This document shows, one piece after another, positions 1 through 38,273 of a stretch of 38,273 nucleotides of DNA. Below the pieces are notes generated by a model. The model saw only the letters and a program-made list of their open reading frames with translations. It did not search any database and was not told the origin of the DNA. The DNA comes from a virus. The position numbers and the translations under genes were made by a program. Location of the stretch: positions 1 to 38,273 of the IMG/VR virus record IMGVR_UViG_3300046777_000408. One strand, 5' to 3'. Numbering within the stretch: the first letter of the stretch is position 1; every line of letters starts with the position of its first letter.

Positions 1-139
1 ATTGAAAGCAGCACCAAGTGAAGCCTTTATCTCCGCGAGAACGTCGCGTGCCGAAACGCCAGAAGCACTCCAAGGTATCCACGCCGATAACGTATTGCTT
101 GTGGCCGACGAAGCCTCAGGTATTCCAGAAAGCGTCTTT
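1..139. repeat. Terminal direct repeat, left copy (assembly overlap)
   Basis: These 139 bases recur at 38135-38273 with a single difference (A at 13, G at 38147). The repeat joins the two ends so that the large terminase frame reads through without a break, which shows a circular map of about 38,134 bp. The difference falls on the third base of an alanine codon (GCA/GCG) and is silent. The likeliest explanation is an assembly overlap of a circular or circularly permuted genome carrying a population variant, not a true packaged terminal repeat. Confidence 0.92.
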
Positions 140-1048
140 GAAGCGGCGTCCGGTTCTATGTCGGGACATAACGCTACGACGCTCCTACTCGGGAACCCAA
201 CGCGGAACAGCGGTCTATTTTACGATACCCACAACCGTCTTAAGGGAGAGTGGAAGACATTCCACGTTAGTTGCGTTGACAGCCCGCGCGTCTCAGAGGC
301 TTTCGTTAGGGAAATGCAACTACGCTATGGCGAAGACAGTCCGGCATATCACGTACGTGTTTTGGGCAACTTCCCGCCGCGAGAGGAAGATACTGTAATC
401 CCGGTTGAACTTATTGACGGCGCGATGAACCGCGAGATTAAAATCGCCAAGCAGACGCGAAGTGTGTGGGGGTTGGACGTGGCCCGCATGGGTTCGGACA
501 GCAGCGCGTTGGCTAAGCGTCGAGGGCCAGTTGTCGAAGAGATACAGACTTGGAAAGGTCTGGACCTGATGCAGCTTACCGGCGCAGTGGTCGCCGAGTA
601 TGAGGCGTTGCCGCCATCAGAGCAGCCGACGGAGATACTTGTAGACAGCATCGGGCTTGGTGCTGGCGTGTTGGACCGTCTGCGTGAATTAGGTCTACCA
701 GCACGAGGGATCAACGTCGCCGAAAGTCCGGCGCTAAAAGGAACCTACGCCAACCTTCGTGCAGAGTTGTGGTTCAAGTGCAAAGCGTGGCTGGCGAACC
801 GTGATGTGAAGATACCGAAGGATGAGCAGCTATTCGCCGAATTGGCGTCGCCGCGTTACTCGTTCACCTCGTCCGGCAAGATGCAAGTCGAGAGCAAGGA
901 GAGCATGAAGAAACGCGGCCTTCCTTCGCCGGACAAAGCGGATGCTCTTTGCCTGTGTCTGGCGACAGACCTGTCAACTATAATGCACGGTTATTCAATG
1001 GCGAATAAGACGGGGCCATTGCGTCGGAATATACGCGGAGTTGTTTGA
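2..1048 (+). CDS. terL: Terminase large subunit, C-terminal part (continues from the other end)
   Basis: This is the C-terminal part of the packaging ATPase-nuclease; the N-terminus is at 37773-38134 and the joined gene encodes 469 residues, a usual TerL length. Only the Walker B half of the ATPase lies here: the LLVADEASG stretch supplies acidic residues at about 157-158 of the joined protein. The RNase H-like headful nuclease follows, with WGLDVARMG (Asp about 280), an ILVDSIGLG strand and a late SPDKADAL motif, in the order expected of TerL. The first codon here is an internal leucine, not a start. The stop codon TGA lies inside the -35 box of the promoter that follows. TerS is not adjacent: it is encoded on the opposite strand at 34664-35200. 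Confidence 0.95.
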   Translation: MKAAPSEAFISARTSRAETPEALQGIHADNVLLVADEASGIPESVFEAASGSMSGHNATTLLLGNPTRNSGLFYDTHNRLKGEWKTFHVSCVDSPRVSEAFVREMQLRYGEDSPAYHVRVLGNFPPREEDTVIPVELIDGAMNREIKIAKQTRSVWGLDVARMGSDSSALAKRRGPVVEEIQTWKGLDLMQLTGAVVAEYEALPPSEQPTEILVDSIGLGAGVLDRLRELGLPARGINVAESPALKGTYANLRAELWFKCKAWLANRDVKIPKDEQLFAELASPRYSFTSSGKMQVESKESMKKRGLPSPDKADALCLCLATDLSTIMHGYSMANKTGPLRRNIRGVV

Positions 1049-1072
1049 CAGATTTAGAAGATGTGTTATATT
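1045..1072 (+). promoter_or_regulatory. Strong sigma-70-type promoter directly after terL
   Basis: A perfect -35 box TTGACA (1045-1050) is followed after 16 bases by TATATT (1067-1072), a 5/6 match to the -10 consensus. The -35 box overlaps the terL stop codon. A start site about 7 bases downstream would be G1079, which is exactly the first base of the 1079-1112 hairpin. It is the best promoter match I found in the window, and it serves a non-coding stretch, not a gene. Confidence 0.72.
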
Positions 1073-1078
1073 TATTTT

Positions 1079-1206
1079 GTTGCACAAGTTTTCCTCTCCC
1101 TCCTTGTGTAACGTACCTGAACTTGGGGCAGCGAGGCTTATAGCCGGTAATAGCGCCGTGTAGTGCTGGACATCACTACCCACCGTCGCCGCCGCCCCAT
1201 CTTTTT
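1079..1206 (+). ncRNA. Candidate stand-alone structured RNA, about 128 nt
   Basis: The RNA would start at G1079 from the promoter at 1045-1072 and end at a T-run (1202-1206). A 5' hairpin pairs 1079-1088 with 1103-1112 (10 bp, one mismatch, 14-nt loop). A closing stem pairs 1125-1133 with 1190-1198 (GGGGC-A-GCG with CGC-C-GCCCC, one A.C mismatch). Inside it are two hairpins: 1135-1138 with 1142-1145, and GTAGTG 1160-1165 with CACTAC 1174-1179. The closing stem is followed by ATC and five T, as in an intrinsic terminator. No plausible reading frame of the + strand covers it. The 74-nt stem-closed part is not a tRNA, because it has no T-loop sequence and no proper D arm. Function is unknown; a packaging-associated or regulatory RNA, or simply a long leader of the next gene, are alternatives. 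Confidence 0.5.
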
Positions 1207-1214
1207 ACTTAAAC

Positions 1215-1244
1215 TTTACATAACCCCATACTTTGGTGTATACT
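1215..1244 (+). promoter_or_regulatory. Probable promoter of the endonuclease VII-like gene
   Basis: TTTACA (1215-1220) and TATACT (1239-1244) are separated by 18 bases, each a 5/6 match to the sigma-70 consensus. It lies 27 bases before the ATG of the endonuclease gene and after the T-run that ends the candidate RNA, so the endonuclease is probably transcribed on its own. Confidence 0.5.
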
Positions 1245-1252
1245 TATCCACA
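1244..1252 (+). promoter_or_regulatory. Consensus DnaA-box match
   Basis: TTATCCACA is an exact match to the bacterial DnaA-box consensus and overlaps the -10 end and start region of the preceding promoter. It could place the gene under host DnaA control or belong to an origin. A single 9-base match has a fair chance of being accidental in a genome of this size, and I saw no cluster of further boxes beside it. Confidence 0.25.
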
Positions 1253-1270
1253 GGGATGGGGGTTTCCTGC

Positions 1271-1687
1271 ATGAAGACTTGTAGAGGATGCGGCGAAGTA
1301 AAGCCGCTAGACGAATTCGATACAGGTCGCGCTAAGTGCAAGCCATGCCGCCGTGCAATACAGCGGGCCTATCGTAATTCACGTCCCGGCTATCACCGCA
1401 ACCACAACTTAAAACAACGCTATGGCATCACGCCGGAAGAGTATGAAAGCATACTCGCCGCGCAGAATTTCATGTGCGCGATTTGTGAGGTAGAAATATC
1501 TCACGCTTTAGAGTATAAGACTGGCAGGACTGTCGCGGTTGACCACAATCATGAAACGGGTGAAATTCGCGGCATACTTTGTTCTAAGTGTAATTTGGTT
1601 CTCGGCCACGCAAGAGAAAGCACCGATATTCTTTATAAGAGCATCGTTTACTTGAGCGAACGTGGGACTTATACACCGAAGAGGTAG
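1271..1687 (+). CDS. Endonuclease VII-like HNH nuclease
   Basis: The 138-residue protein resembles the recombination endonuclease VII family, which cleaves branched DNA and, in free-standing form, is common in phages. An N-terminal zinc ribbon has CRGCG and CKPC pairs. The core has a MCAIC pair, the VDHNHETGEIRG signature with the metal-binding and catalytic His/Asp residues, and an LCSKCN pair: the usual four-cysteine clamp around a beta-beta-alpha-metal HNH fold. I start at ATG 1271 because upstream in-frame codons run back into the promoter and RNA, and a G-rich stretch precedes this ATG. It may resolve junctions before packaging, next to TerL, or be a mobile homing-type nuclease. Confidence 0.85.
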   Translation: MKTCRGCGEVKPLDEFDTGRAKCKPCRRAIQRAYRNSRPGYHRNHNLKQRYGITPEEYESILAAQNFMCAICEVEISHALEYKTGRTVAVDHNHETGEIRGILCSKCNLVLGHARESTDILYKSIVYLSERGTYTPKR

Positions 1688-1696
1688 TCTTTGTTT

Positions 1697-1987
1697 ATGG
1701 TTGCGAAGCGGTATCAAAATCCAAAGGGCGGCCTGAACGAAGCCGGACGTAAACATTTTAAGCGGACTGAAGGTGCAAACCTGAAAGCGCCTGTTAAGTC
1801 CGGTGACAATCCACGGAGGGCCTCATTCCTAGCGCGCATGGGAAATATGCCGGGACCGGAGCGTAATGCGAAGGGCGAACCGACCCGACTTTTACTATCG
1901 CTGCAAGCGTGGGGTGCGTCATCTAAAGCAGACGCGAAGGCCAAAGCCAAAGCTATATCCGCCCGTAACAAGGGGAAATCTAAATGA
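1697..1987 (+). CDS. Small basic conserved phage protein (DUF6321-like)
   Basis: The 96-residue lysine-rich protein begins MVAKRYQNPKGGLNEAG and contains HFKRTEGANLKAPV, a pattern I recognise from small phage proteins annotated DUF6321; the family name is from memory. No enzymatic motif is visible. The C-terminus (about residues 78-96) is a Lys/Ala helix. ATG 1697 is preferred over TTG 1691. Its stop overlaps the next start as ATGA, beginning a chain of four coupled genes between the endonuclease and the portal. The strong positive charge suggests nucleic-acid binding or a virion-internal role, but that is inference. Confidence 0.75.
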   Translation: MVAKRYQNPKGGLNEAGRKHFKRTEGANLKAPVKSGDNPRRASFLARMGNMPGPERNAKGEPTRLLLSLQAWGASSKADAKAKAKAISARNKGKSK

Positions 1988-2133
1988 AGGGTCTTTACGC
2001 GAATATCCACGCGAAACGGGAACGGATCAAGGCTGGCTCTGGGGAGAAGATGCGTAAGCCGGGAACTAAAGGCGCGCCGACTGCTGCTGCCTTCAAGGCT
2101 TCTGCTAAGACGGCCAAGGGGAAAAAGAAATGA
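1984..2133 (+). CDS. Small basic phage protein, 49 aa
   Basis: A 49-residue protein starting MKGLYANIHAKRERI and ending in a Lys/Ala-rich tail (AKTAKGKKK). The start overlaps the previous stop by ATGA and its own stop overlaps the following start in the same way, so it is translationally coupled on both sides. The GEKMRKPGTKGAPT segment resembles short conserved proteins often seen near phage portal and terminase genes. Function is unknown; almost all charged residues are basic, which fits nucleic-acid contact. Confidence 0.75.
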   Translation: MKGLYANIHAKRERIKAGSGEKMRKPGTKGAPTAAAFKASAKTAKGKKK

Positions 2134-2306
2134 AGAAGTATGACGACGCGGCGAAGAAGATCGCCAAGGTCATGGGTGAATACAAGCGCGGGAAACTGCA
2201 CGCTGGCGTAGACCCCAAAGGCCCGAAGAAAGCCCCGATGGCTAAGAGCCGTAAGCAGGCGATTGCGATTGCTCTGTCTGAAGCTGGTAAATCGAAAAAG
2301 AAATAA
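2130..2306 (+). CDS. Small basic phage protein (DUF6496-like)
   Basis: The 58-residue protein begins MKKYDDAAKKIAKVMGEYK, continues with GKLHAGVDPKGP and ends with KSRKQAIAIALSEAGK. This arrangement is what I know as the DUF6496 family of small phage and bacterial proteins; the family assignment is from memory. It is coupled to its neighbours by an ATGA overlap upstream and a TAATG overlap downstream. No catalytic motif is visible. Together with the two genes before it, it forms a cassette of very basic short proteins just ahead of the portal gene. Confidence 0.78.
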   Translation: MKKYDDAAKKIAKVMGEYKRGKLHAGVDPKGPKKAPMAKSRKQAIAIALSEAGKSKKK

Positions 2307-2569
2307 TGGTAACGCAAGAGTTCCTTGGCCGTAATCAATTAGTAGATCGGCTTGCAGCGCAAGTCGGCGACAGAGATATGGCGGTAGGAATTCTAGTTAA
2401 AAACGGGCTTATGACCGCCGACGGTAAGCTAACCGCCAAAGGCCACGCCCGTAATGCTATGACAGCCGAAGAGCGCGCAATTGATCGGGCTGTAAAGCGG
2501 AGTGGTAAAAATCACGGGGATTATGTATATGATCCCAAGACCAATCGCGCCACCTTACGGAAGAGATAA
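2306..2569 (+). CDS. Hypothetical protein, 87 aa
   Basis: I do not recognise this protein. It is predicted to be helical, with a short MTADGKLTAKG turn like those of winged-helix or product-additive segments and a basic second half (RAVKRSGKNHG). It overlaps the stop of the preceding gene as TAATG and ends 3 bases before the portal start, so it belongs to the same transcription and translation unit. A head-assembly or DNA-binding role is possible from position only. Confidence 0.65.
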   Translation: MVTQEFLGRNQLVDRLAAQVGDRDMAVGILVKNGLMTADGKLTAKGHARNAMTAEERAIDRAVKRSGKNHGDYVYDPKTNRATLRKR

Positions 2570-2572
2570 TAG

Positions 2573-4927
2573 ATGGCATATCGCAATAATCGCAAGCCGA
2601 CTAAGGCCGAGATGGCTAAGAACCAGTCGATGTATCAGGACACCGGCGTTCCCAATGCCAACTCCGAAAGCGACGACGGCGAGGCCATGTCCTCCGACGA
2701 ATTGGAGTATGAACTTCCCGACGACACTGAAGTATCTATCGAAGAGCCGGAGATGGAAGAAGATACCGAGACTACGCCGGTATCTGAAGAAGAACTTGAG
2801 AACATTGTCCGCGCTGAGATCGACGACGCGCAGGAATATATCGACGACGTAATCAGCCCGGAGCGTGCGCTTGCGGGCCAGTATTATAAGGGCGAACCCT
2901 TCGGCAACGAAGAAGAAGGCCGCTCTCAGGTCGTGTCGATGGATGTGCGCGATACGGTGCAGGCCATCATGCCGTCGATCATGCGCGTCTTCTTCTCGGC
3001 CAGCAATGTCGTCGAGTTTGCGCCGAACGGCCCGGAAGACGTAGCCAACGCCGAGCAGGCGACGGATTATGTCAACTACTGCTTGACGCGTGACAACAAC
3101 CTTTTCACCGAAGCCTATGCCTCGTTCAAGGACGCGCTGATCCGCAAGAACGGTATCATGAAAGTTTGGTGGGACGTAGAGAAGAACGTCGATACCTACT
3201 ACATGACCGGCCTCGATGAAGCCGCGTTCTCCGTTCTTCAGTCCGACCCCGATACGGAAGTCAAGGACGTTGAAATCCGCATGAGCGAAACCACCGTCAT
3301 GACGCCGATGGGCGAAATGACGCAGGCCGCGCCCGCGATTTACGATTGCACGATTGTCCGCAAGACGGAGAAGGGCCGCCTTCGTGTCCAGTCCGTCCCG
3401 CCGGAAGAGTTCCTGATTGACCGCCGCGCCCGCAACATCGAAGACGCAGAGTTTGTAGCCCACCGTCGCTACGTCACCGTCTCCGATCTTGTGAAGATGG
3501 GCTACGAACTGGACGAAGTTGAAGACCTCGGCTTCGAAACACTCGACGACTTCGAAGGCAACCAAGAAGCGTTTGACCGTAACCCGCAGGCATTTGTCCA
3601 GATCACGGGCCGTACCGACGTATCCAGCCGCAAAGTCCTTTACATCGAAGGTTATCTGCGCGTTGACATGGACGGCGACGGTATCGCGGAACTCTGCCGC
3701 GTTTGTGTCGCTGGGACCGCTAATAAGTTGCTGTCGTGGGAAAGCTGCGACTTCATCCCGTTCGTAGATTTCTGCCCCGATCCCGAGCCGCACACCTTCT
3801 TCGGTATGTCGGTCGCCGATGTGACGATGGACATTCAGCTTATCAAGTCGAATATCCTGCGTAACACGCTCGACAGCTTGGCGCAGGCGATCCACCCGCG
3901 CACGGGTGTTGTCGAAGGCCAAGTCAACATCGAAGACGTGATGAACACCGAAGTCGGTGGCATCATCCGTATGCGCGCACCGGGTATGGTGCAGCCGTTT
4001 GCGATGCCGTTCGTTGGCAGCCAAGCGTTCCCGATGCTGCAATACATGGATGAAATCCGTGAGAACCGCACGGGTATCTCCAAGGCAGCAGCGGGCCTCG
4101 ACGCCAACGCGCTCCAGTCTTCGACACAGGCCGCCGTTGCCGCGACGATTACTGCCGCGCAGCAGCACATCGAACTGATCTGCCGCATCTTCGCTGAAAC
4201 GGGTATGAAGAACCTGTTCAAGAAGTCGCTGCAACTCATCACCAAGAACCAAGACGCGCCGCGCATGGTGCGTCTGCGCAACAAGTTCGTGCCGATTGAT
4301 CCCCGCGTTTGGGACAGCACAATGGACGTTGTTGTCAACGTGGCGCTTGGCTCGGGCAGCAATGAAGAGAAGATGGCTTTCCTCGGCTCCATTGCCGCCA
4401 AGCAAGAAGCCCTCATGGCGCAGGGCGCACCGATTGTAGATATTCAGCAATACTACAACACGCTGTCGCAGATGTTGGCGCTGGCTGGCTATAAAGACCC
4501 GTCGTCGTTCTTCATGGACCCGGCCATGCTGCCGCCTCCTGCTCCGCCCGCACCGCCACCTCCGACGCCGGAGCAGATGTTGGCGCAAGTCCAGATGGAA
4601 GCGATCCGCGCTGACATTCAGAAGAAGGCAGCCGAACTTGAGTTGCAGCGCGAAGAGATGCTGCGCAAGGATGACCGTGAGCGCGATAAGCTAGACGCCG
4701 ACCTTATGATTAAGGCCGCCGAGATTGAAGCTAAGTATGGCGCGCAAGTCAACACGGCCAACATCGAAGCGTTGATGCAGCGTGACCGCGAACTGGTTCG
4801 GCAGACCGGTGAACTTGAGCGCGCTGTGATGCAGGCTCAAATGCAAGCTGCGCAGTCGGCGACTGCTGCCCCCGCCCCGGCTCCTGAAATGCCGATGGAT
4901 CAAATGCCCCCTGAAGGAATGATGTAA
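2573..4927 (+). CDS. Portal protein, P22 gp1-like
   Basis: At 784 residues this matches the large portals of P22-like podoviruses, which form the dodecameric DNA gate at the head vertex and dock TerL. Visible features are an acidic N-terminus (residues about 25-75), the conserved core with VPPEEFLIDRRAR, VAHRRYVT and DPEPHTFFGMSVADV, and a middle region ending QAAVAATITAAQQHIEL that fits the crown/stem helices. A proline-rich hinge (about 645-660) leads to a long C-terminal coiled coil rich in Glu/Lys/Gln, as expected for a barrel that extends into the head. Start ATG 2573 follows the previous gene by 3 bases; the stop overlaps the next ATG (TAATG). A long antisense frame lies opposite this gene but is a composition shadow. 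Confidence 0.92.
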   Translation: MAYRNNRKPTKAEMAKNQSMYQDTGVPNANSESDDGEAMSSDELEYELPDDTEVSIEEPEMEEDTETTPVSEEELENIVRAEIDDAQEYIDDVISPERALAGQYYKGEPFGNEEEGRSQVVSMDVRDTVQAIMPSIMRVFFSASNVVEFAPNGPEDVANAEQATDYVNYCLTRDNNLFTEAYASFKDALIRKNGIMKVWWDVEKNVDTYYMTGLDEAAFSVLQSDPDTEVKDVEIRMSETTVMTPMGEMTQAAPAIYDCTIVRKTEKGRLRVQSVPPEEFLIDRRARNIEDAEFVAHRRYVTVSDLVKMGYELDEVEDLGFETLDDFEGNQEAFDRNPQAFVQITGRTDVSSRKVLYIEGYLRVDMDGDGIAELCRVCVAGTANKLLSWESCDFIPFVDFCPDPEPHTFFGMSVADVTMDIQLIKSNILRNTLDSLAQAIHPRTGVVEGQVNIEDVMNTEVGGIIRMRAPGMVQPFAMPFVGSQAFPMLQYMDEIRENRTGISKAAAGLDANALQSSTQAAVAATITAAQQHIELICRIFAETGMKNLFKKSLQLITKNQDAPRMVRLRNKFVPIDPRVWDSTMDVVVNVALGSGSNEEKMAFLGSIAAKQEALMAQGAPIVDIQQYYNTLSQMLALAGYKDPSSFFMDPAMLPPPAPPAPPPPTPEQMLAQVQMEAIRADIQKKAAELELQREEMLRKDDRERDKLDADLMIKAAEIEAKYGAQVNTANIEALMQRDRELVRQTGELERAVMQAQMQAAQSATAAPAPAPEMPMDQMPPEGMM

Positions 4928-7080
4928 TGGCCGAAGATACTGGTAACATTGGCGGTCTTCTTACACCGCGTGAGAACCTCATTCCGAACATCCAGAGCGC
5001 CTATGGTGCAATCATCCAAAATGCGCCGGATTATCAATACTTTACGGCCCCTCTGTCAAATCAGGGCCGCGATACGGCTTCCTACGGCACGACAAATCAG
5101 CTTGTCGTCGCTCCTGACACCGGCATTCGTCTGGTGAATAACGCAACGGGCGAAGTTGTTTTCGCTGGCACAGGCTATGCGGGTGCGCAGCAAGCCATTG
5201 ATGCGGCCACGGCGTTGTCTTCTTCGGCTGGCGGCAAGGCTAACTGGGACATTCAAATTACACGCCCCGGTAGCACTAACTTTGAAACGGTATCTACAGA
5301 GCGTCCAGATGATGTAGTCGGTAAGATTGCAGGGATTGCCGCAGACATCGGCCTCCCATTGTTGGCAAGTGCGATTGTTCCGGGCGCGGGCTTTTTTGGC
5401 ACAGCTCTTCCTGCCGCTGGCGGTTCGGCTCTGTCCTCAGTCGCCCAAGGCCGCAGCCTTCAAGATACGCTCATGCGCGCTGCGCTTACCGGCGCTACGG
5501 CTGGGATTGGCGAGGGTATTTTTAACAAGGTTCCGGCTGGCGCAACAGACGCTGCGATTTCGGCAAACGTAAACAACGCAATTAGCCAAGCCTACCTAAA
5601 CGCACAGCAGGGCGCTTTGTCTGCTCTCAACCCCATCTACGGCGCTGCGGCTGGTGGCTTGGCCGGAGGGGCTGGCTCATTGGCAGGCAACGCGCTTTCA
5701 TCGTTGCCTAGCAATCTTGCTTCAATTCAAGCTACCGCAAACGCCAACCTAGCGAACGCTGGTCTTGGGAATATGGCGGGTCTTTCTGTCGATGCGTTTG
5801 GCAATCTTGTAGACGATACCGGCGCTATCGTAGTTACGAATGCCGCTAAAAGTTCAGTGCTTCCCGCTGTTAGCACATTAGCTGCGGCTACGACGGCTGC
5901 TGCTGCCGGTGCTGGAGGCGGCGCGCCTGCTGGCGCTACAGACGCAGCGATTAGCCAGAACGTCCAGAACGCCGTGGATACGGCGTACACCAACGCTCAA
6001 ACAGGCGCGGCCAGCGATTTGGCTGCTGCCGGATACAGCGGCATGGGGGCGGGGCCATTTGTTGCTCCCGGCGCTGGCGCGGCTGTCGGCAGTGGCGTTT
6101 TTGGAACTGGCCTAAATCTAGCGCAACTTGCGGCGATCACGGGGATTGGTGTAGATTTGCTAGGAAGCCTGATTGGTGGCGGTGGCGGCGGTGGCGCGGC
6201 TGGCGCAACAACGCCGTATGTTTCACCATTTGGCGGAACAGGTGGTGGCATGGCCGCTGGCGACTTCCGCGTTAACCCCAATATCACAGACTACGAACGC
6301 TACGGCTTTGGGCCGGAAGCATCGTTCTTTGGTCCCGGCTATTATGGATTGGCGGGTAGCGGCGCGAATATGGGCTACACGCCTCCGGCCTCTACCACGA
6401 CAGGTACAACTACGGGTGCGACCACAGGCACAACTGGCGGCACGACTACAACTACCCCGTCCGCCCGCCCGCCCGGGTTTACTGGCGTGATGGCCGATCA
6501 GAAGATTGGTGATAAGCAGGTTGTCGATGACAAAACCTATGTTTGGGGCGGCGACGATAAAGGGTGGCAGTGGCTGGCTACCGACAACAACGGAAATCAG
6601 GTTCTGATGCCGGGTAATGGCGCGACTAATGTAACGTCGACTGAAGAGATGTTTAAGTCTGGCCTCATGCGGCAGCTAACGCCCGAAGAAACGCTGCAAG
6701 CAACGGCGTTGGAGCGTGCTGTAGCGGCAGCGCCGACAGCAGCAGCCGCAACGAAACTCAATCCTAACTCAGTGTATTTCGACATTGACCAACGCACTGC
6801 CGACGCTCTCGGTAATCGCAACTTGATTGGCGATGTTATGTCGGTCCAACAATTGCAACAAGCTATGGCCGCACGGGAACTTACCGATCCCAACAAATAT
6901 GCGACAAATCTATACCAACAGATAGGCCAGCAATTGTCGGGTGGTCTTTTGAACATTGACCAAGCACGGGCAATTCAGCAACAAATTCAGCAGCAACTTG
7001 TATCGTCTCCGAATGTAACTACTCAGTCGCTACAAAGTATTTACGATACAAATATGCAACAGTATAAGCCGCTTATCTAA
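4927..7080 (+). CDS. Gly/Ala-rich virion protein, probably internal or ejection-type
   Basis: The 717-residue protein is dominated by Gly, Ala, Ser and Thr, with hydrophobic glycine-rich segments (for example about 137-165, IGLPLLASAIVPGAG, and the GIGVDLLGSLIGGGGGGG stretch near 405-425) that could insert in a membrane. A repeated unit starting PAGATDAAIS occurs at residues about 203 and 334. A Thr-rich linker (about 490-512) separates a C-terminal Gln-rich helical part (QQLQQA, QQIQQQL). It lies between portal and scaffold, an unusual insertion into the classical portal-scaffold-coat order, and is coupled on both sides by TAATG overlaps. I infer a structural protein, perhaps ejected with DNA; I cannot name a family. 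Confidence 0.7.
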   Translation: MAEDTGNIGGLLTPRENLIPNIQSAYGAIIQNAPDYQYFTAPLSNQGRDTASYGTTNQLVVAPDTGIRLVNNATGEVVFAGTGYAGAQQAIDAATALSSSAGGKANWDIQITRPGSTNFETVSTERPDDVVGKIAGIAADIGLPLLASAIVPGAGFFGTALPAAGGSALSSVAQGRSLQDTLMRAALTGATAGIGEGIFNKVPAGATDAAISANVNNAISQAYLNAQQGALSALNPIYGAAAGGLAGGAGSLAGNALSSLPSNLASIQATANANLANAGLGNMAGLSVDAFGNLVDDTGAIVVTNAAKSSVLPAVSTLAAATTAAAAGAGGGAPAGATDAAISQNVQNAVDTAYTNAQTGAASDLAAAGYSGMGAGPFVAPGAGAAVGSGVFGTGLNLAQLAAITGIGVDLLGSLIGGGGGGGAAGATTPYVSPFGGTGGGMAAGDFRVNPNITDYERYGFGPEASFFGPGYYGLAGSGANMGYTPPASTTTGTTTGATTGTTGGTTTTTPSARPPGFTGVMADQKIGDKQVVDDKTYVWGGDDKGWQWLATDNNGNQVLMPGNGATNVTSTEEMFKSGLMRQLTPEETLQATALERAVAAAPTAAAATKLNPNSVYFDIDQRTADALGNRNLIGDVMSVQQLQQAMAARELTDPNKYATNLYQQIGQQLSGGLLNIDQARAIQQQIQQQLVSSPNVTTQSLQSIYDTNMQQYKPLI
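5533..6015 (+). repeat. Internal duplicated segment in the Gly/Ala-rich virion protein
   Basis: Two related coding segments begin at 5533 and 5926, 131 codons apart. Both encode PAGATDAAIS, then a short NV.NA pattern, AY.NAQ.GA and a Gly/Ala-rich end, about 30 residues each. Third codon positions differ, so the duplication is old and preserved at protein level. Confidence 0.75.
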
Positions 7081-7319
7081 TGACAACTCAAAACCCTATT
7101 GCTCGCGGTGAACACGCTAAGCGACTTCTCGAAGATGAACTTCTTAATGAAGCCTTCGAAGAAGTCGAGCGTGACATCTTTGACGAGTGGAGAAAGACTT
7201 CCAGCGTGCAGCATACCGAGCGCGCTGAACTGTTTCATACGCTCAAAGGACTTGAGCGATTGAAAGGCCGCCTACAGGCAATTCTTGATGACGCGCTTGT
7301 CGCAAAGTCGAGGAGTTAA
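7080..7319 (+). CDS. Small helical protein, 79 aa
   Basis: I do not recognise a named family. The protein is almost entirely charged helix (LLEDELLNEAFEEVERDIFDEW; LKGLERLKGRLQAILDD), acidic in the first half and more basic at the end. It overlaps the preceding stop (TAATG) and lies 22 bases ahead of the scaffold gene. Short helical proteins of this kind are common between portal and capsid genes in podoviruses and may help head assembly; that role is inferred from position. Confidence 0.7.
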   Translation: MTTQNPIARGEHAKRLLEDELLNEAFEEVERDIFDEWRKTSSVQHTERAELFHTLKGLERLKGRLQAILDDALVAKSRS

Positions 7320-7341
7320 CATTTACTATAAAAGGTGATAT

Positions 7342-8352
7342 ATGACGGAACAAGTCGGCAACCCCACTACTGGGATCGGCCTCCACGAAGCAACCTTAGC
7401 CATCGACCAACTGCTTGGCCCTGAAGAGGACACCCAAGATGAGGCCGAGGCGCTAGAGCCTCAAGAGGCTCAGGACGAAGAAGTCGAAACAGACGCCGAG
7501 GAATACGAGGCAGACGATGAAGACGAAGCGTCCGAACTGGATGACGAAGATAACGCTGAAGAGGTAATCGAACAGGAACTTCCCGACGATCTTACCATCA
7601 AAGTCAAACTTGATGGCGAAGAAACTGAAGTCACCCTAGACGAACTTCGTAAAGGTTATTCTCGCTATTCGGACTACACGCGGAAAACGCAGGCTCTGGC
7701 TGAAGAACGCAAGGCGTTCCAATCCGAAGCAGAAGCGATCCGCATGGAACGCGCTCAATACGCGGAACTGCTCCCTGCGCTGAAAGCGCAGATTGAGGCG
7801 CAGACCGAGGCAGAGCCTGACTGGGACAATCTTTATAACGAAGACCCCATTGAGGCAGCGCGGTTGGAACGGCATTGGCGTAAGACGCAGCAAGACAAAA
7901 CCGCTAAGATGCAGGCTATCATGGCCGAACAGCAGCGGGTTGCTGAAGAAACCGCCAAAGAGCAGCAGCGCGCTCTAGCTGAATTTGTTCAGTCAGAACG
8001 CTCTAGACTTCCCGAAGTCATTCCCGAGTGGAAGGATGAGGGGACGATGCAGACCGAAGCGAAGGAACTTCGTGAGTGGGCTTTGAATAATGGGTTTAGC
8101 GAACGCGACCTAAGCGCGCTTGTTCAGGCCAGCCACGTATCAATTCTTCGTAAGGCAATGCTCTACGATAAGGGTAGTAAGAAGGTGGAAAAGGTTAAGG
8201 CTCAGCCGAAACGCGTAGCTAAGATCGTCCGCCCCGGTTCAACCGGAACCCAAGTCGCGCCACGTTCAACCGAAGTAAAGAAAGCGTCCCAGCGCCTTGC
8301 GCGTACTGGCCGTATCGCAGACGCGGCGGCCTTGTTGGACAAACTCATTTAA
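7342..8352 (+). CDS. Capsid scaffolding protein
   Basis: The 336-residue protein sits immediately before the major capsid gene, where podoviruses encode the internal scaffold that directs coat assembly and then leaves. It has a very acidic N-terminus (residues about 28-80, runs of Glu and Asp), a TIKVKLDGEE.EVTLDELRKGYSR segment that resembles a start motif of many phage scaffolds, a long Glu/Gln/Ala/Lys coiled coil (about 105-215) and a basic C-terminus (about 270-325), which in P22-type scaffolds binds coat. AAAGGTGAT before ATG 7342 is the ribosome site. No protease motif is visible. Confidence 0.85.
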   Translation: MTEQVGNPTTGIGLHEATLAIDQLLGPEEDTQDEAEALEPQEAQDEEVETDAEEYEADDEDEASELDDEDNAEEVIEQELPDDLTIKVKLDGEETEVTLDELRKGYSRYSDYTRKTQALAEERKAFQSEAEAIRMERAQYAELLPALKAQIEAQTEAEPDWDNLYNEDPIEAARLERHWRKTQQDKTAKMQAIMAEQQRVAEETAKEQQRALAEFVQSERSRLPEVIPEWKDEGTMQTEAKELREWALNNGFSERDLSALVQASHVSILRKAMLYDKGSKKVEKVKAQPKRVAKIVRPGSTGTQVAPRSTEVKKASQRLARTGRIADAAALLDKLI

Positions 8353-8367
8353 TAAGGATGTGAACTA

Positions 8368-9318
8368 ATGGCTATTGTTGGTAATACTTTCACCCGCTAT
8401 TCGGCGGTTGGTATCCGTGAAGACCTGTCGAATGTTATCTATAACATCTCGCCGGAAGAAACTCCGTTCATCTCGAACATTGGCCGCGAGAGCGTCAAGA
8501 ACACTTACTTCGAATGGCAGACCGACAGCTTGGCTGCTGCTTCTGCTTCGAACGCTGCGCTCGAAGGCGATGACATTTCTTCGTTCACTGCTGTTACGCC
8601 GACCGCTCGTGTTGGTAACTACACGCAGATCAGCACGAAGAACGTCGTCATCTCCGGCACGCTCGAAGCTGTCGATAAGGCTGGCCGTCGTTCGGAAATG
8701 ACCTATCAGCTTGCCAAGCTGGGTTCAGAACTGAAGCGCGACATGGAAAGCGCACTGCTTGCCAACCAGTCGCCGGTTGCCGGTAACACGACAACTGCTC
8801 GTCGTACCGCTGGTCTTCCCGCGTGGATCAAGACCAACACCTCGTTCGGCACGGGCGGTGCTAACAACGCTGGCATTTCGGCTCGTACCGACGGCACGCA
8901 GCGTGCGTTCACCGAAGCCCTGCTGAAGAACGTCATCCAGCAGGTCTGGACGGCTGGTGGCACGCCGAAGATGCTCATGGTTGGCCCCTTCAACAAGGTC
9001 GCCGCTTCGGGCTTCACCGGCATTGCAACTCGCTTCCGCGACGTTCCGGCTGGTCAGCAGGCGCAGATCATCGGCGCAGCCGACATCTATGTGTCTGACT
9101 TCGGCACCGTGAACATCGTTCCGAACCGCTTCCAGCGTGACCGCGACGCCTTCGTCGTCGATCCCGATTACGCATCGCTGGCGGTTCTGCGTCCGATCCA
9201 GAAGATGGACCTCGCCAAGACGGGCGACGCCGAGAAGGCGCTGCTCCTTGTCGAATACGGTCTGAAGGTCAACAACGAAGCCGCTCATGGCATCGTGGCC
9301 GACCTTACCACTTCGTAA
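8368..9318 (+). CDS. Major capsid protein, SU10 type (DUF5309)
   Basis: The 316-residue protein matches what I know of the SU10-like major coat proteins (HK97 fold). It opens with NTFTRYSAVGIREDLSNVI and SPEETPFISNIG, followed by the W-Q-T-D-S-L and A-ALEGDD segments and an ELKRDMESALLANQ helix typical of that family. RBS AAGGATGTG precedes ATG 8368. Codon choice is strongly biased (for example CTG, CGT, AAG), as expected for the most abundant virion protein. It is followed by a GC-rich hairpin that probably sets transcript levels relative to the tail genes. Confidence 0.92.
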   Translation: MAIVGNTFTRYSAVGIREDLSNVIYNISPEETPFISNIGRESVKNTYFEWQTDSLAAASASNAALEGDDISSFTAVTPTARVGNYTQISTKNVVISGTLEAVDKAGRRSEMTYQLAKLGSELKRDMESALLANQSPVAGNTTTARRTAGLPAWIKTNTSFGTGGANNAGISARTDGTQRAFTEALLKNVIQQVWTAGGTPKMLMVGPFNKVAASGFTGIATRFRDVPAGQQAQIIGAADIYVSDFGTVNIVPNRFQRDRDAFVVDPDYASLAVLRPIQKMDLAKTGDAEKALLLVEYGLKVNNEAAHGIVADLTTS

Positions 9319-9330
9319 GGACTGAATGGG

Positions 9331-9354
9331 TGAGGGGGCTTAACGGCCCCCTCA
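9331..9354 (+). terminator. GC-rich hairpin after the capsid gene
   Basis: TGAGGGGGC (9331-9339) pairs perfectly with GCCCCCTCA (9346-9354) around a 6-nt loop. No T-run follows, so it is a weak or partial terminator, or an RNA-stabilising 3' hairpin, that lets capsid mRNA accumulate above downstream messages. Confidence 0.6.
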
Positions 9355-9373
9355 TCTAACTATTGAGGGTTTT

Positions 9374-9679
9374 ATGGCAAAGCGCCTTATCAACGATGAT
9401 GCTTTTACTGGCATCAAGACTTACTACGATTACGACGCTGACAAAGACGAAGCCGTCATCTCCAAAGAACAGGACATGACCGCGATCATTGAGAGCAACA
9501 AGCGTGAATTTAACGCTGCTCCTGAACGCTGGGGTGAGTGGACAAAGGTTGGCACGATCCCGCTTTCAGTGTATTACGAATTAGAGCGCCAAGGTATTAC
9601 TAAAGACCAAGAGGCGATGAAGAAGTGGTTGAACGATCCCGATAATCGTTACTTCCGCACAAGGCCGGGGACTGTCTAA
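9374..9679 (+). CDS. Hypothetical protein after the capsid gene, 101 aa
   Basis: I do not know a function. The sequence has a YYDYDADKDEA segment, then AAPERWGEWTKVGTIPLSVYYEL and a C-terminal LNDPDNRYFRTRPG. Proteins with the WG.W.KV..IP pattern are frequent immediately downstream of SU10-type capsid genes in phage genomes. The start has the GAGGG site before ATG 9374, and the stop overlaps the adaptor start (TAATG). Possible roles are a head accessory protein or a completion factor, inferred from context. Confidence 0.7.
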   Translation: MAKRLINDDAFTGIKTYYDYDADKDEAVISKEQDMTAIIESNKREFNAAPERWGEWTKVGTIPLSVYYELERQGITKDQEAMKKWLNDPDNRYFRTRPGTV

Positions 9680-10299
9680 TGGCGATTTCTACATACTCCG
9701 AATTGAAGGATGCGGTTGCGGATTTCCTTAACCGGGATGATCTGACTGCAACGATCCCGTCATTCATCACACTGGCCGAAGCTGCCCTCAACCGCCGCCT
9801 CCGCGCACCGGAGATGGTGACGCGGGCCTCGGTCACGATTGATGCGGAGTATGAGAACCGCCCGGCGGATTGGATGGAAACGATCCGGTATCAGGTGAAT
9901 ACCAATCCGATCACCGTGCTGGAATTTGTAACGCCGGAAGAAGCCATCATCCAGAAAACAAAGTTCTCTGCGGGTGGCGTACCGATCTTCTTTTCTACTG
10001 TAGGCACACAATTCCAGCACGTTCCCGCACCGGATACCGCGTACACTGGCGAACTCATGTACTACTCGCGCATCCCTGCGTTGAGCGACTTAAATACAAC
10101 TAACTGGCTTTTGACAGCTAATCCTGATATATACCTGTATGCAACGCTTGTTCAGAGCGCACCGTACTTGAAAGAAGACGAGCGCATCGCAACGTGGATG
10201 GGAATGTTGGACCGTTTACTTGCTGAATACGAAGTTGCACAGGAGCGGGCCAAGACTGGTTCGAGCCGCTTGGTTATTCGCACGAGGACGTTCGGTTAA
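9679..10299 (+). CDS. Head-tail adaptor protein, SU10 adaptor-like
   Basis: The 206-residue protein starts with [19 protein letters not shown] and [14 protein letters not shown], the characteristic opening of the phage adaptor family that includes the SU10 adaptor and, more distantly, P22 gp4. These proteins bind beneath the portal dodecamer and connect it to the tail nozzle. The middle part is beta-rich and the C-terminal part helical ([15 protein letters not shown]), as in that fold. It overlaps the genes on both sides by a TAATG junction. Position after portal and capsid supports the call. Confidence 0.85.
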
Positions 10300-11585
10300 T
10301 GGCTGATACTACCACAACAAACCTCGGTCTTACCAAACCCGAAGTTGGCGCGTCTGCCGATACTTGGGGCGGGAAACTCAATACCGACCTCGATATGCTG
10401 GATGCCGTCTTTAAGGCGGACGGAACTGGCACATCTGTCGGTCTTTTGATTGGTGGCGGTAAAGTCCTGAATGTCGATGGCGACTTCAACACGCTCCATG
10501 CAGACTTTATCACGACGGGCGCTTCGGACGCTGTAGCGCGCCTGCGCTGGAACGATACCGACGGCAGCCTAAACCTCGGCCTCAAGGGCGGCAACGTAGT
10601 CGCCCGCACGACGGAAGATGCTTTCGCTCGTGTGACGAACCGCACAGGCACATCAATCCCCAAGGGTAGTGTGGTCTATGTCTCTGGCGCACAGGGCAAC
10701 CGCCCGACAATCGCGCTGGCTGATGCAGACCTCGAAGCTGGCTCTACCGCTGTTATCGGCATTACCGCTGAAGCTATTGCAGACCTCGCTGAAGGCTTCG
10801 TCATTATCTCCGGCGTTCTTCGTGACGTAAATACATCGGCTTTTACTGAAGGCACTGTATTGTGGCTGTCGCAGACCGCAGGTGGCATCACGCAGACCCG
10901 TCCGACGCAGCCCGCTCACGGCGTTATGGTAGGCTACTGCATTCGCAGCCACGCCTCTGTCGGCCAAATCTTCGTCAAAATCCAGAACGGCTATGAACTC
11001 GATGAACTCCACGATGTTCTGATTACGTCTGTAGCCGACAACGACATCCTGTCATACGACGCCCCGTCTGGCCTCTGGAAGAACCGCAGCTTCAGCGCAG
11101 AAGGTCTGGCTACTCTTAACAGCCCGGCTTTTACTGGCGTCCCGACGGCTCCTACGGCTACTGCTGGAACTAGCACAACTCAGCTTGCGACGACGGCGTT
11201 CGTAACCACGAACTTTGCGGGCCTTGCTTCTCCTGCTTTTACTGGCAACCCGACTGCGCCGACACAGGCTTCAGGGACTAACAATACTACAGTGGCTACG
11301 ACTGCTTTCGTGCAGCAGGTGGCGCTGAACAACCAGCTTCCGCTTCAATCCGGCAACACGGGTAAGTATCTAACAACGGATGGGACGAACGCAAGCTGGG
11401 GGACAATCACAATCCCAGCGCAAGTTTATCCGGGTGCTGGACTGGCTGTATCCACTGGAACCGCTTGGGGGACATCTGTGGCTCCGGGCGCAAATGGTAA
11501 TGTTTTAACAAGCAATGGGACTAACTGGGTTTCATCTGCTGCGCCTGCTACATCATACACCACACTTATGAAATTCGGTCTGTAA
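10299..11585 (+). CDS. Tail fibre / tail-spike-like protein with short repeats
   Basis: The 428-residue protein starts with [18 protein letters not shown] and [12 protein letters not shown], an opening shared by many phage tail-fibre proteins that attach to the tail. The middle is beta-rich with Gly and Ala. Two 36-residue repeats start at [11 protein letters not shown] (about 11124) and [11 protein letters not shown] (about 11232), each ending TTAFV, the pattern of phage tail-fibre repeats. The C-terminus ([20 protein letters not shown]) is a typical fibre tip linker. The next gene may carry the receptor-binding function. Confidence 0.85.
11110..11325 (+). repeat. Two fibre repeats of 108 bp
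   Basis: Two consecutive units, 108 bases apart, encode (L/A)-(N/A)-SPAFTG-x-PTAP ... TT.(L/V)ATTAFV. Units of this type pack as repeated shaft elements in phage fibres and can change copy number by recombination. Unit boundaries are approximate. Confidence 0.75.
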
Positions 11586-11597
11586 GGAAGTTTTGAG

Positions 11598-12833
11598 ATG
11601 CCTGATACACTGAAGCAATTCTACAACGCCTCGATCAATGTTACGGGGTTGACTGGCAACCAAACTGCTACGTTGTTCACGAACAACTCGACGACCCGCG
11701 CTGTCATCAAGGACGTTGACGTTGTGAATACATTCCCGGTTCAGCCAAACTTGACTGTAGGAGGCGCATCTGTTGCCACTCTTGTAGGTTCAGTAACTGG
11801 TTCTGAGATTGTAGATACGAGCCAAGCTGTCGCCATTTCATTCCCTACGGCCCTTGAATACTCACGCGGAGTAATCCAATACATATCAGACGCTGGCGGG
11901 AATGGAACTAGGACAAATATAACTTATAATAGAATTAATGGGGTTTCTGTATCTTCAACGACTGTTTCGTTGGGTAACGCATCTTCTCGCTTAGATACAG
12001 TTCACGGATATTATTATGTAGCCGCTGATAATGATGTTTTCTTTTATCAAACTGATGGCACAACTACTTTTAGGCTGTCAAAGCGTGCTGGAGGTCCGAC
12101 AGGAACTGCAACAAATATAAGTTCCGGACTAGCCCCAGTAGCATTCGATGGTAGATATTATTATTACTTAACTAGCGGAACTAACCTAGTTAGGTTTGAT
12201 CCAGAGACTGAAACTACCACTACGACGACTTTAGCATCGGGGCTTAATGGCCCCGGCTCCGGCGCTCGTCTTGTCCATTCTAATGGGTATTTACTATATA
12301 TCTACGCTGATGGTGCGCAGCCCGTATTTATTAAGCTGTCAAATGGTTACTGGGTTCAGACAGCATGGAACGGAATGTATATGGGCAACATAAGATCCCA
12401 GCCGGGGTTCTTTATTGACCCGACAACATTGGTGGCTACTGTTGTTTATGTTGATGGATCAAGTCAAACCTATCGCGTCGTAAGCAACGGTGCTGTCGGA
12501 TCGTTTGCAACTGCAAGCCAAACATTGTCATCAAATACTTCTACACAAGTTTTAAAGACTAATGGAACGTGGTCTATCGCGACTGGCATTTCTACGCCTA
12601 TGGTGACGCTTACTTCCGCAACGACAGGTCTTATGAATTTTAGCTCTGGTGGAACCTATACTGTTGATGTTTCTGGCTCAACAACAAACTGGACTAATGC
12701 TGGCCCTATCAACGCCACAACTGATGTTAATTTTTTGCATTCATATGTCACGCCATCGGTAACAACGCCGAATACAACAGATTTTCCGTCAACTATTTCT
12801 CTGCGCGTTACCGGCGTAGAAGTAACTCCGTAA
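11598..12833 (+). CDS. Putative receptor-binding tail protein
   Basis: The 411-residue protein is beta-rich, with many Thr, Ser, Asn and Tyr residues and almost no long helices. The segments YYYVAADNDVFFYQTDGTT, GRYYYYLTSG and NGYLLYIYADG look like blades of a beta-propeller. Base use differs clearly from the neighbours: more A/T at third positions (TAT TAT TAT, AAT ATA). RBS AAGGAAG precedes ATG 11598. Position between the fibre gene and a tail-fibre chaperone supports a host-contact role, but I recognise no named family. Confidence 0.65.
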   Translation: MPDTLKQFYNASINVTGLTGNQTATLFTNNSTTRAVIKDVDVVNTFPVQPNLTVGGASVATLVGSVTGSEIVDTSQAVAISFPTALEYSRGVIQYISDAGGNGTRTNITYNRINGVSVSSTTVSLGNASSRLDTVHGYYYVAADNDVFFYQTDGTTTFRLSKRAGGPTGTATNISSGLAPVAFDGRYYYYLTSGTNLVRFDPETETTTTTTLASGLNGPGSGARLVHSNGYLLYIYADGAQPVFIKLSNGYWVQTAWNGMYMGNIRSQPGFFIDPTTLVATVVYVDGSSQTYRVVSNGAVGSFATASQTLSSNTSTQVLKTNGTWSIATGISTPMVTLTSATTGLMNFSSGGTYTVDVSGSTTNWTNAGPINATTDVNFLHSYVTPSVTTPNTTDFPSTISLRVTGVEVTP

Positions 12834-12843
12834 GGATTAAACT

Positions 12844-13107
12844 ATGCTCACTAATCCAATTCGAGGAAAAGCTGGGAAGCAGATCGCTATCGCTTCGGCG
12901 GCAGCGGCTGGGCAAGTTATGTATACTGTCCCTGCTGGGAAATACTTTGAAACACCAAACCTTCCGGGCGGTATTATCGTAACAGCTAACGGCGTTTCAT
13001 CTTCAGCGACAACCGGGACGGCAGTCTCTACTGTTTTTCAGGCAGGGACTGTGATTACGTCTAGCGGCGCGACTAACGGCTTCTTTGGAACGGAGTATGA
13101 CGCATGA
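12844..13107 (+). CDS. Small tail-associated protein, 87 aa
   Basis: An Ala/Gly/Thr-rich 87-residue protein with a beta-strand pattern (GQVMYTVPAGKYFE; GTVITSSGATNGFFG). The VPAGK motif is common in small virion decoration and fibre-tip proteins. RBS AAGGATT precedes ATG 12844. The stop overlaps the next gene (ATGA), which is the probable assembly chaperone, so a fibre-tip or adhesin accessory role is likely. No specific family is recognised. Confidence 0.65.
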   Translation: MLTNPIRGKAGKQIAIASAAAAGQVMYTVPAGKYFETPNLPGGIIVTANGVSSSATTGTAVSTVFQAGTVITSSGATNGFFGTEYDA

Positions 13108-13523
13108 CAATCGTGACTGTGAACGCAGACCTCACAGTCCACGTTGTCTCGGACGATATGACTAGGGAGTTTTTTCTCCCTAGTTACAACCCAGAAACAA
13201 TGGCTCCTTTTGCGAACGGCGGCGAGGCTCATGCTTGCGCCATTGATTTTGCAAATCGCATCAATTGCTGGGTTCCGTTTAAGACGGCTGAACAACGTGA
13301 GCAAGAGCGTCACGACCAAGCGGTGGCCGCAGCTAACGCGCACCGCGACACGCTTTTTGCGGAAACAGTTGACCGCATCAATCCGCTTTGGTGGGCAGAT
13401 ATGACGCAAGAACAACAGTCCGAATGCACCACATTCCGCGCTGACTGCCTCGCTATCGACCAGCAAGACGGCTACCCGTATAACATTGCTTGGCCCGCAA
13501 AGCCGAGCGTTTTTGACGTTTAA
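13104..13523 (+). CDS. Tail-fibre assembly chaperone-like protein
   Basis: The 139-residue protein ends in a segment typical of tail-fibre assembly proteins: a DRINPLWWADMTQEQQSE helix, then a loop and GYPYNIAWPAKP. These small proteins help fold and trimerise the adjacent fibre and usually do not remain in the virion. The N-terminal half is beta-rich and the middle is a charged helix (TAEQREQERHDQ). It overlaps the preceding gene by 4 bases. The assignment rests on the C-terminal pattern and the gene order. Confidence 0.68.
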   Translation: MTIVTVNADLTVHVVSDDMTREFFLPSYNPETMAPFANGGEAHACAIDFANRINCWVPFKTAEQREQERHDQAVAAANAHRDTLFAETVDRINPLWWADMTQEQQSECTTFRADCLAIDQQDGYPYNIAWPAKPSVFDV

Positions 13524-13537
13524 TAGGAAACGCCAAA

Positions 13538-13756
13538 ATGGATATGTCGTTCGGTATTGATACGCTTCTGACTGTCATCGCTGGCGTCTTCGCCATTATT
13601 GGGGTGTGGACGCAGCTTAGTAACCGACTGGCTATTCTCGAAACAAAGCTGGAATACGGCGACGAGAAATTCAGCGCCATCGACAAGAAGTTCGATGAAG
13701 TCATGATGCACTTACGCCGGATCGAAGATAAGCTGGATAACAAGGCAGACCGCTAA
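13538..13756 (+). CDS. Small membrane protein of the lysis cassette (possible holin or antiholin)
   Basis: The 72-residue protein has one N-terminal membrane helix (about residues 8-25, LLTVIAGVFAIIGVW) followed by a coiled coil (about 28-70) ending FDEVMMHLRRIEDKLD. The coiled coil resembles XhlA-type hemolysin proteins, but there the membrane segment lies at the C-terminus. RBS AGGAAA precedes ATG 13538. It overlaps the endolysin start (TAATG). With a second holin-like protein downstream, this could be a pinholin, an antiholin or a modulator; the sequence does not decide. Confidence 0.65.
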   Translation: MDMSFGIDTLLTVIAGVFAIIGVWTQLSNRLAILETKLEYGDEKFSAIDKKFDEVMMHLRRIEDKLDNKADR

Positions 13757-14148
13757 TGGCGTTCAAACTTGGCCCTCGTTCATTGCTGAACTTGCGCGGC
13801 GTGCATCCTGATCTAGTGCGCGTCGTTAAGCGCGCTATCAGCATTTCGAAGATTGACTTCACGGTCATCGAAGGCTTGCGCACAATGGCGCGCCAACGTG
13901 AACTCTTCGCCAAGGGTGCGACTAAGACGATGCGTTCGCGCCACATCCACGGCTTTGCGGTTGACATCGCGCCGTATGTAGGTGGCAGCATCCGCTGGGA
14001 CTGGCCGCTGTTCGATCATATCGAAAATGCTATGAAAGAAGCCGCACGCCTTGAGAACGTGCCGATCACTTGGGGCGGCGACTGGAAATCTTTTAAGGAC
14101 GGGCCGCATTGGGAGTTGCCGCACTCAAAGTATCCCGATCCGAAATGA
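13756..14148 (+). CDS. Endolysin, M15-type L-alanyl-D-glutamate peptidase
   Basis: The 130-residue protein is a compact zinc peptidase of the VanY/T5 endolysin type, which cuts the peptide of Gram-negative peptidoglycan. The first zinc motif is SRHIHGFAVDIAP (residues about 60-72; His and Asp ligands), and the second is DGPHWEL near residue 117. EGLRTMARQRELFAKG is the typical substrate-groove segment. There is no signal peptide, so export needs a holin, in line with its flanking membrane proteins. The stop overlaps the holin start (ATGA). Confidence 0.92.
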   Translation: MAFKLGPRSLLNLRGVHPDLVRVVKRAISISKIDFTVIEGLRTMARQRELFAKGATKTMRSRHIHGFAVDIAPYVGGSIRWDWPLFDHIENAMKEAARLENVPITWGGDWKSFKDGPHWELPHSKYPDPK

Positions 14149-14366
14149 CTGCACGCGATCTCGAACAAGCCGCTCTTGAGCGCATCCGGGTCTGGTGGCG
14201 TCCTGTTACCTGTGTGGGTATCGCGGGAGCCGTAATTGTTAATGCTATTGTGCTGCCGATCCTTAACAGCGAACCGATCTCGTTGACTGATCTTGCAGCC
14301 ACTATCGCGTCTTGCGCAACTATCTTTGCGGTGAGGGAATGGGGCAAAATAAATGGGGCCGATTAA
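14145..14366 (+). CDS. Holin, gene-transfer-agent 3TM-like
   Basis: From ATG 14145 the protein has 73 residues: a short charged start (ARDLEQAALERIRVWWRP), a membrane helix (about 21-40, VGIAGAVIVNAIVLPIL) and a second one (about 47-64, LTDLAATIASCATIFAV) ending REWGKINGAD. The WWRP entry and the R.W.K.NG end resemble the holins of gene transfer agents and alphaproteobacterial phages. I chose ATG 14145 because it overlaps the endolysin stop as ATGA; an upstream in-frame ATG (14109) would lie within the endolysin gene. Confidence 0.78.
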   Translation: MTARDLEQAALERIRVWWRPVTCVGIAGAVIVNAIVLPILNSEPISLTDLAATIASCATIFAVREWGKINGAD

Positions 14367-14712
14367 TCCGTTTATTGGCTATCTGGCGGGAGGCTGTTTA
14401 CTTATTGGCGTCGCCGCCGGGTGGAAAGTAAAAGACTGGCAATGCGACGCCGCCTACGCTGCCGCGCTTGAGAAAGCCGAGAAGCAGCGCAAGGAAATGC
14501 AGGGGAAGATTGATGAGATTTCTGCGTCTTATGAAGCCGAGCGCGATAAAGCCGATATGGTGGTCGCCGGAACGACACGCGAAGTACGTGAAATATACAA
14601 AACGCTGCCTGCTGTTCCTGCTGATTGTGCTGTTGATGTTCGTGTTGTCGGGATGCTCGAAGGCAGTATCAGTGACGCCAATGCCCGCACCACCGGCAAA
14701 TCTGGCGAGTAA
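14353..14712 (+). CDS. i-spanin (Rz-like)
   Basis: The 119-residue protein has an N-terminal membrane anchor (about residues 8-24, IGYLAGGCLLIGVAAGW), a periplasmic coiled coil (about 33-75, rich in Glu, Lys and Ala) and a C-terminal VPADCAVDVRVVGMLEGSISDAN segment typical of inner-membrane spanins. It acts with the o-spanin to fuse inner and outer membranes in the last step of lysis. It overlaps the holin end by 14 bases, and the o-spanin starts within it in another frame. Confidence 0.85.
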   Translation: MGPINPFIGYLAGGCLLIGVAAGWKVKDWQCDAAYAAALEKAEKQRKEMQGKIDEISASYEAERDKADMVVAGTTREVREIYKTLPAVPADCAVDVRVVGMLEGSISDANARTTGKSGE

Positions 14713-14866
14713 CTGCAAGCCGCTATCTCCCCTCCCCCAGCCGCTCGTTGATCCAGAGCGTGTGATCTGGGAGATCGACACCGTAGCCAAATACGGCGAC
14801 TGCGCTATGAAACATCGTATGACAGTGCAAGCGTGGGAAGAGGCTGTAAAAAAGTCTAAGAAGTGA
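14588..14866 (+). CDS. o-spanin lipoprotein (Rz1-like), overlapping the i-spanin
   Basis: In the frame offset from the i-spanin, a GTG at 14588 begins MKYTKRCLLFLLIVLLMFVLSGC: a short basic start, a hydrophobic core and the lipobox VLSGC. The mature part is proline-rich (VTPMPAPPAN; LSPLPQPLVDP), as in Rz1 proteins, and continues 154 bases past the i-spanin stop to give 92 residues. Longer ATG starts exist upstream (14468), but they would put about 40 polar residues ahead of the signal peptide, so I prefer GTG. Lipidation and transfer to the outer membrane are inferred from the lipobox. Confidence 0.82.
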   Translation: MKYTKRCLLFLLIVLLMFVLSGCSKAVSVTPMPAPPANLASNCKPLSPLPQPLVDPERVIWEIDTVAKYGDCAMKHRMTVQAWEEAVKKSKK

Positions 14867-14900
14867 TATAAGGACTTAGCGCCTCAGAACGGACAACGGC

Positions 14901-16388
14901 ATGACACTGATCCCAATTTCCATCCCACCCGGCGTATATCGCAACGGCACTGAACTTCAGGCCGCAGGCCGGTGGTATGATGCCAACCTTGTGCGTTGGC
15001 ATAACGGGACCATGCGCCCCATTGGCGGGTGGCGTATCCGTAGCACGAGCGCCACGAATGGCGTTCCTCGTTCTACGCTTGCATGGCGCTCAAACGATAG
15101 CACTCGCCGCCTTGGTGTAGGGACGAATACCAAACTCTACAGCATGACCGCCGCAGGCGCTCTTATTGACATTACTCCTGTTGGTTTTGTTCCCGGCCCT
15201 GCTAACGGCGACGACAATACAGGCTACGGCGATCTTACATATGGTAACTATACATATGGCACGCCTCGTCCAGACATTAGCCCTGTCACCGAAGCTACCA
15301 CATGGAGCCTCGACACATGGGGCGAATATCTCGTGGCTTGCTCTACGTCCGATGGCAAGTTGTACGAATGGCAGCTTGACGATGTTGCGCCAGCGACGCC
15401 CGCTGCACAAATCCTGAACTCGCCAAGTAACTGCGTCGGCCTGTGCGTTACAGATGAACGCTCGATCTTTGCGCTTGGTGCAGGGGGAAACCCCCGCCGC
15501 GTCGATTGGTGCGACCTCGAAAACAACACGGTATGGACGCCCGCGTCTACTAATCAGGCCGGTAGTTTCCTTTTGACAACGCCGGGCAGCCTCATGTGCG
15601 CGCGTCGTATTCGCGGCCAGACACTTGTTCTGACAGATGTTGACGCGCACGTCGCACAATATGTCGGCCTTCCGTTCGTGTATTCGTTCGAAACCGCAGG
15701 CCGCAACTGCGGTATTATTTCCCGCCAAGCTGTAGCTGTTCTCGACAACATGGCTGTGTGGATGGGCAACCGTGGCTTCTTTATCTACGATGGTTATGTT
15801 AAGCCGCTGCCGTCCGACGTAGAAGACTATGTGTTCTCTGGCATGAACCGCACGCAGCGTTCTAAGATCGTCTGCGTTCCGAACACTGAGTTTGGTGAAG
15901 TCTGGTGGTTCTATCCATCCGCGTCGTCGAGCGAAAATGACCGTTACGTGGTGTGGAACTATCAAGAGAACCATTGGGCAATCGGCTCTTTGGCACGCAC
16001 TTGTGGCGTGGATAAGACCGTATTCAACTATCCGATGTGGTGGACGCCGGGCGGCGAAGTCTACGATCACGAGTTTGCTTTCGTCCGTCCGGGTGGCGGC
16101 GATGTCTTCGCCGAGACAGGGCCGATCCAGATGGGCGACGGCGACCGTATTCTGCACATCAACGAACTCATCCCCGACGAAAAGACACAGGGCGATGTGA
16201 CGGCCACGTTTATTAAGAAGTATTACCCGAATGGGACAGAGACGACCTATGGGCCGTATTCACTAGAGAACCCAACGTCGGTGCGCTTTAACGGACGCCA
16301 GATCAATATGCGCGTCGATGGTGCGCGTAACGTCGATTGGCGCGTCGGGATCATGCGGCTTAACGCTATTCCGGGTGGCCGCCGATGA
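14901..16388 (+). CDS. Tail nozzle / DNA-stabilisation-like protein
   Basis: The 495-residue protein is beta-rich with many Trp, Tyr and Gly residues; repeated short motifs (GKLYEWQL, NRGFFIYDG, DRYVVWNYQENHWAIG) suggest a beta-propeller. The opening PPGVYRNGTELQAAGRWYDANLVRW and GTMRPIGGWR recurs in podoviral proteins that close the tail hub (P22 gp10-like stabilisation or SU10-type nozzle proteins). I base this on pattern and on the need for such a component after the adaptor. The next gene overlaps its stop by 4 bases. Confidence 0.62.
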   Translation: MTLIPISIPPGVYRNGTELQAAGRWYDANLVRWHNGTMRPIGGWRIRSTSATNGVPRSTLAWRSNDSTRRLGVGTNTKLYSMTAAGALIDITPVGFVPGPANGDDNTGYGDLTYGNYTYGTPRPDISPVTEATTWSLDTWGEYLVACSTSDGKLYEWQLDDVAPATPAAQILNSPSNCVGLCVTDERSIFALGAGGNPRRVDWCDLENNTVWTPASTNQAGSFLLTTPGSLMCARRIRGQTLVLTDVDAHVAQYVGLPFVYSFETAGRNCGIISRQAVAVLDNMAVWMGNRGFFIYDGYVKPLPSDVEDYVFSGMNRTQRSKIVCVPNTEFGEVWWFYPSASSSENDRYVVWNYQENHWAIGSLARTCGVDKTVFNYPMWWTPGGEVYDHEFAFVRPGGGDVFAETGPIQMGDGDRILHINELIPDEKTQGDVTATFIKKYYPNGTETTYGPYSLENPTSVRFNGRQINMRVDGARNVDWRVGIMRLNAIPGGRR

Positions 16389-16594
16389 AGCTACCCACTC
16401 CGTCACAGACTTATGACCCGATGACCGAGAGCCAGCGGAACCGTTTGCTCGAACAATCGGATAGTCAAAGCTACAAAAAGAACCAAGATTTATATGTAAC
16501 GCCGGGCCAGAGACTAATTCTCTACAATCCGAGTGGCGTTGCTTATGAAGTGTATATTAACGCGTCTAACGCTTTGGCCGTTAGGTTAGCGTAA
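16385..16594 (+). CDS. Small protein after the nozzle-like gene, 69 aa
   Basis: Function unknown. The N-terminal half is polar and helical (MTESQRNRLLEQSDSQSYKK) and the C-terminal half has beta strands (GQRLILYNPSGVAYEVYINASNALAVRLA). It overlaps the upstream gene by ATGA, so it is probably made at the same level. Small proteins of this form may trim or cap the tail; no family is recognised. The 70 bases after it (16595-16664) contain no gene I can support. Confidence 0.65.
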   Translation: MKLPTPSQTYDPMTESQRNRLLEQSDSQSYKKNQDLYVTPGQRLILYNPSGVAYEVYINASNALAVRLA

Positions 16595-16664
16595 TGGGCT
16601 GTCAATTCTTTTATATTTGTGTTAAGAACGAAGGAATAGGCGGCTAGTCCGCTCGGGGGTTTAA

Positions 16665-17516
16665 ATGGCTGAGACGACAACCACTACTACAGCGCAGCAG
16701 CTTAATCCTTTTATTCAGGATATTCTAACGCGCAACTATCAGGCCGCACGACAAGTAGCGGCTATCCCGTATCAGGCATACGGTGGCCCCCGGATTGCGC
16801 AGTTCCGCCCCGCTGAAGAGCAGGCGTTCCAGACCGCGATCAACGCAGCGACCCAGCAAGTCGGGATGCCGCAGCTTCAGCAGGCTACCCAAGTCGCTCA
16901 GCGCGCAGCCGGATATACTCCGCAGCAATTCCAGCAAGACGTTGCCGGTTTCATGTCACCGTTCCAATCGAGCGTTGTGGACGCGACGATGGCACGGCTG
17001 GCGCAGGCACGTGCTGAACGGGACGCTGCCACAAAGGCGCAGCTTGCGCAGTCGCGGGCGTTCGGCAACGAGCGTCGCGGTGTCTACGAAGCGCAGCTTG
17101 CAGCCGAACAAGACCTGAACACGGCGCAGACTTTGGCTAATCTGTATCAGCAGGGCTACGGCCAAGCCGCTGGTTTTGCACAGGCTCTGCCGGGTCAGCA
17201 GCTTGCAGGTGCGCGTGATCTTGCGGGTTACGGCAGTCAGGCTCTTACCAACCAGCAGGCATACGCCGCGATGCTTCAGGGTGCAGGCCAAGCCCAGCGT
17301 GGCATGGCTCAGCAGAACCTCGACCTCGCCTACCGCGACTTCCTCGAACAGCGCGGCTTCCCGCAGCAGCAATTGCAGACGTTGCTCATGGGTTCGGCAG
17401 GTATGCCGTCTCCAATCACGACTTCGCAAACAACTACCGCACCGGGTCAAAGCACGTTGGGCAAGATTGGCTCGGCGGCTGCGGCCATCGGCGGCGTTCT
17501 TGATCTTTTTAAGTAA
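16665..17516 (+). CDS. Putative internal virion / ejection protein, 283 aa
   Basis: The protein is Ala- and Gln-rich and mostly helical, starting with a Thr run followed by LNPFIQDILTRNYQAARQVA and AYGGPRIAQFRPAEEQAFQTA. A FMSPFQSSVVDATMARLAQ segment is common in ejection-type proteins of marine and freshwater podoviruses. It ends in a short hydrophobic helix (IGSAAAAIGGVLDLF). With the next two genes it forms a three-gene block, like the three ejection proteins of P22 or T7 internal core proteins. No lytic enzyme motif is seen. Confidence 0.68.
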   Translation: MAETTTTTTAQQLNPFIQDILTRNYQAARQVAAIPYQAYGGPRIAQFRPAEEQAFQTAINAATQQVGMPQLQQATQVAQRAAGYTPQQFQQDVAGFMSPFQSSVVDATMARLAQARAERDAATKAQLAQSRAFGNERRGVYEAQLAAEQDLNTAQTLANLYQQGYGQAAGFAQALPGQQLAGARDLAGYGSQALTNQQAYAAMLQGAGQAQRGMAQQNLDLAYRDFLEQRGFPQQQLQTLLMGSAGMPSPITTSQTTTAPGQSTLGKIGSAAAAIGGVLDLFK

Positions 17517-17526
17517 GGGCTGAGAC

Positions 17527-18375
17527 ATGGCCGCAAATCCAATCGAAACTCTTTTGCAAAGCCTGAAGGGCGGCACGAAGACTGCTCTTGATGAAGCTGG
17601 CTACGGCGCGGGCCGGGGCGGGTTTGTAGCCCCGATTGCTCCGATGGACGCGCTTGCCCCGACGGCTTCGGTTGCTCCGCAGCTTTCGCCGACAGCCAAG
17701 TACATCGCCGATATGCAGGCGCTCATGAGCGGCGGTATCGGTAAGCTGTCAACCGGAGAGAAGCTGGGTGCGCTTGGTCAAATCTTGCAGGCCGCAGGCA
17801 GCCGTGGCCGTGCTGATCCGGGCGCCGTCATTCAGAATGTGCGGCAGCAGCAGATGCAGAAGCTGAACGCGCAGTATCAGATTGCGCAGATGCAGCAGAA
17901 GATGCAAGATGAACAGCGCAAGCGGGCGTTCATCACGGAATATGCCTCGGTTCTGCCGGAAGATAAGCGCGGTCTTTTGGAGAACGCGGACACCGACAAA
18001 GCCTACGACATTATCGAAAAAGAACTTACTGCTAAGAAGCAGCTTTTCCAGATTGTCGATGGCCCGACGGGTAATAAAGTCGCGGTATTCTCTGACAACA
18101 GCCGCGTTGAAACTGATCTGCCGAACAACTTGCAAACGGAATTGGTGGATCGCGGTTCGCAGAAACTTCTTATCAATAGCGATACCGGCGACATCATTCG
18201 CACTTACGATAAAGATTTGTCGCCGTATATGGTTCGCCGCGCAACAGGTCGGCCTTCCGCGCCTACCCGCCGAACAGCGTCGGATAAAAAACCCGGCGGT
18301 AAGAAAACATCGGCTACTCCGATTTCACCGGAAATTGTATCGGCGATAACCCAGCGTCTTGGCGGTATTAAATAA
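17527..18375 (+). CDS. Putative internal virion protein, 282 aa
   Basis: No known family is recognised. The N-terminus is low-complexity and proline-rich (VAPIAPMDALAPTASVAPQL); the middle is a Gln/Met/Lys coiled coil (about residues 105-135: QQQMQKLNAQYQIAQMQQKM); the C-terminus is basic and disordered (RRTASDKKPGGKK). Between these, LPEDKRGLLENADTDKAYDIIEKE is helical. Located between two other long virion-type genes, it is probably part of the ejected core. Confidence 0.65.
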   Translation: MAANPIETLLQSLKGGTKTALDEAGYGAGRGGFVAPIAPMDALAPTASVAPQLSPTAKYIADMQALMSGGIGKLSTGEKLGALGQILQAAGSRGRADPGAVIQNVRQQQMQKLNAQYQIAQMQQKMQDEQRKRAFITEYASVLPEDKRGLLENADTDKAYDIIEKELTAKKQLFQIVDGPTGNKVAVFSDNSRVETDLPNNLQTELVDRGSQKLLINSDTGDIIRTYDKDLSPYMVRRATGRPSAPTRRTASDKKPGGKKTSATPISPEIVSAITQRLGGIK

Positions 18376-18384
18376 GGAGCCTTC

Positions 18385-21300
18385 ATGGCCGAGGAGAAGC
18401 CGAAAGGCGACCCTGTATTCCTGACAATCGCCGGGGAGAAGATTACTCTTCCCGGCGTAACGTCGCTTAACACCGACGATGAACTCGCCGCAGCCGCACA
18501 AGACTGGATCGGCAAGAACTACAAAGGCCCCGAGATTGGCGCGCCGGTTGTGTTCCGCACACCAAAGATGGCGGCAGAAGGTGGCTTTGCACCGGGCGAA
18601 GAGATTGTTGTGTCGGCTCTGCCGACGCGTCCGTTTGAGGCGTCGCCGTTAGGCACTGCTGCCGAAGCTGTCCGCAACATGATCGGTGTTCCGGGCCTTG
18701 ATCCCGAGACAATTCAAGCGCTTACCGCAGGCGATGGCTTCGCCGCTCAGTTTGCACAGAATGCTTTGCAGACGGCGCAGCCTCTTCTTCAACGAATTGA
18801 GTTGGCTTCAGCAGCCCCGAGCGCAGCCATCGCGGGCCTGTCGCAACTTGCCTACAATCTCGGCCTTGGCGAACAAGACCCACGCCGCACAGCGGCAGAG
18901 ATTGAAGAAGCAATCAATGTCGGTAGTCTTCCGCTTGGAACATTGACCGGCCCTCGCATTCCAACAGCACGCCAACTTCTGCGCGAAACAACTTTGCCGC
19001 CGCAGATGCAGGCTATTGCGGAACCCGTAACTCCCGCGCCCGTCGTGCCGCGTACATTAGCAAGGCCGAAAGCACCCGAGTTGCCGGAAGCGCCTGTCGC
19101 TGCGCCCGCGCCGCAACGCGCCACACCGGAACAGGTTTTGGAAACGGCGGCTGCGTCGATTGAAACGCCGCCACCCGTCGTGCCAGAGACAGCGGCCAAC
19201 TTAAACCTAACAAAGTTTGAGAAGCCCGACGACATTAAGACGTTTCTTAGTGACGTTGCTAAGGCCAACAATAACTTTGAAGAAGCCCGCCGTGGCGTAA
19301 TGTCTGTTGAGGACATTAACAAGAAAGCCGAAGAGGTAGACCTCAAGACTATTCTTGGCCGCAAGGTTGGCGTTGCTTTAAACGCAGAACAAATTCAGGC
19401 AGCGCGTAGCGTTCTCAATCAGACCGCCGACGAAGTGTTCACGAAGGTCAAAGACTGGTCCGCTTCTGGTGGCGATCCTACCAAAGCCGACGAGGCGCTT
19501 GATCTCATCGCGTCGCACATGGCGTTTCAAGAGAACCTTGCTGGAGCAACGGCAGAAGCCGGGCGCGCTTTGCGTATTCTTCGGGAACAACCGAGCAGCG
19601 CACGTTCGCTGGCCCTGCGCCAGCTTATGGAAGAGCGGGCGAAAGGTGTTCCGGCTGAGACAATTCTTGAGCGCATCTCTACGCTCGACAGTCCCGAACA
19701 AGTTGCGGCGTTTGTTGGTAAGATCAGCAAGCCAAACTTCCGCGACAAGTTCGAAGAGTATTATATCAACGCGCTGTTGTCCGGCCCGCAAACGCAGTCG
19801 ATCAACATTGCGTCGAACGCTTTGACGACAATCTCGGCTCCGGTAGAAAAAGCAATCGAAGCTGGGATCGGTGCGGTTCTGCGCACACCAGATCGTGTGA
19901 CATTTAAAGAAGTCGGTGCGCGGATTGCTGGCATGGGCCAAGGTGCGCTTGATGGCCTGCGTCTTGCAAAGCAAGCATTCACTACGGGCGAAGCACCGAG
20001 CGCCGTCACGGCGATGGAAACGCAGCGCAAAGCAATCAGCGGCTTGAAGGGTGAGATCGTTCGTCTTCCTTCGCGTTTCCTTATGACGCAAGACGAGTTC
20101 TTTAAGTCGATCCACACTCGCGGTGAACTTGCGGCGCAAGCCTATAAGAAGGCGCTTGATCTTAGCCAAGGCAACAAAGAAAAGTTTAGCGAACTCTATC
20201 AGGAGTTTCTGAACAATCCCACTGATAGCATGATGAAAGCGGCGCGCCGCGAAGCAGACTATCGCACGTTCCAATCGGAACTTGGGCAGGCCGGTAAGTT
20301 TGTTCAGCGCGCCACGAATGAGTTCTTCTTGGCCCGGTATATCTTGCCGTTCGTCAAGACGCCGTTCAACCTTATCAAATACGCCGCCGAACGCTCTCCT
20401 TTGCCGGTGCTGTCGGATCGCTGGCGTGCTGAGATCAAGGCGGGTGGCCGTCAACGTAACGAGGCGTTGGCTAAGTTGACGCTTGGTAGCAGCATCGCTG
20501 GGACGATTGCGACTAAGGCTCTTGAAGGCATGGTCACCGGCTCCGGGCCGACTGATCCCGAAGAGCGTTCCGCTTTGATGGCAACAGGTTGGCAGCCTTA
20601 CAGCTTTAAGATCGGCGATACCTATTATCCGTATGGTCGTCTTGATCCGTTCGGCACAACCATCGGCGTTGTCGCCGACTTGGTTACGATGAAAGACTAC
20701 ATGACGGATGAGGAATACGAGAAGGCAGCAGCCCTCATTCCGTTCTCCGTGGCGACCAACCTCGCCGAGAAGACTTATCTTCAGGGCGCAACGAACTTGT
20801 TTGAGGCGCTGTTCTCGCGGGACACAACGCCGCAGCGGATCGAACAGTATTTCCGTAACGCAGCGGCCAGCCTTGCGCCCAACGTGCTTCGCCAAACAGC
20901 GAACGCCGTTGACCCGCAGTTGCGTGAAGCCAACAGCTTGATCCAAGAAGTTCAGAACCGCGTCCCGGTTATTCGCGGCAATGGCTTCTCTATTGCTGGT
21001 ACGGACTACAGTTTTGACGCAGTGCCAGAACGGCTTGATGTATGGGGCGATCCTGTCACACGCACTGGCTTCAGCGAAACAGGCGCAAACCTGCCCGCAG
21101 CAGAGCGCACCTTTGGTATCGTTCGCAATCTTGTGGCCCCAGTTAAGTCATCCAAGACTACGACAGACCCGGTTAAGAAGGAAGTCGCACGGCTTCAGCT
21201 TGGCCTTGAGCGGCCTGACAAGAAGGTATCGCTGGCCGTTGATATTGGCCGCGAAGACCCAGTTAAATTTGAGATCGAGTTGACGGATCGTGAGCGTCGA

Positions 21301-21513
21301 CAGTTTACGTTTGCGTCCGGCGTTCTAGCCAAGGCGCTTGTCGAGCAAGACGTTAAGTCGCCTGACTGGAAGAAACTTACCGACGACGAACGCCGCGAAA
21401 AGATCAAAGACCGCCTGTCGTTTTCACGCAAGGCGTTCCGTAATGTAATCGGAACTCGTGCGCTCGAACGCTACATGGCGGAGAATGATGATCTCCCCAA
21501 GATCAAACCATAG
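18385..21513 (+). CDS. Large internal virion protein, 1042 aa
   Basis: This is the longest gene. Residues about 1-75 form a small beta domain (VFLTIAGEKITLPGV). A Pro/Ala-rich linker (about 205-265) joins a long helical region. The segment with YYINALLSGPQTQSINIASNAL and the later GWQPYSFKIGDTYYPYGRLDPFGT (about 733-755) resemble sequences I associate with large polyvalent-protein domains (possibly LPD38) of phage internal proteins. No transglycosylase Glu motif is seen. RBS AAGGAG precedes ATG 18385. Its size and position fit the large ejected protein that helps DNA cross the envelope. Confidence 0.7.
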   Translation: MAEEKPKGDPVFLTIAGEKITLPGVTSLNTDDELAAAAQDWIGKNYKGPEIGAPVVFRTPKMAAEGGFAPGEEIVVSALPTRPFEASPLGTAAEAVRNMIGVPGLDPETIQALTAGDGFAAQFAQNALQTAQPLLQRIELASAAPSAAIAGLSQLAYNLGLGEQDPRRTAAEIEEAINVGSLPLGTLTGPRIPTARQLLRETTLPPQMQAIAEPVTPAPVVPRTLARPKAPELPEAPVAAPAPQRATPEQVLETAAASIETPPPVVPETAANLNLTKFEKPDDIKTFLSDVAKANNNFEEARRGVMSVEDINKKAEEVDLKTILGRKVGVALNAEQIQAARSVLNQTADEVFTKVKDWSASGGDPTKADEALDLIASHMAFQENLAGATAEAGRALRILREQPSSARSLALRQLMEERAKGVPAETILERISTLDSPEQVAAFVGKISKPNFRDKFEEYYINALLSGPQTQSINIASNALTTISAPVEKAIEAGIGAVLRTPDRVTFKEVGARIAGMGQGALDGLRLAKQAFTTGEAPSAVTAMETQRKAISGLKGEIVRLPSRFLMTQDEFFKSIHTRGELAAQAYKKALDLSQGNKEKFSELYQEFLNNPTDSMMKAARREADYRTFQSELGQAGKFVQRATNEFFLARYILPFVKTPFNLIKYAAERSPLPVLSDRWRAEIKAGGRQRNEALAKLTLGSSIAGTIATKALEGMVTGSGPTDPEERSALMATGWQPYSFKIGDTYYPYGRLDPFGTTIGVVADLVTMKDYMTDEEYEKAAALIPFSVATNLAEKTYLQGATNLFEALFSRDTTPQRIEQYFRNAAASLAPNVLRQTANAVDPQLREANSLIQEVQNRVPVIRGNGFSIAGTDYSFDAVPERLDVWGDPVTRTGFSETGANLPAAERTFGIVRNLVAPVKSSKTTTDPVKKEVARLQLGLERPDKKVSLAVDIGREDPVKFEIELTDRERRQFTFASGVLAKALVEQDVKSPDWKKLTDDERREKIKDRLSFSRKAFRNVIGTRALERYMAENDDLPKIKP

Positions 21514-21521
21514 GTAAAGTA

Positions 21522-21653
21522 ATGGCAAAGAAGACTAGCGTAAAGGAACAGACTTGGAAGCCCATGCCCAAGTCAAAACGCCGCCACAAACCCGACGGGC
21601 TTCGCCATCGTAAGTCATTGGGGCCGCGTAGTAACTTGCGAACTAGCTTCTAA
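21522..21653 (+). CDS. Very small basic protein, 43 aa
   Basis: A 43-residue protein starts MAKKTSVKEQTWKPMPKSKRRHK and ends SNLRTSF, with about a third of residues Lys, Arg or His. It starts 8 bases after the stop of the large virion protein, following GGTAAAG. Its composition recalls the basic small proteins at 1697-2306. It could be a DNA-condensing virion protein, but nothing except charge supports this. It is short enough that a spurious frame cannot be excluded. Confidence 0.55.
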   Translation: MAKKTSVKEQTWKPMPKSKRRHKPDGLRHRKSLGPRSNLRTSF

Positions 21654-21670
21654 TACTATACAACACGCCC

Positions 21671-22195
21671 ATGAAATTCATGGGCATTGACCCCGGCGCG
21701 TTTGGGGCCGTCGCTATTCTTGATAAGGATAGCCGAGAACTTATCGTCATCGACATGCCTACCGTTAAGGTCAAGCGCGGGCCGCGCGTCGTCAATCAGG
21801 TAGACGCGCACGCGCTGGCCGATGCTTTACGGTTACATGTAACCGGCGAAACAAAAGCCCTTATCGAGAAAGTCCACGCCATGCCGGGCCAAGGTGTGTC
21901 GTCGATGTTCAGCTTTGGCCGAGCCGCAGGTATTATTGAGGGTGTATTGGCTGGGTTCTCTGTTCCTTTTGAGTTGATCCCGCCCGCAACTTGGACTAAA
22001 TCTATGCGGACTTTCGGAGGGAAGGACGGTAGTCGGCAGCGGGCGCAAGAGTTGTTCCCGGATTACGCTCATCTCTTCGCAAGAAAGAAAGATGACGGCA
22101 GGGCCGAGGCTGCGCTTCTGGCTTGTTACGCCGCAGAGAGGGAAGATGAACCATCTATTCGATTACCAAAAGGTCGGCGCAGACTTTCTCTGTGA
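21671..22195 (+). CDS. RuvC-like Holliday junction resolvase
   Basis: The 174-residue protein has a RuvC/RNase H fold. The N-terminal MGIDPGAFGAVAILD strand gives the first catalytic Asp, the ALIEKVHAMPGQGVSSMFSFGRAAG segment gives the Glu and the conserved loop, and KKDDGRAEAALLACYA supplies the C-terminal acidic pair. It resolves branched replication and recombination intermediates ahead of packaging. A second ATG at 21680 is an alternative start. The last 50 bases overlap the SNF2-type helicase gene in another frame. Confidence 0.9.
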   Translation: MKFMGIDPGAFGAVAILDKDSRELIVIDMPTVKVKRGPRVVNQVDAHALADALRLHVTGETKALIEKVHAMPGQGVSSMFSFGRAAGIIEGVLAGFSVPFELIPPATWTKSMRTFGGKDGSRQRAQELFPDYAHLFARKKDDGRAEAALLACYAAEREDEPSIRLPKGRRRLSL

Positions 22196-23429
22196 CCACC
22201 CGGCTGCGTTCCTCGCAGACGAACAGGGCCTTGGCAAAACACTTCAAGTTATTGCGGCCTGTGATAAACTTGGCCTGACAAAAGTCGTGGTGGTCTGTCC
22301 GGCCATCGCTAAGATCAACTGGCGTCGTGAGTTTGAGAAGTGGGGTACTGTAGAGCGTGAGATAAAAGTCTTCAGTTACGACAAGATCGTGCAGTCAAAG
22401 GATGTTCGCAATGAAATCGCCAAGTTTGAGCCGGATGTTCTGGTTTTGGATGAAGCGCATTATCTCAAGAATAGGACTGCTAAGCGTACAAAGTATTTAT
22501 ATGGTCAGTTCTGTCGCGGCGATGGCCTCGTTCGTTTTGCTGATCGTGTGTGGCTTCTTAGTGGCACTCCCATTCCTAACAATGTCAGCGATTTCTGGAC
22601 GCACCTTAAAGCTATTTGGCAGTACCCTCTAAACTTCACGGACTATACGCTCTATTTCTGCAAGACTTGGAACGGCCAGTTTGGGCTACAAGTTCTCGGC
22701 AACAAGGCTGAGCGGATGGCAGAGTTCAAGACGATCCTGAAGTCGGTGATGTTGCGCCGCAAGTCGGAAGTCGTGCTGAAAGATTTGCCGCCGATCTGGT
22801 GGCAAGATACACCCATTGAGGTGGAAAACTGGAGCGACACCAAACACATCGAAGACCCACGCGAACAGGAAGCGGTCAACGCTATCCTTGCCCACGCGCT
22901 TACCGAGCAAGACTTGTCCGAGAAGATTGAGGGCATCGCCCCTCACATCGCGTCATTACGTCGGCTAACCGGGGTAGCCAAATCTCGACCGATTGCCACC
23001 CAAATAGCTGGCGAATTGCAAGATGACGCTTATGAGAAAATCGTCATCTTCGCCTACCACACCGACGCGATCCAAAACTTGTACAATACACTGAAGGATT
23101 ACAACCCGGTGGTGGTGGCTGGCGGTATGCCGACCGCAGAGCGTCAAGCGTCAATTGACACTTTCCAGTCCGACCCCAAGTGCCGCGTATTCATCGGCCA
23201 GATCACGGCCTGTTCGACGGCGATCACGTTGACGGCTGCAAATCAGGTGGCGTTTGTGGAGATGGATTGGGTTCCGGCAACGAACGCACAGGCGGCCAAG
23301 CGTTGCCACCGTATCGGCCAGACTAAGCCCGTCATTGTGCGGACCTTCGGCCTTGTCAATTCTGTTGATGAGATCGTAGCTAAGACTTTAGCTAAGAAGG
23401 CGCGGATGATTTCCGAGGCTTTAGACTAA
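22146..23429 (+). CDS. SNF2-type DNA helicase / translocase
   Basis: From ATG 22146 the protein has 427 residues and the motifs of SF2 SNF2-like ATPases: LADEQGLGKTLQVIA (motif I, residues about 21-35), VLDEAHYLKNR (DEAH, about 101), LLSGTPIPN (motif III, about 138) and AKRCHRIGQTKPVIVRTFG (motif VI, about 380). Such phage enzymes remodel replication forks or move along double-stranded DNA. I prefer this start to ATG 22092 because GAGGGAAG lies just before it and it opens with the Q-like FDYQKVGADFL region. It meets the leftward HNH gene tail to tail, with a 9-base overlap. Confidence 0.9.
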   Translation: MNHLFDYQKVGADFLCDHPAAFLADEQGLGKTLQVIAACDKLGLTKVVVVCPAIAKINWRREFEKWGTVEREIKVFSYDKIVQSKDVRNEIAKFEPDVLVLDEAHYLKNRTAKRTKYLYGQFCRGDGLVRFADRVWLLSGTPIPNNVSDFWTHLKAIWQYPLNFTDYTLYFCKTWNGQFGLQVLGNKAERMAEFKTILKSVMLRRKSEVVLKDLPPIWWQDTPIEVENWSDTKHIEDPREQEAVNAILAHALTEQDLSEKIEGIAPHIASLRRLTGVAKSRPIATQIAGELQDDAYEKIVIFAYHTDAIQNLYNTLKDYNPVVVAGGMPTAERQASIDTFQSDPKCRVFIGQITACSTAITLTAANQVAFVEMDWVPATNAQAAKRCHRIGQTKPVIVRTFGLVNSVDEIVAKTLAKKARMISEALD

Positions 23430-23921
23430 GCGCCTAAACTCACCGTGATATTGTCGGCTGGCTTTGCAATACGCAGCGAAGGCTAGTTGTACAGTGGGAT
23501 ACCGGCCAAGGTGGATCACCTTGTTATTACGGTAAATCTTGGCCTGCCATTTATTGCGGTCTTTGTTGTACGTCACGCCCTTAAAGCCGGACGTATTGTT
23601 GCCGCTCATGCCGCGATTGCGGTTGTTCTCCGCCCGCGTTGCTTCGCGTAGATTGACTAAGCGATTGTCGGTGCGCTTACCGTTCACATGGTCGAGAAGT
23701 TCTGTCGGCCATTTGCCGTACATCATAAGCCAAGCAACGCGGTGTACGCGATACTGCCTGCCCATAAGCACAACTACACGGTAGCCTTGCGCGTTTGTAG
23801 TTAGGATTTCACGCCCGCTTGGGCGTCCGGTGCGCGGCCAAATCTTCCAGCGCATCACGCCAGTGGCTGGGTCATAGTCTAGATATTTGCGTGCATCATT
23901 CGCCGTAATTAAACTTTCCAT
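23421..23921 (-). CDS. HNH endonuclease with AP2-like DNA-binding end
   Basis: From ATG 23921 the protein has 166 residues. It has a beta-rich lead (DYDPATGVMRWKIWPRTGRPSG), an HNH_3-type core (YRVHRVAWLMMYGKWP, LDHVNGKRTDNRLVNLREATRAENNRN) and a C-terminal AP2-like part (SGFKGVTYNKDRNKWQAKI, GRYPTVQLAFAAY). This is the architecture of free-standing homing endonucleases in phages. GGAGG lies 8 bases before ATG 23921, while the longer start at 23978 would run through the terminator hairpin. It sits as a separate unit behind the terminator of the ssDNA-binding protein gene, which fits a mobile insertion. Confidence 0.88.
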   Translation of the reverse strand: MESLITANDARKYLDYDPATGVMRWKIWPRTGRPSGREILTTNAQGYRVVVLMGRQYRVHRVAWLMMYGKWPTELLDHVNGKRTDNRLVNLREATRAENNRNRGMSGNNTSGFKGVTYNKDRNKWQAKIYRNNKVIHLGRYPTVQLAFAAYCKASRQYHGEFRRLV

Positions 23922-23931
23922 GACAGCCTCC

Positions 23932-23971
23932 AAAAAGGAGGGCTGGGCGACTTCCAAACTCCCAGCCCTCC
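23932..23971 (-). terminator. Intrinsic terminator after the ssDNA-binding protein gene
   Basis: On the minus strand CCCAGCCCTCC and its complement (23961-23971 with 23937-23947, 11 perfect pairs, 13-nt loop) is followed immediately by five T (23936-23932). It begins 8 bases after the stop of the ssDNA-binding protein. The T-run runs directly into the GGAGG site of the HNH gene, so the HNH message is either readthrough or separately started. Confidence 0.82.
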
Positions 23972-23978
23972 CCTTCAC

Positions 23979-24539
23979 TTAGAGCAAATCATCAAGGTCC
24001 GAGATGTCAGCGGACGGACGTTCCGTAGCAGTAAACTCGTCCGCAGCCGACAGTCGGCCATCCATACGTGGACCGTCGCCCACCTTCTGAAGATTGCCAA
24101 GCGAGAAGGCAACGCCGTTGTTGCCGTTGACGCTGTACGCATAGGCGCGCAGCGAGGCACGGACCTTAGCCCCCGGATAGATTTCCTTGGGGTCCGTGAT
24201 CGGGGCAGGCTTGCCGTTGTCGCCAGCAAACTTGCTAACAACACCGGGCTGCTGCTTAGACTTGACGTTCATAAAGATCGACCCTTCCGGGTATCCCTTT
24301 TCTTCGCCGTCCGTGCGGAACGGCATACGAATTTTGCCGCTCTCCATCAGGCTCTTTGTCTTGTCTCCCCATTTCTCCTTAGCCACAGCCGCAGCCGTCG
24401 CCTTCAGTTCTGAAAGATCGACGCCAGCTTCGAACACCAGTGAGCAAGAATAGACAGGCTCGCTTGCACCCGGAGGTGTCTGCGGTTCAAAGACGTGCGG
24501 GTAAGAGATGATGGCTTCGGGTGTAATTACTTTTGTCAT
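23979..24539 (-). CDS. ssDNA-binding protein, Enc34 / DUF2815 type
   Basis: The 186-residue protein has the usual pattern of the Enc34 phage ssDNA-binding family: an early ISYPHVFEPQ strand, YSCSLVFEAG, KWGDKTKSLMESGKIRMPFRTDGEEKG, then IYPGAKVRASLRAYAY and a GVAFSLGNLQKVGDGPRMDGR segment, with an acidic tail (DISDLDDLL) like the protein-interaction tail of other SSBs. It protects single strands during replication and recombination. It lies 12 bases after the Cas4-like nuclease gene and is followed by a terminator. Confidence 0.85.
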   Translation of the reverse strand: MTKVITPEAIISYPHVFEPQTPPGASEPVYSCSLVFEAGVDLSELKATAAAVAKEKWGDKTKSLMESGKIRMPFRTDGEEKGYPEGSIFMNVKSKQQPGVVSKFAGDNGKPAPITDPKEIYPGAKVRASLRAYAYSVNGNNGVAFSLGNLQKVGDGPRMDGRLSAADEFTATERPSADISDLDDLL

Positions 24540-24551
24540 GTCGGAGTATCC

Positions 24552-25697
24552 TCATTCAACGGTAAAATCGTCTGCTGCCAGAGTGGCAACAGCCGGACGA
24601 TTGTCTGTATCAGCGACCATAGATGTGCCGGTTGATACAGCCATGACGAGCGTTGTCGGCAAGTTCTTCTTGCCCACGATCCGCTCGATCTGCGATGGCG
24701 ACTTCAACTTCTTTTCGTAGATGTCGTCGTCATCCAGACCTTCTTGTGTGGCCCATGCCACAAATTCTTCCTCGACACGCCAGCGCCGGGTCGGGCGCTT
24801 CTCGACCAGCTTGTAGCCGGGCAGTGTCCCGCCCGTCTCAAGGATCGTATTGGCGTGGCGGCGTAGCGACTTGATCCACTCTTCAATCAGCGGAACCTTT
24901 TCGAGATAGTCCGCGACCTCTTGTGGAGTTAGGTCATTGATGTTTCGCACTGCGCCGAACTCGTCTTGTGCGATCTCAAGAGCGTTGTTGCGCAGGGCCG
25001 AACAAGTTCCCGCTGCAAGACAGAACTTGCAGTGGTCGCCCGCAATGCGCGGCGCGTCCGGCTTCATGGCTTCGTGCGCTGCGTCAATCAGTTCCGTGCC
25101 GAAGTCCATGATCTCGTCACGGCTGTAGCTGTGCTGCCGCACCGGACCGTCGGAGTGTATGGCGCGTGGTTGCACAACTACCGTAGTAACTTTATTGACG
25201 GGCGCTTTGTCGCCGATCTCAAGGATCGCGCCGAGCGCATAGTATTTAAGCTGCGCGTTGTCTTCGACTTCGACAGCAACACCTTGGCCGTGCTTATAGT
25301 CAATGACGTATAGCGTTCCGCTTTCCTTGCCATAGATGATGCAGTCAGCCGTGCCGAACATCGGCATGGGCGGGTCTAACTTGTCGAGAGTAAACCGCTT
25401 TTCGTAGCGGCACAGCGTCGGCTCAGAGATAGCAATCGCCCGCACATGGTCGATGTAGACTTGCACCGCCGCGATCATGTTGTCGTCAACGACGAAGCCG
25501 TTGATCTCGTTGCCGCGACATTCATCGGCGCGGGCGATGTTGTTGACTAGGCAATACTCGCCAAGTTCGTGCGCGGCTGTGCCGAGTTCTGCGTAAGGCG
25601 AACTCGTGTTCGGGAACGGAGCCTCGGCCTGCATAGAACCGGGGCATCCCATGCGGCGCTTCGCATTAGACGCGCCGAACTTAGCGTGTGCTGTCAT
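24552..25697 (-). CDS. Cas4-like PD-(D/E)XK exonuclease (DUF2800)
   Basis: The 381-residue protein fits the phage DUF2800 family of Cas4/RecB-type nucleases. GCPGSM near residue 18 supplies the first cysteine, and HCKFCLAAGTCSAL (about 223-236) supplies three more, the expected iron-sulfur cluster set. The nuclease core is MFGTADCIIYG (Asp) followed by LYVIDYKHGQG (Asp and Lys of the D-xK motif; about 115-142). RRWRVEEEFVAW and KKLKSPSQIERIVGKK are typical of the C-terminal region. Its start overlaps the preceding small gene (ATGA). It is paired with the ssDNA-binding protein downstream, as usual for phage recombination functions. Confidence 0.88.
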   Translation of the reverse strand: MTAHAKFGASNAKRRMGCPGSMQAEAPFPNTSSPYAELGTAAHELGEYCLVNNIARADECRGNEINGFVVDDNMIAAVQVYIDHVRAIAISEPTLCRYEKRFTLDKLDPPMPMFGTADCIIYGKESGTLYVIDYKHGQGVAVEVEDNAQLKYYALGAILEIGDKAPVNKVTTVVVQPRAIHSDGPVRQHSYSRDEIMDFGTELIDAAHEAMKPDAPRIAGDHCKFCLAAGTCSALRNNALEIAQDEFGAVRNINDLTPQEVADYLEKVPLIEEWIKSLRRHANTILETGGTLPGYKLVEKRPTRRWRVEEEFVAWATQEGLDDDDIYEKKLKSPSQIERIVGKKNLPTTLVMAVSTGTSMVADTDNRPAVATLAADDFTVE

Positions 25698-25846
25698 TTC
25701 ATTTGTCCCAGAAAGAGCCGGAGTTCGAACGGCAGTTCAAGTTGTTCTTCGCTGTCTTTCGACGCGATGCTGAATTTTTGTAGATACGAAAAAGGAATTT
25801 TATTTCCCCCGTACCACGGCAAAGCGCGCAGTTCTTTCTTAGTCAT
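25694..25846 (-). CDS. Small hypothetical protein, 50 aa
   Basis: The 50-residue frame starts at ATG 25846, one base after the stop of the preceding gene (TGA-A-ATG), and ends with a 4-base overlap with the nuclease start. It contains ELRALPWYGGNKIPFSYLQKF and a charged helix rich in Glu and Leu (EEQLELPFELRLF). An upstream in-frame ATG (25888) would lie inside the previous gene. Tight coupling on both sides is the main evidence that it is real. Function unknown. Confidence 0.62.
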   Translation of the reverse strand: MTKKELRALPWYGGNKIPFSYLQKFSIASKDSEEQLELPFELRLFLGQMK

Positions 25847-25847
25847 T

Positions 25848-26105
25848 TCAATAATCTCCCGTCTCAATAACGTCGGCCTCTTCCTCAAGTATCTCAGCTA
25901 CCAAGTTCCACTTGTCGTAGTCTTCGCCGAGTGACCTGAACTCTTTCACGCCGTAGCGCAGCCGTTCGAGGATCATCTTGCGTTCGTACATCCGGCCTTG
26001 GTTGAAATACTCTAGCCGCTCAACAATTGGTTTCTCGGCTCCGCAATCGCACCACGCTTGGAGATCGCCTCGGCGAAAGATTGCGCAGCTTGTCGAGTGT
26101 TTCAC
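25848..26105 (-). CDS. Small protein with a CxCG motif, 85 aa
   Basis: GTG at 26105 overlaps the stop of the preceding gene as GTGA, giving 85 residues starting MKHSTSCAIFRRGDLQAWCDCG, followed by a charged helix (VERLEYFNQGRMYERKMILERLRYG). The His/Cys spacing with the CDCG end might bind zinc; similar short CxCG proteins occur in phage replication operons. An alternative GTG at 26129 would add 8 residues. No enzyme motif is seen. Confidence 0.62.
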   Translation of the reverse strand: MKHSTSCAIFRRGDLQAWCDCGAEKPIVERLEYFNQGRMYERKMILERLRYGVKEFRSLGEDYDKWNLVAEILEEEADVIETGDY

Positions 26106-26233
26106 CGAACGATCTCCGCTGGCTTGCACCAGTTGATAATGATGTCGCCCTTTTGTTTCCGCGTCTGCACAATGCGCATCGGCTTGATGCCCTTAAGACG
26201 CAGATAGTCTTTGTAGCTACGAACCTTTTTCAT
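26102..26233 (-). CDS. Very small protein after DNA polymerase, 43 aa
   Basis: A 43-residue basic protein beginning MKKVRSYKDYLRLKGIKPMR and ending WCKPAEIVR. Its ATG overlaps the polymerase stop (ATGA) and its stop overlaps the next GTG (GTGA), so it is coupled on both sides. I do not recognise it. It fills what would otherwise be a gap between the polymerase and the CxCG protein; the double coupling supports it. Confidence 0.62.
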   Translation of the reverse strand: MKKVRSYKDYLRLKGIKPMRIVQTRKQKGDIIINWCKPAEIVR

Positions 26234-28137
26234 TTCCGATACCTCTTCCCTTCTTGTCCCTCGGCGTTGATCGGGCAACCTTTGGCCCAGCCGGGGACGG
26301 TTATCATAATATCAATCATCTCTTGAATGGAACCGAAATCGTCCGGCACTTCACAAATAATTTCGTCATGCACGGACAAGACTACATTGTAGCCCTTCAC
26401 TTCCAACTGCATCATGGCCGTTGCCATAATGTCACGGGCGGTGGCTTGCACCACGTTCTCCGTCAACAGACCCCCCCAAATAATCTGGCTCGTCCATTGG
26501 CGTGTGACGCTATTCAGCGTATCGACTTGCGCGGTGTCGCGCATTGCCCCCCACGGCGTCTCTCGCTGAATGATACGGGGATTGTGATAAACAAGCCGCC
26601 GCCCGCTAGGTAAGGGAAGTTCGACGATCCCAACATCGCCGCACTCCCGCACCATCTCTACAAATTCTTCTTCGACATCGCGCCAGTATTGGGCGATCTT
26701 GTCGTTCTTCTCACGGTAAACGCCGACGATCCGCTTGGCTTCGTCTTCATCCACCACAATGCCCATTGCCTTGCACTGCTCGGCAAAGCGTTTGCCGCCC
26801 ATGCCATAGCCGCAGCCAAGGATTGCCATCTTGCCAACCTGCCGCTGGTCGCCAGTGATGGCGTCAACCGGGCGGTTGTAGATGGCGCTTGCCATATCTT
26901 TATACACGTCTCCCCCCTTTCGGAACGTCTCCACGAGATCGTTCTGCCCCGCTACCCACGCAAGGACGCGGGCTTCGATTGCGGCGTAGTCGGCGAAGAA
27001 AAGCCGGTGGCCCTCTTCGGCGATCAGCATTGACCGAAGTAGATCAGAGGCGATGACTGTCCCCGCTCCATACTCCGATACATCTTCGTCGGCCTTTAGC
27101 TTTGCGATGATTGTTTCGATCTCATCGTTCTTCTTTGAGGGCCGAGGAAAGTTCTGTGGCTGCACGAGTTTGCCGGACCAGCGGCCCGTTGCTGCGCCAT
27201 GATAAACAAGAAGCCCGCGCATACGCTCGTCGGCGTTGGCTGCGTTGACCATCGCGTCATACTTTGCTGTCGAAGACTTCGCACCGTCTTGGCGCAGACG
27301 CAGCACCTGCTTGATGACAGGGTGCAGCCGGTCCACATTCAGCAGCCGAGCAATCGTCTGCTTATCAACCGAGTTGATGGACAACCCGTAGCTACGCAGC
27401 CACGCGGTCAAGTCCATTGCGTTGGTGGCTGCTTTCACAGCGCCGTTCGTGAGCCGCTTAATCTCTGCGTCGATTTGTTCCGACGCGGAGTTAGCAAGTT
27501 TGCTAACCCGTTCGATCAGGTCGAGGTCAACCTTGATGCCGCGATCATTGATGCGCTGGTCGAGTTGATACAGGCGGCGTTCGCTGTCGGCGAAGGGAAG
27601 AAGCTGCTCGGCGACAGACAGTTCTGTGCGCACGTCCTGCTTACAATACGCTACTAGCGTATCAATCTTGTCCTTCGTGTTCCACCATGTGTAGGTTCCG
27701 TCGGCGTTCACCTTACGGGGCCGTGCCATCCGGAGCATAAGAGCCGCGCCGGTCTTGTCCTTCTGCTCTTGCACACCAAGAACAGCAGCCGCTTGACCAA
27801 GCGCACGAGGCAGACCCATCGAACTAGCTTGCGCCATTGTGCAGCGCCATTGATTGATCTTCGTGCGCGGCCACTGATAGCGAGACACCATAATGGTGTT
27901 CCAGATCGTGCGCTCAAAGTTGGCGTTCCATGCAGACAGCAGACCGCCCTCGGCGATCCAGTTCTCAAGACGCTCATCAATTGGATCGCCCGGCATCCAC
28001 ACGTCAACGTCTTCCGACCACGGCGCTTTGTACGCCATGCACCAGATGTCCGTGCTGGGATCGTCGGCGTATTTATAGACGCCGGTCTTACGTAGATCGA
28101 CGGCGCTACGCGTCTCAAAGTCGATGCTAACTGTCAT
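26230..28137 (-). CDS. DNA polymerase, family A with 3'-5' exonuclease domain
   Basis: From ATG 28137 the protein has 635 residues. The exonuclease domain opens with SIDFETRS (Asp and Glu metal ligands at about 6 and 8). The polymerase domain has motif A FFADYAAIEARVLAW (about 378-392; a variant of the usual DYSQIELR, with Ala at the third and fourth positions and Ala before Arg), motif B QVGKMAILGCGYGMG (about 430) and motif C VHDEIICE (about 587). There is no N-terminal 5' nuclease. I prefer 28137 to 28188 because GGGAGAC lies before it and it begins directly with the exonuclease strand. It heads the leftward replication operon. Confidence 0.93.
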   Translation of the reverse strand: MTVSIDFETRSAVDLRKTGVYKYADDPSTDIWCMAYKAPWSEDVDVWMPGDPIDERLENWIAEGGLLSAWNANFERTIWNTIMVSRYQWPRTKINQWRCTMAQASSMGLPRALGQAAAVLGVQEQKDKTGAALMLRMARPRKVNADGTYTWWNTKDKIDTLVAYCKQDVRTELSVAEQLLPFADSERRLYQLDQRINDRGIKVDLDLIERVSKLANSASEQIDAEIKRLTNGAVKAATNAMDLTAWLRSYGLSINSVDKQTIARLLNVDRLHPVIKQVLRLRQDGAKSSTAKYDAMVNAANADERMRGLLVYHGAATGRWSGKLVQPQNFPRPSKKNDEIETIIAKLKADEDVSEYGAGTVIASDLLRSMLIAEEGHRLFFADYAAIEARVLAWVAGQNDLVETFRKGGDVYKDMASAIYNRPVDAITGDQRQVGKMAILGCGYGMGGKRFAEQCKAMGIVVDEDEAKRIVGVYREKNDKIAQYWRDVEEEFVEMVRECGDVGIVELPLPSGRRLVYHNPRIIQRETPWGAMRDTAQVDTLNSVTRQWTSQIIWGGLLTENVVQATARDIMATAMMQLEVKGYNVVLSVHDEIICEVPDDFGSIQEMIDIMITVPGWAKGCPINAEGQEGKRYRK

Positions 28138-28284
28138 AGTCTCCCTCGGTGTCGTCGGTTTCACGTTGTGTTTCACGCTGGGTGGCACAGATCGTATAGC
28201 CTCGTCAACTAAAAAAAGTGCTTGCGTTAAAATATCAAGTTGTGCCAGACGATGCCGACCAACAAAAAACGAGTAGGGAGACTA
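28138..28284. promoter_or_regulatory. Divergent regulatory region between the two replication operons
   Basis: This 147-base stretch separates the leftward polymerase operon from the rightward HTH/primase operon and must carry both promoters. It contains TTTCACG twice, at 28159-28165 and 28171-28177 (12 bases apart, about one helical turn), which may be an operator pair, and an A/T-rich block (28211-28238). On the minus strand a TTGATA (from 28237 leftward) could be a -35 box but no good -10 follows at the right distance. Promoters are inferred from gene layout rather than from clear boxes. Confidence 0.45.
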
Positions 28285-29043
28285 ATGAATAAGTCGCGTA
28301 CACCGTGGACACCGGAAGAGGATGCGGTTCTCACGGAATTGTATTATCAAAATCTGATGCCCGCCGAAATCTCCGCGCAGATCGGTAGGTCGGTGGCTTC
28401 AGTGGACACGCGTCGGCGTAAGCTGGGACTGGACCGAGAGTTTAGGTTCGAGAAGGTTCCCGCCCCCGACGACTTGAGGGAGAGGGCAAGAACAATGAGT
28501 GTATCACAACTCGTCGAGTTCTATGATCGTTCACGTTCCGTGATCTCACGGTGGCTGCACGAGAATAAGATACCGCACATCATTGGGCGGCGAGGGAAAG
28601 CTATCCCAAAGAACTTCGCGTTCATCGCAAAGACAAAGACGCAAGCTGAGTTGGCTCGGTTCTACGGGACCGACCCCCGCACAGTTCGCGGCTGGTGTCT
28701 GGAAGTTAACGTCGAACCGATGACGCACCGGGACGCAATAGTTAACCGGGCGCAGCGGCTAGAGAAAGAAGCGAAAGAGAAAGCGCATGAGGCACGACGC
28801 GAGTTTAGCACGAAGACAAAAATGGTCGCAGCGGATGCGGCTCATTATCTTCGGCGCTATTATCACAATGTATTCCGCACCGACATTCTAATGTTCGAGC
28901 AGTCGTCGAAGACATGGGGCGACGCATACGAAATCCAACACCGGGGTTTCAATCAATACTATGTCGAAGGCAAAGGCGTCCTATGGTTGGACGATCTAAT
29001 CGCGCTGGCAGAAGCCAGAGGTTTTAAGCAGGAAGGAATGTAA
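28285..29043 (+). CDS. Myb/HTH-type DNA-binding protein
   Basis: From ATG 28285 the protein has 252 residues. RTPWTPEEDAVLTELYYQNLMPAEISAQIGRSVASVDTRRRKLG is a SANT/Myb-like helix-turn-helix (residues about 4-48). Two more HTH-like segments follow: SVSQLVEFYDRSRSVISRWLHEN and KTQAELARFYGTDPRTVRGWCLE. The C-terminal half is a basic helix and a short globular part. It probably regulates the early genes that flank it or acts in replication initiation. GGGAGAC precedes the start; ATG 28240 is less likely. Confidence 0.75.
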   Translation: MNKSRTPWTPEEDAVLTELYYQNLMPAEISAQIGRSVASVDTRRRKLGLDREFRFEKVPAPDDLRERARTMSVSQLVEFYDRSRSVISRWLHENKIPHIIGRRGKAIPKNFAFIAKTKTQAELARFYGTDPRTVRGWCLEVNVEPMTHRDAIVNRAQRLEKEAKEKAHEARREFSTKTKMVAADAAHYLRRYYHNVFRTDILMFEQSSKTWGDAYEIQHRGFNQYYVEGKGVLWLDDLIALAEARGFKQEGM

Positions 29044-29044
29044 T

Positions 29045-29242
29045 ATGGCACGTCCAAAGAAAACTATTGAAGCCAAGGTGGCCGAAGTTACCGCCGAGGA
29101 AGTCGGCACGTTCGATCCGGTTCCGGTGAAGAGCGAGAAGGAACTCATCATCGACTGGCTTCGCTCGGGTCAGATGGCGATGTTCGAACGCAACACCCGC
29201 TGGCTGGCGGATCGGATTGCAGAAGGGGATCATTTGAAATGA
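29045..29242 (+). CDS. Small hypothetical protein, 65 aa
   Basis: The protein starts with a basic MARPKKTIEAK and has a predicted helix ELIIDWLRSGQMAMFERNTRWLADRIAEG at its end. It begins 1 base after the HTH gene stop and overlaps the next start by 4 bases (ATGA). No family is recognised; the compact helical shape is usual for early phage proteins. Confidence 0.65.
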   Translation: MARPKKTIEAKVAEVTAEEVGTFDPVPVKSEKELIIDWLRSGQMAMFERNTRWLADRIAEGDHLK

Positions 29243-29550
29243 CTGACACACCACCAGACTGGGTTCTGATCGAAGCTGCGAAGCGGAGCGGTGAAATTCT
29301 AACAAAAGATAATGTCTGGCCTAGACACGCCGCAATGTTCCCGACTGCTTTCCGCGCTCTCTGCGACATGATCCAGAAATACGAGCAGCCGCCCGTTGAT
29401 CGCAAGCTGTTGTGTGCGCGTGAGGCTATGGCAAGAAACGTAAAGACAAGGGACGAAAGTTATTATCGGAGCGGCGAGATGGATAACCGCCCCGCTATAC
29501 AAGTCTGTCTCCTCGCCATCGAACTTTGGGAAGAGGGGTTTGGGAAATGA
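29239..29550 (+). CDS. Small hypothetical protein, 103 aa
   Basis: A helical 103-residue protein with DWVLIEAAKRSG near the start, a middle FRALCDMIQKYEQPPVDRKLLCAREA and a C-terminal AIQVCLLAIELWEEG helix. It overlaps the previous and following genes by ATGA. I do not recognise it. The pattern is like that of short proteins in alphaproteobacterial and cyanobacterial phage early regions, but this is a weak resemblance. Confidence 0.65.
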   Translation: MTDTPPDWVLIEAAKRSGEILTKDNVWPRHAAMFPTAFRALCDMIQKYEQPPVDRKLLCAREAMARNVKTRDESYYRSGEMDNRPAIQVCLLAIELWEEGFGK

Positions 29551-29792
29551 CACACGAACAAGCAACCGAACTAGCCGAGTGGATCGAAGCGAACACGCGC
29601 GGCTATGCCAAACGGGATGGCGAGAAGATTTATATCGAAGGCAAGATTGATGCCTTCGAACTTCTGCTATATGCTCACTCGCTCCTACGCACCTCCGATA
29701 CTGGAGACATTTATGCGCACAATGAAGTGGCTTACACTGGCCGGACTGAGCCTGATCGCAGCAACGCTGTGGTTGAAGGCGCAGATTGGTGA
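29547..29792 (+). CDS. Small hypothetical protein, 81 aa
   Basis: From ATG 29547, which overlaps the previous stop as ATGA, the protein has 81 residues, acidic and helical (THEQATELAEWIEAN; IDAFELLLYAHSLL). The C-terminal 30 residues are polar, and the 3' end of the gene overlaps the start of the membrane peptide at 29713. No function is recognised. Confidence 0.6.
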   Translation: MTHEQATELAEWIEANTRGYAKRDGEKIYIEGKIDAFELLLYAHSLLRTSDTGDIYAHNEVAYTGRTEPDRSNAVVEGADW

Positions 29793-29838
29793 CATTGATC
29801 TAACTGAGGATTACGAGAAATATAATGACTACTACTGA
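29713..29838 (+). CDS. Single-pass membrane peptide, 41 aa
   Basis: The frame starts with ATG 29713, six bases after GGAG, inside the end of the preceding gene and in another frame. The 41 residues form a short basic start (MRTMKW), a hydrophobic helix (LTLAGLSLIAATLWL) and an acidic tail (DIDLTEDYEKYNDYY). ATG 29722 is an alternative. It overlaps the next gene by 14 bases. A signal-like helix with a charged tail suggests an inner-membrane peptide that could affect host functions; no family is known. Confidence 0.5.
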   Translation: MRTMKWLTLAGLSLIAATLWLKAQIGDIDLTEDYEKYNDYY

Positions 29839-30013
29839 AGAACGCTCCGCTTACGGGGAGAGGCTATACATCGTGGACTATATCGAATACCGCGCCAACC
29901 GGACGCAATCACATGACGCCAAGGTGGCGCTTCTGGTGTTAGCTTCGGACCTTCGGGCGGAGTTCCATGTTCCGGGGGGAACGACAGATGAAAGTAAAGA
30001 TGGACAAGGATGA
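29825..30013 (+). CDS. Small hypothetical protein, 62 aa
   Basis: A 62-residue polar protein (TTEERSAYGERLYIVDYIEY; HDAKVALLVLASDLRAEFH) with an apparent helical core. The start is at 29825, overlapping the preceding membrane peptide, and the last 26 bases overlap the next gene. No function can be read from the sequence. Confidence 0.58.
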   Translation: MTTTEERSAYGERLYIVDYIEYRANRTQSHDAKVALLVLASDLRAEFHVPGGTTDESKDGQG

Positions 30014-30206
30014 AGTAGAGTTAGACTTCATACCAGTATTCGTGATCGGATTTGATGAAGAGTTCGAACGCGGCGTAATAATGTTGATGCCAGCGCATGA
30101 GTTGATGGCGGAGATGGACGAAGACTTTCAGGTATTCGCCATTGATGCCGCCATTGATATGCTCATGCAGCGGCGGGATAAGTTGGAGAAGAGGGAGTTA
30201 CACTAA
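29988..30206 (+). CDS. Small acidic protein, 72 aa
   Basis: The ATG at 29988 follows a G-rich site (GGGGGGAA) and gives 72 residues with a beta part (VELDFIPVFVIGFDEEFERGVIMLM) and helices (HELMAEMDEDFQVF; AIDMLMQRRDKLEKRE). The strong negative charge in the middle recalls DNA-mimic proteins, but the fold is unknown. The stop overlaps the next start (TAATG). Confidence 0.6.
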   Translation: MKVKMDKDEVELDFIPVFVIGFDEEFERGVIMLMPAHELMAEMDEDFQVFAIDAAIDMLMQRRDKLEKRELH

Positions 30207-30499
30207 TGTTTTGGACAAAACCCAAGCCGTTAACCGAGAGAGAACAACTACAGGAAGAGGCCGTTAGTTTGGCTTGCGATTTGTTCTCAACAGGAAACCT
30301 CTACGGCAATGATGAAACTGGATGGTCTGACAACAAAACAATCGCAGAGGCGAAAAAGGTTGCTTATATACCGTCAAAAACATTCCCGAGGCTGTGGGTT
30401 GGTGGGTGCGTTTTTGAACTTTCGTCTAGTCAATCACAGCGCATTCATAACGTAATAGCGAAACGGGTTTTTGCTACGCTGAAGCAGGGAGACATTTGA
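30206..30499 (+). CDS. Small hypothetical protein, 97 aa
   Basis: A 97-residue protein, beginning MFWTKPKPLTEREQLQEEAVSLACDLFSTG, with a helical first half and a beta second half (FPRLWVGGCVFELSSSQ). Base use is somewhat more A/T-rich than neighbours. It overlaps the previous stop by one base and ends 1 base before the primase gene. No family is recognised. Confidence 0.6.
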   Translation: MFWTKPKPLTEREQLQEEAVSLACDLFSTGNLYGNDETGWSDNKTIAEAKKVAYIPSKTFPRLWVGGCVFELSSSQSQRIHNVIAKRVFATLKQGDI

Positions 30500-30500
30500 A

Positions 30501-32984
30501 ATGAAATTCAAGGCGCTATACGAGGCGGGATTTCATGACCTAGTGTCGGTCATCCCGCCCAACGCCGAGTTGTCGGCCATGTCTAAAATTCAGGCGGACC
30601 AAGCGGGCAAAGCACCCGGACGCCAGAATGCACAAGGCACATGGGGCGGTTACGGCTGGCAGGACTACACGCCAACGCCGAATGATGTGGAGCGGTGGGA
30701 CCGCAGCCACGCCAATATCGGCTTGAAGGCAAGCAAGTTCCCTGCGGTTGACATTGATGTTGTTAACGAGGGGCTGGCTCGGGTCATTGGGGATATGGCC
30801 GCCAAGGCGTTGGGCAAAGCACCAACCCGCATCGGACGCTACCCCAAGCGGCTGCTTATGTATCGTTCGGATGAGAAGATCGGCAAGATGCAGGTCCGGT
30901 TCAAGGACGGCATGGGCGTCGAGCAGCTTGTCGAGTTCCTCGGGGACGGACAACAATACGTCATCGCTGGTATTCATCCCATCACTCGGGAGCCTTACAG
31001 TCTCGATGTGGACTTGACGATCAAGGGTCCGTCCGGCCTGAAGCTGGTGACACGCGAGAAGATCGAGACGTTCTTTGCTGATCTGGCCGAGACGTTAGAG
31101 ATGATGGGCTGTGAGATTATCCACGCCGACAAGTCAGCGCAGAAGGCAGTCGAGCGCCAGTCGGTAGATCAGACGGGCCTCATCGCGCCAAGCATCGCCA
31201 ATGTCGTGGCGGCTGTCGGCCTAATCCCGAACACGAACGAGCATTTCCCAGATCGTGACGACTATATTCGCATGGGCTACGCGATCAAGGCCGCCTGCGG
31301 CCCGGACAATGAGGCCGAGGCTTTTGAAATCTTCTCGGACTGGGCACATCGGTGGGAAGATGGGGTCAATAGTCTCGATACTATTGAGGCAGACTTCGGG
31401 CGTATGCACCCGCCGTATGAGTTGGGCTGGGACTGGCTGGCTGATAAGGCTGCAAAGTTCGGGCTGAAGCGCGAGGTCGATGAGTTCGACGTGGCTGACT
31501 TCAGCGATGAGGAGTTCGGAGTTGTAGCTACAAGCGGCGAAACGCCTGTTGAGTATAGCGACATTGCTCTCGCGCAGCGCGTTGCACGCTTACACGTTTC
31601 GGATGTTCGATACGTTGTTGGCGGCATGGGCTGGATTGCATGGGATGGGTTCAAGTGGGCGAAGGACATCGCCAATAAGCATACGGAACTTACCCGGCGT
31701 GTTTGTGCGCAAGCGTCTGCCGAGGCGCTAGACAAGATCACAAGCCCACAAAAAGCAGAGCGGATCGCGCAGCGTGTGGCGTCCTACAATGTGATCGCAA
31801 ACGTAGCGAAACTCGCAGCCATTGAGCCGACAATGCAGGTAACGACGGAGCAACTCGACGCGGACATCTACTTGCTCAACACTAAGTCGGGCATGGTGGA
31901 CCTGCGCACGGGGAAGCTGCTCCCGCATGATCGTTCGCGCTTAGCTACCAAATGCACAGCCGTTGAGGTGGACTTCACGAAGCCTGCCCCGCAATGGCAA
32001 GCGTTCCTCAATGAGGCGTGCAACGGTGATGCTGAGATGATCTCTTACCTTCAAAGGCTGGCGGGCTATAGTGCTACCGGCTCGACGAAGGAACACGTGC
32101 TGGCGTTTGCACATGGTTCGGGAGGCAATGGCAAAGGGACGTTCCTCGGAGCCGTAGGTAACATCCTTGGCGATTATGCCGCCGTAGCTAGTGCGGACGT
32201 ATTCTTGGCGTCGAATAACCAGCGGCACCCAACTGAACTTGCGGCCCTCATGGGTGCGCGTCTTGTCCATGCGCAGGAAATTGACCCGTCGCGCAAGTGG
32301 GATGAAGCCAAGGTCAAGAGCCTTACCGGCGGCGACAAGATCAGCGCCCGCTTCATGCGGCAGGACTTGTTCGAGTTCCAGCCGCAGTTCACGCTTGTGA
32401 TCGCGGGCAACACAAAGCCCGAGATTACTAATGTGGATGACGCCATGCGGCGTCGTATGCACCTCATTCCCTTTGAAACCAAACCGGCGCGCAAGGACGT
32501 GGACTTGCCGGACAAATTGAAGGAAGAATACCCGGCGATCCTAGCTTGGATCATCGAGGGGGCTAAGTCTTGGCTTGAGCAAGGTCTGAACCCGCCGTTG
32601 GCTGTCGTTCAGGCGACAGAGGAATATCTGGACGGTGAAGACGCGCTGGCCCGGTGGATCACTGAGCGGTGCGTGGCCGGGGAAGACAATGAGATGGGGA
32701 CCAATGAGGCGTTTGCGGACTTCCGCGATTGGTGCCGTGAGAATAACGAAGCCAAGGGCAAGGACTGGTCGCAGCGTAAGTTCAATGCGGAAATGAAAAC
32801 GCATGGCTATGAACCCGCAAGGGACCGGGTGTCACGTACGAAGCGTGTGTTCCGGGGTCTTGAACTTCTGATCGGCGATGAGGATCACCGGGTCATCAAC
32901 GCTATGCTCGAGAAGCAGCAGGCCGATGAGTTCTTCGGCTTCGAGATTGAGTTTAAACCGGGAGACTTAGAAGATGACGAATGA
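30501..32984 (+). CDS. Primase-polymerase / SF3 helicase (D5-like)
   Basis: The 827-residue protein combines three parts. Residues about 15-200 are a bifunctional primase-polymerase (Prim-Pol) domain, with FPAVDIDVVNEG supplying the paired Asp (84 and 86). Residues about 247-310 fit a PriCT-2-like linker (DRDDYIRMGYAIKAACG). The C-terminal half is a D5-type SF3 helicase: AHGSGGNGKGTF Walker A (about 536-547), VHAQEID acidic motif and LVIAGNTKP sensor-like motif. It primes and unwinds DNA for the family A polymerase encoded in the opposite direction. Its start is 1 base after the previous gene. Confidence 0.92.
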   Translation: MKFKALYEAGFHDLVSVIPPNAELSAMSKIQADQAGKAPGRQNAQGTWGGYGWQDYTPTPNDVERWDRSHANIGLKASKFPAVDIDVVNEGLARVIGDMAAKALGKAPTRIGRYPKRLLMYRSDEKIGKMQVRFKDGMGVEQLVEFLGDGQQYVIAGIHPITREPYSLDVDLTIKGPSGLKLVTREKIETFFADLAETLEMMGCEIIHADKSAQKAVERQSVDQTGLIAPSIANVVAAVGLIPNTNEHFPDRDDYIRMGYAIKAACGPDNEAEAFEIFSDWAHRWEDGVNSLDTIEADFGRMHPPYELGWDWLADKAAKFGLKREVDEFDVADFSDEEFGVVATSGETPVEYSDIALAQRVARLHVSDVRYVVGGMGWIAWDGFKWAKDIANKHTELTRRVCAQASAEALDKITSPQKAERIAQRVASYNVIANVAKLAAIEPTMQVTTEQLDADIYLLNTKSGMVDLRTGKLLPHDRSRLATKCTAVEVDFTKPAPQWQAFLNEACNGDAEMISYLQRLAGYSATGSTKEHVLAFAHGSGGNGKGTFLGAVGNILGDYAAVASADVFLASNNQRHPTELAALMGARLVHAQEIDPSRKWDEAKVKSLTGGDKISARFMRQDLFEFQPQFTLVIAGNTKPEITNVDDAMRRRMHLIPFETKPARKDVDLPDKLKEEYPAILAWIIEGAKSWLEQGLNPPLAVVQATEEYLDGEDALARWITERCVAGEDNEMGTNEAFADFRDWCRENNEAKGKDWSQRKFNAEMKTHGYEPARDRVSRTKRVFRGLELLIGDEDHRVINAMLEKQQADEFFGFEIEFKPGDLEDDE

Positions 32985-33171
32985 CGACATCCGCACTAAT
33001 TTTTGCGCCACCTGCAAGGAGCAAGCCGACCGCATCGAAGCCCAAGCGGCAGAGATCAAACGGCTGAAATGCGACCATGCGTCCGCCGTGGCAGAACTGA
33101 ACAAGACACGTGCTTTGCTCAAGGGCTATCGCAGGGGCTTTAAGAAGGCTCGTCTGGGGGAAACGGAATGA
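32974..33171 (+). CDS. Small coiled-coil protein, 65 aa
   Basis: The protein has an N-terminal CATC pair (residues 11-14) and a coiled coil with DRIEAQAAEIKRLKCDH, ending in basic residues and LGETE. It overlaps the primase end by 11 bases. It shares a 23-base identical stretch and the LGETE end with the next gene, so the two are partly duplicated. It may be an oligomerising accessory protein. Confidence 0.68.
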   Translation: MTNDDIRTNFCATCKEQADRIEAQAAEIKRLKCDHASAVAELNKTRALLKGYRRGFKKARLGETE

Positions 33172-33292
33172 CGGACAACGACAAGACGCTGGTGGAGCGG
33201 CCCTGCACTTGCCACGCAGATGATGCGCCAAGCGTATGCCAGAAAAAGTATGCGTTAAACGAATGCCTCATCGAAGCCCAAGCGGCAGAGAT
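33034..33292 (+). repeat. 23-bp direct repeat shared by two neighbouring small genes
   Basis: The same 23 bases occur at 33034-33056 and 33270-33292, 236 bases apart, encoding IEAQAAEI in each gene. The following codons also match (RL). Both genes end in LGETE. This marks a partial duplication or recombination between adjacent early genes. Confidence 0.85.
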
Positions 33293-33437
33293 TGAGCGGC
33301 TGCGGGAGGCTTTGAGGCAGATAGCAGCACCAGCATATGTCAGCGTTGGAACCCACAAGCATATGCACTTGGCTTGGCGGGAGATCGCCTGTCGACGGAT
33401 TGACATCGCGCGTGATGTATTGGGCGAGACGGAATAG
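33168..33437 (+). CDS. Small coiled-coil protein with Cys/His cluster, 89 aa
   Basis: The 89-residue protein starts MTDNDKTLVERPCTCHADDAPSVC, a cluster of three Cys and one His that may bind zinc, followed by a coiled coil (IEAQAAEIERLREALRQI) and a helical end with LGETE. It starts by ATGA overlap with the preceding gene. The coiled coil and the end are shared with that gene, while the middle insert VSVGTHKHMHLAWREIACR is unique. Confidence 0.68.
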   Translation: MTDNDKTLVERPCTCHADDAPSVCQKKYALNECLIEAQAAEIERLREALRQIAAPAYVSVGTHKHMHLAWREIACRRIDIARDVLGETE

Positions 33438-33469
33438 TGGCTAAACCTAGAGAGAAAGGAGTGTCGGCC

Positions 33470-33796
33470 ATGTATGGTAAGGATTATGTAAGGTATAAGG
33501 ACATTCGGGACGCGCTTAATGATGGCGAGTATGCCTTCGTCAATGAGCAGACGGGCGAGGTGCGTAAGGTGGCTGCTGAGGATATGGTCAATAGCCCAGC
33601 GCACTATACCCAAGGTGGCATCGAAGCCATCACTGCGATTGAAGCGTCGATGCCGCCTGAGGCATATGCAGGCTATCTTAAAGGGAACTGCATGAAATAT
33701 TTGTGGCGCTACCATCGCAAGGGGAAGCCCGTCGAGGACTTAAAGAAGGCGCGATGGTATTTAGATCGGCTGATCTCGGCCTTGGAAAAGAATTGA
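33470..33796 (+). CDS. DUF3310 protein
   Basis: From ATG 33470 the protein has 108 residues and contains the DUF3310 signature: VNSPAHYTQGGIEAIT, then YLKGNCMKYLWRYHRKG and EDLKKARWYLDRLI. This family is widespread in phages and often named nucleotide kinase-related, but its function is unsettled. AAAGGAG lies five bases before ATG 33470, so I prefer that to GTG 33437. It ends the rightward early operon directly at a strong terminator. Confidence 0.88.
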   Translation: MYGKDYVRYKDIRDALNDGEYAFVNEQTGEVRKVAAEDMVNSPAHYTQGGIEAITAIEASMPPEAYAGYLKGNCMKYLWRYHRKGKPVEDLKKARWYLDRLISALEKN

Positions 33797-33821
33797 GGGG
33801 CTTTCGCCCCTCTTTTTTTTT
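33795..33821 (+). terminator. Intrinsic terminator of the rightward early operon
   Basis: GAGGGGC (33795-33801) pairs with GCCCCTC (33806-33812) around a 4-nt loop, followed by nine T (33813-33821). The stop codon of the DUF3310 gene overlaps the first stem bases. It separates this operon from the converging HNH gene whose stop codon is inside the T-run. Confidence 0.92.
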
Positions 33822-34320
33822 ATAGGCTTCCCGGTGCTTCATAGCCCGTGGCATTTTTGAAAGCGGCACGAGCCTCAGCTTCGGTATCAAAGCGGCCAAG
33901 GAAAACGCGCTCGCCCTTGACGATAGCGTTGGCTTCGAACAGCGTCACCCCCATCTTGTGGAATGTCACGCGGCCCACACCATGCGCCGGGACTTGATTG
34001 TCCTTTCGGGGAACGGGCTTGCGTGTGACTGGATCGCGTGTGCGCAGAGGCGCACGGACTTCTAAATTGTCCCAGCGGTTATCAAGTTTGTTGCCATTCA
34101 CATGGCGGATAGGGTGCTGAGGCCATTCGCCTGTCATGATGTTCCAGATGATCCGGTGGGCTAGAGTTTGGCTTCCAGCAAATAAAACGGATATGCCGCT
34201 GGCGGTGGTCTTACCGGCTCGGCGTCCGGCGGGGAGAGATCCTTTTGGCTTACGATACGTCAACGCTCCAGTGTCGGGGTCGTAGTCGAAAGTTTCTTTT
34301 AAAGTTTCATGGATTGTCAC
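33820..34320 (-). CDS. Second HNH endonuclease with AP2-like end
   Basis: Starting at GTG 34320 (GGAGG seven bases upstream), the protein has 166 residues, the same length as the HNH protein at 23421-23921. It has a DYDPDTGALTYRKPKGS lead, an HNH_3-type core (AHRIIWNIMTGEWPQ, IRHVNGNKLDNRWDNLEV) and an AP2-like end (VGRVTFHKMGVTLFEANAIV, GRFDTEAEARAAF). One difference is Arg in place of Leu-Asp before His (IRHVNG against LDHVNG). An ATG at 34407 is in frame, but it would read through the G-rich repeats. It lies next to the large inverted repeat and may be a mobile gene. Confidence 0.86.
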   Translation of the reverse strand: MTIHETLKETFDYDPDTGALTYRKPKGSLPAGRRAGKTTASGISVLFAGSQTLAHRIIWNIMTGEWPQHPIRHVNGNKLDNRWDNLEVRAPLRTRDPVTRKPVPRKDNQVPAHGVGRVTFHKMGVTLFEANAIVKGERVFLGRFDTEAEARAAFKNATGYEAPGSL

Positions 34321-34345
34321 GAGTGTTCCTCCTTCGGGCCGGGTT

Positions 34346-34627
34346 GGGCCGGGTTTAGAAAGTTCGGGCCGGGTTTGGCTTGGCGAAAAACCACGCAAAA
34401 CTGCCATCCGTGCCGGGTTGTACCGGGAGTGCCGGGATTTCCTACTTTTGCCTCCTATACGTAGGGTATATATACCTATACTATCTAGTTATACAGGTGT
34501 AAATACCCAAAACGTATAGTGCGAAGTCAGAAAAACCCGGCACTCCCGGTACAACCCGGCACGGATGGCAGAAAACAGCCATTTTTAGAAAGGCCAAACC
34601 CGGCACGGATTTTTGCAAACCCGGCCC
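34346..34627. repeat. Large inverted repeat beside terS
   Basis: The inner arms, 34401-34436 and 34536-34571, are perfect 36-bp inverted copies around a 99-bp spacer. The match continues imperfectly outward, giving arms of about 91-92 bp (34346-34436 and 34536-34627). The arms are built from related units: GGGCCGGGTT at 34336, 34346 and 34366 on the + strand and its inverse AAACCCGGC(ACGGAT) at 34596-34610 and 34637-34651. The spacer is A/T-rich and contains a perfect 12-bp palindrome GGTATATATACC. It covers the 343-base gap between the terS stop (34664) and the HNH start (34320) and carries no gene. A pac-like, origin-like or cruciform element are all possible. Confidence 0.88.
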
Positions 34628-34663
34628 GAAAAGGTCAAACCCGGCACGGATTGCAGTTTTCCG

Positions 34664-35200
34664 TCAATCGTCGTCAAAGACGCCGGGTAAGTCGTCCGCA
34701 TCGAGGTTATGCGAGCCGACTTGCTTTGGGGGCGTGAGGTCAATGACCTCTGGCTCTGGCGCTTCGAGGCTGTCGAGCGCGTGAGGATCGTTGTTCGCCA
34801 AGTTTAGCTGGCGCAGTGCATCCAAGTGTAGTTGGTTGACATTGACTTGGACCGCTGCGGTTGGCTTGGCTTGGAATTTCTCCGGTGCTGTAACGCCCGC
34901 CAGCCACTTACGCGTTTCGATCTTGAGCCTGTCAGCATGGGCCGTGGTGTTGTCCGAGGCGTCCGCAATGTCGAGGCACTCGTCCGCCCACTGATCAGCC
35001 GCAATTCCCCGCGCTTGTTTAAACCGCTCTTCCCGGTCCGGGTCTTTCCTGATCCAGTGATAGAGGGAAAGGTTGCTGATATTTAATTCGCGGGCAAGGC
35101 CAGCCATTGTCATGCCGCTGGCGATCTTCTCCAAAAGGACAGTCTCCCCAACTTTATCTAGGTTCGATGCTATAGTCCGCCGCTTAATATGTCCTGCCAT
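34664..35200 (-). CDS. terS: Terminase small subunit
   Basis: The 178-residue protein has an N-terminal helix-turn-helix (about 27-52: ASGMTMAGLARELNISNLSLYHWI) that fits recognition of the packaging site, a central oligomerisation region (QARGIAADQWADECLDIADASD.TAHADRLKIETRKWLAG) common to Sf6/P22-like small terminases, and an acidic C-terminus (VFDDD) that could contact TerL or the portal. It starts with ATG 35200 after AAGGAAG and overlaps the preceding membrane protein by 31 bases. Its separation from terL, on the opposite strand, is unusual. Confidence 0.85.
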   Translation of the reverse strand: MAGHIKRRTIASNLDKVGETVLLEKIASGMTMAGLARELNISNLSLYHWIRKDPDREERFKQARGIAADQWADECLDIADASDNTTAHADRLKIETRKWLAGVTAPEKFQAKPTAAVQVNVNQLHLDALRQLNLANNDPHALDSLEAPEPEVIDLTPPKQVGSHNLDADDLPGVFDDD

Positions 35201-35415
35201 TTTTCAACTTCCTTTTCGTGGCGGGTAATCGTCCGCACAAGATAGATTGCAAAGAGCGCGGCCAGCGCAAGGGTCATGAAAGCGTATGCTTCACGCCATG
35301 GCCCGTCAATTAAAACGAGGGGTATGATACACACACCCGCTAAAATCGACGCTGGAGCCATCATGAGCGCATATATGATAGGTCCGCCTACTAACCACCA
35401 GACAGTCGCCCTCAT
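35170..35415 (-). CDS. Small two-helix membrane protein, 81 aa
   Basis: The protein has two hydrophobic helices (about residues 6-35, VWWLVGGPIIYALMMAPASI, and 44-63, AYAFMTLALAALFAIYLV) and a charged C-terminus (RHEKEVEKWQDIL). The start overlaps the HTH gene stop by ATGA. It could be an inner-membrane exclusion or host-interaction protein. Holin function is less likely because it lies in an early regulatory operon far from the lysis genes. Confidence 0.7.
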   Translation of the reverse strand: MRATVWWLVGGPIIYALMMAPASILAGVCIIPLVLIDGPWREAYAFMTLALAALFAIYLVRTITRHEKEVEKWQDILSGGL

Positions 35416-35588
35416 TGCTCTACGGCCTTTAAAAACGTCTCCATGAGGCGAATGATGGGGACGGGGATAGTCCGTCCACCATGTTCATAGTATTGGACCG
35501 CCCTTTCGGACAGTCCAATCTTATAGGCAAGCTGGCCTTGAGTGAGGCCGAGCCGGTCCCGCGTCTCTTTAAATTGTTCGGGGGTCAT
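35412..35588 (-). CDS. Cro/CI-type HTH regulator, 58 aa
   Basis: From ATG 35588 the 58 residues are essentially one XRE-family helix-turn-helix: FKETRDRLGLTQGQLAYKIGLSERAVQYYEHGGRTIPVPI. A small Cro-like repressor of this size binds palindromic operators; candidate sites lie in the control region at 36647-36767. RBS AAAGG precedes it. ATG 35612 is a possible earlier start. The stop overlaps the next start (ATGA). Confidence 0.85.
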   Translation of the reverse strand: MTPEQFKETRDRLGLTQGQLAYKIGLSERAVQYYEHGGRTIPVPIIRLMETFLKAVEQ

Positions 35589-35598
35589 TGTTCGCCTT

Positions 35599-35886
35599 TC
35601 AATAACGATCAAAAGTTATGCCGTCATAGAATGGTAGCGTCTCGCCTTTGGGCGTGGTGACATACCATTTATGTTTTTCTTGGTAGACGCCGTATCCGAG
35701 CGCGAATTGCCGAGCGGCTTGGTTCATCTTGCGTTTAGTGGTGACGGTTTCCCATCCGCCACTATCAAGCGTGATCTTGTTTCCGTTGCGCTTGACGATT
35801 GCGGTTGAAACATACGTCACCGCCAAGGCGTCGCCATTCTCGACAACGGTTGTCCGATACGTGCTAAGTTTGTCCATACGTGGCAT
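35599..35886 (-). CDS. Hypothetical protein, 95 aa
   Basis: A beta-rich 95-residue protein (TYVSTAIVKRNGNKITLDSGGW; KHKWYVTTPKGETLPFYDG) with a helical middle (RKMNQAARQFALGYGV). GGAAAG lies before ATG 35886. It ends 10 bases before the HTH gene. I do not recognise the fold. It belongs to the same leftward operon. Confidence 0.65.
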   Translation of the reverse strand: MPRMDKLSTYRTTVVENGDALAVTYVSTAIVKRNGNKITLDSGGWETVTTKRKMNQAARQFALGYGVYQEKHKWYVTTPKGETLPFYDGITFDRY

Positions 35887-35923
35887 TGATCTTTCCTTTC
35901 CCTTTTTGGCCTATCGCCACAGG

Positions 35924-35952
35924 TACCGCGCCACCGTTGCAGCGGCGCGGTA
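35924..35952. other. GC-rich hairpin between two small genes
   Basis: TACCGCGCC (35924-35932) pairs with GGCGCGGTA (35944-35952), 9 perfect pairs around an 11-nt loop. There is no T-run on either side. It may attenuate the leftward transcript or stabilise a processed end. Confidence 0.55.
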
Positions 35953-35960
35953 ATTAGGCG

Positions 35961-36188
35961 TTAGGCGATCTCGCGTTTGTGACGGTAGGCGATGCTTTCG
36001 GCCATTACTTTAAGGTATCCGCTACGCTTGGCATCGCCTAGGTTGCTGGCCGGAAACTCCGCATAATGGATTTGTTCACCATTTGCGAAAACGATTTCGC
36101 GGCATTGGTTTTCGTCCGTCATTTCCATTAGTTTGGCGATGTAGGATTTACCGTTCGCTTCGACGCGAGTTTCATAAATGTTAACCAT
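35961..36188 (-). CDS. Hypothetical protein, 75 aa
   Basis: From ATG 36188 (GGGGAAG upstream) the protein has 75 residues: beta strands (NIYETRVEANGKSYIAKLMEM; REIVFANGEQIHYAEF) then a helix (YLKVMAESIAYRHKRE). Start is one base after the stop of the 31-residue membrane peptide (TGA-C-ATG). The small size and position near the operator region suggest an early function, but no family is recognised. Confidence 0.65.
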   Translation of the reverse strand: MVNIYETRVEANGKSYIAKLMEMTDENQCREIVFANGEQIHYAEFPASNLGDAKRSGYLKVMAESIAYRHKREIA

Positions 36189-36189
36189 G

Positions 36190-36285
36190 TCACTTCCCCT
36201 TATAGTTTTTGATTGCGTCAACTACGGCGTAAACGCCAAGCGATACGCCAACGATAAGCAAAGCGTGCATAAGATAATAAGTCAT
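36190..36285 (-). CDS. Single-pass membrane peptide, 31 aa
   Basis: The 31 residues are a membrane helix (about 4-23, YLMHALLIVGVSLGVYAVV) and a basic tail (IKNYKGK). AAAGG lies 8 bases before ATG 36285, and the stop is coupled to the next gene (TGA-C-ATG). This is short, but the ribosome site and the coupling support it. The role may be in host membrane or exclusion; nothing specific is visible. Confidence 0.5.
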   Translation of the reverse strand: MTYYLMHALLIVGVSLGVYAVVDAIKNYKGK

Positions 36286-36307
36286 TCGATTACCTTTCCC
36301 TTTTGTT

Positions 36308-36327
36308 GACCGGGCCGAAGCCCGGTC
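36308..36327 (-). other. Very stable hairpin with UUCG tetraloop
   Basis: On the minus strand GACCGGGC-TTCG-GCCCGGTC (36327-36308) has 8 perfect pairs closed by C(UUCG)G, one of the most stable RNA tetraloops. It lies 9 bases after the stop of the 89-residue gene. No T-run follows, so it may protect or pause the transcript instead of terminating. Confidence 0.7.
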
Positions 36328-36335
36328 CTGTGTGA

Positions 36336-36605
36336 TTAGAAATTAGTGTGGAAGCCGCGTGTCGCCTCACACATTTCGACTTCCACAGCGGCAAGCCATG
36401 CATCCATTTCGGCATCCATGCGGCTTGCCCATGCCATAACGTCTCCGTTTATTTCTTTAACGTAGCGCGGCAATGACGCGACAATATCGTAAGGATTGGC
36501 ATAACCGCAATCACGCATAACAGTGTAAGCGACAAGCTGTTCGCCCGATAATGCGTAGCCAAGCAAGGCTTCAACTTCGCTGCGGGTATTGAATGTTTGT
36601 GTCAT
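36336..36605 (-). CDS. Hypothetical protein, first gene of the leftward control operon, 89 aa
   Basis: From ATG 36605 (AGAGAGACG upstream) the protein has 89 residues: TRSEVEALLGYALSGEQLVAYTVMRDCGYANPYDIVASLPRYV followed by an acidic helix rich in Met, Ala and Trp (MAWASRMDAEMDAWLAAVEVEM). A longer frame to 36704 would place a membrane-like segment over the operator-like repeats and is less likely. No family is recognised. Confidence 0.65.
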   Translation of the reverse strand: MTQTFNTRSEVEALLGYALSGEQLVAYTVMRDCGYANPYDIVASLPRYVKEINGDVMAWASRMDAEMDAWLAAVEVEMCEATRGFHTNF

Positions 36606-36646
36606 GTTGCGTCTCTCTTCACGTTGTCGATGGATTGCCAATACAC

Positions 36647-36657
36647 GAACAATGTTC
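36647..36657. promoter_or_regulatory. Operator-like site 1
   Basis: CAC-GAAC-AAT-GTTC is an inverted repeat with a 3-base spacer, 42-52 bases upstream of ATG 36605. It shares the CACGAACA..GTTC pattern with the site at 36757. It could be bound by the Cro-like HTH protein or by LexA-type repressors, although the N3 spacing does not match LexA boxes I know. Confidence 0.5.
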
Positions 36658-36677
36658 AGGTTGAACAGCACAATCGC

Positions 36678-36709
36678 AACCAACTTGGCATAGATTAGAA
36701 CCAACGTGG
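36678..36709. promoter_or_regulatory. Operator-like direct repeat
   Basis: AACCAACTTGG (36678-36688) and AACCAACGTGG (36699-36709) differ in one base and start 21 bases apart, two helical turns, so both face the same side of DNA. Each is partly palindromic (CCAA-x-TTGG; AACCA-ACG-TGGTT). This fits a dimeric regulator bound cooperatively upstream of the leftward operon. Confidence 0.55.
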
Positions 36710-36756
36710 TTTCACATTGCGATGTGACCCAATGCCCTATTTATTTATTTAAGCAC

Positions 36757-36767
36757 GAACAGCGTTC
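36757..36767. promoter_or_regulatory. Operator-like site 2
   Basis: ACGAAC-AGC-GTTCGT is a perfect 6-3-6 inverted repeat (36755-36769), with the central GAAC-N3-GTTC at 36757-36767. It is the more symmetrical of the two related sites and lies 110 bases from the other, just after an A/T-rich stretch. Confidence 0.5.
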
Positions 36768-36892
36768 GTCTTTAGTGTGGTGGAGAGACAGCGCCGCGCT
36801 TGCGTTTCGACGTGCCTCCGAACCCATTTGGTCCAACACTAATATACTGTTACAGTCTGGAAACCGCAGAAATGCGTGCTTTTTTCGCTATA

Positions 36893-36927
36893 CCGGGGGG
36901 GATGGCTTTAAAATTTACCCCCCCCGG
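36893..36927. other. G-tract / C-tract hairpin
   Basis: CCGGGGGGG (36893-36901) pairs with CCCCCCCGG (36919-36927) around a 17-nt A/T-rich loop. More C- and G-runs follow (36928-36946). It may be a strong pause structure insulating the two divergent units, and G-tracts could form other structures. Homopolymer runs are also sites of sequencing error. Confidence 0.6.
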
Positions 36928-37052
36928 CCCCGGCTTGCGCGGGGGGCGTGTGCGTATAACCTGACAGACACCGAAATGTGACCCCCACCCCCGGTATGTC
37001 CTTGATTTTTTGGCCTATCTCCAAAAAAAATTTATAACTTTTTGCTTGCCAA

Positions 37053-37074
37053 GGTGTAACAATACGGTGTAACA
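37053..37074. promoter_or_regulatory. Tandem repeat near the recombinase promoter
   Basis: GGTGTAACA occurs at 37053-37061 and 37066-37074, 13 bases apart. A weak promoter can be drawn here (TTGCCA at 37046-37051 and TGTAAC at 37068-37073, spacer 16), with the second repeat overlapping its -10. The repeats may be an operator for recombinase control or accessory binding sites of the recombinase. Confidence 0.45.
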
Positions 37075-37105
37075 GCGATACAGCATCAAAAACGGGAGAA
37101 ATACG

Positions 37106-37786
37106 TTGGCTGTTTATGGTTACACCCGCGTCTCGACGGAAGATCAAATCGAGAATACGTCCCTTGAGGATCAGGCACGCCAAATAAAAGGCATCGCCCT
37201 CACGCATAATCTGGAACTAGACCATATCTACGAAGAGCGCGGCGTGTCTGGCGGCGTTCCATTGCTGCGCCGAGAAGAAGGCTGCAAGCTGGCGTTCCTC
37301 CGGCCCGGCGATACAGTCATAATCTCCAAGCTGGACCGTATGTTCAGGGACGCACGGGACGCACTAAACGTGATTGCCGATTGGGATGCTGCGAACATTA
37401 ACCTCATCATCAACGGCTATGGCAATGTGACCGACAAGGCCAATCCCAATGGAAGGTTCATGCTTGAGATCATGGCCGTGTTCAGTGGTGAGGAGCGCCG
37501 ACGCATCCGTGAGCGCGTCACTGCTGGCAAGCGCGCCAAGAAATCGCAAGGCGGCTACATTGGTGGTAAAGTTCCGTTTGGATTTAAGAAGTCGGGCGCG
37601 GGCCGGGCGGCCAAGCTGAAGCCCGATCCAAATGCGCAGGACGCAATGATTACAATGAAAGCCGCACGCGTTAAAGGCCATAGCTACCGCGATATTGCTA
37701 TTATCGTAGCAAAGCGTCATGGTATCGAAGTAAGTCACCAGACGGTGGCACGTGTAATCCGGGGAGATAAGAATGACCAAATCTGA
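37106..37786 (+). CDS. Small serine recombinase (resolvase/invertase family)
   Basis: The 226-residue protein has a resolvase catalytic domain: YTRVSTEDQ with the nucleophile Ser at residue 10 and Arg at 8, SLEDQARQI, an ISKLDRMFRDARD arm and GRFMLEIMAVFSGEERRRIRERV, the E helix. A linker leads to a C-terminal HTH (SYRDIAIIVAKRHGIEVSHQTVARVI). Its length is that of resolvases and invertases, not of large integrases. The start is TTG 37106 after GGGAGAAA; no ATG fits. It overlaps the terL start by 14 bases. Resolving genome multimers, inverting DNA or regulating entry into the late program are possible. Confidence 0.9.
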   Translation: MAVYGYTRVSTEDQIENTSLEDQARQIKGIALTHNLELDHIYEERGVSGGVPLLRREEGCKLAFLRPGDTVIISKLDRMFRDARDALNVIADWDAANINLIINGYGNVTDKANPNGRFMLEIMAVFSGEERRRIRERVTAGKRAKKSQGGYIGGKVPFGFKKSGAGRAAKLKPDPNAQDAMITMKAARVKGHSYRDIAIIVAKRHGIEVSHQTVARVIRGDKNDQI

Positions 37787-38273
37787 GCCGAACTTCTTTT
37801 TGGAGTTCCTGAAGAAGTATAAGGACGATCCGGTTGGTTTCGTTCGGGACATTCTTCGCACCAAACCCGATCCGTGGCAGGTGAAGTTCTTAGAGGCGAT
37901 CAGCGAAGGCAACCGCCGTATCTCCGTTCGCTCCGGCCACGGTGTAGGGAAATCGACAGCCGCGTCGTGGGCCATGCTTCATTACTTCCTCACCCGCTAC
38001 CCGGTGAAGGTGGTTGTGACTGCACCAACATCCGCACAGTTGTTCGACGCGATGTTTGCGGAACTGAAGCGATGGGTGAATGAACTGCCGGAAGTCTTGA
38101 AAGTTCTGATCGAAGTCAAGGCAGACCGCATTGAATTGAAAGCAGCGCCAAGTGAAGCCTTTATCTCCGCGAGAACGTCGCGTGCCGAAACGCCAGAAGC
38201 ACTCCAAGGTATCCACGCCGATAACGTATTGCTTGTGGCCGACGAAGCCTCAGGTATTCCAGAAAGCGTCTTT
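37773..38273 (+). CDS. terL: Terminase large subunit, N-terminal part (runs off the window)
   Basis: The frame from ATG 37773 is open to the last base and joins the segment at 2-1048 through the terminal repeat to form 469 residues. It starts inside the recombinase gene (14-base overlap). The N-terminal helical part has DPWQVKFLEAIS. The Walker A motif is SGHGVGKST (residues 54-62). VVVTAPTSAQL (about 80-90) fits the motif Ia strand. The window end falls at the Walker B and coupling segment, which repeats at 1-139. TerL pumps DNA through the portal and cuts it in a headful manner. Confidence 0.95.
   Translation, partial: MTKSEPNFFLEFLKKYKDDPVGFVRDILRTKPDPWQVKFLEAISEGNRRISVRSGHGVGKSTAASWAMLHYFLTRYPVKVVVTAPTSAQLFDAMFAELKRWVNELPEVLKVLIEVKADRIELKAAPSEAFISARTSRAETPEALQGIHADNVLLVADEASGIPESVF
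38135..38273. repeat. Terminal direct repeat, right copy (assembly overlap)
   Basis: This copy matches bases 1-139 at 138 of 139 positions; it has G at 38147 where the left copy has A at 13. It should be counted once when the genome is treated as circular. Confidence 0.92.

Follow-up and report, generated by a model that had tools for sequence, protein, structure and literature searches.

The closest described counterparts of the RNA reported here are the bacterial small RNAs (sRNAs) of the alpha-r14 family, whose founder is NfeR1 of Sinorhizobium meliloti. Members of this family have conserved pyrimidine loops that act as anti-Shine-Dalgarno sequences, and their stems vary freely (PMC10746234, PMC3927594). 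Three hairpins are present, each of which displays an identical CCUCCUCCC motif in its loop. For NfeR1, the block of translation at start regions has been tested, and this provides a precedent for the mechanism considered below (PMC10746234). Phages also produce sRNAs of known function, including VpdS, PreS, OOP, sar, and c4; among the phage sRNAs described in a review, none reads a whole class of early genes via ribosome-binding sites (PMC12197685).

Phage sRNAs and anti-Shine-Dalgarno sRNAs are each already known. In open-access papers, no report was found of a phage RNA that recognizes the early gene class of its own phage via ribosome-binding sites. The order in which early and late phage genes are expressed is thought to be set mainly by transcription.

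RESULTS

The phage record and the cassette downstream from terL

The sequence analyzed here (the window) is the whole of record IMGVR_UViG_3300046777_000408, which is 38,273 bases long and comes from an uncultured phage. Its terL gene is split by the record ends, with the ATPase domain open at the right (37773–38273) and the C-terminal part at the left (1–1048). Because terL is divided between both ends, the record probably represents a complete circular permutation. The window carries genes for an SU10-type capsid and portal, for a serine recombinase (TTG 37106), and for a DNA polymerase that corresponds to Pfam DNA_pol_A, and its terL matches the general terminase large subunit family phrog_2. 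Sinorhizobium phage phiM5 is among the nearest isolate relatives (55% identity for terL and 55% for the capsid). Two HNH endonuclease genes akin to phrog_99 (23421–23978 and 33820–34407), which most relatives lack, are probably mobile free-standing endonucleases. The polA match extends over ∼2760 versus 1905 bases in L362, L367, L369–L371, and L377, and the open reading frame (ORF) of L377 has 921 versus 653 amino acids. This in-frame insertion of ∼285 amino acids looks like an intein.

A sigma-70-type promoter, TTGACA-N16-TATATT (1045–1072, plus strand), overlaps the terL stop codon (TGA, 1046–1048). Its −35 element occupies positions 1045–1050 and its −10 element, which is preceded by TG, positions 1067–1072; the sequence matches the consensus at 11/12 positions, a quality that a simple promoter scan encounters ∼3 times per 5 kb by chance. 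This promoter is kept in relatives: among 56 distinct sequences downstream from terL, TTGACA is present in 54 and TATATT at a spacing of 16 in 44. Host RNA polymerase would start near position 1079 and stop at the T-run that ends at 1206, and the predicted product is an sRNA of ∼128 nt (1079–1206, plus strand).

The predicted RNA begins with hairpin P0 (1079–1112; stem 1079–1088/1103–1112), whose all-pyrimidine loop UUUUCCUCUCCCUC (1089–1102) is the proposed anti-Shine-Dalgarno seed. Complementarity to targets is extended by the neighboring CUU (1103–1105). Farther downstream is a three-way-junction domain (1125–1198) closed by P1 (1125–1129/1194–1198 plus 1131–1133/1190–1192). It contains the P2 hairpin GGCU-UAU-AGCC (1135–1145; stem 1135–1138/1142–1145), the junction J2/3 with the sequence GGUAAUA (1146–1152, as defined by the alignment and RNAalifold), and a variable P3 arm (1153–1189; P3a 1153–1155/1187–1189 and P3b 1160–1165/1174–1179). 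The 3′ strand of P1 and a T-run (1202–1206) together make up an intrinsic terminator (1194–1206). A second promoter-like site, TTTACA-N18-TATACT (1215–1244, 10/12), precedes the endonuclease VII gene, which starts 65 nt beyond the terminator. All of these elements are on the plus strand. The original prediction, made from the window sequence alone, had proposed the promoter over the terL stop, the hairpin, the closed domain with two inner hairpins, the T-run, and the second promoter, and each was found again at its stated position.

Conservation and fold of the RNA

The minimum free energy of the segment 1079–1206 is −42.2, compared with −32.4 ± 3.7 for shuffled sequences (z = −2.6). This folding energy is unusual, yet it is weak evidence by itself, and conservation is decisive. 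A terL-based scan gave 80 viral contigs, 75 of which carry the complete RNA after the terL stop. In the remaining five, the RNA is cut at the contig end (two contigs), the contig stops at terL (one), or a different element is present (two). Two DNA pattern scans that were independent of terL located the RNA solely after terL, and the other hits that were opened proved to be unrelated sequence. Exactly one copy of the RNA was found in each of twelve window-clade records with a covariance model.

The alignment (A2) comprises 59 distinct RNAs. For the structure named above, 98.2% of the cells are paired in these homologs, versus 94.7% in shuffles and 35%–63% when the partner is slid by one to three columns. 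The covariation score is 0.176, versus 0.113 in shuffles and at most 0.095 when slid. Unprompted, RNAalifold returned the same stems and three-way junction from the 59 homologs, with two-sided changes at 11 pairs. In P0, two-sided changes occur at 8/11 pairs (one flanking pair counted), and 99.7% of the cells are paired. MAFFT places one P1 base wrongly in the window, L006, L161, and L019, and P1 pairs in these sequences once the base is shifted. The P3 arm is cleanly missing in five contigs (L058, L061, L064, L067, and L146) and duplicated in L147. As judged from these natural variants, P3 is dispensable.

The segment UAAUAGCG (1148–1155) is invariant across the 59 homologs, and P1, P2, and P3 are joined by an invariant UAAUA. 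The invariance of UAAUAGCG exceeds the needs of base-pairing or termination, and this junction may serve in protein binding or in a tertiary contact. Mimicry of the 16S 530-loop by GGUAAUA was considered and rejected, since the likeness is only 7 bases long and is too short to weigh.

For the window and four relatives, no match was found among 4227 Rfam families at the gathering threshold, a set that does not necessarily include alpha-r14. With E values of up to 10, window positions 950–1350 gave only a chance snoRNA match. A search with a covariance model (R1) of 289 genomes from a single class, the one that includes the Methylobacterium locus L275, gave no match at E 0.001 and is uninformative for cellular copies. 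The kept promoter, the covarying stems, the terminator, the lack of an Rfam match, and the flanking by two promoters strongly support the view that the cassette encodes a stand-alone, undescribed structured phage RNA, as had been supposed. Like a trans-acting phage sRNA, it appears to have its own promoter and intrinsic terminator, with sequence features that are kept in relatives.

The pyrimidine loop and the scaffolds of sister phages

The 5′ loop is purely pyrimidine in 56/59 homologs and is 13–19 nt long with the core CUCUCCCUC; the letters of its stem drift. At this position, sister phages (terL ∼90% identical) have a different scaffold, and pyrimidine or CUCC loops are exposed again. In the sister RNAs of L084, L252, and L273, as many as three hairpins carry CUCC or CUC in their loops. 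The GGUAAUA domain is absent from the sister phages, which retain the CUCC loops. Some sister cassettes are weakly detected by the window-clade model (L273 with E 7e-4; L263, L264, and L266 with ∼0.02). No strong-stem pyrimidine-loop hairpin was found in the isolates RHph_N3_2, Venkman, and HTVC106P or in record MW202496, and the one found in phiM5 is unrelated.

Other loops of this kind were observed. In L274 (terL 69%; the contig is binned in an Opitutae MAG, and the binning may be wrong), the loop of the post-terL terminator hairpin is UUUUCCCUCCUCCCC. In the more distant phage L203 (terL 51%), a hairpin with a GGUCUCCUCCUCGCC loop lies past the terL stop at 3595. CUCC is also present in the P3 loop of 34/56 homologs (A2 columns 100–141), and the P3 loop of the window is without it; CUCC-bearing P3 loops are a possible second seed.

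Complementarity to early-gene start regions

Several early genes of the window have predicted target sites at their starts. The start region of the DNA polymerase A gene (ATG 28137, minus strand) includes GAGGGAGA (28140–28147), which is perfectly complementary to the window's own loop over 8 nt. On the plus strand, AGGGAGA precedes both the gene for the HTH regulator phrog_323 (28275–28281; ATG 28285) and the primase-helicase gene (30486–30492; ATG 30501), GAGGGAG precedes a gene for 97 amino acids at 30206 (30191–30197), and GGGAGA precedes the serine recombinase gene (37094–37099; TTG 37106). The helicase gene (ATG 22146, plus strand) is preceded by GAGAGGGA (22136–22143), which is complementary to the clade consensus loop over 8 nt and to the window's own loop over 6. 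For the HTH regulator, AGGGAGA is retained though the proteins are just 47%–53% identical. Among the 19 perfect matches of at least 7 nt in the window, six are located no more than 25 bases upstream of a start, and all six are in the early module. Loop duplex energies calculated on the window's own gene starts separate the replication and regulatory genes from the structural genes.

Calculated over all ORFs, loop energy alone did not reach significance in most relatives, since spurious short ORFs are numerous and the signal is blurred by a general richness in purines. The test was therefore based on conserved genes and exact matches; the genes came from eight genomes that carry the RNA and were recognized by their homology to the window. 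A perfect loop complement of at least 7 nt is present in 38/87 conserved early start regions versus 0/102 structural ones, where early and late were assigned by gene function and start codons were picked by a rule that rewards Shine-Dalgarno strength. Permutation of the gene labels gives p = 3e-4, and the Fisher p would be 6e-16 if the regions were independent, which they are not; the start regions share descent, so these p values are optimistic. The signal is carried by only 7–11 early genes, and several others (e.g., SSB, TerS-like, and g80) have no loop match. In the clade, GGGAG or AGGGA is found in 44/87 early start regions and in 3/102 late ones. Elsewhere, early start regions contain these sequences in 1/15 cases in the sister phages and 1/10 in the control (phiM5 plus MW202496).

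Since purine-rich sites will pair with any pyrimidine loop, all 512 pyrimidine 9-mers were ranked by early-minus-late matches in a larger contig set than that of the eight-genome test. In the window clade, the loop 9-mers rank 2, 4, and 7 with 6-nt matches, and TCTCCCTCT ranks 1 with 7-nt matches, whereas the 9-mers of sister loops rank 237–389. For the sister clade, ranks 1 and 3 (6 nt) fall to TCCTCTCCT and TCTCCTCTC, both from its own loops, and the 9-mers of the window clade rank 13–102. All loop 9-mers perform poorly in the outgroups, with window-clade ones below rank 280 (6 and 7 nt) and sister ones below 170.

Loop shuffles gave a similar picture. On their own targets, p is 0.008 for the clade (7 nt) and 0.004–0.04 for the sister clade, whereas crossed clade and sister pairs mostly give p = 0.3–0.75 and outgroups give p = 0.7–0.9. 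Some 6-nt tests in the clade miss p = 0.05, and the shorter loop of the window itself gives p values of 0.02 at 6 nt and 0.30 at 7 nt. A clade loop variant that also holds a sister-type seed gives p = 0.06–0.10 on sister targets. The upstream regions of early genes are generally rich in purines, and shuffled pyrimidine loops favor these genes too, to a lesser degree; the specificity margin is moderate. In these comparisons, the sister clade differs from the window clade in both seed and targets, which change jointly, and the outgroup phages show neither. The RNA also shares with trans-acting phage sRNAs an unpaired seed that is conserved and that is complementary to targets located elsewhere in the genome. 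For the 5′ loop, the favored interpretation is an anti-Shine-Dalgarno-like seed that is matched to the phage's own early genes.

DISCUSSION

A model for control of early genes at translation

We consider it fairly probable that this RNA acts in trans as an sRNA and, by occupying the ribosome-binding sites of the phage's own early genes, represses them. The 5′ hairpin would expose the pyrimidine loop with its CUCUCCCUC core, and the loop would pair with GGGAG-type Shine-Dalgarno sequences of the early module, where the putative targets are DNA polymerase A, the primase-helicase, the helicase, the HTH regulator, the recombinase, and small genes. Pairing in the cell would block ribosome binding on these mRNAs, and structural genes would be spared, their start regions being without a GGGAG-type sequence. 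The 3′ three-way junction may protect the RNA, and it would also carry the terminator. Given its host-type promoter, the RNA could be made early and limit or delay expression, serve as a shut-off at a late stage, or keep genes quiet in a carrier state. The likely effect would be a shut-off of early genes as the phage turns to late functions. Alternatively, early genes might be quieted in a carrier or lysogenic state, given that a serine recombinase is encoded. The invariant GGUAAUA junction has no role in this anti-Shine-Dalgarno model, which counts against it.

A broader proposal is that the RNA is a master translational switch, in which early genes bear a GGGAG-type address that structural genes do not, the RNA reads this address, and seed and addresses change together while the scaffold is replaced. 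This version is offered tentatively, as one that could well be correct but that we stop short of calling probable.

Other explanations for the conserved cassette

The loop is a general anti-Shine-Dalgarno sequence, and NfeR1-type RNAs regulate cell genes. The RNA might thus act mainly against host mRNAs and cause shut-off or a metabolic change, with the match to phage early genes being a side effect of strong purine-rich sites. That shuffled loops also favor early over late genes, if less strongly, is consistent with this explanation. However, host targeting would not predict that, for the early genes of the phage itself, the loop core ranks near the top of the 512 pyrimidine 9-mers, that the seed moves with its targets in the sister clade, or that structural genes are without a 7-nt match, and we judge it unlikely. 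Quite improbable, in our estimation, is a decoy or protein-binding RNA whose loop or GGUAAUA junction binds Rho, a cold-shock protein, an Hfq-like protein, or a phage protein, with pairing being incidental. The invariance of UAAUAGCG in 59 sequences, beyond terminator needs, fits such a function, and YC-rich single strands are known Rho ligands. Sister phages nevertheless keep CUCC loops where the GGUAAUA domain is missing, and the exact order of pyrimidines fits the early genes and differs between clades. The original prediction had treated a regulatory RNA and a host-directed decoy as equally likely; the regulatory RNA is now favored, as its seed fits the phage's own early genes, and the equal weighting no longer holds.

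The location of the cassette suggests two further possibilities. The next gene downstream is that for endonuclease VII, which in several relatives is preceded by GGGAG, as might be expected of a cis-acting leader or attenuator that yields no separate RNA. This is very improbable given the T-run terminator and second promoter-like site in between and the 65 nt that separate the terminator from the gene start. Every real copy found also sits directly after terL, and a packaging RNA working with the neighboring terminase had been entertained by analogy to the phi29 pRNA. That analogy finds no support: there is no Rfam match, pRNA included; the terminase belongs to the general family and not to the phi29 type; and sister phages with a ∼90% identical terL swap the scaffold and keep the pyrimidine loops. 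We give a packaging role almost no credence.

If the anti-Shine-Dalgarno model is correct, then a phage group that is common among IMG/VR metagenome contigs separates early from structural genes at the level of translation. Early genes would be given their own type of ribosome-binding site, with one RNA reading that type, and anti-Shine-Dalgarno sRNAs, known from bacterial metabolism, would be linked to phage development. The linked changes in seed and targets make this proposal directly testable.

Comparison with known systems

The phage RNA resembles the phi29 pRNA in being a phage RNA of similar length that is here encoded near packaging functions, but neither sequence nor structure matches, and the terminase is of a different type. 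It has more in common with VpdS, PreS, OOP, sar, and c4, which are phage-made, base-pairing RNAs that in some cases act on mRNAs of their own phage. Among these, OOP, sar, and c4 are each antisense to a single region, and the target of PreS is host dnaN (PMC12197685).

The strongest parallels are with NfeR1, which is likewise ∼120 nt in length, exposes pyrimidine anti-Shine-Dalgarno loops, and is conserved in its seed rather than its scaffold. The sister-clade phage RNAs also share its arrangement of three hairpins, here with CUC or CUCC loops. The alpha-r14 hallmark of three CCUCCUCCC loops is absent from the window RNA, which has the one pyrimidine loop UUUUCCUCUCCCUC and no CCUCCUCCC. By analogy, the best explanation is that the window RNA would work like NfeR1 yet is not a member of alpha-r14. 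Whereas NfeR1 is chromosomal, with three CCUCCUCCC loops and targets in cell metabolism, the phage RNA combines one CUCUCCCUC loop with a three-way junction and is located after terL, with early genes of the phage itself as its predicted targets.
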